Shown: piece after piece, positions 1 through 54,849 of the stretch
How positions within the stretch are numbered: position 1 is the first letter of the stretch
Layout: each line of letters begins with the position of its first letter
Notes under the pieces: generated by a model
What the model saw: the letters and a program-made list of their open reading frames with translations, nothing else
The model's database searches: none
Told to the model about the DNA's origin: nothing
Position numbers and translations under genes: made by a program
DNA from: Nitrospirota bacterium
Lineage (GTDB): Bacteria > Nitrospirota > Thermodesulfovibrionia > Thermodesulfovibrionales > UBA6898
Direction of reading: 5' to 3'
Assembly: GCA_021811105.1 (NCBI GenBank)
Contig: JAJZPM010000018.1
Location: 1-54,849, forward strand
Length of the DNA: 54,849 nt

Positions 1-126
1 GAGGTTCTCAGTCGGGCATCCATGTTTTCTTAAGAATGGATTCCCGCCTAAAGACTGCGGGAATGACGGCCTAAATACACACACTTTATGCAACGTTAGG
101 GTAAACCCACATTTAAGACGCAGGCC
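1..126. other. Window edge, no intact gene; holds a REP-like palindrome
   Basis: No convincing coding sequence is visible. The stretch carries a short palindrome (positions 40-64) resembling one at 50.42 kb. The minus-strand frame of the adjacent C26 fragment stays open through it, but the residues it would encode no longer resemble the peptidase family. Confidence 0.5.
38..67. repeat. REP-like palindrome, copy 1
   Basis: ATTCCCGC (40-47) pairs perfectly with GCGGGAAT (57-64) around a 9-base loop. The flanks GG and GAC are shared with a second copy at 50418-50441, where the loop is only 3 bases. It resembles the dispersed extragenic palindromes common in bacterial genomes. There is no T-run, so it does not look like an intrinsic terminator. 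Confidence 0.6.
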
Positions 127-378
127 CCTTTCCGGCTCCTCCAGAACCGTTTGCGGCAGCGGGCTCTCACCGTACAAAACAGGATCAAGGTCTTTCCCCC
201 CGGGGAAAACAAAGCCGTCGTACCGGACATAAAGATCGCCGATAGCCGCGCAAGGACTCAACAAGACAACATCTCCTCCTGCCCTCTCCAAGGCTTCCTT
301 ATAATACTCCCTCCGTACCGGCAGGTTCGGGACATATCCGCTTGTGACGGCAATGAGAGGACGGGACCTGTCTTTCAC
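127..378 (-). pseudogene. Truncated peptidase C26 (gamma-glutamyl-GABA hydrolase-like) fragment
   Basis: Read from GTG at 378 on the minus strand, about 84 codons match the N-terminal part of class I glutamine-amidotransferase-like peptidases of family C26 (PuuD type). Visible are a P-L-I-A-V-T strand at residues 7-12, an E-Y-Y-K-E-A-L-E-R-A-G-G helix at 24-35, and the D-G-F-V-F-P-G-G-K-D-L-D-P oxyanion-strand motif at 54-66. Resemblance stops near residue 84. The nucleophile-elbow cysteine (G-I-C-R-G) and the His-Glu pair that should follow are absent. The frame stays open to the window edge but encodes unrelated sequence. There is no clear ribosome binding site and a TGA lies three codons upstream. 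I read it as a decayed or interrupted gene. A chimeric contig end is the alternative. Confidence 0.6.
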
Positions 379-449
379 AGGAATTCAGGGTATGACTGTG
401 TTTCTCTCCGCACAAGGAGGAGAAACTTTCTGCAGGTAATGCGGGATAA

Positions 450-1061
450 TCAGACCCCGCGGGAGATCTCGTCAGTCACCACGACGATATCCTCCCCGGT
501 CGCCTCAATAGCTTCACAGACCTTCCCCATAGTCTGAAGGAGATGACTCTTCTTGATATTCAGTTTCTTATCGGCGATCACCGCCTTCAGCGACATCAGC
601 CCGATATTCACCCTTTTCCCGTCTCTGTGAAAAGAGAGCGCCGTCCCGCTCGCCAGATCTTTTTCCGAGTAAAAGGATTGGACTTTTTTTTCGAACATTT
701 TTTCGGCTTCCCGGATATGCCCGCTCATGTTCTTTGTTTCACAGGTGACAATAAAATCATGCGTGCTGAGCGTCCCGACAAAACACTTGTTGCACTTCTC
801 GCACGTCGTCTTGAGTATCGCGGCTGCCCATTGAATGATATCGGCATGTTTGTCCGGGCCGTATTTTACCAGATAAGGGTGAATGTTTGCGATCCGCACG
901 TACGCAACGGCGTATCTGCCCAGCTTGGGGTAGACCGCGTCGAGGTTTTTTATGATCGCGCCCTTATCAGGCAGACCCGTAAGAAAATCAGGCCACAGGT
1001 ACGGGTTTTCCTGCCTCTTGTGGAGATCCTGAATATATTTCCTTGCGTCTGCTATGCCCAT
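450..1061 (-). CDS. Degenerate GGDEF-domain protein
   Basis: A 203-residue protein with the fold landmarks of a GGDEF domain. A D-F-L-T-G-L-P-D-K motif (residues 25-33) matches the D-x-L-T-G-L-x-N-R signature that opens these domains, and A-Y-V-R-I-A-N-I (53-60) fits the first core strand. Where the active-site G-G-D/E-E-F loop should lie, the sequence reads S-T-H-D-F (99-103), so diguanylate cyclase activity is unlikely. A C-x2-C-x2-C cluster (C87, C90, C93) sits just before it and could bind metal or act as a redox site. No membrane segment or sensor domain is present. A GAGGGG ribosome binding site precedes ATG 1061. Specific role unknown. Confidence 0.7.
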   Translation of the reverse strand: MGIADARKYIQDLHKRQENPYLWPDFLTGLPDKGAIIKNLDAVYPKLGRYAVAYVRIANIHPYLVKYGPDKHADIIQWAAAILKTTCEKCNKCFVGTLSTHDFIVTCETKNMSGHIREAEKMFEKKVQSFYSEKDLASGTALSFHRDGKRVNIGLMSLKAVIADKKLNIKKSHLLQTMGKVCEAIEATGEDIVVVTDEISRGV

Positions 1062-1172
1062 TGCGGCACCCCTCTCTCACTCGGCATATGCTGAAAAATT
1101 ATATATAAATACAGCATTTCGGCAGGGCTTGTCAACTTTAAGTTATAATTATAAGGTCATCCCTGCGAAGAA

Positions 1173-1203
1173 AAAAAGGAGACAGTTGCTACGTCTCCTT
1201 TTT
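1173..1203 (-). terminator. Intrinsic terminator downstream of ppdK
   Basis: An 11-bp perfect stem (AAAAAGGAGAC / GTCTCCTTTTT) with a 9-base loop. The minus-strand reading ends in a run of seven T. It lies 44 bases beyond the ppdK stop. The A/T symmetry could make it bidirectional. Confidence 0.8.
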
Positions 1204-1246
1204 CGGCAGGGCCATCCGCCCCATGTTTTACCATATTTCTACCGTA

Positions 1247-4003
1247 CTATTTCTTCTTAGTCTTCCCCTTTAACGACGCCTGGGCAGCCGCAAATCTTGC
1301 AATCGGGACTCTGTAGGGAGAGCAACTGACATAGTTGAGTCCGATTGCATGGCAGAACTCAACGGATTTCGGTTCACCTCCGTGCTCGCCGCATATTCCC
1401 ATCTTCAGGCCCTTCTTGACTTTCCTTCCCTTGTCGACTGCGATCTTCATAAAAGAGCCCACACCATCCTGATCAATCGTAATAAAAGGGTCGTCCTTGA
1501 GAATTCCACCCTCGACATACGCGGGCAGGAACCTTCCGGCATCATCTCTTGAGAGGCCATAGACAGTCTGGGTAAGGTCGTTCGTGCCGAATGAGTAAAA
1601 GTCCGCGACAGTAGCTATCTCATCGGATGTGACGCAGGCCCGCGGCAGTTCTATCATCGTGCCCACGGTGTAAGGGACCCTTACCTTGAATTCTTTCTTC
1701 ACCCTTTCCACAGTGGATACCGTGAGATCTCTCAGTCTCGACAGTTCGTTGACGTGCCCGACGAGAGGGATCATGATTTCCGGGATAACTTTCACCTTCT
1801 GTTTTACGAGTTCGCAGGCCGCCTCCATAATAGCTTGCACCTGCATCTCGTAAATTTCGGGGAACGTGACGCCGAGACGGCATCCCCGATGGCCGAGCAT
1901 AGGGTTGAACTCGTGGAGGGACTTGTTCTTTGCATTCAGTTGCGCAAAGGGGACTCCCATATCCTCGGATAGTTCATGGAGTTCATTGTCCGTATGCGGA
2001 AGAAATTCATGGAGGGGAGGATCGAGGAGACGGATGGTCACCGGCAGCCCGGCCATCGCCTTAAAAATGCCTATGAAATCGCCCTTCTGGAACGGAAGCA
2101 GTTTGGCAAGTGCCCTTTTTCTGCCTTCAACGGTCTCGGAAAGAATCATCTCCCGCACCGCCTTGATCCTGTCCGGTCCGAAGAACATATGCTCGGTCCT
2201 GCAGAGTCCTATCCCTTCGGCCCCGAAATTCCTTGCGACTATCGCGTCATTGGGAGCGTCCGCATTCGTCCTGACCTTCAGCGTCCGGAAAAGGTCGGCC
2301 CACTTCATCAGCTCTTTATACCACGCGTTATGTTCCGGGTCCGACGGCAGCAGATTGAGTTTCCCCTCGTACACCCGGCCTTTAGTGCCGTTCAGGGTAA
2401 TCCAGTCACCTTCCTTCACGACCCTTCCGTTGACGTGGATCTCTTTCCTATGAATATCTACATTAAGCGCCGAGCACCCTACGATGCAGCACTTGCCCCA
2501 GCCCCTTGCCACAAGGGCAGCATGACTCGTCATCCCGCCTTTTGCAGTAAGTATCGCCTGGGCTGCATGCATCCCGTGCACATCCTCAGGAGAAGTTTCA
2601 TTCCTCACGAGGATGACCATTTCCCCCCTCTTCGCCCATTCTTCCGCATCGTCGGCTGTAAATACCACCTTCCCGAGGGCACCGCCCGGTCCCGCAGGAA
2701 GCCCCTTCGCGAGTTCGACTGCCCTCTTCTCCGCAGACGGGTCCACGCTCGGATGCAGCAACTCGTCGAGTTGATCGGGCTTCACGCGCAACAGCGCGGT
2801 CTCCTTCGAGATCAGTTTCTGTCTGGCCATCTCCACGGCCATCCTGATCGCCGCCTGGCCATTCCTTTTTCCTACTCTTGTCTGGAGCATCCAGAGCCTG
2901 CCGTCCTCGATTGTAAACTCGATATCCTGCATGTCCGTATAATGTTTTTCGAGCTTCTTCTGGATCGTAAAAAGCTGCTTATAAAGCTTGGGCATGGCCG
3001 TTTCGAGAGACGGCAAATGCCCCGTGTCCTCCGTCTTGCCCGCCTCGTTTACCGGGTTCGGCGTCCGGATACCCGCAACCACGTCCTCGCCCTGCGCATT
3101 GGGAAGCCATTCGCCGAAGAACATGTCTTCTCCTGTGGCGGGGTTCCTTGTGAAGGCGACGCCCGTCGCCGAGGTATCCCCGGTGTTGCCGAAGACCATC
3201 GACTGGACGTTGACCGCAGTCCCCCAGTCTTCGGGTATCTTTTCTATCTTCCGGTACGAGACGGCCCGCTTGCCCATCCATGACTGGAAAACTGCTCCTA
3301 TACCGCCCCAGAGCTGCTCCCTTGGATCGTCGGGGAACTCCTTCTTCAGCGTCTGCCTGATAATACCCTTGAATTCGTCACAGAGCCCTTTGAGGTCGCC
3401 CACGGTGAGCTCCGTGTCGCTGGCGTATCCTTTTTCTTTCTTCACTTTCTCCATCGCGTGTTCCAGCTTATGGCGTATAGCTTCACCCTCGGCCGGCTCG
3501 ATTCCCGCCGCCTTTTCCATCACCACATCCGAATACATCATGAGCAGGCGCCTGTATGCGTCGTATACAAAACGCTCGTTATTTGTCTTTTTCACGAGGC
3601 CCGGGATCGTCTTGGTAGTAAGGCCGACGTTCAGAACAGTCTCCATCATTCCAGGCATGGAGCTGCGCGCCCCGGAACGTACTGACACGAGGAGGGGGTC
3701 GTTCGGGTCCCCAAACCTCTTGCCCCTTATCTTTTCTACGCGAGACAGTGCCGTATCCACCTGGCCAGTCAGTTCGGTAGGGTATCTCCGCTTGTTCTTG
3801 TAATATAGCGTGCAGACTTCCGTCGTAATGGTGAATCCCGGGGGCACCGGGATCCCGAGGTTTGTCATCTCCGCAAGATTCGCCCCCTTGCCGCCAAGGA
3901 GGTTCTTCATATCAGCCCTGCCGTCAGCCTTGCCGCTACCGAAAAAATATACGTATTTCTTTGAATCCTTTTTTGTGGTCTTTTTCGCCGTTGACTTCGC
4001 CAT
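1247..4003 (-). CDS. ppdK: Pyruvate, phosphate dikinase
   Basis: Interconverts pyruvate, ATP and phosphate with phosphoenolpyruvate, AMP and pyrophosphate. It acts in the cytoplasm at the glycolysis/gluconeogenesis junction. At 918 residues it has the full domain set: N-terminal ATP-grasp nucleotide-binding region, central swivelling domain with the phosphorylated histidine in G-G-M-T-S-H (H494), and a C-terminal PEP/pyruvate barrel with C-G-E-H-G-G containing the catalytic cysteine (C871). A lysine-rich leader of about 20 residues precedes the conserved start. An in-frame start 32 codons upstream exists, but ATG 4003 has a GGAGGG site 5 bases before it and opens the conserved region. Transcribed alone, with an intrinsic terminator behind it. 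Confidence 0.97.
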   Translation of the reverse strand: MAKSTAKKTTKKDSKKYVYFFGSGKADGRADMKNLLGGKGANLAEMTNLGIPVPPGFTITTEVCTLYYKNKRRYPTELTGQVDTALSRVEKIRGKRFGDPNDPLLVSVRSGARSSMPGMMETVLNVGLTTKTIPGLVKKTNNERFVYDAYRRLLMMYSDVVMEKAAGIEPAEGEAIRHKLEHAMEKVKKEKGYASDTELTVGDLKGLCDEFKGIIRQTLKKEFPDDPREQLWGGIGAVFQSWMGKRAVSYRKIEKIPEDWGTAVNVQSMVFGNTGDTSATGVAFTRNPATGEDMFFGEWLPNAQGEDVVAGIRTPNPVNEAGKTEDTGHLPSLETAMPKLYKQLFTIQKKLEKHYTDMQDIEFTIEDGRLWMLQTRVGKRNGQAAIRMAVEMARQKLISKETALLRVKPDQLDELLHPSVDPSAEKRAVELAKGLPAGPGGALGKVVFTADDAEEWAKRGEMVILVRNETSPEDVHGMHAAQAILTAKGGMTSHAALVARGWGKCCIVGCSALNVDIHRKEIHVNGRVVKEGDWITLNGTKGRVYEGKLNLLPSDPEHNAWYKELMKWADLFRTLKVRTNADAPNDAIVARNFGAEGIGLCRTEHMFFGPDRIKAVREMILSETVEGRKRALAKLLPFQKGDFIGIFKAMAGLPVTIRLLDPPLHEFLPHTDNELHELSEDMGVPFAQLNAKNKSLHEFNPMLGHRGCRLGVTFPEIYEMQVQAIMEAACELVKQKVKVIPEIMIPLVGHVNELSRLRDLTVSTVERVKKEFKVRVPYTVGTMIELPRACVTSDEIATVADFYSFGTNDLTQTVYGLSRDDAGRFLPAYVEGGILKDDPFITIDQDGVGSFMKIAVDKGRKVKKGLKMGICGEHGGEPKSVEFCHAIGLNYVSCSPYRVPIARFAAAQASLKGKTKKK

Positions 4004-4173
4004 GCATACCCTCCCGACAAATTTTAGAGAATAAATTCCTAAATTTATAGGATTTATAGAGTAACTCAGAGAGACAAAAAATTCAACACCAGAAAGCAAA
4101 TTAAATTCTTATAAATCCATTAATTATTGTAATGAATTACCCTCTGTTGCGGTATCGCCGATCAACTTTTCGC

Positions 4174-4202
4174 TTGCATCGGAGTAAGAAACATGGTACA
4201 TA
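4174..4202 (+). promoter_or_regulatory. Candidate sigma-70-type promoter for the Slp gene
   Basis: TTGCAT (4174-4179) and TACATA (4197-4202) are separated by 17 bases, with the start codon 27 bases downstream. The match is moderate and unverified. Confidence 0.3.
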
Positions 4203-4229
4203 AAGGGTAACAAAACAAGAGGTGGTATC

Positions 4230-4778
4230 ATGAAACGATATATCTTTTTTTTCCTTCTCCCGATTTTGCTCACCTCGTGTGCGCATGTCCTTTCGAAGGA
4301 ATATGTGCAGAGCGCCACACCGGGCGTTTCTTTCAAGCAAATTGAGGAAAACCCCGAAGCGTACATAGGCAAAACCTTCATTCTGGGCGGCACGATCGTC
4401 CGTACCACGGACACAAAGGAAGGGTCCGTGGTGGAAGTGGTAGAAAACCCGGTGGACAAATACGGCAATATCACCGACCCTGATGTTTCTGAAGGAAGGT
4501 ATCTTATCGAAACCATGAAACATCTCGACCCTCTTATCTACAGGAAAGGGAGGCATATCACCTTTGCCGGAAAATTAACAGGCAGCAAGAAGAAGATGCT
4601 GGACAAAATGGAATACCAGTATCCGGTCTTTCAGGCAGAACAGATATATATGTGGAGGACAATAAGGAATTATCCCCCTCCGTATCCCTATTATTACGAC
4701 CCGTTCTTCGCTCCCTACCCGTACTATTTCTACGACCCCTATTGGTACGGGCCATACCATTATCCCTGGCCTTACTAA
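4230..4778 (+). CDS. Slp-family outer membrane lipoprotein
   Basis: A 182-residue lipoprotein. A short hydrophobic signal ends in the lipobox L-L-T-S-C with the lipidated cysteine at C17. Residues 25-140 carry the Slp/YeaY pattern (conserved F-K-Q-I-E-E-N-P-E-A-Y-I-G-K and G-G-T-I-V motifs). Slp proteins are outer membrane lipoproteins linked to starvation or acid stress in enterobacteria, without an established biochemical function. The last 36 or so residues are unusual: almost only Tyr, Pro, Phe, Trp, Asp and Gly, in repeated P-Y-P-Y-Y and Y-D-P-Y patterns. This tail could be a surface-exposed adhesive or interaction segment. Ribosome binding site AGAGGTGG precedes ATG 4230. Divergent from ppdK, monocistronic. 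Confidence 0.85.
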   Translation: MKRYIFFFLLPILLTSCAHVLSKEYVQSATPGVSFKQIEENPEAYIGKTFILGGTIVRTTDTKEGSVVEVVENPVDKYGNITDPDVSEGRYLIETMKHLDPLIYRKGRHITFAGKLTGSKKKMLDKMEYQYPVFQAEQIYMWRTIRNYPPPYPYYYDPFFAPYPYYFYDPYWYGPYHYPWPY

Positions 4779-4806
4779 CCAGGGTGACACAGAGCGTTAA
4801 GGACGC

Positions 4807-5184
4807 TTAGGAATTCTTTTCCTTGACGAAGAGGTCTACCACCTTGGCCTCTTCTTTTTTCATCGCCGATTTGCCGTCGAATACGGCCCCTTCGGCGACA
4901 GTCAGCTTGGGTGTCGAAATTTCCCCGTAAATCTCACCTTTATTCTTTATCTCACATATCTCTGCGACCCGGAGATTTCCCTCGACTCTGCCTCCGACTA
5001 CCACGCCCCTGGCTGATATATCGCCCTTCACATTCGCCTTCTCCCCGAGGACGACCCAGTCGGCTTCGATGCTGCCTTCGACAGTGCCGTCGATTCTGAT
5101 GGTACCCTTTGCGGAGATGTCGCCTCGAAACGTCGATTCAGTACCGACCAAAGATTCCAACTTTTCGGTATTCCTGTGAAACAT
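4807..5184 (-). CDS. Bactofilin
   Basis: A 125-residue bactofilin (DUF583), a polymerising beta-helical cytoskeletal protein that localises envelope enzymes. The central region (about residues 18-105) shows the repeating pattern of hydrophobics and glycines of the right-handed beta-helix, including G-T-I-R-I-D-G-T-V-E-G-S-I, flanked by short polar tails. Its ATG overlaps the TAA of the upstream M23 peptidase by one base (TAATG), so translation is coupled. Bactofilins next to LytM-type peptidases are a recurrent arrangement, and the filament is thought to position the peptidase. Confidence 0.93.
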   Translation of the reverse strand: MFHRNTEKLESLVGTESTFRGDISAKGTIRIDGTVEGSIEADWVVLGEKANVKGDISARGVVVGGRVEGNLRVAEICEIKNKGEIYGEISTPKLTVAEGAVFDGKSAMKKEEAKVVDLFVKEKNS

Positions 5185-6023
5185 TATGAAGCCCTCCCCT
5201 GAAGAAATACTTCCGGATTTGTGGAACGCCCATTTCGCCAGACCTCGTAGTGCACGTGCGGCCCCGTCGAATTCCCTGTGGAGCCTATATAACCCACGAT
5301 ATCTCCTCTTTTGACTTTCTGGCCCGTCTTTACGGCCACCTTCTTGTTGTGCGCATAAAAAGTTGAGAACCCCAAGCCATGCTCAAGCACCACCAGATTT
5401 CCGTTTGCGCCGCTCCAGCCTGCAAAACTCACGATGCCGTCGGCAGTTGCCCTCACCGGCCTGCCCGGCCCAGCAGCGATGTCGACACCGCCGTGAAACT
5501 CCCTCGCGCCTGTCATCGGATGTTCTCTCTGCCCATACGGCGACGTAATATTCCCGTCAACCGGCCAGCCTTTTGGTGTCGCAACATAGAGGTCTCTCTG
5601 TTGACTCAGGTAATCCTTTATATCTCCGACACTTTCCATGGTAATCTTAATCTGCTTCTTTAACTCTTCCATGTCTACTGAGCCGCTGTCTGAAGTATCG
5701 AGATTTTCGAGTATCTGCTCCCTGGAGTGGACCGAAAATATTTTTTTGAATTCGGAGTCGGCTTTTTTCAGACTAACAATGGTAGACCGAAGTTCGATGA
5801 ATTGGGAGGAATAGTAACCCAGTTTTTCCTTCATCTTGCTGTATTCGAGCGTATCGACTGCGATAGAGAAAACGTACACCGTCCCAATCGCCCACATCAC
5901 AATCGAGGCAACAATACCGACAGACGGCAACTTGACATTCAGCGGCTTCACGTCACTGTGCGGAATCACCATGACCGTCACCGGCACAAAAGCCTTCTTC
6001 AGGAGGCGTCTAAGCCTCTGCAT
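5184..6023 (-). CDS. M23 (LytM-type) membrane-anchored peptidoglycan endopeptidase
   Basis: 279 residues: short cytoplasmic N-terminus, one membrane helix (about 35-56), a periplasmic coiled-coil region (about 57-150), and a C-terminal M23 domain. Zinc ligands are visible: H-G-G-V-D for H-x3-D, and the H-V-H of G-P-H-V-H-Y-E-V. The domain should therefore be catalytically competent and cleave peptide cross-links. The 5' end overlaps the purM 3' end by 14 bases and the stop overlaps the bactofilin start, giving purM - peptidase - bactofilin as one transcript. The last two genes probably form a functional pair in cell-shape control; purM is likely only a passenger. Confidence 0.93.
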   Translation of the reverse strand: MQRLRRLLKKAFVPVTVMVIPHSDVKPLNVKLPSVGIVASIVMWAIGTVYVFSIAVDTLEYSKMKEKLGYYSSQFIELRSTIVSLKKADSEFKKIFSVHSREQILENLDTSDSGSVDMEELKKQIKITMESVGDIKDYLSQQRDLYVATPKGWPVDGNITSPYGQREHPMTGAREFHGGVDIAAGPGRPVRATADGIVSFAGWSGANGNLVVLEHGLGFSTFYAHNKKVAVKTGQKVKRGDIVGYIGSTGNSTGPHVHYEVWRNGRSTNPEVFLQGRAS

Positions 6024-7056
6024 AGACCACTCCCCTGGTTCCCTTCCGTACCTCGCCGATCAGGTAAGCAGGAAAACCATTTCTTTCCAAAATATGCATG
6101 GCCTTCTGCATTTCTCGCCGGTCGATGACGATGATAAACCCGATCCCCATGTTGAATGTCCTCCGCATATCGTCCGCCGGGACATTGCCATATTTTTTGA
6201 TCAGTCCGAATATCGGCTGTTCGGGCCATGAGTCCCGGAATATGGAGGCGCCGACCCCCTTCGGGAATATCCTGGGCAGATTCCCGGGGATGCCGCCTCC
6301 GGTTATATGCGCCATCCCTTTAATGTCGACTTTGGCCATAAGGGCCTTTACGGCTTTGACGTATATGCGCGTAGGTTTTAATAGCTCCTCGCCGACAGGA
6401 ATTCCGAGATCCCGAAGGACTTTCCTTACCGTCATTTTCCGGTGCTCGAAGAGGACCTTCCTTGCCAGTGAATAGCCGTTGCTGTGAAGGCCGCTCGATT
6501 GGAGACCGAGCAGGACGTTTCCGGGTTTTATGCGGCTGCCGTCGACAGCCCTCTTCTTATCGACCACGCCGACTGCAAACCCCGAGAGGTCATATTCGCC
6601 GTCCTTGTAAAACCCGGGCATCTCTGCGGTTTCTCCCCCGATAAGTGAGCATCCCGCCTGCAGGCATCCTTCCGCAATGCCCTTCACCACTGCTGCCGCC
6701 TTTTCCGGTCTCAGCCTGCCCGTGGCAAAATAATCGAGAAAAAAGAGGGGTTCTGCGCCGCTCGTCAGAATATCATTGACGCACATGGCAACAAGATCGA
6801 CGCCCACGGTATCATGCCGGTCCATCATAAAGGCTATTTTGAGTTTCGTGCCGACGCCGTCTGTCCCGCTCACCAATACCGGCTCCCTATACTGCCTGGT
6901 ATTGAGTTTAAAAAAGGCGCCGAAGGAGCCTATATCGGCCATTACCTCGGATCTGAACGTCTTCCTGACGAGCGGAGTGATAATGCGGACAAATCTTTCG
7001 CCCTCGTCAATGTCAACACCGGCCTTCTTATAGGTAAGTCTGTTCTTTTTTCCCAT
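6010..7056 (-). CDS. purM: Phosphoribosylformylglycinamidine cyclo-ligase
   Basis: Fifth step of de novo purine synthesis: ATP-dependent closure of FGAM to aminoimidazole ribonucleotide, cytoplasmic. 348 residues, the usual length. The N-terminal half has the Y-K-K-A-G-V-D-I opening, the G-T-K-L-K-I-A-F segment and D-L-V-A-M-C-V-N-D. G-G-E-T-A-E-M-P-G and the C-terminal G-G-G-I-P-G-N-L-P-R motif of the AIRS superfamily are also present. It heads the minus-strand operon with the M23 peptidase and bactofilin. Upstream is a 186-base divergent spacer shared with surE. Confidence 0.97.
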   Translation of the reverse strand: MGKKNRLTYKKAGVDIDEGERFVRIITPLVRKTFRSEVMADIGSFGAFFKLNTRQYREPVLVSGTDGVGTKLKIAFMMDRHDTVGVDLVAMCVNDILTSGAEPLFFLDYFATGRLRPEKAAAVVKGIAEGCLQAGCSLIGGETAEMPGFYKDGEYDLSGFAVGVVDKKRAVDGSRIKPGNVLLGLQSSGLHSNGYSLARKVLFEHRKMTVRKVLRDLGIPVGEELLKPTRIYVKAVKALMAKVDIKGMAHITGGGIPGNLPRIFPKGVGASIFRDSWPEQPIFGLIKKYGNVPADDMRRTFNMGIGFIIVIDRREMQKAMHILERNGFPAYLIGEVRKGTRGVVYAEA

Positions 7057-7242
7057 AGCCTAAATAATCGTGAAGCGGAAGGACTCTTGATTTCTAATTT
7101 TGAACGTACTTATTCTGCCTAAATTTTTCGGAAAGGGCAAGGTTTTTTTCTTTTTTTTATAGTGACCGCATTATTTATTCGGCCTCAACATCACGTCTAA
7201 CGGCAACCTCATATTCTCCTCATAACCCGTTTCTGATAATAT

Positions 7243-8004
7243 ATGGGGATGACGGTGATACTTGTAACGAATGACGACGGAGTTCATTCGCCCGGGATTT
7301 TGGCGCTTTACAGGGCTATGAAGGACCTGGGAGACGCCTACATAGTAGCTCCTGACCGGGAAAGAAGCGCTGCCGGACACTCCCTTACCATGCATAGACC
7401 TTTGAAAGTGACGGAACTCAGGGAGCATGTATATAGCGTTAACGGCACCCCCACCGACTGTGTGACACTCGCGATAAACAAAGTGCTGCCGGAAAAACCT
7501 TCCCTCATCGTATCGGGGATCAACAAGGGAGCGAATCTCGGCGACGATATCACTTACTCCGGGACCGTCTCGGCCGCCATCGAAGGCACGATATTCGGCA
7601 TCCCTTCCATGGCGTTTTCGCTCCCCTCGGAGAAGCACTACCATTTTGATACCGCTTCAGCCGTTGCCACTATGATAGGCGGATTCGTGCTGGAGCACTC
7701 GCTCCCCTACGACACGCTGCTGAATGTAAATATACCGAATGTTTCCCGGGAGATGCTCAGGGGGACTAAATTTACCAGACAGGGCAAACGCGTGTATGAC
7801 GGGGCGATCCAGGAGACCTTCGACCCCTGGGGCGAAAAGCATTACTGGATAGGGGGAGGAAAACCTTACTGGGAGAGGGGGGAAGACATGGACATAGAGG
7901 CGGTGCAGGCGAATTTTATCTCCGTCACGCCGATACATCTTGACCTGACCAATTACGACGCCCTCTCCTACTTCAAGGAAAAGTGGCGATTCCCCGCCCC
8001 ATGA
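7243..8004 (+). CDS. surE: 5'/3'-nucleotidase SurE
   Basis: Nucleoside-monophosphate phosphatase of the SurE family, a divalent-metal enzyme. T-N-D-D-G (residues 9-13) supplies metal ligands. S-A-A-G-H-S, N-G-T-P-T-D-C and S-G-I-N-K-G-A-N-L-G are the other family signatures. 253 residues is typical. ATG 7243 and ATG 7249 are both possible starts and neither has a clear Shine-Dalgarno; the conserved core begins at residue 4. It is followed 10 bases later by a FAD oxidoreductase and then pcm. The surE-pcm association is widespread (stationary-phase survival and protein repair), although here a gene intervenes. Confidence 0.96.
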   Translation: MGMTVILVTNDDGVHSPGILALYRAMKDLGDAYIVAPDRERSAAGHSLTMHRPLKVTELREHVYSVNGTPTDCVTLAINKVLPEKPSLIVSGINKGANLGDDITYSGTVSAAIEGTIFGIPSMAFSLPSEKHYHFDTASAVATMIGGFVLEHSLPYDTLLNVNIPNVSREMLRGTKFTRQGKRVYDGAIQETFDPWGEKHYWIGGGKPYWERGEDMDIEAVQANFISVTPIHLDLTNYDALSYFKEKWRFPAP

Positions 8005-8014
8005 AAAGAGGTCT

Positions 8015-9394
8015 ATGAAACCATATGACGTGATCATAATCGGCACAGGACCGGCCGGCATATTCGCCGCATTGGAACTGTTGCGGTCGTCGAAAAAAAA
8101 ACGCATCCTCATGATCGAAAAAGGCAAGGATATCGACAGACGCTCTTGTCCGGAAAAGATAAAGAACATATCCTGCACCGCCTGCAGGGAATGCGACCTT
8201 CTGAGCGGCTGGGGCGGCGCCGGGGCCTTCAGTGACGGCAAACTGAGTCTTTCTCCCGAGGTAGGCGGTTTCCTGTCTCGCTACATGGACAAAGACGAGG
8301 TAAGTGCCCTTATACAGTACGTGGACGACATTTATCTGAAATACGGCGCACCGGAAGAAATATTCGGCGGGGTTACCGAGGAAATCCGTGAAGTCGAAAG
8401 GCTCTCGGCGCGCAACGGTCTCGTCCTTGTACCGTCCCGGATCCGTCATATCGGCACAGACAGGTGCCGGACGCTTCTCAAGGCGATACGGGATGACGTC
8501 GACGGGGCCATCGATACCCTGTTTCAGACCGAGGCACAGAGCGCCATTGTCGAAAACGGAAAGTATCGGGGTGTTCGGCTGAAGGACGGCACCGAGATCG
8601 CTTCCGAATTCCTGATACTTGCTCCGGGACGAGAAGGTTCGCGGTGGCTCGAGGGGGAGTCGAAGAGACTCCGCCTGACCCTTCTGAAGAATCCTGTCGA
8701 TATCGGCGTGCGGGTGGAACTCCCTGCGCCGGTCTTTGAACCCCTCACCAAGATCACCTATGAGCCGAAACTCCTCTTTTACTCGAAAAGATTCGACGAT
8801 AAGGTCAGGACATTCTGCGTGAATCCTTACGGCGAGGTAGTCAAGGAATATCTTAAAGGAATATGGACCGTAAACGGCCATAGTTATGCCGAGAGAAAAA
8901 CGAACAACACGAACTTTGCCCTCCTCGTCAGCACCTTCTTCACCGAGCCCTTCGATCAGCCTATCTCGTACGGAAGGTATATCGCACAACTGGCAAACTT
9001 CCTGGGGAAAGGCGTCATCGTCCAGAGACTCGGCGACTTGATGTCCGGGAGAAGGTCGACTCACGAACGCATAGCAAAAGGCATCGTCCGGCCGACCCTT
9101 GCCGACGCGACGCCGGGCGATCTCAGCTTCGTGATACCTTACCGCTATCTCTGCGACATCCTGGAGATGCTCGAGGCGCTCGACCGGATAGCACCGGGCG
9201 TGAATTCGCGGCATACGCTTCTTTACGGGGTCGAAGTGAAATTCTATTCGATGCAGCTAAAACTTACCAATACGCTCGAGACCGAGGTTTCCAATGTATT
9301 CGCCGCGGGAGACGGCGCCGGCGTCAGCAGGGGTCTCATACAGGCCTCGGCTTCGGGTGTTGTCGCGGCCCGTGAAATCATCAGGAGGATATAG
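8015..9394 (+). CDS. FAD-dependent oxidoreductase (COG2509 type)
   Basis: 459 residues. The N-terminal Rossmann motif G-T-G-P-A-G-I-F-A-A (about 10-19) binds FAD, and the C-terminal A-A-G-D-G-A-G-V-S-R-G motif contacts the ribityl chain, as in the uncharacterised NAD(FAD)-utilising dehydrogenase family COG2509. A cysteine-containing stretch, C-T-A-C-R-E-C-D (about 55-62), followed by G-W-G-G-A-G-A-F-S-D-G-K is characteristic of this family. The substrate is unknown. It sits between surE and pcm, 10 bases after the former and about 6 bases before the likely TTG start of the latter. Confidence 0.88.
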   Translation: MKPYDVIIIGTGPAGIFAALELLRSSKKKRILMIEKGKDIDRRSCPEKIKNISCTACRECDLLSGWGGAGAFSDGKLSLSPEVGGFLSRYMDKDEVSALIQYVDDIYLKYGAPEEIFGGVTEEIREVERLSARNGLVLVPSRIRHIGTDRCRTLLKAIRDDVDGAIDTLFQTEAQSAIVENGKYRGVRLKDGTEIASEFLILAPGREGSRWLEGESKRLRLTLLKNPVDIGVRVELPAPVFEPLTKITYEPKLLFYSKRFDDKVRTFCVNPYGEVVKEYLKGIWTVNGHSYAERKTNNTNFALLVSTFFTEPFDQPISYGRYIAQLANFLGKGVIVQRLGDLMSGRRSTHERIAKGIVRPTLADATPGDLSFVIPYRYLCDILEMLEALDRIAPGVNSRHTLLYGVEVKFYSMQLKLTNTLETEVSNVFAAGDGAGVSRGLIQASASGVVAAREIIRRI

Positions 9395-9400
9395 CGCCCC

Positions 9401-10048
9401 TTGGACTACGCGGAAATAAGAGAATGGATGGTCTCCACCCAGCTTGTCCCCCGGGGAATCAGGGACAGAAGGGTCCTTGACGCGATGAAACGGGTACCTA
9501 GGCATCTTTTTGTCGACCACTCGATGGCGTACCGGGCTTACGATGACTCTGCACTGCCTATCGGCGAGGGGCAAACGATCTCGCAGCCTTATATGGTTGC
9601 GGTCATGACAGAGCTTCTTGAACTCACCGGGGATGAAAAGGTGCTCGAGATCGGGACCGGGTCGGGATACCAGGCCGCCGTTCTTGCCGAACTTGCAAAG
9701 GAAGTATTTACGATCGAGCGGGTCGCTCCCCTTGCCGAGGCTGCGATGCAACGTCTGAGGGAACTATTCTATCAGAACGTGCAGGTAAGGATGGGAGACG
9801 GCAGTCTCGGATGGCCCGAAGAAGCCCCTTTCGACCGCATCATCATTACCGCGGCCTCGCCGAAAATTCCGGCCCCCCTTATGGATCAGCTTTCGAATTA
9901 CGGCATTGTTGTCGTGCCGGTCGGCGGAAGATATTCCCAGCAACTGCTGAAGCTCAAAAAAAAAGATAAAGGGGTCCAGGAGGAATACCACACTCCCTGC
10001 GTCTTCGTACCCCTTATCGGCGAGTACGGCTGGAAAGAAGGGGAATAA
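9401..10048 (+). CDS. pcm: Protein-L-isoaspartate O-methyltransferase
   Basis: Methylates L-isoaspartyl residues of age-damaged proteins using S-adenosylmethionine, initiating their repair. 215 residues. S-A-M-binding motif I is V-L-E-I-G-T-G-S-G-Y-Q-A-A-V, preceded by the family segment G-E-G-Q-T-I-S-Q-P-Y-M-V-A. The likely start is TTG 9401, with an AGGAGG 12 bases upstream overlapping the end of the preceding gene. ATG 9428 is a weaker alternative that would cut into the conserved N-terminus. Confidence 0.96.
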   Translation: MDYAEIREWMVSTQLVPRGIRDRRVLDAMKRVPRHLFVDHSMAYRAYDDSALPIGEGQTISQPYMVAVMTELLELTGDEKVLEIGTGSGYQAAVLAELAKEVFTIERVAPLAEAAMQRLRELFYQNVQVRMGDGSLGWPEEAPFDRIIITAASPKIPAPLMDQLSNYGIVVVPVGGRYSQQLLKLKKKDKGVQEEYHTPCVFVPLIGEYGWKEGE

Positions 10049-10135
10049 CCGGAACGTCCTCAATAAGCATTGCCCCGTCCCAGAAGCATCACGATCGCCA
10101 TCTAGACGGCATTTTCCCTCACTCTGATAACAGAA

Positions 10136-10164
10136 TTGACCTGTTCTCTTAGTTGCTTTATGGA
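10136..10164 (+). promoter_or_regulatory. Candidate sigma-70-type promoter upstream of the DUF4388 gene
   Basis: TTGACC (10136-10141) and TATGGA (10159-10164) with a 17-base spacer, in a 170-base intergenic region that turns AT-rich. Fits a new transcript starting before 10219. Confidence 0.4.
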
Positions 10165-10218
10165 TCGATTTATCATATTATTATCTATTATTTTACATTA
10201 TCGCGGTAAGGAGCGGCA

Positions 10219-10743
10219 GTGGGCCTGATCAAGGGCGATCTCGGCGCGATGTATCTCTCAGATCTTCTGCAGTGGATCGAACTCTGCGGCAAGGCGGGGA
10301 CCGTCACGATCCGGGCTAATGGGATCGCAAAAAGATTATATTTTGCGGCCGGAAGGTTGATCTTCGTGTCCTCGGAGAAAGAGGGTGAGCGCCTCGGAGA
10401 ATACCTCCACAGGAGCTCGCACGTTGATATAGGAAGAATCAGGACAGCGCTATTTGAGGCGCAGACCATGAAGATCCCTTTTACGCAGCGGCTGCTCAAG
10501 ATGCATTATTTTACCCCTTCGGGGCTGAAAGACGTCATCCGGACACATGCGACTGAAATCCTGCTTGATGCCTTTCGATGGACGGACGGCGAATTCGAAT
10601 TTGACCCGGGCGCCCTGCCGCCGGCCGTCCTCGGGGGTCCGATTAAGCTCGATATGCCGGTGGGACGGTTTCTTGAGATTCTCGAGGCGTCAGGCTCGGT
10701 GATTCAAAAAGAGAACGTGACGTACTATTTCAGGATCAAATAA
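10219..10743 (+). CDS. DUF4388 (PATAN-like) domain protein
   Basis: 174 residues. The N-terminal half (about 1-95) matches DUF4388: the opening G-L-I-K-G-D-L-G-A-M-Y-L-S-D-L-L-Q-W and G-R-L-I-F are typical. These domains occur in regulatory proteins of delta-proteobacteria and Nitrospirota, often fused to receiver or GTPase-activating modules. The C-terminal half has the R-W-T-D-G-E-F-E-F pattern also seen in the family. No catalytic motif or membrane segment. GTG start with an AAGGAG site 7 bases before it. Molecular role unknown; a scaffold or regulator is plausible. Confidence 0.82.
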   Translation: MGLIKGDLGAMYLSDLLQWIELCGKAGTVTIRANGIAKRLYFAAGRLIFVSSEKEGERLGEYLHRSSHVDIGRIRTALFEAQTMKIPFTQRLLKMHYFTPSGLKDVIRTHATEILLDAFRWTDGEFEFDPGALPPAVLGGPIKLDMPVGRFLEILEASGSVIQKENVTYYFRIK

Positions 10744-10803
10744 CCTGAGCGCGATGACTTCTCTGCTCGCGGCATCGACAGGTATTCAAAGGGAGGGAAC
10801 ACG

Positions 10804-12177
10804 TTGAAAAAACCCTGGGCTGGCAGGTTTACAGACACGACGTCGGAGTTGGTCGAAGCCTTCACGGAATCCATCTCCTATGACAGGAGGCTCTGGAGGC
10901 AGGATATCGCGGGAAGTATCGTCCACGCAAGGATGCTGGGCAGGCAGGGTATCATCCCCAAGAAAGACGCCGAAGCTATAGTAAAAGGTCTCGAAGAGAT
11001 CGCCTCGGAGATCGGGGCGGGAAGGTTCAGGTTCAGCACGGCGCTGGAAGACATTCATATGAATATCGAAGCGGCGCTGATAAAGAAAATCGGCCCTGCG
11101 GGCAAGAAGCTACATACCGCACGTTCAAGAAACGACCAGGTCGCACTTGACCTCAGACTTTATCTGAGGGAAGAGACCGAAGGCGCCATCTCTTCCCTCA
11201 GGAACCTCCAGAGGACGATGCTGAAGATCTGCGAGCGCCACCTCGAGGCGATCATGCCGGGGTATACCCACACCCAGAGGGCCCAGCCCGTTTTACTGTC
11301 CCACCATCTGCTTGCGTACGTGGAAATGTTCCAGCGCGACAGGGAGCGGTTTGCGGACGCACTGGACCGCATCAATGTTTTGCCGCTGGGTGCATGCGCG
11401 CTGGCCGGAACGACATTGCCCATCGACAGGGCATATGTCGCCAAGGCGCTCGGTTTCCGCCGTGTCTCCGGCAACAGCATCGATGCAGTATCGGACAGGG
11501 ATTATGTACTGGAATTCCTGTCCTGCGCTTCCCTCTGTCTGATGCATCTGTCGCGCCTGGCCGAGGAATTCGTCCTCTGGTCGACCGAGGAGTTCGGGAT
11601 GATAGAGATCTCCGACAGATTTACAACGGGGTCAAGTATCATGCCTCAAAAGAAAAACCCCGATGTCGCGGAACTCATACGGGGGAAGACCGGAAAAGTT
11701 TACGGGAACCTTATCGCCGTCCTCACCCTCATGAAGGGGTTGCCGCTTTCGTATAACCGCGACATGCAGGAAGACAAGCCCTCCCTCTTCGAGGCCGCCG
11801 ACACGCTGAAGTCCTGTCTGGCGGTCATGGAGGCGATGCTTCCCGAGGTGCGTTTCAACACCGGACGGATGAGCGCCACAGCGGAAAAAGGGTATTCGAC
11901 GGCCACTGACCTGGCCGAGTATCTCGTGAGAAAAGGCGTCCCCTTCAGGGAGGCTCATGAGATCACCGGCAAGGTAGTACTGTATTGCATTACCCACGGG
12001 AAAAACCTTCTCTCGCTTGATCTGAAGGAACTGGAATCTTTTTCCCCTTTTATCGCGAAAGACGTCTACCCTTTCTTGGATCCTTCCCAGTCTGTGAAGT
12101 CGCGACGCTCCTATGGAGGGACCGCACCCTCCGAGGTGAGAAGACAGATCAGACAGTACCGGAAGATTCTTGCCTGA
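10804..12177 (+). CDS. argH: Argininosuccinate lyase
   Basis: Cleaves argininosuccinate to arginine and fumarate, the last step of arginine synthesis. 457 residues. The fumarase/aspartase superfamily signature G-S-S-I-M-P-Q-K-K-N-P-D is present, along with H-T-A-R-S-R-N-D-Q and H-T-H/T-Q-R-A-Q-P segments that line the active site. TTG start at 10804 with GGGAGGG six bases upstream. No other arginine gene is adjacent; argC and argJ lie about 37 kb away. The stop overlaps the upstream TTG alternative of the following lipoprotein gene, and the likely ATG of that gene is one base after the stop. Confidence 0.97.
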   Translation: MKKPWAGRFTDTTSELVEAFTESISYDRRLWRQDIAGSIVHARMLGRQGIIPKKDAEAIVKGLEEIASEIGAGRFRFSTALEDIHMNIEAALIKKIGPAGKKLHTARSRNDQVALDLRLYLREETEGAISSLRNLQRTMLKICERHLEAIMPGYTHTQRAQPVLLSHHLLAYVEMFQRDRERFADALDRINVLPLGACALAGTTLPIDRAYVAKALGFRRVSGNSIDAVSDRDYVLEFLSCASLCLMHLSRLAEEFVLWSTEEFGMIEISDRFTTGSSIMPQKKNPDVAELIRGKTGKVYGNLIAVLTLMKGLPLSYNRDMQEDKPSLFEAADTLKSCLAVMEAMLPEVRFNTGRMSATAEKGYSTATDLAEYLVRKGVPFREAHEITGKVVLYCITHGKNLLSLDLKELESFSPFIAKDVYPFLDPSQSVKSRRSYGGTAPSEVRRQIRQYRKILA

Positions 12178-12178
12178 G

Positions 12179-13135
12179 ATGCGCATGCGCAAAAGGCATT
12201 TCGCCCTTTCCGGACCGCCGGCCGTACTTCTTCTTCTTTGCTTACTCTTCGGCATTTCTTCCTGCGGAAAGAAGGGCGCCCTCACCCTCGTATCCCATGA
12301 AAAACCGGCGGCCCCTTCCCACCTCACCGCCCACCACAGGGAAGGCGTGATCATACTGTCATGGGATTTCCCGGCAGAAAAAGAGAGGGAGGTCGCGGGC
12401 TTCATTACTCTGAGGGCCACGGAAGGGGAGTTTGAAAAAATTGCTTCCCTGGACAGCAGGTCCCGCTCCTTTCGCGATACCACCTTTAAGGAGGGGACGA
12501 ACTATCGCTATGAGGTCCTGACAAGGAACCTTGCGGGAATACTCAGCGATGCCTCGGACGTTGTGGCCCTTATCCCCTTCCCCGGACCCATGCCCCCGAG
12601 AGAAATAACTTCGCGGATCATCGGTGATTCCGTGGTCTTGTCCTGGGAAAAGACCGGTGTCAAAACATTGTACAACGTCTACAGGACCTTTTCGAAAGGG
12701 GTATACGGTCCCGCGCCGCTGAATACCTTCCCACTTGGGGACAACGCCTTTCACGATATTTTTTTTATCGACAGGCCCGTCTACTACACCATCCGCAGTC
12801 TGTCCGAGAACCTGGATGAAGGACCGCCGTCTGCGGAATTTGCGGTGGACCCCGGACAGCTTGTTCCGCCGGCCCCGCAGGACCTCCGCTGTTTTGTGAT
12901 GCCGGACAGGATAGATCTCTCCTGGAAAGAACCGCAGGCAGCGTGGGTCACCGGCTTCAGAGTATACAGAAAAATCGGGTCCGAAGAGTATGCACTGATC
13001 GGCGAAACCCAGATCCCCTCCTTCGTCGACATGTACAATCCCTCACTGAATAGGGACTATCGCGTCACTGTGCTCGGACCTTCAAGAGAGGGGCCGCCCA
13101 CGGAAATAGTCGGCGCGTGCAGGAATCCGGAATGA
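12179..13135 (+). CDS. LptM-like N-terminus fused to fibronectin type III domains, lipoprotein
   Basis: About 318 residues. A hydrophobic signal with lipobox G-I-S-S-C is followed immediately by G-K-K-G-A-L, very close to the C-G-x-K-G-P-L motif that opens LptM (YifL), the small lipoprotein that assists LptD maturation. In proteobacteria lptM lies directly behind or near argH and before lysA, so both position and motif agree. Instead of ending after some 60 residues, this protein continues with about three fibronectin type III-like domains (W-D-F, W-E-K and W-K-E strands around residues 65, 160 and 260). lysA is not adjacent. Start chosen at ATG 12179; TTG 12170 and ATG 12185 are possible. 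Expected in the periplasm, lipid-anchored. Function in LPS assembly is inference. Confidence 0.75.
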   Translation: MRMRKRHFALSGPPAVLLLLCLLFGISSCGKKGALTLVSHEKPAAPSHLTAHHREGVIILSWDFPAEKEREVAGFITLRATEGEFEKIASLDSRSRSFRDTTFKEGTNYRYEVLTRNLAGILSDASDVVALIPFPGPMPPREITSRIIGDSVVLSWEKTGVKTLYNVYRTFSKGVYGPAPLNTFPLGDNAFHDIFFIDRPVYYTIRSLSENLDEGPPSAEFAVDPGQLVPPAPQDLRCFVMPDRIDLSWKEPQAAWVTGFRVYRKIGSEEYALIGETQIPSFVDMYNPSLNRDYRVTVLGPSREGPPTEIVGACRNPE

Positions 13136-13304
13136 CCTTGGACGGTGCCTTTTGGGGAGTGATTAATTGTTCCCGGATGATGTATAGTATTGATGTGGAT
13201 GCTTTTTTTGTTCGTCCAGCACTTCACGAGAACCGTTCTGACAGGCGGTCCCGGCGGCCGCAACCCGCGCCGCTCCCGGGTCGGGACACACCATACAACA
13301 TATA

Positions 13305-15476
13305 ATGTATACCATGCAAAAATCGCTTCGATTGCTGGCTATCGAGGATTCAGAGGAAGACGTTATACTCCTGACGCGCGAACTTAGGGCGGGAGGATAC
13401 GAACCCGACTGGGAACGCGTCGAAACTGCAGAAGCAATGAAATCCGCAATAGCCCAAAAGCAATGGGATATCATCATCTCCGATTACATCATGCCGCAAT
13501 TCAGCGGACTGGATGCGCTGGATCTCGTGAAGCAAAGCGGGATCGATATTCCGTTCATCATCGTGTCCGGAAAAATAGGAGAAGACATTGCGGTGGAAGC
13601 GATGAAGGCCGGAGCTCATGATTACATCGTAAAGGGGAATCTGGCAAGACTTGTTCCTGCTGTGGAGAGGGAGCTTCGTGAAGCCGAGACGAGGAAGGCC
13701 CGCAGGCTTGCGGAAGAAGAACTGAAACGTTATCGGGAACACCTCGAGGAACTTGTCGCCAGCCGTACGGACGAACTGAAAGGCGCAAATGAACAGTTAC
13801 AGCTGGAGATCGCCGACCGGAAGATGGCGGAAGATGCCCTCCGCAAGGCGGTCAAGAGGGCAAACGACGAAAAGGCAAAGTCGGACGCGATCATCGCGGC
13901 GCTTGGCGACGGCATCGTCATCCAGGACAGAGAATACAGGATCACCTATCAGAACCGTATCCATAAAAAGCTTATCGGTGACCAGGTCGGCCAATATTGT
14001 TATATTGCATACCGCTCCAGTGGAGACGTCTGCGAAGACTGCCCGATCGAGATGTCGTTCGACGACGGAAGGATCCACAAAGCCGAAAGGACAATCAAGA
14101 CCGACAAAGGCGTGCTGAACATAGAAGTAACTGCTTCCCCGCTTCGCGACGCGACCGGAGAGATCATCTCGGGTATCGAGGTTGTCCGGGACGTGACCGA
14201 GCGAAGGAAGATGGAGAACGAGTTGAGGGAACACCGCGACCACCTCGACCTGCTCGTGAAGGAGCGCACCGCCGAACTGAGCAAAGTCAACAGGGAACTC
14301 AGGGCGGAGATCATGCGACGGATACAGATGGAGAAGGACCTGATCGAGAGCCAGCGTTTCGTCCATCGCATAGCTGACGCCACTCCGAACATACTTTATC
14401 TTTATGACGTCATAGAAAACAAGAACATTTACGTGAATTCGATAGTCAAGGAGGTCCTCGGCTACTCGCCTGAAGCGATCAAGAAGATGAAGAGCGCGTT
14501 TTTCAAGACCCTTCTCCATCCGGACGACCTGTCTGTCGTCGAATCGATGGCAGACAGGTTTCTGAAGGCAAAAGACGGGGACATCATCGAATCGGAATAC
14601 CGGCTGAAGAACGCAAAGGGAGAGTGGCGCTGGTTCTACAGCAGGGACATTGTTTTCAAGAGGACGTCTGACGGTCTCCTGAAGCTCATCCTCGGCATTT
14701 CGCAGGACGTCACCGAACGCAGGGTGGTGGAACAGGAACTGAAGAACTCCCGTGAACAACTGCGTATTCTCCTGGCCCATCTGCAGTCGGTGAGGGAAGA
14801 CGAAAGGACCAGGATATCGAGGGAGATCCATGATGAGCTGGGCCAGTCGCTTACCGCCCTGAAGATTGACCTGTCCTGGCTGCTGAAGCGGCTGAACAAG
14901 GAGCAAAAACCCCTCGTGGAGAAGGCCAAACTGATGTCGAATCTGATCGACATGAACATACAGACCGTCAAGCGTATCTCGGCGGAGCTTCGGCCGGGAC
15001 TTCTCGACGATCTCGGTCTGCCCGCGGCCTTCGAGTGGCAGGCCGAAGATTTTCAAAAGAGAACGGGTATTCATTGTGAGGTAAAGATCCGGCCCGAAGA
15101 CATCGCGCTCGACAGGAACCTTTCGACTGCGATATTCCGCATCTTTCAGGAGACGCTCACCAATGTCGTGCGGCATGCCAAGGCGAGGAATGTCAGCGTG
15201 ACCCTGACAAAAAAGAGAGAAGAGTTTCTCCTCGAGGTGAAAGACGACGGGAAAGGCATTACGGAGAAACAGATTTCGAGTCCGAAATCGATCGGGTTAA
15301 TAGGCATGAGGGAACGGGTGCATTTCTTCGGCGGCGGCGTGAAGATCAGCGGGAAGAAAGATAAAGGGACCGTGGTGACGGTGACTATTCCCATAAAGAA
15401 GGCGGCGGAAAGCATCGGCGCGCCTTCTGCAGACATGCCCGCAAAGAGTCGGCCCGTGATCGGAGGGAGGGCGTGA
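13305..15476 (+). CDS. REC-PAS-PAS NarL-type histidine kinase
   Basis: 723 residues, no membrane helix. Domains in order: receiver (about 5-125, phospho-acceptor D60), coiled coil (about 130-185), PAS (about 190-300) ending in a PAC segment, second coiled coil, second PAS with PAC (about 350-475), and a HisKA_3 dimerisation domain with acceptor H509 in I-S-R-E-I-H-D-E-L-G-Q. A HATPase_c domain with D-D-G-K-G and G-L-I-G-M-R-E-R follows. The first PAS has cysteines C232, C243 and C246 in a C-x10-C-x2-C-P pattern that could hold a redox cofactor. The cytoplasmic location and receiver input suggest integration of an upstream phosphorelay with an internal redox or metabolic signal. The stop overlaps the GTG of its partner regulator. 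Confidence 0.93.
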   Translation: MYTMQKSLRLLAIEDSEEDVILLTRELRAGGYEPDWERVETAEAMKSAIAQKQWDIIISDYIMPQFSGLDALDLVKQSGIDIPFIIVSGKIGEDIAVEAMKAGAHDYIVKGNLARLVPAVERELREAETRKARRLAEEELKRYREHLEELVASRTDELKGANEQLQLEIADRKMAEDALRKAVKRANDEKAKSDAIIAALGDGIVIQDREYRITYQNRIHKKLIGDQVGQYCYIAYRSSGDVCEDCPIEMSFDDGRIHKAERTIKTDKGVLNIEVTASPLRDATGEIISGIEVVRDVTERRKMENELREHRDHLDLLVKERTAELSKVNRELRAEIMRRIQMEKDLIESQRFVHRIADATPNILYLYDVIENKNIYVNSIVKEVLGYSPEAIKKMKSAFFKTLLHPDDLSVVESMADRFLKAKDGDIIESEYRLKNAKGEWRWFYSRDIVFKRTSDGLLKLILGISQDVTERRVVEQELKNSREQLRILLAHLQSVREDERTRISREIHDELGQSLTALKIDLSWLLKRLNKEQKPLVEKAKLMSNLIDMNIQTVKRISAELRPGLLDDLGLPAAFEWQAEDFQKRTGIHCEVKIRPEDIALDRNLSTAIFRIFQETLTNVVRHAKARNVSVTLTKKREEFLLEVKDDGKGITEKQISSPKSIGLIGMRERVHFFGGGVKISGKKDKGTVVTVTIPIKKAAESIGAPSADMPAKSRPVIGGRA

Positions 15477-16105
15477 TCAGGATACTGATCGCCGACGATC
15501 ACAGGATCGTTCGTGAGGGGCTAAAGCAGATCCTCGCCGAAACCCCTGACATGATCGTGGTGGATGAGGCGAGTAACGGACAGGAGGTTCTCGGCAAGGT
15601 ATGGGAAAACGACCACGACGTCGTACTTCTGGACATCTCCATGCCGGGACGGAGCGGTCTCGACATTCTGAAACAGCTCAAAAACGAGCGGCCGAAGCTC
15701 GCAGTCCTTGTGCTGAGCATGTACTCTGAAGAACAGTATGCGATTAGGGCACTAAGGGCCGGCGCCTCGGGATATATGACGAAGGAAAGCGCACCGGATG
15801 AGTTGATCGAGGCGATAAGGAAAGTATCGACGGGCAGAAAATACATAAGCCCTACGGTAGCCGAGAAATTGGCCGTCAGTCTCGAGGCGAACGACGAAAG
15901 GCCTGCCCACGAAAATCTTTCCGACCGCGAGTATCAGGTGATGTGCATGATTGCCTCCGGCAAGACGATCAAGACCATTGCGGATGAACTGTCACTCAGC
16001 GTCAAGACGGTCAGCACCTACCGCACCCGTATCCTCGAGAAGATGCGGATGAAGAACAACGCGGAATTGACGCATTACTCAATACAGAACCGTCTGGTAG
16101 AATAG
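15473..16105 (+). CDS. NarL/FixJ-family response regulator
   Basis: 210 residues: receiver domain (1-120, phosphorylatable D54 in V-L-L-D-I-S-M-P-G) and a LuxR-type helix-turn-helix (about 145-205; L-S-D-R-E-Y-Q-V and T-V-S-T-Y-R motifs). GTG start overlaps the TGA of the kinase gene (GTGA), so the two are translationally coupled and are almost certainly a cognate pair. Targets are not identifiable from the sequence. Confidence 0.95.
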   Translation: MIRILIADDHRIVREGLKQILAETPDMIVVDEASNGQEVLGKVWENDHDVVLLDISMPGRSGLDILKQLKNERPKLAVLVLSMYSEEQYAIRALRAGASGYMTKESAPDELIEAIRKVSTGRKYISPTVAEKLAVSLEANDERPAHENLSDREYQVMCMIASGKTIKTIADELSLSVKTVSTYRTRILEKMRMKNNAELTHYSIQNRLVE

Positions 16106-16153
16106 CGGAAAGCCATTGACAGGAACGCGCCGGTTGGATTACGCTTAAAGGGG

Positions 16154-16197
16154 GCCGGCACACCCTGCGTACAGGGGGAAAAATAAAGATTGCCGGC
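16154..16197 (+). promoter_or_regulatory. Structured 5' leader of gmhA
   Basis: A perfect 7-bp outer stem (GCCGGCA 16154-16160 / TGCCGGC 16191-16197) encloses a perfect 5-bp hairpin (CCCTG 16163-16167, loop CGTA, CAGGG 16172-16176). It ends 15 bases before the gmhA ATG, which has no recognisable Shine-Dalgarno. Possible translational control element; it matches no riboswitch class I know. Confidence 0.4.
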
Positions 16198-16212
16198 AGT
16201 CTGCATGATCCG

Positions 16213-16797
16213 ATGAAAGAAAAGATCCTTAGAGAATTCAAAGAGAGCATTTCCGTCAAGGAAAAATTCATCCAGGAGCACCTGGACACCGTCATAGAGG
16301 TGTCGAAGGCGATCGCCAACGCCTTCAATGAAGGCAATAAACTGATTCTCTTCGGAAACGGCGGAAGCTCGACTGATGCGTCGCACATCGCCGCGGAGTT
16401 CGTCAACAGGTTCAAGCGGGAGCGGCCGGGACTCCCCGCGATCGCCCTGAATACGGACATGGCGGTCATTACGTCAATCGCCAATGATTACGATTACTCC
16501 GAAATTTTTTCCCGCCAGCTGAAATCTCTGGCGGTTGAAGGCGATATCGTGGTCGCCATCACCACAAGCGGTCATTCCTCAAATGTCCTGAAAGCGATGG
16601 AAGTGGCGAAAAAGAAGAAGCTCAAGTCGATTCTCTTCACCGGCGCAAAAGGTGAAAAAATCGCGGCCAAGTCAACCTTCTCGTTTGTCGTACCGTCGGA
16701 CAATACCCCGAGAATACAGGAAACGCATATCACGCTGGGGCACGTCCTCTGCCTCATGGTCGAGGAAATACTGTTTGAAGAACCCCGCAAGAAGTAA
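16213..16797 (+). CDS. gmhA: Phosphoheptose isomerase (SIS domain)
   Basis: Converts sedoheptulose 7-phosphate to D-glycero-D-manno-heptose 7-phosphate, the entry to ADP-heptose for LPS core or S-layer glycans. 194 residues. The SIS fold has F-G-N-G-G-S-S-T-D-A-S-H (about 48-59) and T-T-S-G-H-S-S-N-V (about 117-125) for phosphosugar binding. The C-terminal I-Q-E-T-H-I-T-L-G-H carries the family's catalytic or metal residues. No other heptose gene is in the window. Preceded by a structured leader and a 107-base gap, so it may have its own control rather than belong to the two-component operon. Confidence 0.93.
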   Translation: MKEKILREFKESISVKEKFIQEHLDTVIEVSKAIANAFNEGNKLILFGNGGSSTDASHIAAEFVNRFKRERPGLPAIALNTDMAVITSIANDYDYSEIFSRQLKSLAVEGDIVVAITTSGHSSNVLKAMEVAKKKKLKSILFTGAKGEKIAAKSTFSFVVPSDNTPRIQETHITLGHVLCLMVEEILFEEPRKK

Positions 16798-16876
16798 TAA
16801 TGGGCCGACGATATCGGGAATAGACCAGTGCAGCGATTAGAACCGTAATATCAGAAATAGATTCGAGATTTGAGGT

Positions 16877-17356
16877 ATGATTATCCTCGGTCTAGACCCC
16901 GGCTTGGCCAGCACCGGCTTTGGAGCCATTAATTGCGAGAACACCCGGCTGTCGCTTCTCAAATGCGGATATATTAAAACTTCCCCTAAAGACCATATTT
17001 CCGACAGACTGTGCCAGATACATTTAGACGTTAATCATTTAATACATACCTTGCGGCCGGATCTCATTGCAGTAGAGAATATATTCTCCATGATCAGATA
17101 TCCTAGAGCCGGTATATTATTAGGCGGCGTTTTAGGTATCATATATTTAGCAGTTTCTCAAAATAGTGTATTAATGAAAGAAATTACTCCCAAGGAAGTA
17201 AAAAATTCGTTGGTCGGATATGGCAGCGCGGATAAAGATCAAATCAAGGAAACAGTAAAGAAATTGCTAAAAGTTCCCGACGTCAAGTCTCTGCATGCGG
17301 CTGATGCCCTCGCTATCGCCTTAACGGCATTTTATCGAAAGGTACCGCAGAGGTGA
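16877..17356 (+). CDS. ruvC: Crossover junction endodeoxyribonuclease RuvC
   Basis: Holliday-junction resolvase. 159 residues with catalytic acids D7 (G-L-D-P-G), E67 (A-V-E-N-I-F) and D143, and H140 in H-A-A-D-A-L-A-I-A-L, the histidine variant found in many RuvC proteins. ATG 16877 has a GAGGT just upstream. The stop overlaps the GTG of ruvA. The coding DNA is clearly more AT-rich (TTA, ATA and AAT codons frequent) than gmhA before it and queH after it, a feature shared by ruvA and ruvB. Confidence 0.97.
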   Translation: MIILGLDPGLASTGFGAINCENTRLSLLKCGYIKTSPKDHISDRLCQIHLDVNHLIHTLRPDLIAVENIFSMIRYPRAGILLGGVLGIIYLAVSQNSVLMKEITPKEVKNSLVGYGSADKDQIKETVKKLLKVPDVKSLHAADALAIALTAFYRKVPQR

Positions 17357-17970
17357 TTTCTTATTTAGAAGGAAATTTATTGGATAGTTCTGATGATCGA
17401 ATTACGCTTTTGGTGAACGGAATTGGTTATGAAATTTTGATCCCGGCCTTTGTGATGAATGAAATCAAAAGAGATATGCAATCTGAAAATAAAGAATTGA
17501 AATTATATATTTCGTATAACCAGTCTGAAAGACAGCCGAAGCCGGTTCTTGTGGGATTTAAACACGCAGCGGAAAAAAAGTTCTTTGAGCTTTTCATTTC
17601 CGTCGAAGACATAGGACCGGCAGCGGCCATTAAGGCTCTGGTGAAACCTGTTAGAGAGATAGCGCGCGCCATTGAGGAAAAGGATGCAGGAACGTTACGA
17701 CAATTAAAAGGCATCGGTGAAAGGAAGGCCGAGAAAATTATCGCTACTCTTAAGGGTAAGGTCGCGATGTATGCATTAATGCGCGAAGTTGAAACACTGC
17801 CCGAACCGGTCGAAGATTTCAAGAAAGAAGTTGAAAATGTTCTTGTAAATCAACTCGGTCACAAGTTGATGGAAGCGCGAAAAATGATAGAGGAAGCGAT
17901 GAAGCGAAATCCGGGCATAAGTTCGTCTGAAGAGCTATTTGAGGAAGTTTATCGAGGACAAAAAAAGTGA
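17353..17970 (+). CDS. ruvA: Holliday junction branch migration protein RuvA
   Basis: DNA-junction-binding subunit of the RuvAB motor. 205 residues: N-terminal OB fold (about 1-65), tandem helix-hairpin-helix region with [11 protein letters not shown] (about 120-130), and a C-terminal domain III (about 155-200) that contacts RuvB. The first hairpin is less standard ([12 protein letters not shown]). GTG start overlaps the ruvC stop (GTGA). Its own TGA overlaps the ruvB GTG. Confidence 0.95.
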
Positions 17971-19025
17971 TCTTTGAAGAGTCAAACAATATCCCTGACA
18001 TTTTAAAAATAAGCAGTATTTCTGAAGAAGATAATAATTTAAACCTGAGGCCGAAGCAACTTTCCGAATACGTGGGGCAAGACATGATAGTTGAAACACT
18101 AAAGATAGCTATAGAAGCTGCCCTGCAAAGGAAAGAACCTCTCGATCACATCTTGTTTAATGGGCCGCCAGGTCTGGGCAAAACGACGTTGGCTCATATC
18201 ATTGCAAATGAGATGGGCACGAAGATCATTACTTCCTCCGGCCCTGCCCTAGAAAAAGGCGGCGATCTAATGGGGATATTGACCCACATGGAAAAGGGCG
18301 ACGTTTTTTTTATTGATGAAATTCATAGACTTCCGAAAGTCGTTGAGGAATTTCTTTACTCAGCGATGGAAGACTTCGCGGTAGATTTTATTTTCGATAA
18401 AGGTGTACACGCGCGCACGCACAGATACAGGCTTGAACCATTCACGTTGATAGGCGCAACAACAAGAGCCGGCCTTTTATCTTCTCCGCTAAGAGAAAGA
18501 TTCGGAATTACAAGAGATCTTGACTTCTATAACGATAAGGACCTAATGCGTATCATAAAGCGCTCGGCTGCAATATTAGATGTAATCCTGGATAATGACG
18601 GAGCTTACGAAATAGCCCGAAGGTCAAGAGGGACACCCAGGGTCGCGAATAGGTTGTTGAAACGCGTTCGGGATTATGCGCAGGTCAGGGCACAAGGGAA
18701 AATAACCAGGGATGTAGCAATGGAAGCATTAGCGTTGGAGGGTGTCGACGAGCACGGTTTAGGCGAAACTGACAGAAAACTTCTAAAAATAATAATCCTT
18801 AATTATAAAGGTGGGCCTGTCGGCATTGAGGCTCTCGCTTCAACCCTTCAGTTGGAGACGGATGTCTTATTGGATGTGGTTGAACCTTATTTATTAAAGA
18901 CAGGCTTTATTATTAGGACCTCACACGGGAGAAAAGCTTCGGAAAAGGCTTATGTCCATTTAAAGGAAGAATTTAAAGAGCCGGACAGTACCGGTTTGTT
19001 TGGAAGTATTAAGCATAAACGGTAA
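17967..19025 (+). CDS. ruvB: Holliday junction branch migration ATPase RuvB
   Basis: AAA+ motor driving branch migration. 352 residues with Walker A G-P-P-G-L-G-K-T (66-73), Walker B D-E-I-H (117-120), sensor I G-A-T-T-R-A-G, arginine finger region S-P-L-R-E-R-F-G, and the C-terminal winged helix. GTG start overlaps the ruvA TGA. The three genes are a complete, tightly coupled ruvCAB unit. The low-GC codon usage continues to its end and then stops abruptly at queH. Confidence 0.97.
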
Positions 19026-19030
19026 TACCG

Positions 19031-19579
19031 ATGAAACTTCTGATGCACATCTGTTGTTCCAACTGCAGCATTTACCCTCTTGAGTTACTGCTGATGAAGG
19101 GCGTAGACGTTAAAGGGCTCTGGTTCAATCCGAACATACACCCCTTCACCGAGTATACGCAGAGGCTCGACTCCCTCAGGAAACTGGAAAAAATATGGGG
19201 TCTTGACGTCGAATACATCGATGCGTATCCGCTCGACGCGTTTCTGACGTCCATCGTCGGAAAGGGTACTGAAAGGTGCGCAGTCTGTTACGCGACACGC
19301 CTTGAAAAGACGGCCGAGACAGCCAAAATGATGAATGTCTCCGGTTTTACCACTTCCCTGCTTGCCAGTCCGTATCAGAAATTTGATATGATAATAGCGA
19401 TAGGAAATGAGATCGGCCGGAGGCACGGCGTCCCCTTCTACTACGAGGATATGAGGCAGGGGTGGAAAATTTCGAGGGGACTGGCCGCGGAGTTCGGACT
19501 CTATCGGCAGAAATACTGCGGGTGCATATACTCCGAAATGGAGCGATATCGAAAAAAGAGCCGTACGCTGAAAACATAG
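19031..19579 (+). CDS. queH: Epoxyqueuosine reductase QueH
   Basis: Reduces epoxyqueuosine in tRNA to queuosine, the last step of Q synthesis; non-orthologous replacement for cobalamin-dependent QueG. 182 residues of the DUF208 family. Cysteines lie at C8, C9 and C12 (H-I-C-C-S-N-C), C83 and C86 (R-C-A-V-C-Y), and C163 and C165 (K-Y-C-G-C-I-Y-S-E), matching the metal and Fe-S ligands of QueH. Starts 5 bases after ruvB. queA, the preceding enzyme in the pathway, is about 1.3 kb downstream on the same strand. Confidence 0.92.
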   Translation: MKLLMHICCSNCSIYPLELLLMKGVDVKGLWFNPNIHPFTEYTQRLDSLRKLEKIWGLDVEYIDAYPLDAFLTSIVGKGTERCAVCYATRLEKTAETAKMMNVSGFTTSLLASPYQKFDMIIAIGNEIGRRHGVPFYYEDMRQGWKISRGLAAEFGLYRQKYCGCIYSEMERYRKKSRTLKT

Positions 19580-19668
19580 GCGGCGCGAAATTCAGGCATC
19601 TCCGGCAAGAAGGGAACGGATGCATCCGTCCCGCGAACACTGCCGGCGGCAATTTACGGAATGAAAGA

Positions 19669-19896
19669 ATGGATGAGGGAATGCAGCATATAGGCAAGTT
19701 GCTGGTAATCGTCGGCATCGTGACGGCTCTGTTCGGAGTGCTCCTTATCTTCTCTGCCAAACTGCCCTGGCTCGGGAGGCTGCCGGGAGACATCGTGGTC
19801 CACAGAAAGAATTTCACCTTTTATTTTCCCCTCGCCACGAGCATACTGCTAAGTCTTCTCCTCACCCTGCTCTTCTGGCTCTTTGGAAAGAAGTAA
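19669..19896 (+). CDS. DUF2905 small membrane protein
   Basis: About 75 residues with two predicted membrane helices: about residues 8-28, and about 48-70. The connecting loop L-G-R-L-P-G-D-I-V-V matches the widespread DUF2905 family, whose function is unknown. ATG 19669 and ATG 19681 are both possible; the latter has GAGGGA directly adjacent, too close for a normal site. The stop is followed one base later by the SpoIID-like gene, so the two are probably co-expressed. Confidence 0.8.
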   Translation: MDEGMQHIGKLLVIVGIVTALFGVLLIFSAKLPWLGRLPGDIVVHRKNFTFYFPLATSILLSLLLTLLFWLFGKK

Positions 19897-19897
19897 G

Positions 19898-20875
19898 ATG
19901 CTCGCTAAATTCACTGCCCTTTATGTCTCGCTCATCTTCGCCTCAACGCTCGAAGCAAGTATGATCAAGGTGCTCATCCTTGACGATGTCTTCCAAAATA
20001 TTCCGGAGAAAAACGAACGGATAGAAAAAATGGGAAAGCTCAGCGGCGACCTTCTCGTCAGCGGCACCCACTACGCCGGGGACATCGAAGTCTGGAGAGG
20101 ACAGGGGGGAATGTATCTCATCAACGAACTCCCCCTGGAGGACTACGTAAAACACGTGGTGAACGCAGAGGTAAGTCCCAGCTGGGACATGGAGGCGCTG
20201 AAGGTGCAGGCGGTCATTGCGAGGACGTATGCCCTTTATCAGAAGACGGCGGGCAGCAACGGGAATTTCGACCTCACCTCGTCCGTGCTCCATCAGGTCT
20301 ATAAAGGGAGTACGGTAGACGCACGGATCGCCTATGCGGTAATGCATACCGAGGGAGAAGTCCTGTACTACAACGGGAAACTGATCGAAGCGCTCTACCA
20401 TTCAACGTGCGGAGGACAGACCGAAGACCCCGTGGAGGTTTTCGGAAAGAGTTATCCTTATCTCAGGCCTGTAAAGTCCCGCTGCGAGATATCCCCCTAC
20501 TGGATATGGGAGAGAAAGATCCCTGCGGACGAGATCGCAAAGGCCCTGCATGTGAGCGACATCGCGAAAATAACCATTTCGTCCTATACGTCGACGAAGA
20601 GAGTCAAGACGGTCGACATCGTCCACAGGGACGGTATAATGAAGGTAAAGGCGACCGACCTGCGAAAACTGCTCGGATGGAGTCGCCTCCCGAGCACGAA
20701 TTTCGAAGTCACCCGCGACAATGGGAGCTTCGTCTTCGAAGGAAAGGGATACGGACACGGCGTGGGGCTCTGCCAATGGTCGGCGCTGGAGATGGCCCGG
20801 GAGGGCAAGACCTACAGGGAAATTCTTTCTTTTTTCTATCCCGGGACAGTGATAAAACTATATGAAGACCGCTGA
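19898..20875 (+). CDS. SpoIID/LytB-domain protein
   Basis: 325 residues with a signal-peptide-like N-terminus (about 1-21) and a SpoIID/LytB region. Typical elements are L-P-L-E-D-Y-V-K-H-V-V, the A-L-K-V-Q-A-V-I-A-R-T-Y-A motif, Y-H-S-T-C-G-G-Q-T, and the C-terminal G-Y-G-H-G-V-G-L-C-Q-W. In Bacillus SpoIID is a lytic transglycosylase acting on denuded glycan; LytB enhances amidase activity. In a non-sporulator a peptidoglycan remodelling role in the periplasm is likely. ATG 19898 is two bases after the DUF2905 stop; the 3' end overlaps queA by 14 bases. Confidence 0.9.
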   Translation: MLAKFTALYVSLIFASTLEASMIKVLILDDVFQNIPEKNERIEKMGKLSGDLLVSGTHYAGDIEVWRGQGGMYLINELPLEDYVKHVVNAEVSPSWDMEALKVQAVIARTYALYQKTAGSNGNFDLTSSVLHQVYKGSTVDARIAYAVMHTEGEVLYYNGKLIEALYHSTCGGQTEDPVEVFGKSYPYLRPVKSRCEISPYWIWERKIPADEIAKALHVSDIAKITISSYTSTKRVKTVDIVHRDGIMKVKATDLRKLLGWSRLPSTNFEVTRDNGSFVFEGKGYGHGVGLCQWSALEMAREGKTYREILSFFYPGTVIKLYEDR

Positions 20876-21869
20876 GTACGACTTTCTTCTCCCCGGGAGG
20901 CTGATCGCCGACAGACCCCTCGCAAAAAGGGACGACTCACGCCTGCTTGTACTCCATCGCGACGGAGAGGTGGAGCACAGACGCTTTAGCGACCTGCCGG
21001 ATTACCTCAGGACAGGAGATATGCTTCTTCTGAACAAAACGAAGGTTTTCCCGTCAAAACTTGAAGGGAAAAAGCGAGGTGGAGGCAGGATCGAGATCCT
21101 GCTCGTCAGAGAGATCTCACTCGGTCTGTGGGAGATCCTGGCAAAGGGGAAATATTCCGGCCCCCTCCTGATCGCGGGGAAGGCGGTTGCGGAAGTAAGA
21201 GACGGGACGACGGTGCGTTTCGGGGAGCCTGAAAGACTGGGAGACCTCCTCCGGGAGCACGGGCTGATGCCTCTTCCTCCTTACATAAGAAGGCGGCCGG
21301 ACGCACTCGACAGAGAGAGATATCAGACGGTCTATGCAGAATCCGAAGGCTCTATCGCCGCCCCGACGGCCGGACTTCACTTCACCCGGGAACTTCTCCA
21401 CCGGATCGGCTCGAACTCGGTTCTGGTCAGGTCCGTCACCCTTCATGTCGGCACAGGTACCTTCAGGCCGGTAAAGACCGAAGAGGTCGATGGTCATCTC
21501 ATGGAGCGGGAGGTTTTTGAGATCGATCCCCTCGTCATTTCAGAAATGAGGGAGGTAAAGGCCCGGGGGAACCGAATCATCGCCGTCGGCACTACAACGA
21601 CGAGGGCAGTCGAGGGGTATCTGAGCGGCCAGTGCGAAATTCTTTCCGCGAACGGTACGATCAAAGGGACCACCAATATATTTATCCGCGAGGGATACGG
21701 ACCGCGCGGGGTGGATTCACTGATCACAAATTTTCATCTGCCCCGCTCCACACCCCTCATGCTTACTGCGGTATTTGCAGGTCGGGAAAGACTTCTTAAA
21801 AACTATGAATCGGCTATCTCCATGGGCTATAGATTTTTCTCCTACGGTGATGCTATGCTTGTTTTATGA
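20862..21869 (+). CDS. queA: S-adenosylmethionine:tRNA ribosyltransferase-isomerase
   Basis: Transfers and isomerises the ribose of SAM onto preQ1 in tRNA to give epoxyqueuosine, the substrate of QueH encoded upstream. 335 residues, normal length. Family landmarks: Y-D-F-L-L-P (4-9), L-L-N-K-T-K-V (about 53-59), A-A-P-T-A-G-L-H-F-T (about 166-175), and H-V-G-T-G-T-F-R-P-V. Overlaps the SpoIID-like gene at its start; its TGA overlaps the ATG of the SPOR gene. Confidence 0.97.
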   Translation: MKTAEYDFLLPGRLIADRPLAKRDDSRLLVLHRDGEVEHRRFSDLPDYLRTGDMLLLNKTKVFPSKLEGKKRGGGRIEILLVREISLGLWEILAKGKYSGPLLIAGKAVAEVRDGTTVRFGEPERLGDLLREHGLMPLPPYIRRRPDALDRERYQTVYAESEGSIAAPTAGLHFTRELLHRIGSNSVLVRSVTLHVGTGTFRPVKTEEVDGHLMEREVFEIDPLVISEMREVKARGNRIIAVGTTTTRAVEGYLSGQCEILSANGTIKGTTNIFIREGYGPRGVDSLITNFHLPRSTPLMLTAVFAGRERLLKNYESAISMGYRFFSYGDAMLVL

Positions 21870-22552
21870 ACGGCGGAAACGTGAAGGAAAGAGGCCCGAT
21901 GCAGCGCGCAGGGAAGGAGTTCGTCATCGTTATCGTGATAGTGTTTTCTTCTCTTAGTTTCACACTCGGCTTTTTTGTCGGAAAGAAGAACGGAAGAAGT
22001 AACGCAGAGGGCACCCCTCAGTCCGTGGCGCTGCCGGAGGCGTCGGACCAGGCGCGGCAAAACGCCGCCGCGCAGGAGATACCGCCGGCTGCTGTTGATG
22101 TCACGCCGAGCCGTGACATCACGCAGGGCCGGCCGACAGGAGAAGATGACCGGATTCCACCGCCGGCTGAGCCCGCCGCCCCGGTGAAGACGGGTACGGA
22201 CGGCAAGGCGCGCCAAGTCCCGGATGCGGCGGCGAAGGGACCGGCAGAGGGCATAAAGAAAGAGAAAGCCGCGTTACCTGAAACAAGGCGGACGGATCCG
22301 GCGAAAGGCGGCGCCGAATTCTCGGTCCAGCTGGGCGCACTGAAGAACTCCGCGGAAGCGAAGCGACTGAAAAATAAGTACGCGGGTGAAGGATACTCGA
22401 CGTATATCACGGTCGTCTCAGGAAAGAACAAAGAGAAAATTTACAAGGTAAAGGCCGGCAAATTCAGGGAAAGGAAAGATGCGGAGCTGCTCTCTATCAA
22501 GCTGAAGAAAAACGGAGCTATCCACGCATTCGTCACCAGCAGGAACGAATAA
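21866..22552 (+). CDS. SPOR-domain membrane protein
   Basis: 228 residues: cytoplasmic N-terminus, one membrane helix (about 17-40), a long low-complexity periplasmic linker rich in Pro, Ala, Lys and Glu (about 45-150), and a C-terminal SPOR domain (about 152-228; F-S-V-Q-L-G-A-L-K opening). SPOR domains bind denuded glycan strands at the septum, so this is probably a cell-division-associated factor (FtsN- or DedD-like architecture). ATG overlaps the queA stop. Its TAA is directly followed by the AAGGAG that serves phoH. Confidence 0.88.
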   Translation: MNGGNVKERGPMQRAGKEFVIVIVIVFSSLSFTLGFFVGKKNGRSNAEGTPQSVALPEASDQARQNAAAQEIPPAAVDVTPSRDITQGRPTGEDDRIPPPAEPAAPVKTGTDGKARQVPDAAAKGPAEGIKKEKAALPETRRTDPAKGGAEFSVQLGALKNSAEAKRLKNKYAGEGYSTYITVVSGKNKEKIYKVKAGKFRERKDAELLSIKLKKNGAIHAFVTSRNE

Positions 22553-22564
22553 GGAGCGTATACG
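22551..22564 (+). promoter_or_regulatory. Strong Shine-Dalgarno preceding an ACG start codon of phoH
   Basis: AAGGAG (22551-22556) is followed by a 5-base spacer and ACG (22562-22564). No ATG, GTG or TTG is in frame between the upstream TAA (22550-22552) and GTG 22667, yet the translated region from the ACG onward looks like the normal PhoH N-terminus. Confidence 0.6.
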
Positions 22565-23527
22565 AATACCACGGTTATCGAATTCGGCACCGAAGAGGAA
22601 TATCCCTCTCTGTTCAACGGTCTGGAAAAAAGCCTTCGCGCGATTGAAGAATCTCTCGAAATAAAGGTGAGTTCCCGGGGCAATAAGATATTCATCCGGG
22701 GAGAAGAGAGAAAGATAAGAACGGCCGAAAAACTCATCCGGGAACTCATGCAGCTCAGCCGCGAGGAACCAGCGTTATCGCCGGAGGATATCCGCGCGGC
22801 AATCAGATCGGCACCGGAGAGCGAAGGGATATCTCTGAAAGAGCTGTTCCTCGACAATATCCAGGTCGCATCGAAACGACGCTTCATCATCCCCAAAACG
22901 TCGACGCAGAAGGCATATATCGAAGCGATTCGGCATCACGACATCGTGATCGGCATCGGCCCGGCCGGCACCGGGAAGACATATCTGGCGATGGCGATGG
23001 CGATAAACGCCTTTCTGAAAAAACAGGTGAGCAGAATTGTACTTGCCAGACCCGCGATCGAAGCGGGCGAAAAGCTGGGTTTTCTTCCCGGTGATATGTA
23101 CGAAAAGATCAATCCTTATCTGAGACCGCTTTACGACGCTCTCTATGACATGATGGAGGCGGAAAAGGCGGCAAGGCTCATCGAGCGGGGAGTAATTGAG
23201 ATTGCACCGCTCGCCTTTATGCGTGGAAGGACCCTGAACGACTCCTTCATCATACTCGATGAGGCACAGAATACGACTTCGGAACAGATGAAAATGTATC
23301 TTACGAGGCTGGGGTTCAACTCAAAGACCGTCATCACCGGCGACGTCACCCAAATCGATCTGCCGCAGGGAAAAAGCTCCGGACTTGTTGAAATCGTCAG
23401 GATCCTGGATGGTATCAAAGGGATCAATTTTATATTCTTTTCGGAGAAGGACGTGGTCAGGCATAAGCTGGTGCAGGAAATAATAAAGGCATACGAAAAA
23501 CATGAAAAACGGAACCCGGAAGGATAA
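22562..23527 (+). CDS. phoH: PhoH-family ATPase
   Basis: P-loop ATPase of the PhoH/PhoL type, linked to RNA metabolism together with YbeY. From ACG 22562 the protein has about 321 residues. The N-terminal KH-like region (about 1-75) includes [10 protein letters not shown]; Walker A is G-P-A-G-T-G-K-T and Walker B-like I-I-L-D-E-A-Q-N. Starting at the first canonical codon, GTG 22667, would remove about 35 residues that fit the family N-terminus. It would also leave 114 bases after the ribosome binding site untranslated, so ACG initiation is preferred. Member of the conserved phoH - HD phosphohydrolase - ybeY - dgkA cluster. Confidence 0.85.
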
Positions 23528-25049
23528 GAAAGGAATCCCTTTTTCTCTCCCCGTGCCGGCTGACATAAAGAAGCCGCCGTTCCTCTTTCTGCTGGCGCTT
23601 GCCGTTTCGGCGTCGCTCATGACCAACCTGAGCGTCGCGCGGTTCATCGGCGGGACCCTTATCGCCGCGGTCCTCCTCTTCATTCTTTATCGAGACATCA
23701 TGCGGTACAAGCCCGCGTACATCAACAACTACCACATGCTCCTCCTACTGGGACTCATGATCGTCAGCACGCTTGTCATAGGAAGGATGTTCGACTATCT
23801 CCTGCAGAACCTCTCGAGGGGTATAGGGTCCATTGCGGCGGATACCGCAATATACGGCATTCCAATCGCTGCAGGCGCCATGCTTGTCACCCTGCTCTTC
23901 GATTTCCATACCGCCATCACCTTTTCTTTCACGATTAGCCTGCTGACGGGCTACTGGTTGAACGATCCCCTCTATCCCGTTTATACGTTTGTCGGCAGTC
24001 TCACCGCTGCCTTCAGCGTCATACGTTGCAAAAAGAGGTCCGCCCTTCTCAGGGGCGGTTTTTATGTCGCAGGGACGAATGTGCTGATCGCGTTGATCAT
24101 TTTGACCACCAGAGGCGAACTTGAGGTCATTAAGGTCTTTTCGTCCGTGGTCTTCGCAGTTTTCGCCGGCATCTCGGTCTCTTCGCTCGTGTCGGTGCTC
24201 CTGCCCTTCCTCGAATATACCTTCAAAATCACCACCGATATCAGCCTTCTCGAACTGCTCGACCTTAACCAGCCCGTCATGAAAAACCTGATGATCACGG
24301 CGCCCGGGACTTACCATCACAGTGTGATCGTAGGGAACCTCGTTGAGGCGGCTGCGGAGGCGGTCGGCGTCAATCCCCTCCTGGGCAGGGTCAGTTCCTA
24401 TTATCACGACATCGGGAAGATAAAGATGCCCGAATATTTTGTCGAAAATCAGGGGGGAGCGCCGAGCAAACACGATAAGCTCACACCCCATATGAGCAGC
24501 ATGATCATCGCCAACCACGTCAAGGAGGGCGTGGAACTGGCGAAACAGTATAAGCTTCCCCAGGTGATCATCGACATTATCAAACAACACCACGGGTCCG
24601 CACTCATCACCTACTTTTATCAGAAGGCAAAAGAGCTTGATCAGGAGCGGCTGTCCAATGTGGAGGATTACAAATATCCCGGACCCAAGCCCCAGACGCG
24701 CGTCGCGGCACTCGTTATGATGGCCGACGCCGTGGAAGCCTCCTCCAGAGTGCTTACTGACCCGACCCCCGCACGGATATCGGCCCTGGTCGACAAGATC
24801 ATCAATCACATCTTCCTCGACGGCCAGCTCGACGAGTGCGAGCTCACTCTCAAGGACATCTCGGAGATTAAGAAGAGGTTCACGTATATTCTTACCGGCA
24901 TTTTCCACAGGAGGATCGATTACCCCGGCTTTGATTTCGGCGATGGTGATACACACAAAGAACCTTCAAAGGGCGAAAAGGCTAAACTTGCCGAGGATAC
25001 GAAGGGACCTCGCCAGGGCGCTCCGCTTGCTCGATCTTTCGCACGCTGA
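23502..25049 (+). CDS. Membrane HD phosphohydrolase (PgpH-like, lacks extracytoplasmic domain)
   Basis: 515 residues. Several hydrophobic helices (about 28-240) correspond to the 7TM-7TMR-HD region, followed by a cytoplasmic HD domain (about 260-430). The domain has H-H-S of [12 protein letters not shown], the second-metal H-H-G of K-Q-H-H-G, and A-D-A-V-E. PgpH proteins with this architecture hydrolyse c-di-AMP. The large N-terminal 7TMR-HDED ligand-binding domain usually found between helix 1 and the rest is missing; the usual length is about 700-800. It overlaps phoH by 26 bases and ybeY by about 107 bases. c-di-AMP as substrate is inferred from family and cluster. Confidence 0.88.
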
Positions 25050-25404
25050 GCTCAGCGTAGTGTTCGTCGGCAATGACAGGATGAGGCGGCTGAATGCGCG
25101 CTATCGCGCTATCGACCGCACAACCGACGTGCTCTCCTTTCCCCTGTCGGACAGCGCCCCGCCCAGGCGGCAAACTTCGTCATTTCCCTGCCCTCTGCCG
25201 CTCGGGGACATCGTCATATGCATTCCGAAGGCATCCGCCCAGGCCGGGGAATATGGCGTCACCTTCCGTGAGGAGCTTCTGCGGCTCCTGGTCCACGGCC
25301 TTCTTCATCTTGCAGGATACGACCATGAGATAAACGCCTACCGGAAAAGGAAGATGCAGGAGAAGGAGAAACAGCTGCTTGAAGCCCTTCAGACAGTGGC
25401 TTAA
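24943..25404 (+). CDS. ybeY: Endoribonuclease YbeY
   Basis: Metal-dependent endoribonuclease for 16S rRNA 3' maturation and ribosome quality control. About 153 residues. The zinc signature H-G-L-L-H-L-A-G-Y-D-H (about 121-131) is intact, and T-D-V-L-S-F-P precedes it. Start uncertain: ATG 24943, GTG 24946 and TTG 24931 all lie inside the 3' end of the HD gene. A 17-residue proline/arginine-rich loop after the F-P-L strand is longer than usual. Overlaps the next gene by 26 bases. Confidence 0.93.
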   Translation: MVIHTKNLQRAKRLNLPRIRRDLARALRLLDLSHAELSVVFVGNDRMRRLNARYRAIDRTTDVLSFPLSDSAPPRRQTSSFPCPLPLGDIVICIPKASAQAGEYGVTFREELLRLLVHGLLHLAGYDHEINAYRKRKMQEKEKQLLEALQTVA

Positions 25405-26080
25405 AAGCGCAAACTTCGCAATCGAGGGGATTCTCCACGGCGCCCGGACCCAGCGCCACCTCAGGTATCACTTTTTTTCCGCCGCGGCAGTACTCGTCGC
25501 GAGCTATATAGTCGGCGTTACCCGCATGGAGTTCATCCTCCTATCCCTGGCGGTCATTATCGTACTCGCAACCGAGATGCTAAACAGCGCCGTCGAGGCG
25601 GTCGTCGATTTGCTCTCCCCGGAATACGCCGAAAAGGCGCGAATCGCAAAAGATATCGCGGCGGGGGCTGTATTCATCACCGCCTTCGGCGCTGCCGTGC
25701 TCGGCTACATTATCCTCTTTCCGTACGTAAAGGGCATTTTTTCGGGCGGATTTCACATTGCGCGTCACTCGAAGGAGGATATTTCCCTGATATCCTTCAT
25801 CATCGTCCTGATATTCGTGATCATAGCCAAATCATATTTCGGCAAGGGACATCCGCTCAGCGGGGGGATGCCGAGCGGCCATTCGGCCCTCGCCTTCTCG
25901 GCCTGGGTCTGCGTCACCTTCACCACCGGAAACTTTCTTGCGTCTCTTCTCTGCTTTATACTTGCGGCCCTGATCGCCCACAGCAGAGTCGCCGCAAAGG
26001 TCCACAGCGTCTGGGAGGTGGTTGCGGGAGGCCTGATGGGCTCCACCCTCACCTTTCTGCTCTTTAAACTCTTTTCGTAA
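25379..26080 (+). CDS. Diacylglycerol/undecaprenol kinase fused to a PAP2 phosphatase
   Basis: 233 residues with two membrane domains. Residues about 5-115 are a DgkA-type lipid kinase (A-N-F-A-I-E-G-I, E-M-L-N-S-A-V-E-A-V-V-D motifs). Residues about 140-230 are a PAP2 domain: K-S-Y-F-G-K-G-H-P, P-S-G-H-S, and S-R-x5-H-S-V-W-E. The last motif has Glu in place of the usual Asp, as in some PAP2 subfamilies. One polypeptide may thus phosphorylate undecaprenol and dephosphorylate the (pyro)phosphate, balancing the lipid-carrier pool. TTG start at 25379 inside ybeY. Ends the phoH-ybeY cluster; era and cdd, often next, are absent. Confidence 0.88.
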   Translation: MKPFRQWLKSANFAIEGILHGARTQRHLRYHFFSAAAVLVASYIVGVTRMEFILLSLAVIIVLATEMLNSAVEAVVDLLSPEYAEKARIAKDIAAGAVFITAFGAAVLGYIILFPYVKGIFSGGFHIARHSKEDISLISFIIVLIFVIIAKSYFGKGHPLSGGMPSGHSALAFSAWVCVTFTTGNFLASLLCFILAALIAHSRVAAKVHSVWEVVAGGLMGSTLTFLLFKLFS

Positions 26081-26151
26081 TCAGGGTCATTCCGACGGTT
26101 CCCGCACAGGCATAAAAGAAAGAATCATTTTGCCCGATTCGCGTTAACGGA

Positions 26152-27399
26152 CTAATGCTCCAGGATCAAGTCTTTCGGAAGCCGTATCGTAAATGTCGAT
26201 CCCTTCCCCCCTGTTTCGACCTCGACCGTCCCGCCATGGGAAACGACTATCTTATGCACGATCGAGAGACCGAGACCCGTGCCCCTTTCCTTGGTCGTAA
26301 AGAAGGGAAGAAATATTTTTCCCCTGATACTTTCGGGGATACCGTGACCGCTGTCCGAGACCGAGATGACCAGATAATCTCCGACAGAGCCCGAGACGGT
26401 CACCTCTCCGCCATCCGGAATGGACTCCACCGCATTCTGAAGCAGGTTGGTGATCGACTGCCTCAGCAACACCTCATCAGCCCTGATCACAGGCAGCGCG
26501 TCCGTCCGCGCATTTATGGCTACATTCTCTCCGCATTCGGCCACTGCCGAAACGCAGCCGGCGATAAGCTCCCTGAGATCTACGGTTGTCGGCACAGGGT
26601 CCGTCTGCCTCGCAAAGGAAAGGAAATCGGTGATGATCCGGTCTATCACCGCCACTTCCTTGAATACCGCATCGACAGTCGGCAGCAGCTCCGCGTCGAC
26701 CTTCCTGGACAGAATTTTGGCATAACCCGATATCACCGCGAGCGGATTCCTGATTTCATGGGCAATGCCGGCGGACATCTCGCCAAGGGTCGACAGCCGC
26801 TCCCTGAGTTCCATCTGCGACTGAAAGGCCTTCAGTTCAGTGAGGTCGGTAAAAACGAAAATCTGTCCGATGACGTTCTTTGCACTGTCCTTCAGGGGAG
26901 ATATGTTCAGGCCGAGCCATATCCTCTTTCCATTGTTCGTAACGTAACCCACCTCGGCCCTCTCGATCGTCTGGCGTTTATCGAGAATTCCGGCAACCGG
27001 CTCGCCGAAGATCTCCACATGTCTCCTGCCGATACTCTCGGATTCCTTAAGATCAAGTATTCTTTCCGCGGCCTGGTTCATCTTCGTGATCTTCAGCTCC
27101 CGGTCGAGGCTCACCACCCCGCTCGGAACGCTTTGAAGAATGTCCTCGTTATAGATCTCGACAGACGATGCCCTGTCTTCCGCCCGACTCTTAAGCGCCT
27201 CGAGTTCCCGTTCCTTTTCCTTGAGTTTGGAGACGAGTTCATGGAAGGTATCGACGACGAACCCCACTTCGGTCATGGGTTTGTCCTCCGGCCGCTTCTT
27301 CTCCCTGCTGACGTTGGCGATTATCCTTGAAGCGAAAAAAACGATAAAAAGAAGAAAAACCAGCAGAAGCATCAGCACCATAACCGTGGCCTCGTTCAT
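26152..27399 (-). CDS. PAS sensor histidine kinase, membrane-anchored
   Basis: 415 residues: one N-terminal membrane helix (about 5-28) with no periplasmic sensor, a short coiled coil (about 55-80), a PAS domain (about 85-190), HisKA with acceptor H214 in A-H-E-I-R-N-P-L, and HATPase_c. The ATPase domain has N-box Q-N-A-V-E-S, D-S-G-H-G-I-P and G-T-G-L-G-L-S. The layout resembles NtrB/AtoS-like kinases that usually partner with sigma-54 activators, but no response regulator is adjacent, so it is an orphan here. GGGGAGG precedes the ATG. It follows pilD by 47 bases on the same strand. Confidence 0.93.
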   Translation of the reverse strand: MNEATVMVLMLLLVFLLFIVFFASRIIANVSREKKRPEDKPMTEVGFVVDTFHELVSKLKEKERELEALKSRAEDRASSVEIYNEDILQSVPSGVVSLDRELKITKMNQAAERILDLKESESIGRRHVEIFGEPVAGILDKRQTIERAEVGYVTNNGKRIWLGLNISPLKDSAKNVIGQIFVFTDLTELKAFQSQMELRERLSTLGEMSAGIAHEIRNPLAVISGYAKILSRKVDAELLPTVDAVFKEVAVIDRIITDFLSFARQTDPVPTTVDLRELIAGCVSAVAECGENVAINARTDALPVIRADEVLLRQSITNLLQNAVESIPDGGEVTVSGSVGDYLVISVSDSGHGIPESIRGKIFLPFFTTKERGTGLGLSIVHKIVVSHGGTVEVETGGKGSTFTIRLPKDLILEH

Positions 27400-27446
27400 A
27401 TCTGCCTCCCCCGACTACACATAAAAGTGCGCGAAGAATGTTTTAT

Positions 27447-28211
27447 TCAGTGCAGATACCATGCAAGAATCTCCTCACCGAAAAAGAGGGTAATGACCGC
27501 ACCCAGGGCGAGAAAAGGACCGAAAGGGATCTTCGTCTTCCTGCCCCTTCCCTTAAAAATCATGAGGAATATCCCCACGATCGATCCGGTGAGGCTTCCG
27601 AGAAAAGTAGTCAGCATCACAGTCTTCCATCCCATCAGGGCGCCCACCATCGCCATCATTTTAATATCTCCCCCTCCCATGCCTCCTCTGCTCAGCACCG
27701 CCACGAGATAGAAGAACCCGCCGCCCGAAAGCAGGCCGATAACTGAAGCCTCATACCCCAATGGCGTCGTCCTCATAAAAGGATCGGGCATCAGCAGTGA
27801 TCCGGCGACTATTCCTATCACGATGCCGGGCAATGTGATGCGGTCGGGAATGATCTGGAACTCGAGGTCGACAAAGGTGATTACGAGAAGGGAAGAACAG
27901 AACAGGGCGTACACCGCGGACTCCCACCCGAATCCGTATCTACAGAAGACGGCAACATAGAAAAAGGCGTTCAGCGCCTCCACAAATGGGTATTGAAGGG
28001 ATATCTTCGCCCCGCAATGCCTGCATCTGCCACCCAGGATCATATAACTGATAACAGGTATATTGTCCCATGCCCTTATCGGGTGATTGCAAGACGGGCA
28101 CCGAGACGACGGGAAAACGATCGAAATGTTCCTCGGGATCCTAAAAATGCAGACGTTCAGGAAAGACCCTATCACAAGACCGAAGACAGCAACGACAACC
28201 AAGAAGGACAT
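27447..28211 (-). CDS. pilD: Prepilin peptidase / N-methyltransferase
   Basis: Processes type IV prepilins or type II secretion pseudopilins. 254 residues, polytopic. The N-terminal C-P-x-C ... C-R-H-C cysteine pairs (R-C-P-S-C-N-H and G-R-C-R-H-C-G) mark the bacterial methyltransferase domain. Aspartates in V-D-L-E-F-Q-I-I-P-D and G-G-G-D-I-K-M-M are the A24 active site. No pilin or pilus genes are in the window. Starts one base after the small upstream gene. Confidence 0.95.
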   Translation of the reverse strand: MSFLVVVAVFGLVIGSFLNVCIFRIPRNISIVFPSSRCPSCNHPIRAWDNIPVISYMILGGRCRHCGAKISLQYPFVEALNAFFYVAVFCRYGFGWESAVYALFCSSLLVITFVDLEFQIIPDRITLPGIVIGIVAGSLLMPDPFMRTTPLGYEASVIGLLSGGGFFYLVAVLSRGGMGGGDIKMMAMVGALMGWKTVMLTTFLGSLTGSIVGIFLMIFKGRGRKTKIPFGPFLALGAVITLFFGEEILAWYLH

Positions 28212-28212
28212 G

Positions 28213-28527
28213 TCAGGTCACCACGCTGCTCATCTCCGAGGCCTTCTGTTTGAGCTCTTCCATCTCCCTCTCCAGCTTGACGAGCGCCTCGACCGACTCG
28301 AATATTGTTTTGTCCTTCAGAATATTTCTCTCCGGACTGCCCCTCAACTCATATACCCGCATCCCTATGTTCCTGAGCAGTTCCGCTTTCTTTTTCTCCA
28401 TCTCCGCGGAACGATAGAGCAGCCTTATCACGGCCACCTCGATCTTCAGCCTATCGGCAAAGACAGCGGCAAACCATTTTATCCGGGATATACCGTTCCC
28501 GAAACTCTCTCTTACTCTCTCGAACAC
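28213..28527 (-). CDS. Small unknown protein with predicted coiled coil
   Basis: About 104 residues from GTG 28527, which has GGGAGGAG just upstream; an in-frame start at 28590 would overlap recG by 49 bases and is less likely. The sequence is highly charged and helical, with heptad-like stretches at about 35-60 and 80-100 (E-A-L-V-K-L-E-R-E-M-E-E-L-K). No membrane segment, cysteine or recognisable domain. Tightly placed between recG (14 bases) and pilD (1 base). I do not recognise the family. Confidence 0.65.
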   Translation of the reverse strand: MFERVRESFGNGISRIKWFAAVFADRLKIEVAVIRLLYRSAEMEKKKAELLRNIGMRVYELRGSPERNILKDKTIFESVEALVKLEREMEELKQKASEMSSVVT

Positions 28528-28541
28528 ACGCTCCTCCCTTC

Positions 28542-30629
28542 TCAGCCGGCCCCGATAAAGCCGGTCCTGCCGTTCCAGAACGTTTCGCACATTTTCTTCA
28601 ACAGTGGGAAATCACAAAGACCCGGATTCGCGTCAATCATAGAGAAGGCTTCCTGCTTTGCCTTCTCGATCAACTGCAAATCCCTGATAAGATCAGCCAC
28701 CTTGAAGCCGGACATGCCCGACTGAAGAGTGCCCCAAAACTCTCCGGGACCGCGTATGGCAAGGTCTTCCTGCGCAATGCTGAAGCCGTCATTAGTATGG
28801 ACCATAACATCGAGTCTCCGTCCGGCGTCTTCACCCAAAGGCCCGTACGCAACGAGAAGACAGTAGGACCGGTCTCCGCCACGGCCCACCCTCCCCCTCA
28901 GCTGATGCAACTGGGCAAGACCGAACCTCTCTGCATGCACAACGATCATAACCGTCGCGTTCGGCACATCGACCCCTACCTCGACAACGGTGGTGCTCAC
29001 CAGGATATCGAGATCGCCCCGCCTAAACGCCGACATGACCTCTTCCCTGTCAGCCGCAGCCATCCTCCCGTGCAACAACCCGACCCTGAAACCGGGAAAG
29101 GTCCTCTCGAAGGCGCTCTTACCCTCGACAGCCGCCCTGAGGTCGATTTTCTCGGACTCCTCTATCACCGGATACACCACATATACCTGCCTGCCCTTTT
29201 TTATTTCCTCCTCAAGTATGCCATATATTTCTTTTTTTTGGTCGGGCATAAAGACCTTCGTAAGCACCGGCCTTCTTCCCGCTGGCATCTCGTCTATCAC
29301 CGAATAATCGAGATCTCCATAAAGCGTAAGCGCCAATGACCTCGGAATAGGTGTCGCTGTCATCACCAGAAGATCAGGATTGAGCCCCTTCTTTCTCAGG
29401 TTTCCCCTTTGGGTCACCCCAAATTTGTGCTGCTCGTCGATAACGACAAACGCGAGATTCCTGAAGACGACCGATTCCTGCATAAGGGCATGAGTCCCCA
29501 CTACGACAGGAATTTCCCCCGAAGCTATCCTGTCGAGCTGTCTGTCCCTAGGACCACCCGAAATGAGCGCGACCTTCACTCCGGATCCTTCAGCCATTTT
29601 GCAGATATTCCGGTAATGCTGCTCAGCCAGTATCTCGGTGGGCGCCATGAAGGCCGTCTGGAAGCCGCACTCTACCGCATCGAGCATCGCCGCGAAGGTG
29701 ACGACAGTCTTGCCGCAGCCCACATCTCCCTGCAGGAGCCGTGACATAGGGGCCGGCCGTCTCATATCCCTCAATATCTCCTGCAGCGCCCTTTTCTGGG
29801 CATTCGTCAGCTCGAAAGAAAGCCCCTCTTGCAGCCTCTTCCGCAGTCTTCCCTCGCACCGGAAAGAATACCCGCTCTGCCCTCTGCCCTTCCGGAAAGC
29901 GGCCATGCCGAGTGCGAACACAAAGAGTTCCTCGAAGGCAAGCCTTTTATGATAAATGCTTTTGCCCTCGTTCCAGTCCCCAATATCGCATTCTTCAGGA
30001 AAATGGAGCGCTTTAATCGTCTCGCAGAGAGGGGGAAGGCCATGTCGTTCGATGATCTCCGGCGGCAGCGGCTCCGCAAGCCCGCCCGCATACTGCTCCA
30101 CAATCCCGAACATGATCTTCCTGAGCTGCTTCTGGCTGATTCCCTCCGTGAGACGGTAGAGCGGTACTACCCTGTTGGTGTGAATTAAAAAATCGGCATC
30201 TTCAGAGACCGTTTCGTACTCAGGGCCGTCCATTACGAAGCCCGCACCGAAATAAGGGTCTCTTTTCGCCTCACCGCAAAGAAGAACATCCTGCCCGGCC
30301 TTCAGGTTTCTCTGCATAAAGGATTGATTGAACCATCTCCCCTTGATAGTCCCCGTCCCATCGTTCGCAAGGACCTCGAATATCCGCAATCTCCTGCCTC
30401 GCGCCGCAACCGGGCCGCAGGAGATGATCCGGCCCCTGACGGTCTCGGCACATCCTTCCCGGATGTCCGAGATCGCGCGTATCAATGATCTGTCTTCATA
30501 CCGCCGGGGGAGATAATAGAGGGCGTCTCTGACCGTCCTGACGCCGATTCTGCCGAAGAGAGCGGCCCTCCGGGGGCCTATGCCCTTTATACGTTGTACC
30601 GGTAAGTCTGCGAGGCTGCTATCCATCAA
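28542..30629 (-). CDS. recG: ATP-dependent DNA helicase RecG
   Basis: Remodels stalled replication forks and D-loops. 695 residues: N-terminal wedge/OB region (about 10-200), including the helix-hairpin-helix-like I-K-G-I-G-P-R-R-A. Helicase core with Walker A L-L-Q-G-D-V-G-C-G-K-T (Cys where Ser is common), Walker B-like D-E-Q-H-K-F-G-V, T-A-T-P-I-P-R motif III, and Q-L-R-G-R-V-G-R-G motif VI. The 5' end overlaps the nusA 3' end by 11 bases, so it belongs to the rimP-nusA transcript. Confidence 0.97.
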   Translation of the reverse strand: MMDSSLADLPVQRIKGIGPRRAALFGRIGVRTVRDALYYLPRRYEDRSLIRAISDIREGCAETVRGRIISCGPVAARGRRLRIFEVLANDGTGTIKGRWFNQSFMQRNLKAGQDVLLCGEAKRDPYFGAGFVMDGPEYETVSEDADFLIHTNRVVPLYRLTEGISQKQLRKIMFGIVEQYAGGLAEPLPPEIIERHGLPPLCETIKALHFPEECDIGDWNEGKSIYHKRLAFEELFVFALGMAAFRKGRGQSGYSFRCEGRLRKRLQEGLSFELTNAQKRALQEILRDMRRPAPMSRLLQGDVGCGKTVVTFAAMLDAVECGFQTAFMAPTEILAEQHYRNICKMAEGSGVKVALISGGPRDRQLDRIASGEIPVVVGTHALMQESVVFRNLAFVVIDEQHKFGVTQRGNLRKKGLNPDLLVMTATPIPRSLALTLYGDLDYSVIDEMPAGRRPVLTKVFMPDQKKEIYGILEEEIKKGRQVYVVYPVIEESEKIDLRAAVEGKSAFERTFPGFRVGLLHGRMAAADREEVMSAFRRGDLDILVSTTVVEVGVDVPNATVMIVVHAERFGLAQLHQLRGRVGRGGDRSYCLLVAYGPLGEDAGRRLDVMVHTNDGFSIAQEDLAIRGPGEFWGTLQSGMSGFKVADLIRDLQLIEKAKQEAFSMIDANPGLCDFPLLKKMCETFWNGRTGFIGAG

Positions 30630-31740
30630 CGGACGGCGGATCTTTTTTCTGACTTTCCTTCCTGAGCGTATCTTCGAGCGTCTTGTCCGTCTCTTCCATC
30701 CGAATCTTCGAATATTCCGTATCGCTGATGATGTCGATGTCCCAGCCGGTCAGTTTCATCGCCAGCCTCACGTTCTGGCCCTTCTTTCCTATGGCGAGGG
30801 AAAGCTGCTGGTCGTTCACCACTACCATTGCGGTCTTGCCTTCTTCATTGATCCCTATCTTGTCTATAACCGCCGGACTCAGCGCCCTTGCAATCAGCAT
30901 CCTCGGATCGTCCGCCCACGGGATAATGTCGATCCTCTCTCCCCGCAGCTCCCGCACAATGGCCTGAACGCGCGTTCCTTTCATGCCGACACACGAACCG
31001 ACGGGATCGACGGCGCTGTTTTTCGAATAGACGGCTATCTTCGTGCGTTCACCGGGCTCCCTGACGATATTCCTTATCTGGACAAGCCCTTCATTGATCT
31101 CCGGCACTTCCATTTTAAACAGCCCCGCAACAAACTCGGGCGATGTCCGGGAAACGATGATCGCCGGGCCTTTTGTCGTAATCCTGACGTCCTCGATGAT
31201 CGCCTTGACCGTGTCGCCCCGTTTCAGATTTTCGTTCGGCAGGGTATCCTTTACGGGAAGGACGGCCTCGGTCTTCCCGAGGTTTATATAGTAAATACCT
31301 TTTTCCTTCCTCATCACGGCGCCCGTGATAATCTGGCCCGCCTTGTCCTTGAACTCGTTGAAAATAACGTCTCTTTCCGCCTCCCTGACCCGCTGGAAAA
31401 TGACCTGTTTAGCGGTCTGGGCTGCGATCCGGCCGAGGTCCTGCAGATCGAGGGGGAGATCAACCGTATCGCCTTCGCCCTTCAAAGGGTCGACCTTCCC
31501 AGCATCGGCCAAAGAGATCTCTTCATCGGGGTTCGTTACTTTCTGAACTACCGTCTTCGTTTCGAATACCGTGATATTGCACTTTTGCCGGTCCATCACC
31601 AGATTGATGTTCGTCCTTCCGCCATACTTCTTGCGCATGGCGGAAAGGAGAGCGGATTCGAGGGCCTCGATCAGGATGTCCCGCGATATGCCCTTTTCCC
31701 TGCTTATCTGGTCCACGACATTGCACAGTTCTTTCGTCAT
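30619..31740 (-). CDS. nusA: Transcription termination/antitermination factor NusA
   Basis: RNA-polymerase-binding elongation factor. 373 residues: N-terminal polymerase-binding domain (about 1-125), S1 domain (about 130-200), KH1 and KH2 (about 225-345, with the A-I-G-K-K-G-Q-N-V-R-L-A signature). It lacks the C-terminal acidic repeats of E. coli NusA, as in most bacteria. ATG overlaps the rimP stop (ATGA). The usual downstream partners (ylxR, infB, rbfA) are absent and replaced by recG. Confidence 0.97.
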   Translation of the reverse strand: MTKELCNVVDQISREKGISRDILIEALESALLSAMRKKYGGRTNINLVMDRQKCNITVFETKTVVQKVTNPDEEISLADAGKVDPLKGEGDTVDLPLDLQDLGRIAAQTAKQVIFQRVREAERDVIFNEFKDKAGQIITGAVMRKEKGIYYINLGKTEAVLPVKDTLPNENLKRGDTVKAIIEDVRITTKGPAIIVSRTSPEFVAGLFKMEVPEINEGLVQIRNIVREPGERTKIAVYSKNSAVDPVGSCVGMKGTRVQAIVRELRGERIDIIPWADDPRMLIARALSPAVIDKIGINEEGKTAMVVVNDQQLSLAIGKKGQNVRLAMKLTGWDIDIISDTEYSKIRMEETDKTLEDTLRKESQKKDPPSVDG

Positions 31741-32198
31741 GGCAACTCGATCTCCAGCCGCGCTTTAGCTATCTGTTCAACCGGTATTGTCATCTTCGTA
31801 TTATTCTTCATCGTCAAAATAATCGTAGTATCCCTTACTTCCGTAATTCTGCCTACAAAAAAATTCTGTTTGTCGATGCTCTCACGCGTAATTATCCGCG
31901 CAAGTTTGCCCACACTCGCCTCGAAGTCCTTCAGCCTTTTCAGCGGCCTGTCGAGGCCGGGAGATGAAACCTCAAGCACATAGGGGCTCTTTATCGGGTC
32001 TTCAACGTCCAGCACCGCTGACATCGCCCTGCTTACCCTTTCGCAGTCCTCCAGGGTGACACCACCACTTTTCTCTATGAATATCCTCAACGTCGGTCTT
32101 CTCATGTTTCCGGCAATTTCCATGTCCACAACCACAACGCCGTACTCGCCGGCCACCGATTCAGCCAGAGCAGTTATTTTACCCTTAATGTCTTCCAT
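31737..32198 (-). CDS. rimP: Ribosome maturation factor RimP
   Basis: Assembly factor for the 30S subunit. About 153 residues from ATG 32198. N-terminal alpha/beta domain with V-V-V-V-D-M-E-I, central Y-V-L-E-V-S-S-P-G-L-D-R-P-L signature, C-terminal SH3-like barrel. An in-frame GTG at 32240 would place the start before a terminator-like hairpin and gives no better ribosome site. The chosen ATG has no Shine-Dalgarno and follows the hairpin's T-rich tract. Translationally coupled to nusA. Confidence 0.94.
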   Translation of the reverse strand: MEDIKGKITALAESVAGEYGVVVVDMEIAGNMRRPTLRIFIEKSGGVTLEDCERVSRAMSAVLDVEDPIKSPYVLEVSSPGLDRPLKRLKDFEASVGKLARIITRESIDKQNFFVGRITEVRDTTIILTMKNNTKMTIPVEQIAKARLEIELP

Positions 32199-32200
32199 AT

Positions 32201-32230
32201 AAAACAAAAGAGTGGGATTGCCCACTCTTT
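32201..32230 (-). terminator. Terminator/attenuator hairpin immediately upstream of rimP
   Basis: A perfect 10-bp stem (32207-32216 with 32221-32230, AAAGAGTGGG/CCCACTCTTT) and a 4-base loop. On the minus strand it is followed by TTTTGTTTT-like sequence (the stem's own last T residues plus the tract to 32201). The rimP ATG lies 3 bases past that tract. It could end the deacylase transcript or attenuate the rimP-nusA-recG operon. Confidence 0.7.
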
Positions 32231-32283
32231 CTCGTTCCACTGCCAGAATGAATGTCTTATTCTACCGCATCAATGCCAAAAAA

Positions 32284-33879
32284 TCAATTGCTACTTCGCC
32301 TGAGCACCCTGCCCCCGCATCTGCCGGAGACTTCCCCCTCCCATAGGGCGGCGCTGCCGTTCACCAGTACATAGGCTATCCCCGCCGGTTTCTGAAAAGG
32401 GTCCTCGAAGGTGGCCTTGTCCCCGATCGCCTCCGGATCGAAAACCACAATATCCGCAAAGTTTCCCGCCTTCAGCATCCCACGGCGGGAAAGTCCGAAT
32501 GTCCGTGCAGCAAGCGCGGTAGCCTTATGCACTGCCACGGTAAGGGAAAGCAGCCTCTCCTCACGGACATATTTACCCATCAGCCTTGGGAAGGTGCCGA
32601 AGCCCCTCGGATGCGGCTTGCCCTGCTTCGTAGGACCTTCAAAACACCTGGCGGAACTGTCCGTGCCTATCATGCAAAACGGCAAGGCAAGAAATTTTCT
32701 CAGGTTTTCCTCGGTCATCGAAAGGAATATCCCGCCGACTCGCAATCTTTCATCGATCAATATGTCAAACAGCGTCTCGACCTCGTCTGTTCCCCCGGCC
32801 TTGCTTATTTCTGCTATGGTCTTTCCCTCCATCCACCTGTTTTTTTCGAGGACCACGGAAGAGACCATCACCTTTTCCCAGTATCCGGGCGACTGCGACT
32901 GCTCCCTGATTTCTGCCGTGATCTTGCTGCGTTCCTCACTGTTGCTGATCCTCCTCAGCTCCTCTTCATTACCGCCCTCGTAAGTCCAGGAAGGCAGAAG
33001 CGAATCGAGATCAGTGCTCGATGCAACATAAGGATAACGGTCACAGGTGACTCTCACCCCCGAACGGGCAGCCCCTTCAAGGAGAGAAATAACTCGGTCA
33101 ACCTTGCCCCAATTCCTTTCTCCTGCAGTCTTGAGATGGGACACATGGACTTTCACTCCTGCTTCCCGCCCGATGCGCAGGACTTCCTCGACCGCTTCCA
33201 CGAGCATGTTCCCCTCACTCCGCATATGGCTTGCATAAATAAGATCGGCCCCACGGAGCCTCTTCGCCAGACGGACGAGTTCTTCCGTCTCCGAATACAC
33301 ACCGGGAGGATATATCAAACCGGTGGAAAACCCTATCGCGCCCTGTTCCAGGGCCTCATCAAGCAGGCCGGACATCCGCACCGTTTCCTCAGGAGATGGT
33401 TCTTTATTGTCGTATCCGACCACGCACCCACGGATATTGCCATGCCCCACAAGAAAAGCGGTGTTTATCGCGATTTCGCGTCTTTCCAAAATTGAGAAGT
33501 ACTCGCCTAGCGTCGACCATCGCTCCCTGATCCCGAGTTCTCGCAGGTCTTCTTCGCGTCTTTCGTATACCTGATTATAAAGCGGGGCGGCAGACATGCC
33601 GCAGTTGCCGTTAATCTCGGTCGTAATTCCCTGACAGAGCTTGCCTTCTGCCCGTGGATCAGCCACAATCGTAAAATCCGAATGTGCATGTGTATCGATG
33701 AACCCGGGACAGACAGCCATCCCCCTGGCATCAATCACGGTTTTAGCGCATTTGCCAACACACCTGCCGATATGCGCAATCTTCCCGTCCGCAATGCCGA
33801 TATCCGAGACAAGGGGGCCGGACAAACCTCCGTCGTAAACCAGTCCGCCTTTAATTACAATGTCAAAATCGCCTTTCAT
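32284..33879 (-). CDS. N-acyl-D-amino-acid deacylase (D-aminoacylase family)
   Basis: Amidohydrolase-superfamily enzyme hydrolysing N-acyl-D-amino acids or related amides. 531 residues. Metal motif H-A-H-S-D (about 63-67) after P-G-F-I-D-T, C-G-M-S-A-A-P (with the bridging Cys ligand typical of D-aminoacylases), S-T-G-L-I-Y-P-P-G, H-V-S-H-L-K, and I-G-T-D-S-S-A near the C-terminus. The C-terminal G-N-F-A-D-I-V-V-F-D-P belongs to the beta-sandwich. Substrate specificity (aspartate, glutamate or general) cannot be read from sequence. Between ecfT-like and rimP genes on the same strand. Confidence 0.9.
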   Translation of the reverse strand: MKGDFDIVIKGGLVYDGGLSGPLVSDIGIADGKIAHIGRCVGKCAKTVIDARGMAVCPGFIDTHAHSDFTIVADPRAEGKLCQGITTEINGNCGMSAAPLYNQVYERREEDLRELGIRERWSTLGEYFSILERREIAINTAFLVGHGNIRGCVVGYDNKEPSPEETVRMSGLLDEALEQGAIGFSTGLIYPPGVYSETEELVRLAKRLRGADLIYASHMRSEGNMLVEAVEEVLRIGREAGVKVHVSHLKTAGERNWGKVDRVISLLEGAARSGVRVTCDRYPYVASSTDLDSLLPSWTYEGGNEEELRRISNSEERSKITAEIREQSQSPGYWEKVMVSSVVLEKNRWMEGKTIAEISKAGGTDEVETLFDILIDERLRVGGIFLSMTEENLRKFLALPFCMIGTDSSARCFEGPTKQGKPHPRGFGTFPRLMGKYVREERLLSLTVAVHKATALAARTFGLSRRGMLKAGNFADIVVFDPEAIGDKATFEDPFQKPAGIAYVLVNGSAALWEGEVSGRCGGRVLRRSSN

Positions 33880-33909
33880 ATCGGAAGATCGACGTTCCGG
33901 AGAACTGCC

Positions 33910-34572
33910 CTATCCCTTCTCATGAGAAGGACCACCAGCAGGATCGCCACCCTCAAAAAAAGACTCCGGAGACTGCAGGCTCTGCACAAACAGAGGCATC
34001 AGGAACACCGATATCACCTTCGCCCTTCCCCAAAATCCCCGCGCATCGGCATTCCCTGCGTTTTTCTGGTATGCCTCCGACGCCATATCCTTCAATACCG
34101 GAAAGCATTTCACGGTCAGCCCCATTATGTGAAAAAAATCCTTTACCGGAATCCCGATCCTTTCAAAAGGACCAAACAGCCTTCCCAGTACCGCAACCAT
34201 GTCTTCCGTTTTCGCCGACGCCATCAGGATCTTTGCCCCCCCTATCATCAGTCCGATCCTGACCGTCCTGAAGGCCGCGATATGCAGTCCCTCGTCGGTC
34301 ACCGTGAATAACCCCGCCGGCAGGAGCACCTTCCCGTGCCGGCCAAGAACATTGCCGATGAACGTAAAAAAAAGGAAAAGACTTATGGGAAGCCATCCTG
34401 CCTTCAGGCTCTTTAAGGGGAGCTTCACAAGGCAGATGCACAATATCCCGAGAAGGAACAGGTATCCCGTCATGTCCCTTATCACAAAGAGAGATGCCAG
34501 AAAAAGGACATAGATGATTATTTTCAGCTCGGGACTAATTTTCGTGGTCAAGCGCTTTCCTGACATGGGCAA
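33910..34572 (-). CDS. EcfT-like energy-coupling factor transmembrane protein
   Basis: 220 residues with about four to five hydrophobic helices (first about 14-50). The C-terminal cytoplasmic region carries an A-R-G-F-W-G-R motif, reminiscent of the A-R-G coupling motifs with which EcfT/CbiQ proteins contact their ATPases. No EcfA ATPase or S-component gene is adjacent, so it is either a shared module or a diverged homologue with another job. ATG 34572 lies 38 bases inside the amidase 3' end; an alternative ATG is at 34566. Confidence 0.7.
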   Translation of the reverse strand: MPMSGKRLTTKISPELKIIIYVLFLASLFVIRDMTGYLFLLGILCICLVKLPLKSLKAGWLPISLFLFFTFIGNVLGRHGKVLLPAGLFTVTDEGLHIAAFRTVRIGLMIGGAKILMASAKTEDMVAVLGRLFGPFERIGIPVKDFFHIMGLTVKCFPVLKDMASEAYQKNAGNADARGFWGRAKVISVFLMPLFVQSLQSPESFFEGGDPAGGPSHEKG

Positions 34573-35707
34573 CGGTCTGGGACTCTGGCACTACCGTCAT
34601 ATATTTCGTGATTCCCGACGCGATCGACTTCGCCAAGACATTTCTATAGTTGTCCCGGGAAAGGAGCTTTTCCTCGAGGGGGTTGCTGATAAAAGAGACC
34701 TCGACCAGAACCGACGGCATCTGTGCCCCGAAAAGCACGTAGAACGGCGCCCACTTTACCCCGTGGTTCACCGTAAAGGGATATTCCTTCCGCAAAGAGG
34801 CGGCGAGCGTCTCCTGTACCGAATGGGCCAGAGACATGGATTCGTCCCTCTTGTTGTCCCGTTTCAGATCGTCAAGCATAACATTGAGGACATCCTGCTC
34901 CCTCTGCATCTTCCGCATCTTCTTGAGAGAGATCTGGTTTTCCCTCGCGGCAACCTTCATCGCCTCTTCGTCGTTCGTCCAGTTGAGAAAATATGTTTCT
35001 GTCCCCTTTGCATCCCTGCTCGGGCTCGCATTTGCGTGGATAGATACAAAAAGGTCGGCGTTCCTGCTGTTTGCAATCGCGGTACGTTTCTCAAGAGGGA
35101 CGAAAACGTCCTCATCCCTGGTAAGGTATACTTCGAGATTCGGGTCCCTGGAAAGGATCTTTCTGAGCTTGAGGGCGATATCGAGCACAACATCTTTCTC
35201 GTAGAGTTTCCTCGGCCCGACAGCGCCCGGATCATGACCGCCGTGACCCGGATCAATCACGATTGTTTTTTTCAGATTTTTCGGAGAAGGGGCCGTCCTA
35301 TCCGGGGTACCGAAGACATCGATTATGACACGCTCGGGGTCTTCGAGTTTAAAAATTTTATAGTCCCTGATCTTTTCCAGGTCGAGCACCACCCGCACCG
35401 TGTTTTCATCAAATTGCGCAGCCCGCACTGATTTGAGCATGCCGTTGCCGATCGGAAGGGTGGCCTTCAGTTCACTCCTTATGGCGCTGTTCTTGATGTC
35501 AAAATAAAGCCGATCAGGATTCGAGAGGCGTCTCTGAGCGACATCCGTTTTCCCTGAAAGGGTCACTACTACCCTCGTGTAATCGGGGTAGGACCAATAA
35601 TTGATGTCCGTGACGTCGGATTTGCCGGAGGCCCGTGAAACATCGGCATTGAGGAGGGAATAGAGGACCATCAGCCCTAGGAATACAGATACTCGTCTGC
35701 ATGCCAT
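34535..35707 (-). CDS. N-acetylmuramoyl-L-alanine amidase (AmiC type) with AMIN domain
   Basis: Periplasmic zinc amidase that removes peptide stems from peptidoglycan, typically for daughter-cell separation. About 390 residues: signal peptide (about 1-26), AMIN domain (about 30-140; N-Y-W-S-Y-P-D-Y-T-R-V opening), linker, and Amidase_3 domain (about 165-375). Zinc and catalytic residues are in V-I-D-P-G-H-G-G, the Y-E-K-D glutamate, S-I-H-A-N-A and V-L-V-E-V-S-F-I-S-N-P. ATG 35707 chosen; TTG 35719 has a more distant GGGAGAAG. The inserted helix (about 255-315) fits the regulatory helix that needs EnvC/NlpD-like activators. Confidence 0.93.
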   Translation of the reverse strand: MACRRVSVFLGLMVLYSLLNADVSRASGKSDVTDINYWSYPDYTRVVVTLSGKTDVAQRRLSNPDRLYFDIKNSAIRSELKATLPIGNGMLKSVRAAQFDENTVRVVLDLEKIRDYKIFKLEDPERVIIDVFGTPDRTAPSPKNLKKTIVIDPGHGGHDPGAVGPRKLYEKDVVLDIALKLRKILSRDPNLEVYLTRDEDVFVPLEKRTAIANSRNADLFVSIHANASPSRDAKGTETYFLNWTNDEEAMKVAARENQISLKKMRKMQREQDVLNVMLDDLKRDNKRDESMSLAHSVQETLAASLRKEYPFTVNHGVKWAPFYVLFGAQMPSVLVEVSFISNPLEEKLLSRDNYRNVLAKSIASGITKYMTVVPESQTVAHVRKALDHEN

Positions 35708-35755
35708 TTTTCCGGCCAACTTAGGTAAATCTTCTCCCTTTCAGAGAAATCACCA

Positions 35756-35977
35756 TCACACCGCCTGGACCGAAGTGACTTCGGGAATTTCCTTTTTGAT
35801 ACTGGACTCGACCCAGTTTTTCATGGTTAGCGTAGACATGGGACAAGTCCCGCATGCCCCTTTAAGCTTTACGTACACGACGCCGTCCTTTACATCTATG
35901 AGCTCAATGTCTCCGCCCTCCTTTTTGAGGCCGGCCCTCACCTTTCCAAGTACGTCTTCCACCCTTTCTCTAAGCAC
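35756..35977 (-). CDS. NifU-like Fe-S carrier protein (Nfu domain)
   Basis: 73 residues forming a single NifU C-terminal domain. The C-x2-C motif in G-A-C-G-T-C-P-M-S (cysteines 4 residues after the lysine of L-K-G) binds a shared [4Fe-4S] cluster for transfer to apo-proteins. Typical stand-alone Nfu size. Last gene upstream of the amidase, with only a short gap; the rubrerythrin operon ends about 150 bases before it. Confidence 0.94.
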   Translation of the reverse strand: MLRERVEDVLGKVRAGLKKEGGDIELIDVKDGVVYVKLKGACGTCPMSTLTMKNWVESSIKKEIPEVTSVQAV

Positions 35978-36133
35978 TCGGTCTCCTTGCTACTTACATA
36001 ATAAAAAAATATGGCGACATATTCAAGTATTTTCTTATGCTATTTCATCTTTCCCATTGAAAGCACTCGATAAAAATCAGGTTATCGGCCCCGGTACTTG
36101 ACCGCAGAACGGCGATGCGGGGCCGGTCCCTTA

Positions 36134-36628
36134 TTATGCGACCTTCTTAAACGCCTGTTTCCTGGCCTTGCAGACCGGGCATTCATCCGGAGCTTCGCCT
36201 TCGGCCGTAAACCCACAAACCTGGCAGACATAGTAATCCGCATCAATGTTCTTGCCGAGACTGTCGAGCGCCCCCTGGTAAAGCCGGGCGTGGACCTTCT
36301 CAACCTCATTGGCGAGGCTGAAGCTCCTTAATGCGGTTTTATTGCCTTCAGTCTTCGCCTCCTCTATCATCTTCGGATACATCTGTTGAAACTCGAAGGA
36401 CTCTCCTTTGATGGCAGTCTCGAGGTTCTCTCTCGTGCTCCTGACACCGCTCAATTCCTTCAAGTGGTTATGAGCGTGAACTGTTTCGGCCTCAGCAGCA
36501 GCCCTGAAGAGCCTGGCGACCTGCATATATCCCTCCTCCTCGGCCCTTTTTGCAAAGGCCAGATACTTTCTGTTAGCCTGCGATTCTCCGGCGAATGCCG
36601 TCTCGAGGTTTTTCACGGTAAAAGACAT
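36134..36628 (-). CDS. Rubrerythrin
   Basis: Non-heme diiron peroxidase that reduces hydrogen peroxide in anaerobes. 164 residues: four-helix ferritin-like domain with E-x-x-A-N/Y diiron ligands (E15 in G-E-S-Q-A-N, E48 and H51 in E-A-E-T-V-H-A-H, E109 and H113 in N-E-V-E-K-V-H-A). A C-terminal rubredoxin-like iron site has C135, C138, C150 and C153. AAGGAGG precedes the ATG. Encoded downstream of rubredoxin and a Fur-family regulator, its likely electron donor and repressor. Confidence 0.97.
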   Translation of the reverse strand: MSFTVKNLETAFAGESQANRKYLAFAKRAEEEGYMQVARLFRAAAEAETVHAHNHLKELSGVRSTRENLETAIKGESFEFQQMYPKMIEEAKTEGNKTALRSFSLANEVEKVHARLYQGALDSLGKNIDADYYVCQVCGFTAEGEAPDECPVCKARKQAFKKVA

Positions 36629-36657
36629 AGTTTCAATCCTCCTTTTGTTCGCGATTC

Positions 36658-36669
36658 ATATTGTAATAT
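36658..36669. promoter_or_regulatory. Palindrome upstream of rubrerythrin, possible PerR/Fur-type operator
   Basis: ATATT-GT-AATAT is a perfect 5-bp inverted repeat with a 2-base centre, 30 bases upstream of the rubrerythrin ATG. Length and AT-richness fit half of a Per box but the sequence is shorter than the 15-bp consensus. Confidence 0.35.
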
Positions 36670-36734
36670 TCCCTGCGCATCCTTCTTCTTCGGCGCAGAA
36701 AAAAAGAAAGGTGATAACTTCCAGCCTCTCTCAG

Positions 36735-36899
36735 CTATGCGTCTATCCGTTTGAACATGTGCTTGCCTGCCCCGCAGAGCGGACACGTCCAGTCATCCGG
36801 AAGGTCCTCAAATCGAGTTCCGGGCGGTATCTTCCCCTTCCTGTCCCCTTTCTTCGGGTCATAGATATATCCGCAGTTCGCTCTCTGACACTGCCACAT
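36735..36899 (-). CDS. Rubredoxin
   Basis: 54-residue electron carrier with one Fe(S-Cys)4 site: C-Q-R-A-N-C-G-Y (the first loop has one extra pair of residues, C-x4-C instead of C-x2-C) and C-P-L-C-G. Also P-D-D-W-T and the Y-I-Y-D-P motif. ATG 36899 gives the canonical size and has AGGGGGA about 8 bases upstream; ATG 36944 would add 15 residues. Probable electron donor to the rubrerythrin encoded next. Confidence 0.92.
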
Positions 36900-36958
36900 A
36901 ACATTTTCCCCCTGTGGATTGTATTCGTAGGCTGTTTCAGACATCCGCACCGATGCGG

Positions 36959-37369
36959 CTATGCCCGACCTTCTGCTGCCTTCCTGCATTCGGGACACCT
37001 GCCGTAGAATTCGACATGGTGTCCGAGGACAATAAAGTTTGCCTTGTCCCGATCGTTTAATGAGAGATCGAAATTTGTATGGACATCGATTATCCGTCGG
37101 CAATCTATACACATAAGGTGGTTGTGAGGTCTTATGTTAGGGTCGAACCGCTTTTTGTCAGGATCTATAGATAATTCCTGTACAAGTCCCTTCTGCCGCA
37201 GAGTCTCGAGAGTATTGTAAACAGTCGCCAGAGACATGGTTGGAAACTTCTCGGAAAGTGCCCTGTCAATCTCCTCAGCTGAAGGATGAGCAGTATTTCC
37301 CTCAAGATAATCCAATATCGCAAGCCTTTGCGGAGTCAATTTAAACCCTATCTCTTTATATTTCATCAT
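36959..37369 (-). CDS. Fur-family regulator, PerR-like
   Basis: 136 residues: winged-helix DNA-binding half (about 1-80; L-T-P-Q-R-L-A-I and T-V-Y-N-T-L-E-T-L motifs) and a metal-binding dimerisation half. A structural zinc site is formed by C87/C90 and C125/C128, and the regulatory-site region is D-P-N-I-R-P-H-N-H. The spacing and the adjacent rubredoxin-rubrerythrin genes favour a peroxide sensor (PerR) over Fur. Begins with two consecutive ATG codons. Confidence 0.9.
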
Positions 37370-37386
37370 TTTTTAGCTCTCTTTGT

Positions 37387-37418
37387 ATTATATATCAGTT
37401 AATAATGGTTTTTGTCAA
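37387..37418 (-). promoter_or_regulatory. Promoter of the fur/perR - rubredoxin - rubrerythrin operon
   Basis: On the minus strand a perfect TTGACA (37418-37413) is followed 18 bases later by TATATA (37394-37389), overlapping TATAAT. The implied leader is about 10 bases. Imperfect dyad ATTAT...ATAAT (37387-37406) covers the -10 region and may be the autoregulatory operator. Confidence 0.55.
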
Positions 37419-37598
37419 GAACTTTTTTGCTTCTTAGATTCATTCACCCAGACCCCATCCGCCTTCCGGAGGCGCCCTTGCCCCGCAGATCCACACATGG
37501 CCCGGACCTCGTTGATGCCGCGGCCGCGGCGTGCCCTTGAATCATCCCGACCTTTTCCCCTATTCTTAATAGACAAATTCTCTGCGAGGAGCGAACCA

Positions 37599-38279
37599 AT
37601 GGAAGACCTTAAGACATCGGAAACGTGGCGTGTATTCAGAATCCAGTCGGAACTCGTCGAGGGCTTCGAGACGCTTCACGACCTCGGCCCTGCAGTAACG
37701 ATTTTCGGTAGTGCAAGACTTTCCCGCGGCAATAAATACTACGACGACGCGATAGCGCTTGGGACGATGCTTGCCGATGACGGATTCGCAATCATTACCG
37801 GCGGCGGCCCTGGGGTCATGGAAGGTGCGAACAAGGGTGCCAAGAAAGGCAAATCCCACTCGGTCGGCCTGAATATCGAAATCCCCTCCGAACAGGTCGC
37901 TAACAAATACCAGGACATCAGCCTCTCCTTCCGGTATTTCTTCATAAGGAAACTGATGTTCATCAAATATGCGATCGCCTTTATTATCTTCCCGGGCGGT
38001 TTCGGAACCATGGACGAACTCTTCGAGGCCCTGACGCTTTCACAGACCAGGAGAATACGATCTTTTCCCATAATTCTTTACGGTACCGAATACTGGAAGG
38101 GGCTTATCGACTGGATGAAGAACACGCTCGTGACGAACGGCACAATCTCGCGCGAAGACTTCGCGCTCTTCTCAGTCGTTGATAAACCCGAAGATGTCCG
38201 TTTTCTGATAAACGAGCATTACCGGGTCTTCGGAGGAATGAGACCTAAGCCGAACAACCAAAGGAAGACCCGAAAATAA
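37599..38279 (+). CDS. LOG-family protein (TIGR00730-type nucleotide phosphoribohydrolase-like)
   Basis: 226 residues with the Rossmann-like lysine-decarboxylase-annotated fold. The diagnostic G-G-G-P-G-V-M-E-G (about 67-75) and P-G-G-F-G-T-M-D-E (about 132-140) motifs mark the LOG family, whose members cleave AMP-type nucleotides or cytokinin ribotides. The bacterial role is often unknown. ATG 37599 has GAGGAG 8 bases upstream and matches the family N-terminus; an in-frame start at 37383 would cover the fur promoter. Confidence 0.9.
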   Translation: MEDLKTSETWRVFRIQSELVEGFETLHDLGPAVTIFGSARLSRGNKYYDDAIALGTMLADDGFAIITGGGPGVMEGANKGAKKGKSHSVGLNIEIPSEQVANKYQDISLSFRYFFIRKLMFIKYAIAFIIFPGGFGTMDELFEALTLSQTRRIRSFPIILYGTEYWKGLIDWMKNTLVTNGTISREDFALFSVVDKPEDVRFLINEHYRVFGGMRPKPNNQRKTRK

Positions 38280-38295
38280 CTCGCTGACGACAAAG

Positions 38296-39324
38296 TCAGA
38301 CCCGGCTAAGTCTGTGGACCGCCTCGACCATCGCGATCGCATTATCTGTCGGGGTCTCGGGCAGAATCCCGTGTCCGAGATTAAATATGTGCCCCCGTGC
38401 GGTCTCCGCCTTATTAAGAATGTCCTGCACCCTTTCCTCGATATGCTCCCGAGTGCCGAAGAGGACGCAGGGGTCGAGATTCCCCTGCACCGATACCTTT
38501 TTCCCAAGGGCCTTGACCGCCTTGTATATGTCCACGCGCCAATCGATGCCGATGACATCGGCCCCGGCCTTTTTGACGAGGTCGAGGAGACCCGCGCAGT
38601 CGTTCACGAAGAAAATGACCGGCACATCGAATTTCTTCAGAGCCTTGATCGCCTTCTTGACGTGAGGGAAAACGGCACTCCCGTAATCGAAGGGAGATAG
38701 GTTTCCGCCCCATGAATCGAAGATCTGCACCGCCTGGGCCCCTGCCCTTATCTGGGCAGAGAGGTAATCGATCACCGTTGCCGTGATCTTTTCCATAAGT
38801 CCCTGGAAGAGTCCGGGGTTTTGATACATCATCTTTTTCGTGTTCACGAAATTCTTCGAACTGCCGCCTTCGATGATATACGTCGCCAGAGTATAGGGCG
38901 CGCCGGAAAACCCTATGAGAGGTACCTTCTCCGCGAGTTCCTGCCTGAGCATCCTGATCGTCTCGAGCACAAAGGGCATGCTGTCTTCGGTATCGGGGAT
39001 GAGAAGTTTGTCGACGCCGGATTTATTCCTCACCGGCTCCCCGAGGATTGGTCCTTTTTTGTCGGAGAACTCAAGGTGCATCCCCATCGCCTCGACGGGG
39101 ATGAGGATATCAGAAAAGAGTATCGCAGCGTCCACCCCTAGTATGTCGACCGGCTGCAACGTCACCTTTGTTGCAAGCTCGGGCGTCTTGCAGAGCGTCA
39201 GAAAATCGACCTTTGCCCTGACTTCCTGATATTCCTTCAGATACCTGCCCGCCTGTCTCATAAGCCAGACCGGCGTATAATCGACTTTCTCGCCCCTGCA
39301 CGCCTTCAGAAACGTATCGTTCAT
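38296..39324 (-). CDS. hemE: Uroporphyrinogen decarboxylase
   Basis: Converts uroporphyrinogen III to coproporphyrinogen III. 342 residues from ATG 39324 (AAAGGTGG 6 bases before it). [11 protein letters not shown] substrate motif (about 17-27), G-F-S-G-A-P-Y-T-L, the F-D-S-W-G-G segment and the C-terminal N-L-G-H-G-I-L-P motif are all present. The ATG overlaps the TGA of the AhbD-like radical SAM gene by 4 bases (ATGA), so the two are translationally coupled. Confidence 0.97.
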
Positions 39325-40391
39325 TTTTCCACCTTTCTCGGTTTTCTCGGGACATAACTGCAAAAAGGTTCTTCCTCAAGATAATCCCCGTAAACTGAAT
39401 AGGCCCTTGCCCTGCATCCGCCGCAGACGTTGATGAATTCGCACGAGCCGCACTTGCCTTTGTACTTCTTGAAGTCCCTCAGGTTCTTGAAGAGTTCGGA
39501 CCCCTCCCAAATCTCCTTAAACGGCTGTCTGCGGATATTGCCCGCTGGCATCGGGAAATAACTGCAGGGCAGTACGTTGCCGTCGACATCGATCAGACAG
39601 ATGAGCTGGCCCGCAATACATCCTTTCGCTCCTCCGGTCGAAAACTTGAGGGTCCGCTTTTTGAATTTCTCGCCCTCCTTCTTCGACTGCTGGAGCACCA
39701 CGCGGTAATAATGGGGCGCACAGGTTGGCCTCACCAGCATCGTTTCTTCGTCCTTTTCCATCTGATAATGCCAGTCGAGTATCTCTTCGTAATCTTCCTT
39801 GGTGATGAGCTCGTTCATGATCTCCTCGCCCCGACCGGTAGGAACGATCATGAACATATACCATGCCGTCGCACCCAGATCTTTCGCGAGACGGTATACC
39901 CTCGGTATCTCCTCCTGGTTCCTCTTAGTGAATGAGGAATTGACAATAAATTCTATGCCGTGCTTCTTAAAAAGCTTCGCTGCGTTTATCGTACCGTCGA
40001 AAGCGCCCTTCTGGCTCCTGAAGTCATCGTGCACGCCTTTTTCCGAGCCGTCGAGACTGAGGGAGACGATCCGGATGCCCGAAGACTTTATGTTCTCGCA
40101 GATTGCGTCATCGACCAGGGTGCCGTTCGTTGCGAGGCACATCCGCAACCCCTTGTCCGTACCGTATCTGGCGATCTCGAAGACATCCCGCCTCACCAGC
40201 GGCTCTCCTCCGGAAAGCACGACGACCGGCGCAGCATAACTTGCGATATCGTCGATTACCCTGAACGCCTCGGATGTCGGAAAGTCAGGATGGCCCTTCA
40301 CCTCCATCTCCGAGGACGACCGGCAGTGCACGCAATGCAGGTTGCATCTCCTCGTGATCTCCCAGGCTATCCATTTTGGCGCAAATTCCAT
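39321..40391 (-). CDS. Radical SAM/SPASM protein, AhbD-like (putative heme synthase)
   Basis: 356 residues. The radical-SAM cluster motif C16-x3-C20-x2-C23 sits in [21 protein letters not shown] binds SAM. A C-terminal SPASM region has cysteines in C-G-S-C and [11 protein letters not shown], the arrangement seen in AhbD and NirJ. AhbD decarboxylates Fe-coproporphyrin III to heme b in the siroheme-dependent pathway of sulfate reducers and archaea. Here it overlaps hemE, an enzyme that pathway does not need. That suggests it works as coproheme decarboxylase behind the HemE route. NirJ or another porphyrin-modifying radical SAM enzyme is possible. GGGAG precedes the ATG. Confidence 0.8.
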
Positions 40392-40443
40392 CTTTTTCTC
40401 CCTAATCTCTCTTATTCAGATTGTACAAAGGCCTGAGTTTGTA

Positions 40444-42120
40444 TTATACCCTTGCCCTGACCATTTTTTCACCAAATATACCCTCTTCAATCGCAGCAAG
40501 CAGAGGCCCGAATGTGCCTTTGTCAAGCGCGGAGACCGCCACCGCGTCAAAGCGGACGGTAAGGTTGTCGATCTCTTCGGAGGAGAGCCGGTCGATTTTG
40601 TTGAAGGCGAGAAGCCGTGTCTTGCCGGAAAGACCGAGTTCCGAAAGGATGCGCTCCACCGAAGAGATATGCTGCTCGAACCGCGGATTCGACGCATCGA
40701 CCACATGCAGAAGCAGGTCGGCATCTTCAAGCTCTTCAAGAGTGGCCTTGAAAGCGGCCAACAGGTCCCTCGGCAGGTCCCGTATGAAACCCACGGTATC
40801 TGTGATCACTACCTCGCGTTCCCTCGGAAATCTCAGACGCCTGCTCGAGGTGTCGAGCGTGGCGAACAGTTTGTCCTCCACGAAGGTCTCGCTTTTGGTC
40901 AGCGCGTTGAGGAGCGTGGACTTGCCGGCATTCGTGTAGCCGACGATCGAAACGATCGGGATATTCGTTGCCACCCTGCGCGACTTTCTCTGCTGCCGCG
41001 CCTTGCTCAGCACCTTAAGCTCCCTTTCGAGAAGTCCTATGCGGTCCCTCACCCTCCGTCTGTCGATCTCCAGTTTCATCTCTCCGGGCCCCCTGCCGCC
41101 GATCCCTCCCATCAGCCGCGACATGGCTGTGCCTTTCCCTGTAAGCCTGGGCAGACGGTATTTAAGCTGGGCGAGTTCCACCTGGACCTTCCCGTCCCGG
41201 CTGTGTGCGCGCCTCGCAAAGATGTCGAGTATCAGCTGAGAGCGGTCGATCACCTTCAATTCGGTGAGTTCGCTGATCGATTTAATCTGGGATGGGCTCA
41301 GATCCTGGTCGAAGACAAGCAGGGTAGCGCCTCTGTTCATCGCTGTGATCACAAGTTCCTTCAACTTGCCCTCCCCCATGAGATATTTGGGGGTTATCTC
41401 TTTTGGTCGCTGTATCACCGCATCGAGGACGATGACGTCGCTCGACTCGGCCAGCTCTCTCAGTTCCTCAACGGAATCCTCCTGCTCGAATTTAGGTTTT
41501 GCAGAAACGCTGATAAGAATCGCCTGCTCCCCGCCGGAGACTTTCCCCCCCCGGTCCCGCCGGACGGAGACCGCGGACCCCCTTGCCCGCTCGAGTTCTT
41601 CGTCAAGCGCCGAAATAAAAGGCCCAAAGTCGAACCGGTGCCGATAAAAATCTTCCCGGGGCAAAATTTCATACGGTTTTCTCTCCCCGTGAGGCAGGAG
41701 ATGGGCGGTAAATATATCGGCAGGTTGGCCGTCTCTCACCCCCACGGCAGCCATGACATCGAACCTCAAAAGCGCCAGATCGGTGAGGTCGTCCTGGTTA
41801 AGCGGTTCGTTCCTCAGGTGAGTATGGATAAATCTGAGTCCCCGAAGTGCCCTTCTTCCGATGGGATACCCGTCAAGCGGCGGGATGAAAATGCCCTTCG
41901 CGTCGCCGACGATCACGTGAGTGACCGTTCCCTTCCGCGATATAATCACCCCTATCTGACGGCTTATTTCGTCCGAAAGCTGCGCGAGATATTTCCCGAG
42001 TTCGACACTGATCAGCTCGTCGTGAAGCCGCCTCCTGTAAATCCTCTCGAGCGCGTGGATCTGACTCCCCTTCAGTCCCGTCAGTTTTCCGTAAAGTACC
42101 GGTATTCCCTTTTCCTCCAA
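40444..42120 (-). CDS. hflX: GTPase HflX, long form
   Basis: Ribosome-associated GTPase involved in splitting stalled ribosomes. 558 residues, roughly 130 longer than the short enterobacterial form. N-terminal extension (about 1-165) contains an H-T-H-L-R-N-E-P-L-N-Q-D-D stretch resembling a JAMM metal motif. Then the HflX N-terminal domain (about 195-320), coiled-coil linker with G-G-R-G-P-G-E, and G domain: G1 G-Y-T-N-A-G-K-S-T, G3 D-T-V-G-F, G4 N-K-I-D. Apparent TTG start at 42120 with the GGAGG lying inside the first codons, so the exact start is uncertain. Precedes ahbD-like and hemE on the same strand. Confidence 0.93.
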   Translation of the reverse strand: MEEKGIPVLYGKLTGLKGSQIHALERIYRRRLHDELISVELGKYLAQLSDEISRQIGVIISRKGTVTHVIVGDAKGIFIPPLDGYPIGRRALRGLRFIHTHLRNEPLNQDDLTDLALLRFDVMAAVGVRDGQPADIFTAHLLPHGERKPYEILPREDFYRHRFDFGPFISALDEELERARGSAVSVRRDRGGKVSGGEQAILISVSAKPKFEQEDSVEELRELAESSDVIVLDAVIQRPKEITPKYLMGEGKLKELVITAMNRGATLLVFDQDLSPSQIKSISELTELKVIDRSQLILDIFARRAHSRDGKVQVELAQLKYRLPRLTGKGTAMSRLMGGIGGRGPGEMKLEIDRRRVRDRIGLLERELKVLSKARQQRKSRRVATNIPIVSIVGYTNAGKSTLLNALTKSETFVEDKLFATLDTSSRRLRFPREREVVITDTVGFIRDLPRDLLAAFKATLEELEDADLLLHVVDASNPRFEQHISSVERILSELGLSGKTRLLAFNKIDRLSSEEIDNLTVRFDAVAVSALDKGTFGPLLAAIEEGIFGEKMVRARV

Positions 42121-42197
42121 AAAACAGTATTCAAAATTGTGTTTCCCTTGTAGTATTTTAGCATAGATAGCTAGACAATAAAGGCACGGGAGGAACC

Positions 42198-42743
42198 ATG
42201 AAAGTCATTTCTGAACATGCGGTGGGGAGAAGGACAATCCGTCTCGTTCGGGGAGATATCACCGAAAGGGACGTCGATGCGATCGTAAACGCGGCAAACT
42301 CCTACCTCCAGCACGGGGGCGGCGTCGCCGGTGCGATCGTGAGGAAGGGCGGACGCAGCATCCAGGAAGAAAGCGACAGGATAGGCTTTACCCCCGTTGG
42401 GACAGCGGTGATAACTGGAGCAGGGAATCTGCCTTCCAGGTTTGTCATTCATGCGGTGGGACCCAGGATGGGCGAAGGGGACGAGGACAACAAACTAAAA
42501 AGCGCGGTCGCAAACAGCCTCAGACTTGCATCCAAAAAAAAACTTAAGAGCATCTCGCTCCCGGCGATCAGCTCCGGCATATTCGGCTTTCCGAAGGACA
42601 GGTGCGCGCAGGTTCTTGTCCGTGAGGCAGAATCATTTCTTAAAAAAAACAAAGATGCCAGTCTCGATCTTATCGAATTCTGCATCTACGACGATCTGAC
42701 GCTGGGATATTTCAGGAAAGAATTCGAAAGCCTCCAGGAATAG
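42198..42743 (+). CDS. Macro-domain (ADP-ribose-binding) protein
   Basis: 181 residues forming a single macro domain of the YmdB/MacroD type, which binds ADP-ribose and may hydrolyse O-acetyl-ADP-ribose or ADP-ribosyl esters. Motifs: G-D-I-T (about 19-22), I-V-N-A-A-N (about 30-35), G-G-G-V-A-G-A-I (about 41-48), A-V-I-T-G-A-G, and I-S-S-G-I-F-G-F-P for the phosphate loop. GGGAGGA precedes the ATG. Monocistronic between divergent hflX and convergent vorB. Confidence 0.94.
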   Translation: MKVISEHAVGRRTIRLVRGDITERDVDAIVNAANSYLQHGGGVAGAIVRKGGRSIQEESDRIGFTPVGTAVITGAGNLPSRFVIHAVGPRMGEGDEDNKLKSAVANSLRLASKKKLKSISLPAISSGIFGFPKDRCAQVLVREAESFLKKNKDASLDLIEFCIYDDLTLGYFRKEFESLQE

Positions 42744-42755
42744 ATAGACGATGGG

Positions 42756-43820
42756 TCACTTCCTGCGCCCGTATTCAGCCTTTATCTTATCGTATAATTC
42801 TTCCGGGGTAAAAACCACTCCTCCAGGCCTGCCGTAAAAAACCACATTGGCAGCGCCGTTGACCGCAAGCTTCACGTCTTCGACCATCTGCCCTGCGTTC
42901 ATCTCCACCACCATGAATTTCTTTCCCTTTCGGGTCATCTCCGCTATCCGCTTTTCAGGAAAAGGAAAGAGCGTCACCGGTCTGAAGAGCCCGACTTTTT
43001 TCCCTTCTTTCCGAAGCTCTTGCACCGCCGACAGTGCGATCCGAGCGGCAATACCGAAGGCGACCACCAGGAGGGCTGCGTCTTCGGTATCATGTTCGTC
43101 GAACATCACTTCTTTCTTCCTTATCAGGTCGTACTTTCTGCAGAGCTCGTAGTTTTTCTGCTCCAGTTCCCCCTGCCCCATGCATAGGGAACGAACGACC
43201 CTCGGCCTGCGGCCTTTGCAGCCGTTCAATATCCAGTCTTTCTTCGGCAGACGCGGACGCACATACTTTGTCGGGTGAAACGGCTCCATCATCTGCCCCA
43301 CTACGCCGTCCCCGAGGATCACCACCGGAGTGCGGTACTCATCGGCCTTGTCAAAGGCCCGCATCGTGAGGTCCCACATCTCCTGCACGTTGAAGGGAGA
43401 GTACACGATGCACCGGTAGTCCCCGTGGCCCCCTCCCTTTACGGCCTGAAAATAGTCTCCCTGACTGGCGGTAATATTCCCGAGCCCCGGGCCGCCCCTC
43501 TGGATATTGACGATGACCGCAGGAAGCTCGGCGCCGGCGAGAAAAGAGATCGCCTCCTGCATGAGACTGATCCCAGGACTGCTCGACGACGTCATCGCCC
43601 TGACGCCGGCAGCCGAGGCGCCGTATACCATATTGATTGAAGCGATCTCGCTTTCCGCCTGGATAAAAACGCCTTCGACCTCGGGCATTCTTCTCGCCAT
43701 ATATTCCGGTATCTCATTCTGCGGGGTGATCGGATATCCAGCGTAGAAGCGGCAGCCGGCCTGCACAGCCGCCTCGGCGATCGCCTCGTTGCCTTTTCTG
43801 AAAGATAGTTTCTTCCTCAT
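42756..43820 (-). CDS. vorB: 2-oxoacid:ferredoxin oxidoreductase alpha subunit (VorB type), isolated
   Basis: 354 residues. Pyrimidine-binding domain I of a 2-oxoacid:acceptor oxidoreductase: G-N-E-A-I-A-E-A-A, Y-P-I-T-P-Q-N-E-I (about 29-37), E-S-E-I-A-S-I-N-M and the domain II region near the C-terminus. The length and single-domain layout match VorB/KorA-type subunits for branched-chain 2-oxoacids or 2-oxoglutarate. The TPP-binding beta subunit, gamma subunit and ferredoxin-like subunit that should accompany it are not next to it: macro gene on one side, divergent glyQ on the other. Substrate therefore unassigned. Confidence 0.88.
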   Translation of the reverse strand: MRKKLSFRKGNEAIAEAAVQAGCRFYAGYPITPQNEIPEYMARRMPEVEGVFIQAESEIASINMVYGASAAGVRAMTSSSSPGISLMQEAISFLAGAELPAVIVNIQRGGPGLGNITASQGDYFQAVKGGGHGDYRCIVYSPFNVQEMWDLTMRAFDKADEYRTPVVILGDGVVGQMMEPFHPTKYVRPRLPKKDWILNGCKGRRPRVVRSLCMGQGELEQKNYELCRKYDLIRKKEVMFDEHDTEDAALLVVAFGIAARIALSAVQELRKEGKKVGLFRPVTLFPFPEKRIAEMTRKGKKFMVVEMNAGQMVEDVKLAVNGAANVVFYGRPGGVVFTPEELYDKIKAEYGRRK

Positions 43821-43925
43821 CCCTCACCATTTTGTAATTCCTTGCCGCTTGATCGCACGTCAGGAAATCCGCTTCATTATAGCATATCGGTCCTTCGCCG
43901 AATAGGCCTCATGCGCCCGTTTCGA

Positions 43926-43955
43926 TTGACAAACATCAGACTCTTTATTTAACAT
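43926..43955 (+). promoter_or_regulatory. Candidate promoter for glyQS
   Basis: A perfect TTGACA (43926-43931) with TAACAT (43950-43955) after an 18-base spacer, 22 bases before the glyQ ATG. No T-box or other leader structure fits in this space. Confidence 0.5.
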
Positions 43956-43976
43956 TTTGTTTCATGAGGAGACCGA

Positions 43977-44852
43977 ATGTATTTTCAGGATCTTATACTG
44001 ACGCTTCAGAGCTTCTGGTCTAAAAAAGGCTGCGTCCTGCTTCAGCCTTACGATATCGAAGTCGGGGCCGGAACGTTCCACACGGCAACTTTCTTCCGGG
44101 TCATCGGCCCGGAGCCATGGAAGACCGCCTACGTCCAGCCGTCGAGGAGACCGACGGACGGCAGGTACGGGGAGAACCCCAACAGGCTCCAGCAGTATTA
44201 CCAGTACCAGGTCATTATTAAACCGTCGCCGGCCGACAGCCAGGAAGTCTATCTCGAAAGCCTCTCCGAGCTTGGCATCGACCCTACGAAGCACGACATC
44301 AGGTTCGTCGAAGACGACTGGGAGTCTCCGACCCTCGGCGCATGGGGGCTCGGCTGGGAGGTCTGGCTCGACGGCATGGAGGTGACCCAATTTACGTATT
44401 TCCAGCAGGTGGGAGGAATAGACCTCACACCGGTTTCGCTCGAAATCACTTACGGGCTCGAGCGGATCGCGATGTACCTGCAGGGCGTGGACAACGTGTA
44501 CCAGTTGAAATGGAGCAAAGACCTTTTCTACGGAGACGTCCACCATATGGGTGAGGTCGAGGGCTCAAAGTATAACTTCGACTACTCCAATGCCGAACTG
44601 CTTGCACGGCACTTCGACGATTGCGAGAAAGAGTCCGTCAGGATGAATTCGATCGGTCTCGCGATCCCCTCTTACGAATTCTGTCTTAAGTGTTCGCACC
44701 TGTTCAACCTGCTCGACGCGAGGGGCGCCATATCGGTGACCGAAAGGACAAAGTACATAGCCAGGGTCAGAAACCTCGCAAAGCTCTGCGCCGAGGCATT
44801 TTACCGGCAGCGGGAGGAGATGGGATTTCCGCTCCTGGGGGGGCAGAAATGA
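43977..44852 (+). CDS. glyQ: Glycyl-tRNA synthetase alpha subunit
   Basis: Catalytic subunit of the heterotetrameric bacterial glycyl-tRNA synthetase. 291 residues, class II aminoacyl-tRNA synthetase fold. The opening [13 protein letters not shown] is family-specific. Motif 2 region is around A-Y-V-Q-P-S-R-R-P, motif 3 around [15 protein letters not shown] precedes the ATG. Its stop overlaps the glyS ATG. Confidence 0.98.
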
Positions 44853-46948
44853 GCACCGTGAACCCGCAAACAGTGAACGAGGAAACACCGCGGGAGCATC
44901 CGCTCATGCTCGAAATAGGGACCGAGGAGATACCGGCCCGATTCCTCCCTCCGGCGATCGCCGACCTGAAAAATATCGCTGCAGCCGTATTCGCGGAGCA
45001 CCGCATCTCCTATAGTGAGATAAGGTCGTACGCCACTCCGCGGAGGCTTGTCCTCATGATGAAGGGAGTTGCCGCGGTGCAAAACGATGCGGTCAGGGAG
45101 GTCTTCGGTCCTTCGAAAAAAGTGGCCTTCGACGAACAGGGCAATCCGACAAAGGCAGCGACGGGCTTTGCCGCCTCGCTTGGTTTGCCGGTATCGGAAT
45201 TGGTAATCAAGACAAAAGGAAAAAGCGAATATGTGGCAGCGGTCATCTCCGAGAGCGGCATGGAGACCAGGGCGGCATTGCCCGCGATATTCAAGAAGAT
45301 CATCCTCTCACTGCGTTTCCCGAAATCTATGAGATGGGGAAGCGGCAGCATACTCTTTGTCCGTCCGATACACTGGCTCGTCACCCTCTACGGTAAGGAC
45401 ACGATGAGCGTGGAGATAGACGGTATCAAGGGCGGCAACATGACGCGAGGACACAGGTTCCTCTCACCTGCCGCGTTTCAGATAAGAGAGGTGAACACTT
45501 ACATAAACGTGCTCGAAAACAACTTTGTCATTCTCGACCAGGAGAAGAGGGAAAAGGCGATACGCTCGGGCATCGACGATCTTGCGGCCCGGTCGGGCGG
45601 CCGGCCCGTAGTCGACGACGGACTTCTCGAAACAGTGAATTTTCTCGTCGAATATCCCGTGCCGGTCTTGTGCAGTTTTGACCGGGGATACCTTAAGCTC
45701 CCGAAGGAGCTGCTCATCACTGTGATGAAGGACCACCAGAAATACTTCGGCATCCAAGATGACGAGGGGAACCTGCTGAATAGTTTCATCGTGATCAGCA
45801 ACACCCGGGCGGAAAACGGCGAGACCGTCAGGACGGGTGCCGAACGGGTGATTAAGGCCCGCTTCGACGACGCAAAATTCTATTTTCACGAAGATAAGAA
45901 AATGTCGCTCGGCGACAGGGTCGCGCACCTGAAAAATGTCACTTTTCACGACAAACTGGGAAGTCTTTTTGACAAGACGGAAAGAACCGTTACGATCGCG
46001 TCCTTCCTCGCGGACAAACTGGATCCCGCGCTGAAGGAGAGACTGGTCAGGGCGGCAATACTTGCAAAGGCCGACCTGATCACCGGCGTGGTCAGAGAAT
46101 TCCCCGAGCTCCAGGGCATCATGGGCAGATACTATGCGGTCCACGATGACGAAGACAAGGGCGTCTCGCTGGCCCTCGAAGAGCAATACCTTCCCAAGTC
46201 CTTCGGCGGAAGGCTTCCGGAGACAGACCTCGGTGCCCTGTTAAGCCTCTCCGATAAGATAGATAATATCGCTTCGTTCTTCTCGATCGGCCTGATGCCG
46301 ACAGGATCGGAAGACCCATTCGCCCTCAGGCGGCAGGCGATGGGCGTAGTCTCGATTTTCACCGAACGGGGATATGAGCTCTCGTTGCAGGAGATTTTCG
46401 AAAAGGCCCTTCAGGAAGTGCCGATAAAATCGGGGCGCGACGCGGCGGGAGAGATCCTGAACTTCATGGAGCAGCGCATGGAGTTTATGCTTTCGTCAAA
46501 GGAATATACGCAGGACCTCATTAAGGCCGTCCTTCCGCTGAGCCGGTCCTGCCCCCTGAAGGCGGTCCTCGGCCGCATCGAGGCGCTGAAGCATTTCAGG
46601 CAAGAGGATATATTTCCTTCTTTTCTCCTTGCGATAAAAAGGGTAAACAATATCATCCCGAAGAAGGTTCTCCCTCCTCTGCGGGACAACCTTCTTGTCC
46701 AGGATGAGGAAAAAAACCTCTATGCGATATTCCTGGATGTAAAAGAAAAAACATCAGCCCTTATCGAAAAAGAGCAATTCGCCGAATGCCTTGCGGTGTT
46801 CTCGGGGATAACGTCTGCGGTCAACGGCTTTTTCGACAAGGTGCTCGTCATGGACAAGCAGGAGGAGATCAAATTAAACAGGCTCGCGCTGCTCAAAGAG
46901 ATATGGGCGGCCGCCTCACAGCTCGCCGACTTCTCGAAACTTTCCTGA
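44849..46948 (+). CDS. glyS: Glycyl-tRNA synthetase beta subunit
   Basis: tRNA-binding partner of GlyQ. 699 residues from ATG 44849, which overlaps the glyQ stop (ATGA). [11 protein letters not shown] (about 21-31) is the classic N-terminal signature. An HD-like region and a C-terminal anticodon-binding domain (about 590-699) follow. Downstream lies the first inverted-repeat element. Confidence 0.97.
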
Positions 46949-46985
46949 AATCAACACTACAAGCTTCAGAGAAAAGCATGTCATA

Positions 46986-47151
46986 GCTAGGGCAGGTGGG
47001 CTAAAAAACGCCATACAATCGGCTGGATTTGATTGTGATTCACGTAAACGCAAATCGATCGCATGTTTTTTTCTAATAAAGTGGTCTGGTCTGTCCCGTG
47101 CTTTTTCAGCTGAGCCTCGACTATGGCTGTTTTTACCCCACCTGTCCTAGC
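46986..47151. repeat. Inverted-repeat intergenic element, copy 1 (166 bp)
   Basis: Lies between convergent glyS and the PP2C gene. The 30-base ends (46986-47015 and 47122-47151) are complementary at 26 of 30 positions. The inner arm (AAAAACGCCATA ... TATGGCTGTTTTT) and much of the core (including CAATCGGC, GTGATTCACGT-like, GTGGTCTGG, GAGCCTCGAC) are shared with copy 2 at 50151-50318. The outer 16 bases differ completely from copy 2 yet still pair with each other. No open reading frame. Could be a MITE-like element or a structured RNA/terminator. Confidence 0.8.
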
Positions 47152-47168
47152 CGTATCTGCGACAATAT

Positions 47169-47936
47169 TCATTTCTCCGAGATTTTCACCACGATCAGAC
47201 TTATATTGTCCCGCGCGCCGGAGGCCATCGCCTTATCGAAAAGGCACTCAGCCTCGCCATGGAGCAGCATAAAACATTTCTCCATATCCGGCCGGGCGAC
47301 ACTCTCCCAGAGGCCGTCAGAGCAGAGAAGAAACGTCTCCCGACCTGACAGACTTACCTCTCTCACCTCCACTGTAGGGGACGCGCTTTGCAGATCTCCG
47401 ATCAGCGCGGAGGTGAGAATGTTTTTCTGGGGGTGCGTCCGCATCTCTTCTTCGGTGATTACGCCCTCTTCCAGAAGCCTCTGTACCAGAGAATGGTCCT
47501 CCGTAAGTCTCTCCAGGACATCGTCGTTCAGGCGGTATAGTCTGCTGTCTCCGCAGTGAAAGAGGAAACACCTGCCGGCCCCCACGAAAAGCCCCGTCGC
47601 GGTTGTGCCCAGTCCGTAACTGTCCCTGTCTTTTTCCACTAGCCAGTTCAGGGCCGATTTGGCGGATTTCATTATATCGATGAGGTCTTCAGTGCCTTCT
47701 ACCGCCACGTATTTATCTTTCAGCATCTCGAGTACCGTCTTGCTGGCGACCTCGCCCCGCTGATGCCCTCCCATGCCGTCGGCGACGGCATAGATCTGTT
47801 TTTCCTCGGAAGATATAACGCACCCCACTCTCTCCAGATTCGTCTCGGAAACGACGAGATTATTCAGGAGCAGACTGTCTTCATTGTTCTTTCTGATCTT
47901 CCCTACATTAGTGATATAGCAGGCTTCCACTCGCAC
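47169..47936 (-). CDS. PP2C-family serine/threonine phosphatase
   Basis: 255 residues, single PPM/PP2C domain, cytoplasmic. Metal-binding motifs: N-N-E-D (17-20), A-D-G-M-G-G-H (about 52-58), C-G-D-S-R (about 128-132), S-D-G-L-W-E (about 205-210), and G-A-R-D-N-I (about 240-245). Reverses Hanks-type kinase phosphorylation, but no partner kinase (PknB-like) is in the window. GTG start with GAGGG 7 bases upstream. Confidence 0.95.
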   Translation of the reverse strand: MRVEACYITNVGKIRKNNEDSLLLNNLVVSETNLERVGCVISSEEKQIYAVADGMGGHQRGEVASKTVLEMLKDKYVAVEGTEDLIDIMKSAKSALNWLVEKDRDSYGLGTTATGLFVGAGRCFLFHCGDSRLYRLNDDVLERLTEDHSLVQRLLEEGVITEEEMRTHPQKNILTSALIGDLQSASPTVEVREVSLSGRETFLLCSDGLWESVARPDMEKCFMLLHGEAECLFDKAMASGARDNISLIVVKISEK

Positions 47937-48051
47937 ACTTACGCCCTCCCTGACTCCGATGTTTCGGTGACGTTTTATAAAGTATACAGCATATGTCGCA
48001 TTGGATACGGATAAAATTAAGCGGCCCGCTCCTGCGTTCGGTGGAATGACA

Positions 48052-48081
48052 TTGACAATTCCCCTTTGATTCTATTATGTT
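48052..48081 (+). promoter_or_regulatory. Promoter of rplM-rpsI
   Basis: TTGACA (48052-48057) and TTATGT (48075-48080, 17-base spacer) or TATGTT (18-base spacer), 46 bases upstream of the rplM ATG. The AT-rich downstream stretch suits a strong ribosomal-protein promoter. Confidence 0.6.
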
Positions 48082-48126
48082 ATATAGTTCTCAAAAATTC
48101 TGAAAAGAAAGTAAAGAGGTTTACTG

Positions 48127-48552
48127 ATGAAGACTCAATTCGCGAAGAAGGGTGACATCGACCGGAAATGGTATGTGGTCGATGCGAAAGACGCGGTCCT
48201 CGGAAGGCTCGCGGTCAAAGTCGCCACTTACCTCAGGGGCAAGAACAAACCGGTTTTCACTCCTAATGTCGACACCGGTGATTTCGTCATCGTGGTAAAT
48301 GCCGATAGGGTGCGTCTCACCGGGAAAAAGCTGACCGATAAAGTGTATTACCACCATTCCGGGTACATCGGCGGAATAAAGTCGAAGACTGCCAAGGACA
48401 TGCTTGAGCAGACCCCGGAGAAGATCATAGAGAAGGCGGTCTGGGGCATGCTCCCGAAAAACAGGCTCGGGAGGACGATGATCAAGAAACTGAAAGTATA
48501 CAAGGGAACCGAGCATCCTCACAAGGCCCAGTCCCCGGAAATTTTGCAATAA
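48127..48552 (+). CDS. rplM: 50S ribosomal protein L13
   Basis: 141 residues, complete. [15 protein letters not shown] (17-31) and the [13 protein letters not shown] motif are diagnostic. Followed 10 bases later by rpsI, the universal pairing. Confidence 0.98.
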
Positions 48553-48562
48553 AGGAGCGCAC

Positions 48563-48955
48563 ATGGCCGAAATAAAATATACCGCGACAGGAAGAAGAAA
48601 GACCTCTATCGCACAGGTGAACCTCACCCCGGGAACAGGCAAGATCACCGTGAACAAGAAACCGGTGGAAACCTATTTCCCGCGTGAGGTGCTCCGTATG
48701 ATCATCCGTCAGCCGATCGAACTGGTCGGTGCAAGCGGCAAGCATGACATCGCCGTGAAGGTCGAGGGCGGAGGACCGACGGGACAGGCAGGAGCGGTCA
48801 GGCACGGTATCTCGAGGGCGCTCACCAAGATGGATGCAGACCTCAGGGGAAGGCTGAAGAAGGAAGGATTTCTTACCAGGGACCCGAGGGAAAAAGAGAG
48901 AAAGAAATACGGCCTCAAAGGGGCGAGAAAACGTTTTCAGTTCTCAAAGAGATAG
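48563..48955 (+). CDS. rpsI: 30S ribosomal protein S9
   Basis: 130 residues. [10 protein letters not shown] (7-16), [10 protein letters not shown], and the C-terminal [16 protein letters not shown] tail that reaches the P-site tRNA. AAAGGAG precedes the ATG. Followed by an intrinsic terminator. Confidence 0.98.
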
Positions 48956-48998
48956 CACACGCTTAAGAGCGGAAGCTCTGAAGTCGTTCAGTATATCC

Positions 48999-49027
48999 AA
49001 GGGCCCGTTCTTGAAACGGGCCTTTTT
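48999..49027 (+). terminator. Intrinsic terminator after rpsI
   Basis: A GC-rich stem AAGGGCCCGTT / AAACGGGCCTT (with one mismatch near the loop), loop about 5 bases, followed by a T5 run (49023-49027). It closes the rplM-rpsI transcript, so argC probably has its own promoter. Confidence 0.85.
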
Positions 49028-49086
49028 GCTTTCGGAATTCGGGTGCGGGTCGCCGCGCCTTTACATGAACTGAAAAGGATCGACCA

Positions 49087-50127
49087 ATGAAAAAAGTTGC
49101 GATTTGCGGCGGCAGCGGGTACACGGGGATTGAGCTTCTCCGTATTCTGTCGGGCCATTCCAAAGTCGAGGTGTCAGCGGTAACGTCTGAGAAGTCGGCT
49201 GGCAAGAAACTGAGCACGTTGTTCCCGCACCTTCACAGATATGGGGGCCTCACGTACGAGCCGCTTAACAAGGAAAAGCTCCTGACCAAGGCTGATATCT
49301 TTTTCCTTGCGCTTCCTCATGGCGCCTCCCAGGAGGCGGTCAATTTTTTTTACAGGAACGGGAAAAAAGTCATCGACCTTTCGGCCGATTATCGGCTACG
49401 GGACCCGGAAACGTACAAAGAGTGGTACGGGCTTTCGCATGATTTCGTCTCCACTCTCAGGAAGGCAGTCTACGGCCTGCCGGAGTTATATCGGAACAGG
49501 ATCAGAAAGGCGGCACTTATCGCAAACCCCGGCTGTTATCCGACAAGCGCAATCCTCGGCCTGCTGCCCGCGCTTAAGGCAAAGATTGTCGACTCCGATT
49601 CGATCGTGATAGACTCGAAGTCGGGCACGAGCGGCGCCGGAAGGAAGGCCGACGTTGCGGTCTCTTTCTGCGAGGTCAACGAGGGCTTCAAGGCATACGG
49701 CATAGGGACACACCGGCACACTCCCGAGATCGAGCAGGAGTTGTCCTCCCTCGCAGGCAAAGAGATAACGGTGAATTTCACCCCGCATCTTCTGCCGGTC
49801 GACAGGGGGATACTCACGACGATTTATGCCAAAATGACGAAGAAGGCGGACACCGCTTCTGTGCTGAATGTCTATCGCAAGAGATACGCGGGAGAGCCCT
49901 TCATCAAGGTGCATGATGAAGGCGTCTTGCCGAATATCAAGAATGTGAGAGGGACGAATGTCTGCGAGATAGGACTCAAGGTGAACCCCAGGACGAATAC
50001 GCTGGTCGTCGTCTCGGCGATCGATAACCTCGTGAAGGGGGCTTCCGGTCAGGCGGTCCACAATATGAATCTCATGATGGGCTTTCCGGAGCAGGAAGGG
50101 CTCGACAAGATCGCCCTCTTCCCGTAA
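49087..50127 (+). CDS. argC: N-acetyl-gamma-glutamyl-phosphate reductase
   Basis: NADPH-dependent third step of arginine synthesis. 346 residues. Nucleotide motif G-G-S-G-Y-T-G (8-14), the acyl-accepting cysteine C150 in N-P-G-C-Y-P-T-S, and G-T-H-R-H-T-P-E-I-E-Q-E for the C-terminal dimerisation/catalytic segment. Separated from argJ by 347 bases of repeats. Confidence 0.97.
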   Translation: MKKVAICGGSGYTGIELLRILSGHSKVEVSAVTSEKSAGKKLSTLFPHLHRYGGLTYEPLNKEKLLTKADIFFLALPHGASQEAVNFFYRNGKKVIDLSADYRLRDPETYKEWYGLSHDFVSTLRKAVYGLPELYRNRIRKAALIANPGCYPTSAILGLLPALKAKIVDSDSIVIDSKSGTSGAGRKADVAVSFCEVNEGFKAYGIGTHRHTPEIEQELSSLAGKEITVNFTPHLLPVDRGILTTIYAKMTKKADTASVLNVYRKRYAGEPFIKVHDEGVLPNIKNVRGTNVCEIGLKVNPRTNTLVVVSAIDNLVKGASGQAVHNMNLMMGFPEQEGLDKIALFP

Positions 50128-50150
50128 TAAAACCTGATGTTGCATAGAGG

Positions 50151-50318
50151 ACGAGGGGAGACATGCTGAAAAACGCCATACAATCGGCAGGATTTAATTA
50201 TGATTCACGTTGAGCGCAAGTCCTACGCATGCTCTGTTTTCCCGAAAGGTGGTCTGGCATGACCGGCTTTTTTGGCGGAGCCTCGACTATGGCTGTTTTT
50301 CATCATATCTCCCCTCGT
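50151..50318. repeat. Inverted-repeat intergenic element, copy 2 (168 bp)
   Basis: Same core and inner arms as copy 1 (46986-47151). Outer arms ACGAGGGGAGACATGCT (50151-50167) and its near-complement (50302-50318) pair with two mismatches, although their sequence differs from the outer arms of copy 1. Located between codirectional argC and argJ. Confidence 0.8.
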
Positions 50319-50417
50319 TTGGATATTTTTTTTGAAACCGAAACTCTTTGCTGGTTTGTCATCCCGGCTTGTCCGGTCTCCTCGGCGACTCGCCGGGGCG
50401 AGGATCATTCTGAAGAA

Positions 50418-50441
50418 GGATTCCCGCTGAGCGGGAATGAC
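50418..50441. repeat. REP-like palindrome, copy 2
   Basis: ATTCCCGC (50420-50427) pairs with GCGGGAAT (50431-50438) around a 3-base loop. Flanks GG and GAC, and the preceding AAGAA, match the copy at 38-67. A third, weaker arm GTCATCCCG lies at about 50357. Confidence 0.6.
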
Positions 50442-50474
50442 AGGGCAAAACGCCTTGCTCAGGAATAATACGCA

Positions 50475-51671
50475 ATGGCCGAAACAGCTGACATAAAAAC
50501 TCCTGCCGGGTTCCTTTTTTCGACAGCCGAAGCCTCGATCAAGAAGCCGGGACGGAAAGACATCGCCCTCATCGTCTCTGAAGTCGAGGCGAATATCGCA
50601 GGCACGTTCACGAAGAATGCAGTAAAGGCAGCTCCGGTCAGGCTCTGTATGCGGAATATCAGATCCGGCAAGGGCAGAGTGATTATCGTGAACAGCGGCA
50701 ACGCCAACGCCTGCACGGGAAAGAAGGGAATGCACGACGCGGAAAAGATCGCTGCGGACGTTTCCCGGCGACTGAACATAAAACCTTCTCTCGCATACAT
50801 CTGTTCAACCGGTGTGATAGGAACGCCGCTTCCGATGGAGAGAATTACCCCTGCACTTGCCCCGCTTGCCGGAAACATCGGCGGCTCCTCCTTCGCGGAC
50901 GTTGCAGAGGCGATCATGACAACCGACACCTTCCCAAAGATGGTATCGAGAAGCATAAAGATCGGCGGAAAGTCGGGGACGATCACAGGGGTATGCAAGG
51001 GCGCGGGAATGATCGCGCCGAATATGGCGACGATGCTCTGTTTCATCCTCACCGACGTCGCGCTCGAAAAAAGAGCGTTGAGCGCGGCTTTGAAGGAATC
51101 TGTAAGTAAGTCTTTCAACCGGATCACGATAGACGGCGACATGTCGACTAACGACACGGTTCTTCTCATGGCAAACGGTCTCCTCGGCAATGCCCCTATT
51201 ACCCGGAGTGTAAAGTATTTCGGTGCATTCAAGAAGGCACTGGACGAGGTCACCTATGGGCTTTCCAAACTCGTCGTCAAGGACGGCGAAGGCGCTACAA
51301 AAGTCATCGAGGTGGATGTGAAAGGCGCAAGGAGCGAATCGCACGCGCTCAAGGCTGCATTCGCTGTCGCCAACTCGAACCTGGTTAAGACGGCAATCTA
51401 CGGTAACGACGCCAACTGGGGAAGGATCATGTGCGCCCTGGGATATTCAGGGATTCCTCTCCGCGAAGATAAAACCGACATCTTTTTCAACGGCATCCAG
51501 GTCGTAAAGGAAGGGCTCGCAAATAACAAGGACAAGGAAGCGACCGCTGCGCTGAAAGCAAAGGAGATCACGATCACCGTCGACATTCATTCCGGCAAGT
51601 CATCGGCCACGGTCCTCACCTGCGACTTCACCGAGGAATACATCCGCATCAACGCGGAATACAGGACGTAG
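50475..51671 (+). CDS. argJ: Glutamate N-acetyltransferase / amino-acid acetyltransferase
   Basis: Recycles the acetyl group from N-acetylornithine to glutamate; bifunctional forms also make N-acetylglutamate from acetyl-CoA. 398 residues. It is an autoprocessing ornithine acetyltransferase: C-K-G-A-G-M-I-A-P-N-M-A-T-M-L contains the nucleophilic threonine where the chain self-cleaves into alpha and beta subunits. N-S-G-N-A-N-A-C-T-G and the S-T-N-D-T-V segment are conserved. Makes a cyclic arginine pathway likely. Confidence 0.97.
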   Translation: MAETADIKTPAGFLFSTAEASIKKPGRKDIALIVSEVEANIAGTFTKNAVKAAPVRLCMRNIRSGKGRVIIVNSGNANACTGKKGMHDAEKIAADVSRRLNIKPSLAYICSTGVIGTPLPMERITPALAPLAGNIGGSSFADVAEAIMTTDTFPKMVSRSIKIGGKSGTITGVCKGAGMIAPNMATMLCFILTDVALEKRALSAALKESVSKSFNRITIDGDMSTNDTVLLMANGLLGNAPITRSVKYFGAFKKALDEVTYGLSKLVVKDGEGATKVIEVDVKGARSESHALKAAFAVANSNLVKTAIYGNDANWGRIMCALGYSGIPLREDKTDIFFNGIQVVKEGLANNKDKEATAALKAKEITITVDIHSGKSSATVLTCDFTEEYIRINAEYRT

Positions 51672-51791
51672 GTCTGCCTCATATCACACCAGTCTGAACA
51701 ACGCCGCCCCGCTTCAAAAACAAATGACCACCATATTAAAAGTGGATAGTTCTATTTTGCTTTGACATTTCCATTTTTTTTAAATTTTATC

Positions 51792-51821
51792 TTGACAAAT
51801 GTAATTTCCATTTTGTAATCT
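51792..51821 (+). promoter_or_regulatory. Promoter of the accessory surface-protein locus
   Basis: TTGACA (51792-51797) and TAATCT (51816-51821) with an 18-base spacer, in an AT-rich stretch about 50 bases before the start codon. A second TTGACA lies at 51762-51767, and ATTTCCATTTT is repeated behind each, so the region may be a small tandem duplication. Confidence 0.55.
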
Positions 51822-51872
51822 CATTTTCATAAAACAACATTTGTGGGGGTATTCACGTGGGGGAAAAATAAT

Positions 51873-53192
51873 ATGAGGGAGCTGAATCGTCACCTTTTCT
51901 TTCAATCAATCACTCCAAGCCCAACGGTATTTTTGCATTTCACTATGAAGAATCCCGTAGGATATCTTGTTCCGATCTTTATCGCATTTATAATCCTGTG
52001 TCCCTCTATTTCCTTTGCCGAAATAATCAATTACCAGTACGACGATGCGGGACGGTTGATCAGAGCTGAATATCCAAACAGCGATTCTTTAATTCAGTAT
52101 GGTTATGATGCTGTTGGAAATCCGGTAACGAAGAATATTTCTCCCATGGGACCCGGATTCAATGTAACCGTCAGTCTCGCAGGTTCGGGGACCGGCACAG
52201 TTACCAGTTCTCCTGCCAGAATAAACTGCGGCACAGCTTGCACGTCTTCATTCAGTGAGGGATTTGTTCTCGTTGCCAGTCCTGACCCAGGCTCAGCTTT
52301 TGCGGGCTGGTCCGGCGCATGCAGCGGCATCGGCAATTGCAACGTGTTTCCTACATCCGACCTGAACGTAACGGCTACTTTCATGCCAATGCCCGTGATT
52401 CAAAGCTTTAACCCTGCTGTCTTCTTTATAGGTGCAACAACCCCGATATCTATCACCGGCCGGAAGTTGTCCAACGTACAGGCGATTACATCTGATAATT
52501 CATTCGTATCGATAAACGCACTCAATGTTACTGATACGGTAATTACGGCAGTGGCATCCGTTTCGCAACAGGCCGTTTCCGGGCCAGTTAGCCTGAAGCT
52601 AACAACCTCGTTTGGGTCAGTAGACATATCAGCAAGCTTGGTGTCATCAAAACTTTCCTTCAATCCGAGTCAGTTGGCTATATTAACGGGAGGCAGTGCG
52701 AATCTTACGGCAACGATCAATCCTCCTTTGAATACGCCTGTTACCATACAACTCAGCAATTCCGATGCTTCTATTGTGTCCGTTCCCTCTTCGTTTACGA
52801 TTCCTTCAAATGGGATAGCGGCTATCCCGATAAATGCATTGAAAGAAGGCGTTTCGTATATAAGCTCAGGTGATGTTATCTCGGCAATCCTTGTGACTAA
52901 TTCTGGATTTACACCGATTAGTGGTGAACAGCTGACTAACTATGCAGGACCGATAAGTGTGTACATTGATACTCCGGCAGGTAACACGTATCAGCAGTCT
53001 CAGCCGTTCAGTGTTTACATAGATTTACCAGTTGGCGTGAGCACAACAGCTACTAATCCAGTAAGTGTATATTTAGATCTTCCGCTGGGTAATACCTATC
53101 AGCAATCTCAGCCTTTTTCTGTATATGTTGATAGCCCTGATGGAAATTCTATGACAGTATCACAGCCTGTTAGTGGAAAAATAACCCCATAA
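51873..53192 (+). CDS. Secreted protein with YD-repeat segment and C-terminal 18-residue repeats
   Basis: About 439 residues from ATG 51873 (GGGGGA 8 bases upstream). ATG 51945 would give a shorter, more standard signal peptide but has no ribosome site. After the hydrophobic segment ending in S-I-S-F-A come an RHS/YD-like unit (Y-Q-Y-D-D-A-G-R-L, Y-G-Y-D-A-V-G-N) and a bacterial cysteine-containing repeat domain with F-A-G-W-S-G-A-C-S-G. Ig/IPT-like beta domains follow, then four 18-residue repeats of P-x-S-V-Y-x-D-x-P-x-G-N. No catalytic motif or sortase/autotransporter signal. Likely a surface or matrix protein. Codon usage is AT-richer than the preceding genes. Confidence 0.7.
   Translation: MRELNRHLFFQSITPSPTVFLHFTMKNPVGYLVPIFIAFIILCPSISFAEIINYQYDDAGRLIRAEYPNSDSLIQYGYDAVGNPVTKNISPMGPGFNVTVSLAGSGTGTVTSSPARINCGTACTSSFSEGFVLVASPDPGSAFAGWSGACSGIGNCNVFPTSDLNVTATFMPMPVIQSFNPAVFFIGATTPISITGRKLSNVQAITSDNSFVSINALNVTDTVITAVASVSQQAVSGPVSLKLTTSFGSVDISASLVSSKLSFNPSQLAILTGGSANLTATINPPLNTPVTIQLSNSDASIVSVPSSFTIPSNGIAAIPINALKEGVSYISSGDVISAILVTNSGFTPISGEQLTNYAGPISVYIDTPAGNTYQQSQPFSVYIDLPVGVSTTATNPVSVYLDLPLGNTYQQSQPFSVYVDSPDGNSMTVSQPVSGKITP
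52950..53165 (+). repeat. Four tandem 54-bp (18-residue) coding repeats
   Basis: Units start at 52950, 53004, 53058 and 53112. Units 1 and 3 share G-N-T-Y-Q-Q-S-Q, and all share S-V-Y-(I/L/V)-D-x-P. The alternation of unit types suggests duplication of a two-unit block. Confidence 0.8.
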
Positions 53193-53204
53193 GATATGAA
53201 TTCA

Positions 53205-53331
53205 TTGAAAGGAGAAAATATGAAGAGGTCTTTAGTGTTTTTTTTCTGTCTTTCGCTTTTAATAATTACTAAAGCTCAAGCAGCTTTTGTAAGTGGAAGT
53301 ACAGGAGCTGACGGCGCATTTAGTCCAACCG
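53205..53331 (+). repeat. 127-bp exact direct repeat, copy 1
   Basis: Identical to 54723-54849. Covers the ribosome binding site, signal peptide and first mature residues of the glycine-rich protein. The base before it differs between copies. Confidence 0.95.
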
Positions 53332-54545
53332 CAAATATTTCAGCTCAAATCCCGGAATCCGGAATTTTAAATTACACAACAGTTAATATCCCATCCGGAG
53401 TAACTGTTACCTTTAGAAAGAATACCGCAAACACCCCGGTCTATATTTTGGCAACGGGTGCTGTAACCATAGCGGGAATTATTAATGTAAACGGGCAGCC
53501 ATCGGTCTATACAGTCCCTACGAACACAACGCCTGGAACTAGTGGTCCCGGAGGATATAGCGGCGGATATGGAGGAGCAATTTCACAGCCTGGTGGAAAG
53601 GGATTAGGACCTGGGGGAGGCGGAGCTGGACCGAGCGAGTACAATGGCTCATGCGGAGGAGGATTTGGTTCTGCAGGCGGCACAAGCGGGTCCAGTTATT
53701 GTTCGGGAGGACCCGCTTATGGGAACGCAAGACTTATTCCACTGATCGGTGGATCCGGCGGTGGAGGAGCTGGAGGAACGAGCTCAAGCGCGTCTTATGG
53801 TGGAGGCGGTGGTGGAGGCGCAATACTGATTGCTTCCTCGACAACCATAAACATTACCGGCTCTATTTTAGCTAATGGTGGTGACGGGTTCGCCGGTGGT
53901 GGCGGCGCCAGCGGCGGCGCAATTAGATTAATTGCGAATACTATAAGTGGCAATGGAATCATTTCAGCAAAGGGTGGTAATCTCGGTAATTCTAATGCTG
54001 GTGGGAAGGGGCGTATCAGGCTTGAAGCTTTTACCAATAACTTTACGCCCGGCACAGATCCTCAATACACTTACGGTCAACCGGGAGTTGTATTTGCATC
54101 CAATATTCCGTCTCTTGTAATCACTTCAATAGGTGGAGTGAATGTGCCTGCAACCCCGACGGGTTCGTATTCTCAGCCGGATATCCTATTACCAAATACA
54201 ACAACAAATCCTGTATCAGTGGCAGTGGCTGCATCCAACATTCCGGTAGGGACAACAGTTGCAATTACTGTCACCCCACAATTAGGCACGGCTACAAGCG
54301 TAAACACTACCCTGAGCGGTACGAGTGCATCTTCCACTGGGTCTGCAAACATTACTCTTTCCACGTATTCTAATGTGATCACCGCACAGGCGACGTATAC
54401 TCTTCTTGCATCCTTATACTATGAAAACGAAAAAGTTGACAGAGTAAGAGTTGCAACCAGGATGGGTGGAGAATCAGAGGTGGTCTATATTACGGAATCA
54501 GGAAGAGAGATCAGGGCTGAGTTGATCGCTGGGTTAAATCAATAA
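53220..54545 (+). CDS. Glycine-rich secreted protein
   Basis: About 441 residues from ATG 53220 (AAAGGAG 6 bases upstream). Signal peptide with cleavage after A-Q-A (about residue 22). A beta-rich N-terminal domain (about 23-105), a long glycine-rich region (about 115-250, many G-G, G-G-G-G and S-G-G runs), and a C-terminal beta region ending in a charged segment (Y-Y-E-N-E-K-V-D-R-V-R-V). The glycine-rich layout resembles secreted proteins of delta-proteobacteria with predicted beta-helix or adhesin-like folds. I do not recognise a named family. Its first 112 coding bases recur at the window end. Confidence 0.75.
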   Translation: MKRSLVFFFCLSLLIITKAQAAFVSGSTGADGAFSPTANISAQIPESGILNYTTVNIPSGVTVTFRKNTANTPVYILATGAVTIAGIINVNGQPSVYTVPTNTTPGTSGPGGYSGGYGGAISQPGGKGLGPGGGGAGPSEYNGSCGGGFGSAGGTSGSSYCSGGPAYGNARLIPLIGGSGGGGAGGTSSSASYGGGGGGGAILIASSTTINITGSILANGGDGFAGGGGASGGAIRLIANTISGNGIISAKGGNLGNSNAGGKGRIRLEAFTNNFTPGTDPQYTYGQPGVVFASNIPSLVITSIGGVNVPATPTGSYSQPDILLPNTTTNPVSVAVAASNIPVGTTVAITVTPQLGTATSVNTTLSGTSASSTGSANITLSTYSNVITAQATYTLLASLYYENEKVDRVRVATRMGGESEVVYITESGREIRAELIAGLNQ

Positions 54546-54722
54546 CGGTTTTAAAGACATATGTTTTGATTAATGAATACTGGGGCATTTGCGGATGATT
54601 AATCCTTCTTTCAATAGGAATAATCTTCGAATACCCTATACCGCTTAGATGCTGAGTTCATATGTAATAGCAACTCCATCTAACGGAATAGAATTCAAAG
54701 CTAATGGTATCTTAGGTAGAGC
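54546..54722. other. AT-rich spacer before a duplicated gene start
   Basis: No open reading frame, terminator or convincing promoter is visible. Confidence 0.4.
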
Positions 54723-54849
54723 TTGAAAGGAGAAAATATGAAGAGGTCTTTAGTGTTTTTTTTCTGTCTTTCGCTTTTAATAATTACTAAAGCTCAAGCA
54801 GCTTTTGTAAGTGGAAGTACAGGAGCTGACGGCGCATTTAGTCCAACCG
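54723..54849 (+). repeat. 127-bp exact direct repeat, copy 2
   Basis: Runs to the very last base of the window. Its exact length, 127, equals the largest k-mer commonly used in de Bruijn graph assembly. Confidence 0.95.
54738..54849 (+). CDS. Glycine-rich secreted protein paralogue, 3' truncated by window end
   Basis: ATG 54738 with the same AAAGGAG site and an identical signal peptide and first mature residues as the gene at 53220 (37 codons visible). It is either a tandem paralogue or an assembly artefact of the same gene. What follows cannot be seen. Confidence 0.6.
   Translation, partial: MKRSLVFFFCLSLLIITKAQAAFVSGSTGADGAFSPT

Follow-up and report, generated by a model that had tools for sequence, protein, structure and literature searches.

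A lipoprotein with three fibronectin-like domains and an LptM-like N-terminus at the probable lptM locus of Nitrospirota

Introduction

LptM assists the machinery for lipopolysaccharide export to the cell surface, and in Proteobacteria its gene stands in the order argH-lptM-lysA. The protein was described in 2023; in one report, lptM-like genes are virtually absent outside Proteobacteria, the tail that follows the motif is generally under 70 residues long, and E275 of LptD was proposed from a predicted model as the salt-bridge partner of LptM K23 (PMC10567701). A second report, on E. coli, resolved the ten N-terminal residues of mature LptM at the hinge and lateral gate of LptD; the segment behind the cysteine lay inside the barrel lumen on the periplasmic side, and the N-terminal region was enough for co-purification with the translocon (PMC12644819).

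A stretch of 54,849 nucleotides from a Nitrospirota bacterium (the window) was analysed here, in which an initial annotation had placed an LptM-like lipoprotein, extended by fibronectin-like (Fn3) domains, behind argH. No paper on an Fn3-bearing form was found in literature searches, subscription papers and preprints being outside their reach.

Results

Gene and protein

The argH stop codon occupies 12175-12177 and the lipoprotein ATG (12179-12181) begins one base further on, so the gene lies directly behind argH, as had been annotated. Its stop codon ends at 13135 and the product has exactly 318 amino acids, the approximate length given at the outset. The features of the gene pair are as follows.

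10804..12177, + strand: argH, TTG start as listed (Lyase_1 263.9 bits, ASL_C2 96.9 bits)
12179..13135, + strand: lipoprotein gene, 318 aa, LptM-like N-terminus followed by three Fn3 domains
12179..12262, + strand: signal peptide, residues 1-28, lipobox I-S-S-C (sequence; AlphaFold2 helix 13-27)
12263..12289, + strand: mature residues 1-9, C-G-K-K-G-A-L-T-L, LptM-like motif (conservation rank 1/281; short-form profile match)
12314..12577, + strand: Fn3 domain 1, about residues 46-133 (AlphaFold2 strands 47-131)
12578..12856, + strand: Fn3 domain 2, about residues 134-226 (AlphaFold2 strands 141-223)
12857..13126, + strand: Fn3 domain 3, about residues 227-316 (AlphaFold2; best Pfam fn3 stretch 232-303)

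The acylated cysteine is Cys29, the lipobox reads I-S-S-C and GKKGALTL comes next, which agrees with the cysteine followed by G-K-K-G-A-L in the initial annotation. Three traits of LptM, glycine after the acylated cysteine, a basic residue 4 and Gly5, are all present. The mature protein has 290 residues and thus exceeds the size of LptM (generally under 70 residues after the motif).

The annotated fibronectin-like domains were recovered and number three. Pfam fn3 matched the protein with 36.8 bits (cut-off 25) in two stretches, an AlphaFold2 model built from an alignment of 45 sequences (mean pLDDT 91.3) contained three Fn3-like beta sandwiches, and the best Foldseek matches in the PDB were generic Fn3 tandems (LAR, titin, fibronectin). 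With fn3 above its cut-off and an Fn3 fold, the protein belongs among the Fn3 domain proteins. The first Fn3 strand begins about 18 residues past the cysteine. W249, D284 and Y294 in domain 3 were nearly invariant among 53 sequences.

Phylum-wide searches were run against Nitrospirota genomes, grouped under family codes (f1, f2 etc.). The whole protein was matched in 138 of 295 genomes at E <= 0.001, the weaker rows including other Fn3 proteins. The 61 named loci of relatives were nearly all assigned to Nitrospirae, Nitrospirota, Nitrospiraceae, Nitrospira, Thermodesulfovibrio or Thermodesulfovibrionales; the rest comprised three from 'uncultured bacterium' and one weak match from a Clostridiales bin.

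Lipoproteins in the slot behind argH

Matches to argH were obtained in 293 of the 295 genomes. The initial annotation had proposed gathering argH-adjacent lipoproteins, and in Nitrospirota a lipoprotein was called behind 107 of 118 argH genes, over 27 family codes. The 118 loci were taken from the argH places listed, leaving out G033, G054 and G263 (contig ends) as well as G091, G165, G252 and G270; places already within loci L001-L030 were likewise not added. Among the 11 loci without an automatic call, L046, L117 and L144 had the C-G motif when inspected by eye and had been missed by the filter.

The 107 lipoproteins comprised 45 short forms (<100 mature residues), among them L040, truncated at a contig end, and 62 longer forms. 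Residue 2 was glycine in 44 of 45 short and 61 of 62 longer forms (105/107). At residue 4, lysine was found in 33 of the 45 short forms and lysine or arginine in 61 of the 62 longer forms (K/R in 94/107 overall), residue 5 was glycine in 39/45 and 35/62, and residue 7 was proline in 39/45 and 53/62, respectively. Valine or isoleucine replaces lysine 4 in a set of f27 and f30 lipoproteins (L097, L128, L129, L131, L133, L135, L136, L140, L146); these are short, argH-linked and read C-G-x-[VI]-G-x-P/L, and LptD is still present in their hosts.

Within the order, short forms such as C-G-K-K-G-P-P-T-L-K were found in f7, f9 and f11, and the Fn3 form, e.g. C-G-K-K-G-D-P-T-L-K, in the members examined of f1-f6, f8, f10 and f12, with the exception of one short f3 gene (G267). 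A form of about 130-140 mature residues occurred in f15 together with two short ones, and the match to the query in two f15 genomes (G140, G249) covered the third Fn3 domain only; the f21 form has about 236 mature residues. These varied lengths suggest a tail of zero to three Fn3 domains. In f13 a 77-residue protein (G228, L057) stops shortly behind the motif and looks like a truncated Fn3 form. The f3 exception (L116) is shortened to 74 residues, and the motif or a variant of it is present there as in L057. When short and Fn3 labels were placed on an LptD tree (100 genomes, 92 labelled; G005, G242 and G243 set by eye, and genomes with a whole-protein match set to Fn3), at least four changes of form were required.

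Conservation of the N-terminal motif

An earlier conservation ranking was biased, since its loci had been fetched partly with the motif as bait, and the ranking was therefore redone on 30 loci selected by whole-protein score. Mature residues 1-9 were the best-conserved nine-residue segment (rank 1/281). The commonest form among these relatives was C-G-[K/R]-K-G-x-P-T-L, with proline at position 7. Homologues without the literal C-G-K-K-G-x-L, which had been named in advance as counting against the annotation, did appear: only 4 of 30 retain it, because 26 have proline at position 7 (leucine in 4) and six have threonine or glutamate at position 5 (glycine in 24). The looser C-G-[K/R]-K was nevertheless present in 30/30. 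It was also retained in nine Fn3 genes whose fetched stretch held no argH.

A degenerate codon pattern for C-G-[KRNSHQ]-K-G, which would miss C-G-L-K-G, matched the 3.9 Mb genome 17 times, 5 on the forward and 12 on the reverse strand (control pattern, 7 and 7); the site in the lipoprotein gene was the only one preceded by a hydrophobic segment of adequate length. The protein scored 14.0 on a matrix built from residues 3-9 of the short forms, a value reached by 0 of 200,000 random C-G heptamers. Of the longer forms, 52 of 62 scored above 5 and 10 scored 5 or less. Six of seven other lipoproteins of the same genome scored below zero and one scored 9.3.

LptM models and short-form profiles

PF13627 gave the protein 9.1 bits (E 1.6), short of the curated cut-off of 27.3, and a PF13627 search of the genome returned 0 matches. 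The NF047847 equivalog gave 18.0 bits, short of its cut-off of 27.7. The latter score was rejected as evidence for LptM: four of seven control lipoproteins from the same genome matched NF047847 with 12.1 to 20.0 bits, probably because the model contains the signal peptide, and an unrelated lipoprotein thus scores as high. At a loose limit, NF047847 was the family matched most often among the relatives (38/44 short, 39/53 longer), and PF13627 was matched by 23/44 and 24/53. The NF047847 cut-off was exceeded by one Fn3 form (L104, 31.9 bits; one of ten relatives tested) and by two of ten short forms tested (L094, 31.3 bits; L045, 32.0 bits).

A profile of 44 short-form rows was searched against the genome itself and matched the lipoprotein gene with E 9.0e-6 (28.0 bits; next match 17.2 bits), the remaining matches, where inspected, being generic lipoprotein starts without the motif, LptE among them. 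This profile held two Fn3 remnants (L057, L116) and two short f15 forms; when it was rebuilt without these (40 rows), the gene was the sole significant match in the genome (24.9 bits; next 16.4). By both short-form profiles it is the only copy of its kind in the genome. A separate true lptM elsewhere, the other observation named beforehand as unfavourable, was not found in the genome with these profiles.

Across the order, the 44-row profile matched 94 of 111 genomes, 89 of them exactly once and five with a second, weak match (E 3.5e-4 to 8.6e-4). Best matches fell in short genes in 27 genomes, all f7, f9, f11 or f13, and in frames of at least 303 aa in 65; the other two were an unrelated CGKKAEEK lipoprotein (G188) and an Fn3 gene interrupted by a stop (G182, L355). 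No profile match was obtained in 17 of the 111 genomes, ten of them f8. Since the short forms of the order are included in the profile, the matches to Fn3 genes, the two remnants excepted, are the independent part of this result.

LptD and LptE

LptD was identified in the genome by PF19838 matches (LptD_2 28.6 bits) as a protein of 674 aa (L031:295-2319, minus strand), encoded behind a gene that resembles folC; no LptD match was obtained when the genome was searched with PF04453. LptE was identified with 48.4 bits, and the host thus encodes the LptDE translocon.

LptD sequences from 100 genomes of the phylum were compared. Cys161, in the N-terminal part, and Cys634, close to the C-terminus, were present in 100/100; a further cysteine (169) was kept in only 48/100. 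In chain 5iv9 the residue aligned with Cys161 is the cysteine of FTSC, which we take to be C173; we infer that Cys634 is C724/725. Glu261 was glutamate in 87/100 and aspartate in 9/100, and corresponds to E. coli E275 by the 9rps_A offset (68-270 to 78-284), assuming no gap in the last nine columns. In 67 genomes this position was set against residue 4 of the lipoprotein; it was acidic in 54 of the 55 whose lipoprotein has K/R4 and in 10 of the 12 others. Covariation of K4 and E275 was rejected as support, the glutamate position being acidic whether or not residue 4 is basic, so that the glutamate evidence is permissive only.

Flanking genes

A gmhA-like gene lies downstream in the window.

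16213..16797, + strand: gmhA-like gene (SIS_2 85.8 bits; PRK13936 198.2 bits, below its cut-off of 276)

Among the relatives, a gmhA-like gene was located within 350 bases behind short forms in f7 (5/6), f9 (8/8), f11 (2/2) and f15 (2/2), and behind Fn3 forms in f15 (5/6), f14 (1/2) and f19 (1/1); both f15 forms therefore sit in argH-X-gmhA. Five of the 30 whole-protein-match loci, all f1, likewise had a gmhA-like gene behind the Fn3 form, with gaps of 68-85 bases. lysA was located within 300 bases behind Fn3 forms in f23 (10/10) and behind short forms in f27 (7/8) and f30 (2/3), and farther downstream in f26 (6/7), f34, f35, f36 and f39. Neither gene was present in the stretch examined in many families, including f3, f4, f5, f8 and f12. 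The gene in the window occupies the slot common to the short forms of the phylum.

Positions 13305-16105, between the lipoprotein and the gmhA-like gene, encode a PAS histidine kinase that carries a receiver domain, together with a response regulator of the LuxR type; since the gmhA-like gene is directly behind the lipoprotein in a number of relatives, this pair may be an insertion. A DUF4388 protein (69.3 bits) is encoded at 10219-10743, directly upstream of argH.

In f6, lptD and argH share a strand, with lptD about 5-6 kb upstream (positions agree in ten f6 genomes), which is weak evidence of linkage, as all ten genomes are of one genus. Two f6 genomes (L349, L351) have the run folC-lptD-truB-purB-fusA-argH-Fn3 lipoprotein on one strand, with gene names assigned by eye.

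Discussion

Short and Fn3 lipoproteins of Nitrospirota have a lipobox, a C-G-[K/R]-K-rich start and a genomic slot in common, and nearly every matching genome of the order has one form or the other, once. The gene in the window is, on the reading we favour, the Nitrospirota lptM-locus lipoprotein in an Fn3-extended form, and it probably acts at the LptD gate. The nine shared residues and the lipobox amount to little sequence, and orthology rests mainly on synteny. Also against this reading are the matrix scores of 5 or less in 10 of the 62 longer forms, the presence of G5 in only 35 of the 62, the lack of covariation between K4 and E275, the many families with neither a gmhA-like gene nor lysA in the stretch examined, and the 17 genomes of the order without a profile match. 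By analogy with E. coli, the N-terminus probably works like LptM. For the locus, the initial description as an LptM-like lipoprotein with added Fn3 domains has good support, because short, LptM-sized forms and Fn3 forms occupy one slot; for function the support is only partial, both LptM cut-offs having been missed and one of the seven control lipoproteins having outscored the protein on NF047847 (20.0 bits). The protein is best named lptM-locus Fn3 lipoprotein and is not filed as LptM, because it lies below two curated cut-offs and above the LptM size.

The most serious competitor, which we consider unlikely, is an outer-membrane Fn3 lipoprotein with a role of its own (scaffold, or polysaccharide or peptidoglycan binding) that was fused at the lptM slot, its motif surviving through descent or as a signal and having no effect on LptD. 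In its favour, Fn3 domains commonly serve as binding modules, the best fold matches are generic Fn3 tandems, and the third domain is well conserved (W249, D284 and Y294 across the 53 sequences), so the Fn3 tail probably does have its own function. However, residues 1-9 are conserved above any Fn3 stretch, lineages without an Fn3 tail keep the motif, the 77-residue protein of f13 G228 included, and C-G-[K/R]-K is kept in the nine genes without adjoining argH.

It is improbable that C-G-[K/R]-K-G-x-P is a lipoprotein sorting signal and not an LptD-binding peptide. The motif does directly follow the acylated cysteine, where sorting signals lie, and other CGKK starts exist (CGKKEVKP in the same genome, CGKKEDV lipoproteins in relatives); yet a general signal would be expected on many lipoproteins, whereas in the order 89 of 94 matching genomes match just once, and on the residue 3-9 matrix, where the protein in the window scores 14.0, the seven control lipoproteins from its genome give one value of 9.3 and six negative ones. 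That an ordinary lysine-rich lipoprotein start merely happens to follow argH is highly implausible: CGKK starts do arise by chance and sub-threshold LptM scores are non-discriminating, but the counts (C-G-[K/R]-K in 30/30; G2 in 105/107 and K/R4 in 94/107 over 27 family codes) contradict it and random heptamers never reach the observed score.

If the favoured reading, action at the LptD gate, is correct, the N-terminal nine or ten residues, with the acylated cysteine, would lie at the hinge that joins the beta-taco of LptD and the lateral gate of its barrel, as in E. coli; lysine 4 would come close to the glutamate that corresponds to E275, and the motif would help LptD to mature and its gate to open, as E. 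coli LptM does. The part of E. coli LptM after the cysteine is inside the barrel lumen, which speaks against this reading, as little room is left for a folded domain starting so soon. An Fn3 arm beginning so close to the motif should sit at the periplasmic mouth of the barrel. Hanging there, the Fn3 domains may brace LptD, LptE or peptidoglycan. The motif is the constant part of the protein and the Fn3 tail the optional part.

A broader proposal is offered tentatively, and we regard it as having the lesser chance of being right: that LptM is an old component of the lipopolysaccharide translocon found far beyond Proteobacteria, which in much of Nitrospirota became a two-part protein, an LptD-gate plug with an Fn3 arm, which either braces the beta-taco or ties the translocon to another part of the envelope (the job of LptY in E. 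coli), the arm having been gained or lost at least four times while the plug stayed. Were the locus that of LptM, the helper would run through much of another phylum. The short and Fn3 versions, which replace one another in one slot, would then separate, by evolution, the job of the motif from that of the tail, and would make it possible to test directly whether the motif is sufficient by itself at the LptD gate. A new envelope arm would also become available for study, on an essential machine which is also a drug target.

Comparison with known systems

The closest described protein is LptM (YifL; PF13627, NF047847; Enterobacteriaceae). The likeness lies in the lipobox, Cys-Gly, basic residue 4 (K23 in E. 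coli) and Gly5, in a host with LptD and LptE, and in same-slot short relatives that are LptM-sized, two of ten tested exceeding the NF047847 cut-off. The window protein differs in its 290 mature residues (LptM generally <70) and three Fn3 domains, its relatives usually have P7, the hosts are outside Proteobacteria, and its own scores are below both cut-offs.

For the Fn3 tail only, an analogy may be drawn with LptY (YedD), a translocon lipoprotein that binds the LptD beta-taco (PMC12644819). Both have a folded periplasmic lipoprotein domain, but LptY has a lipocalin-like fold and is encoded by a separate gene, whereas the tail described here is Fn3. The Fn3 tandems of human LAR (FnIII 1-4), titin (A84-A86) and fibronectin (12-14) share the fold and the tandem arrangement; they are eukaryotic and differ in function, and the match identifies the domains as Fn3 and no more.
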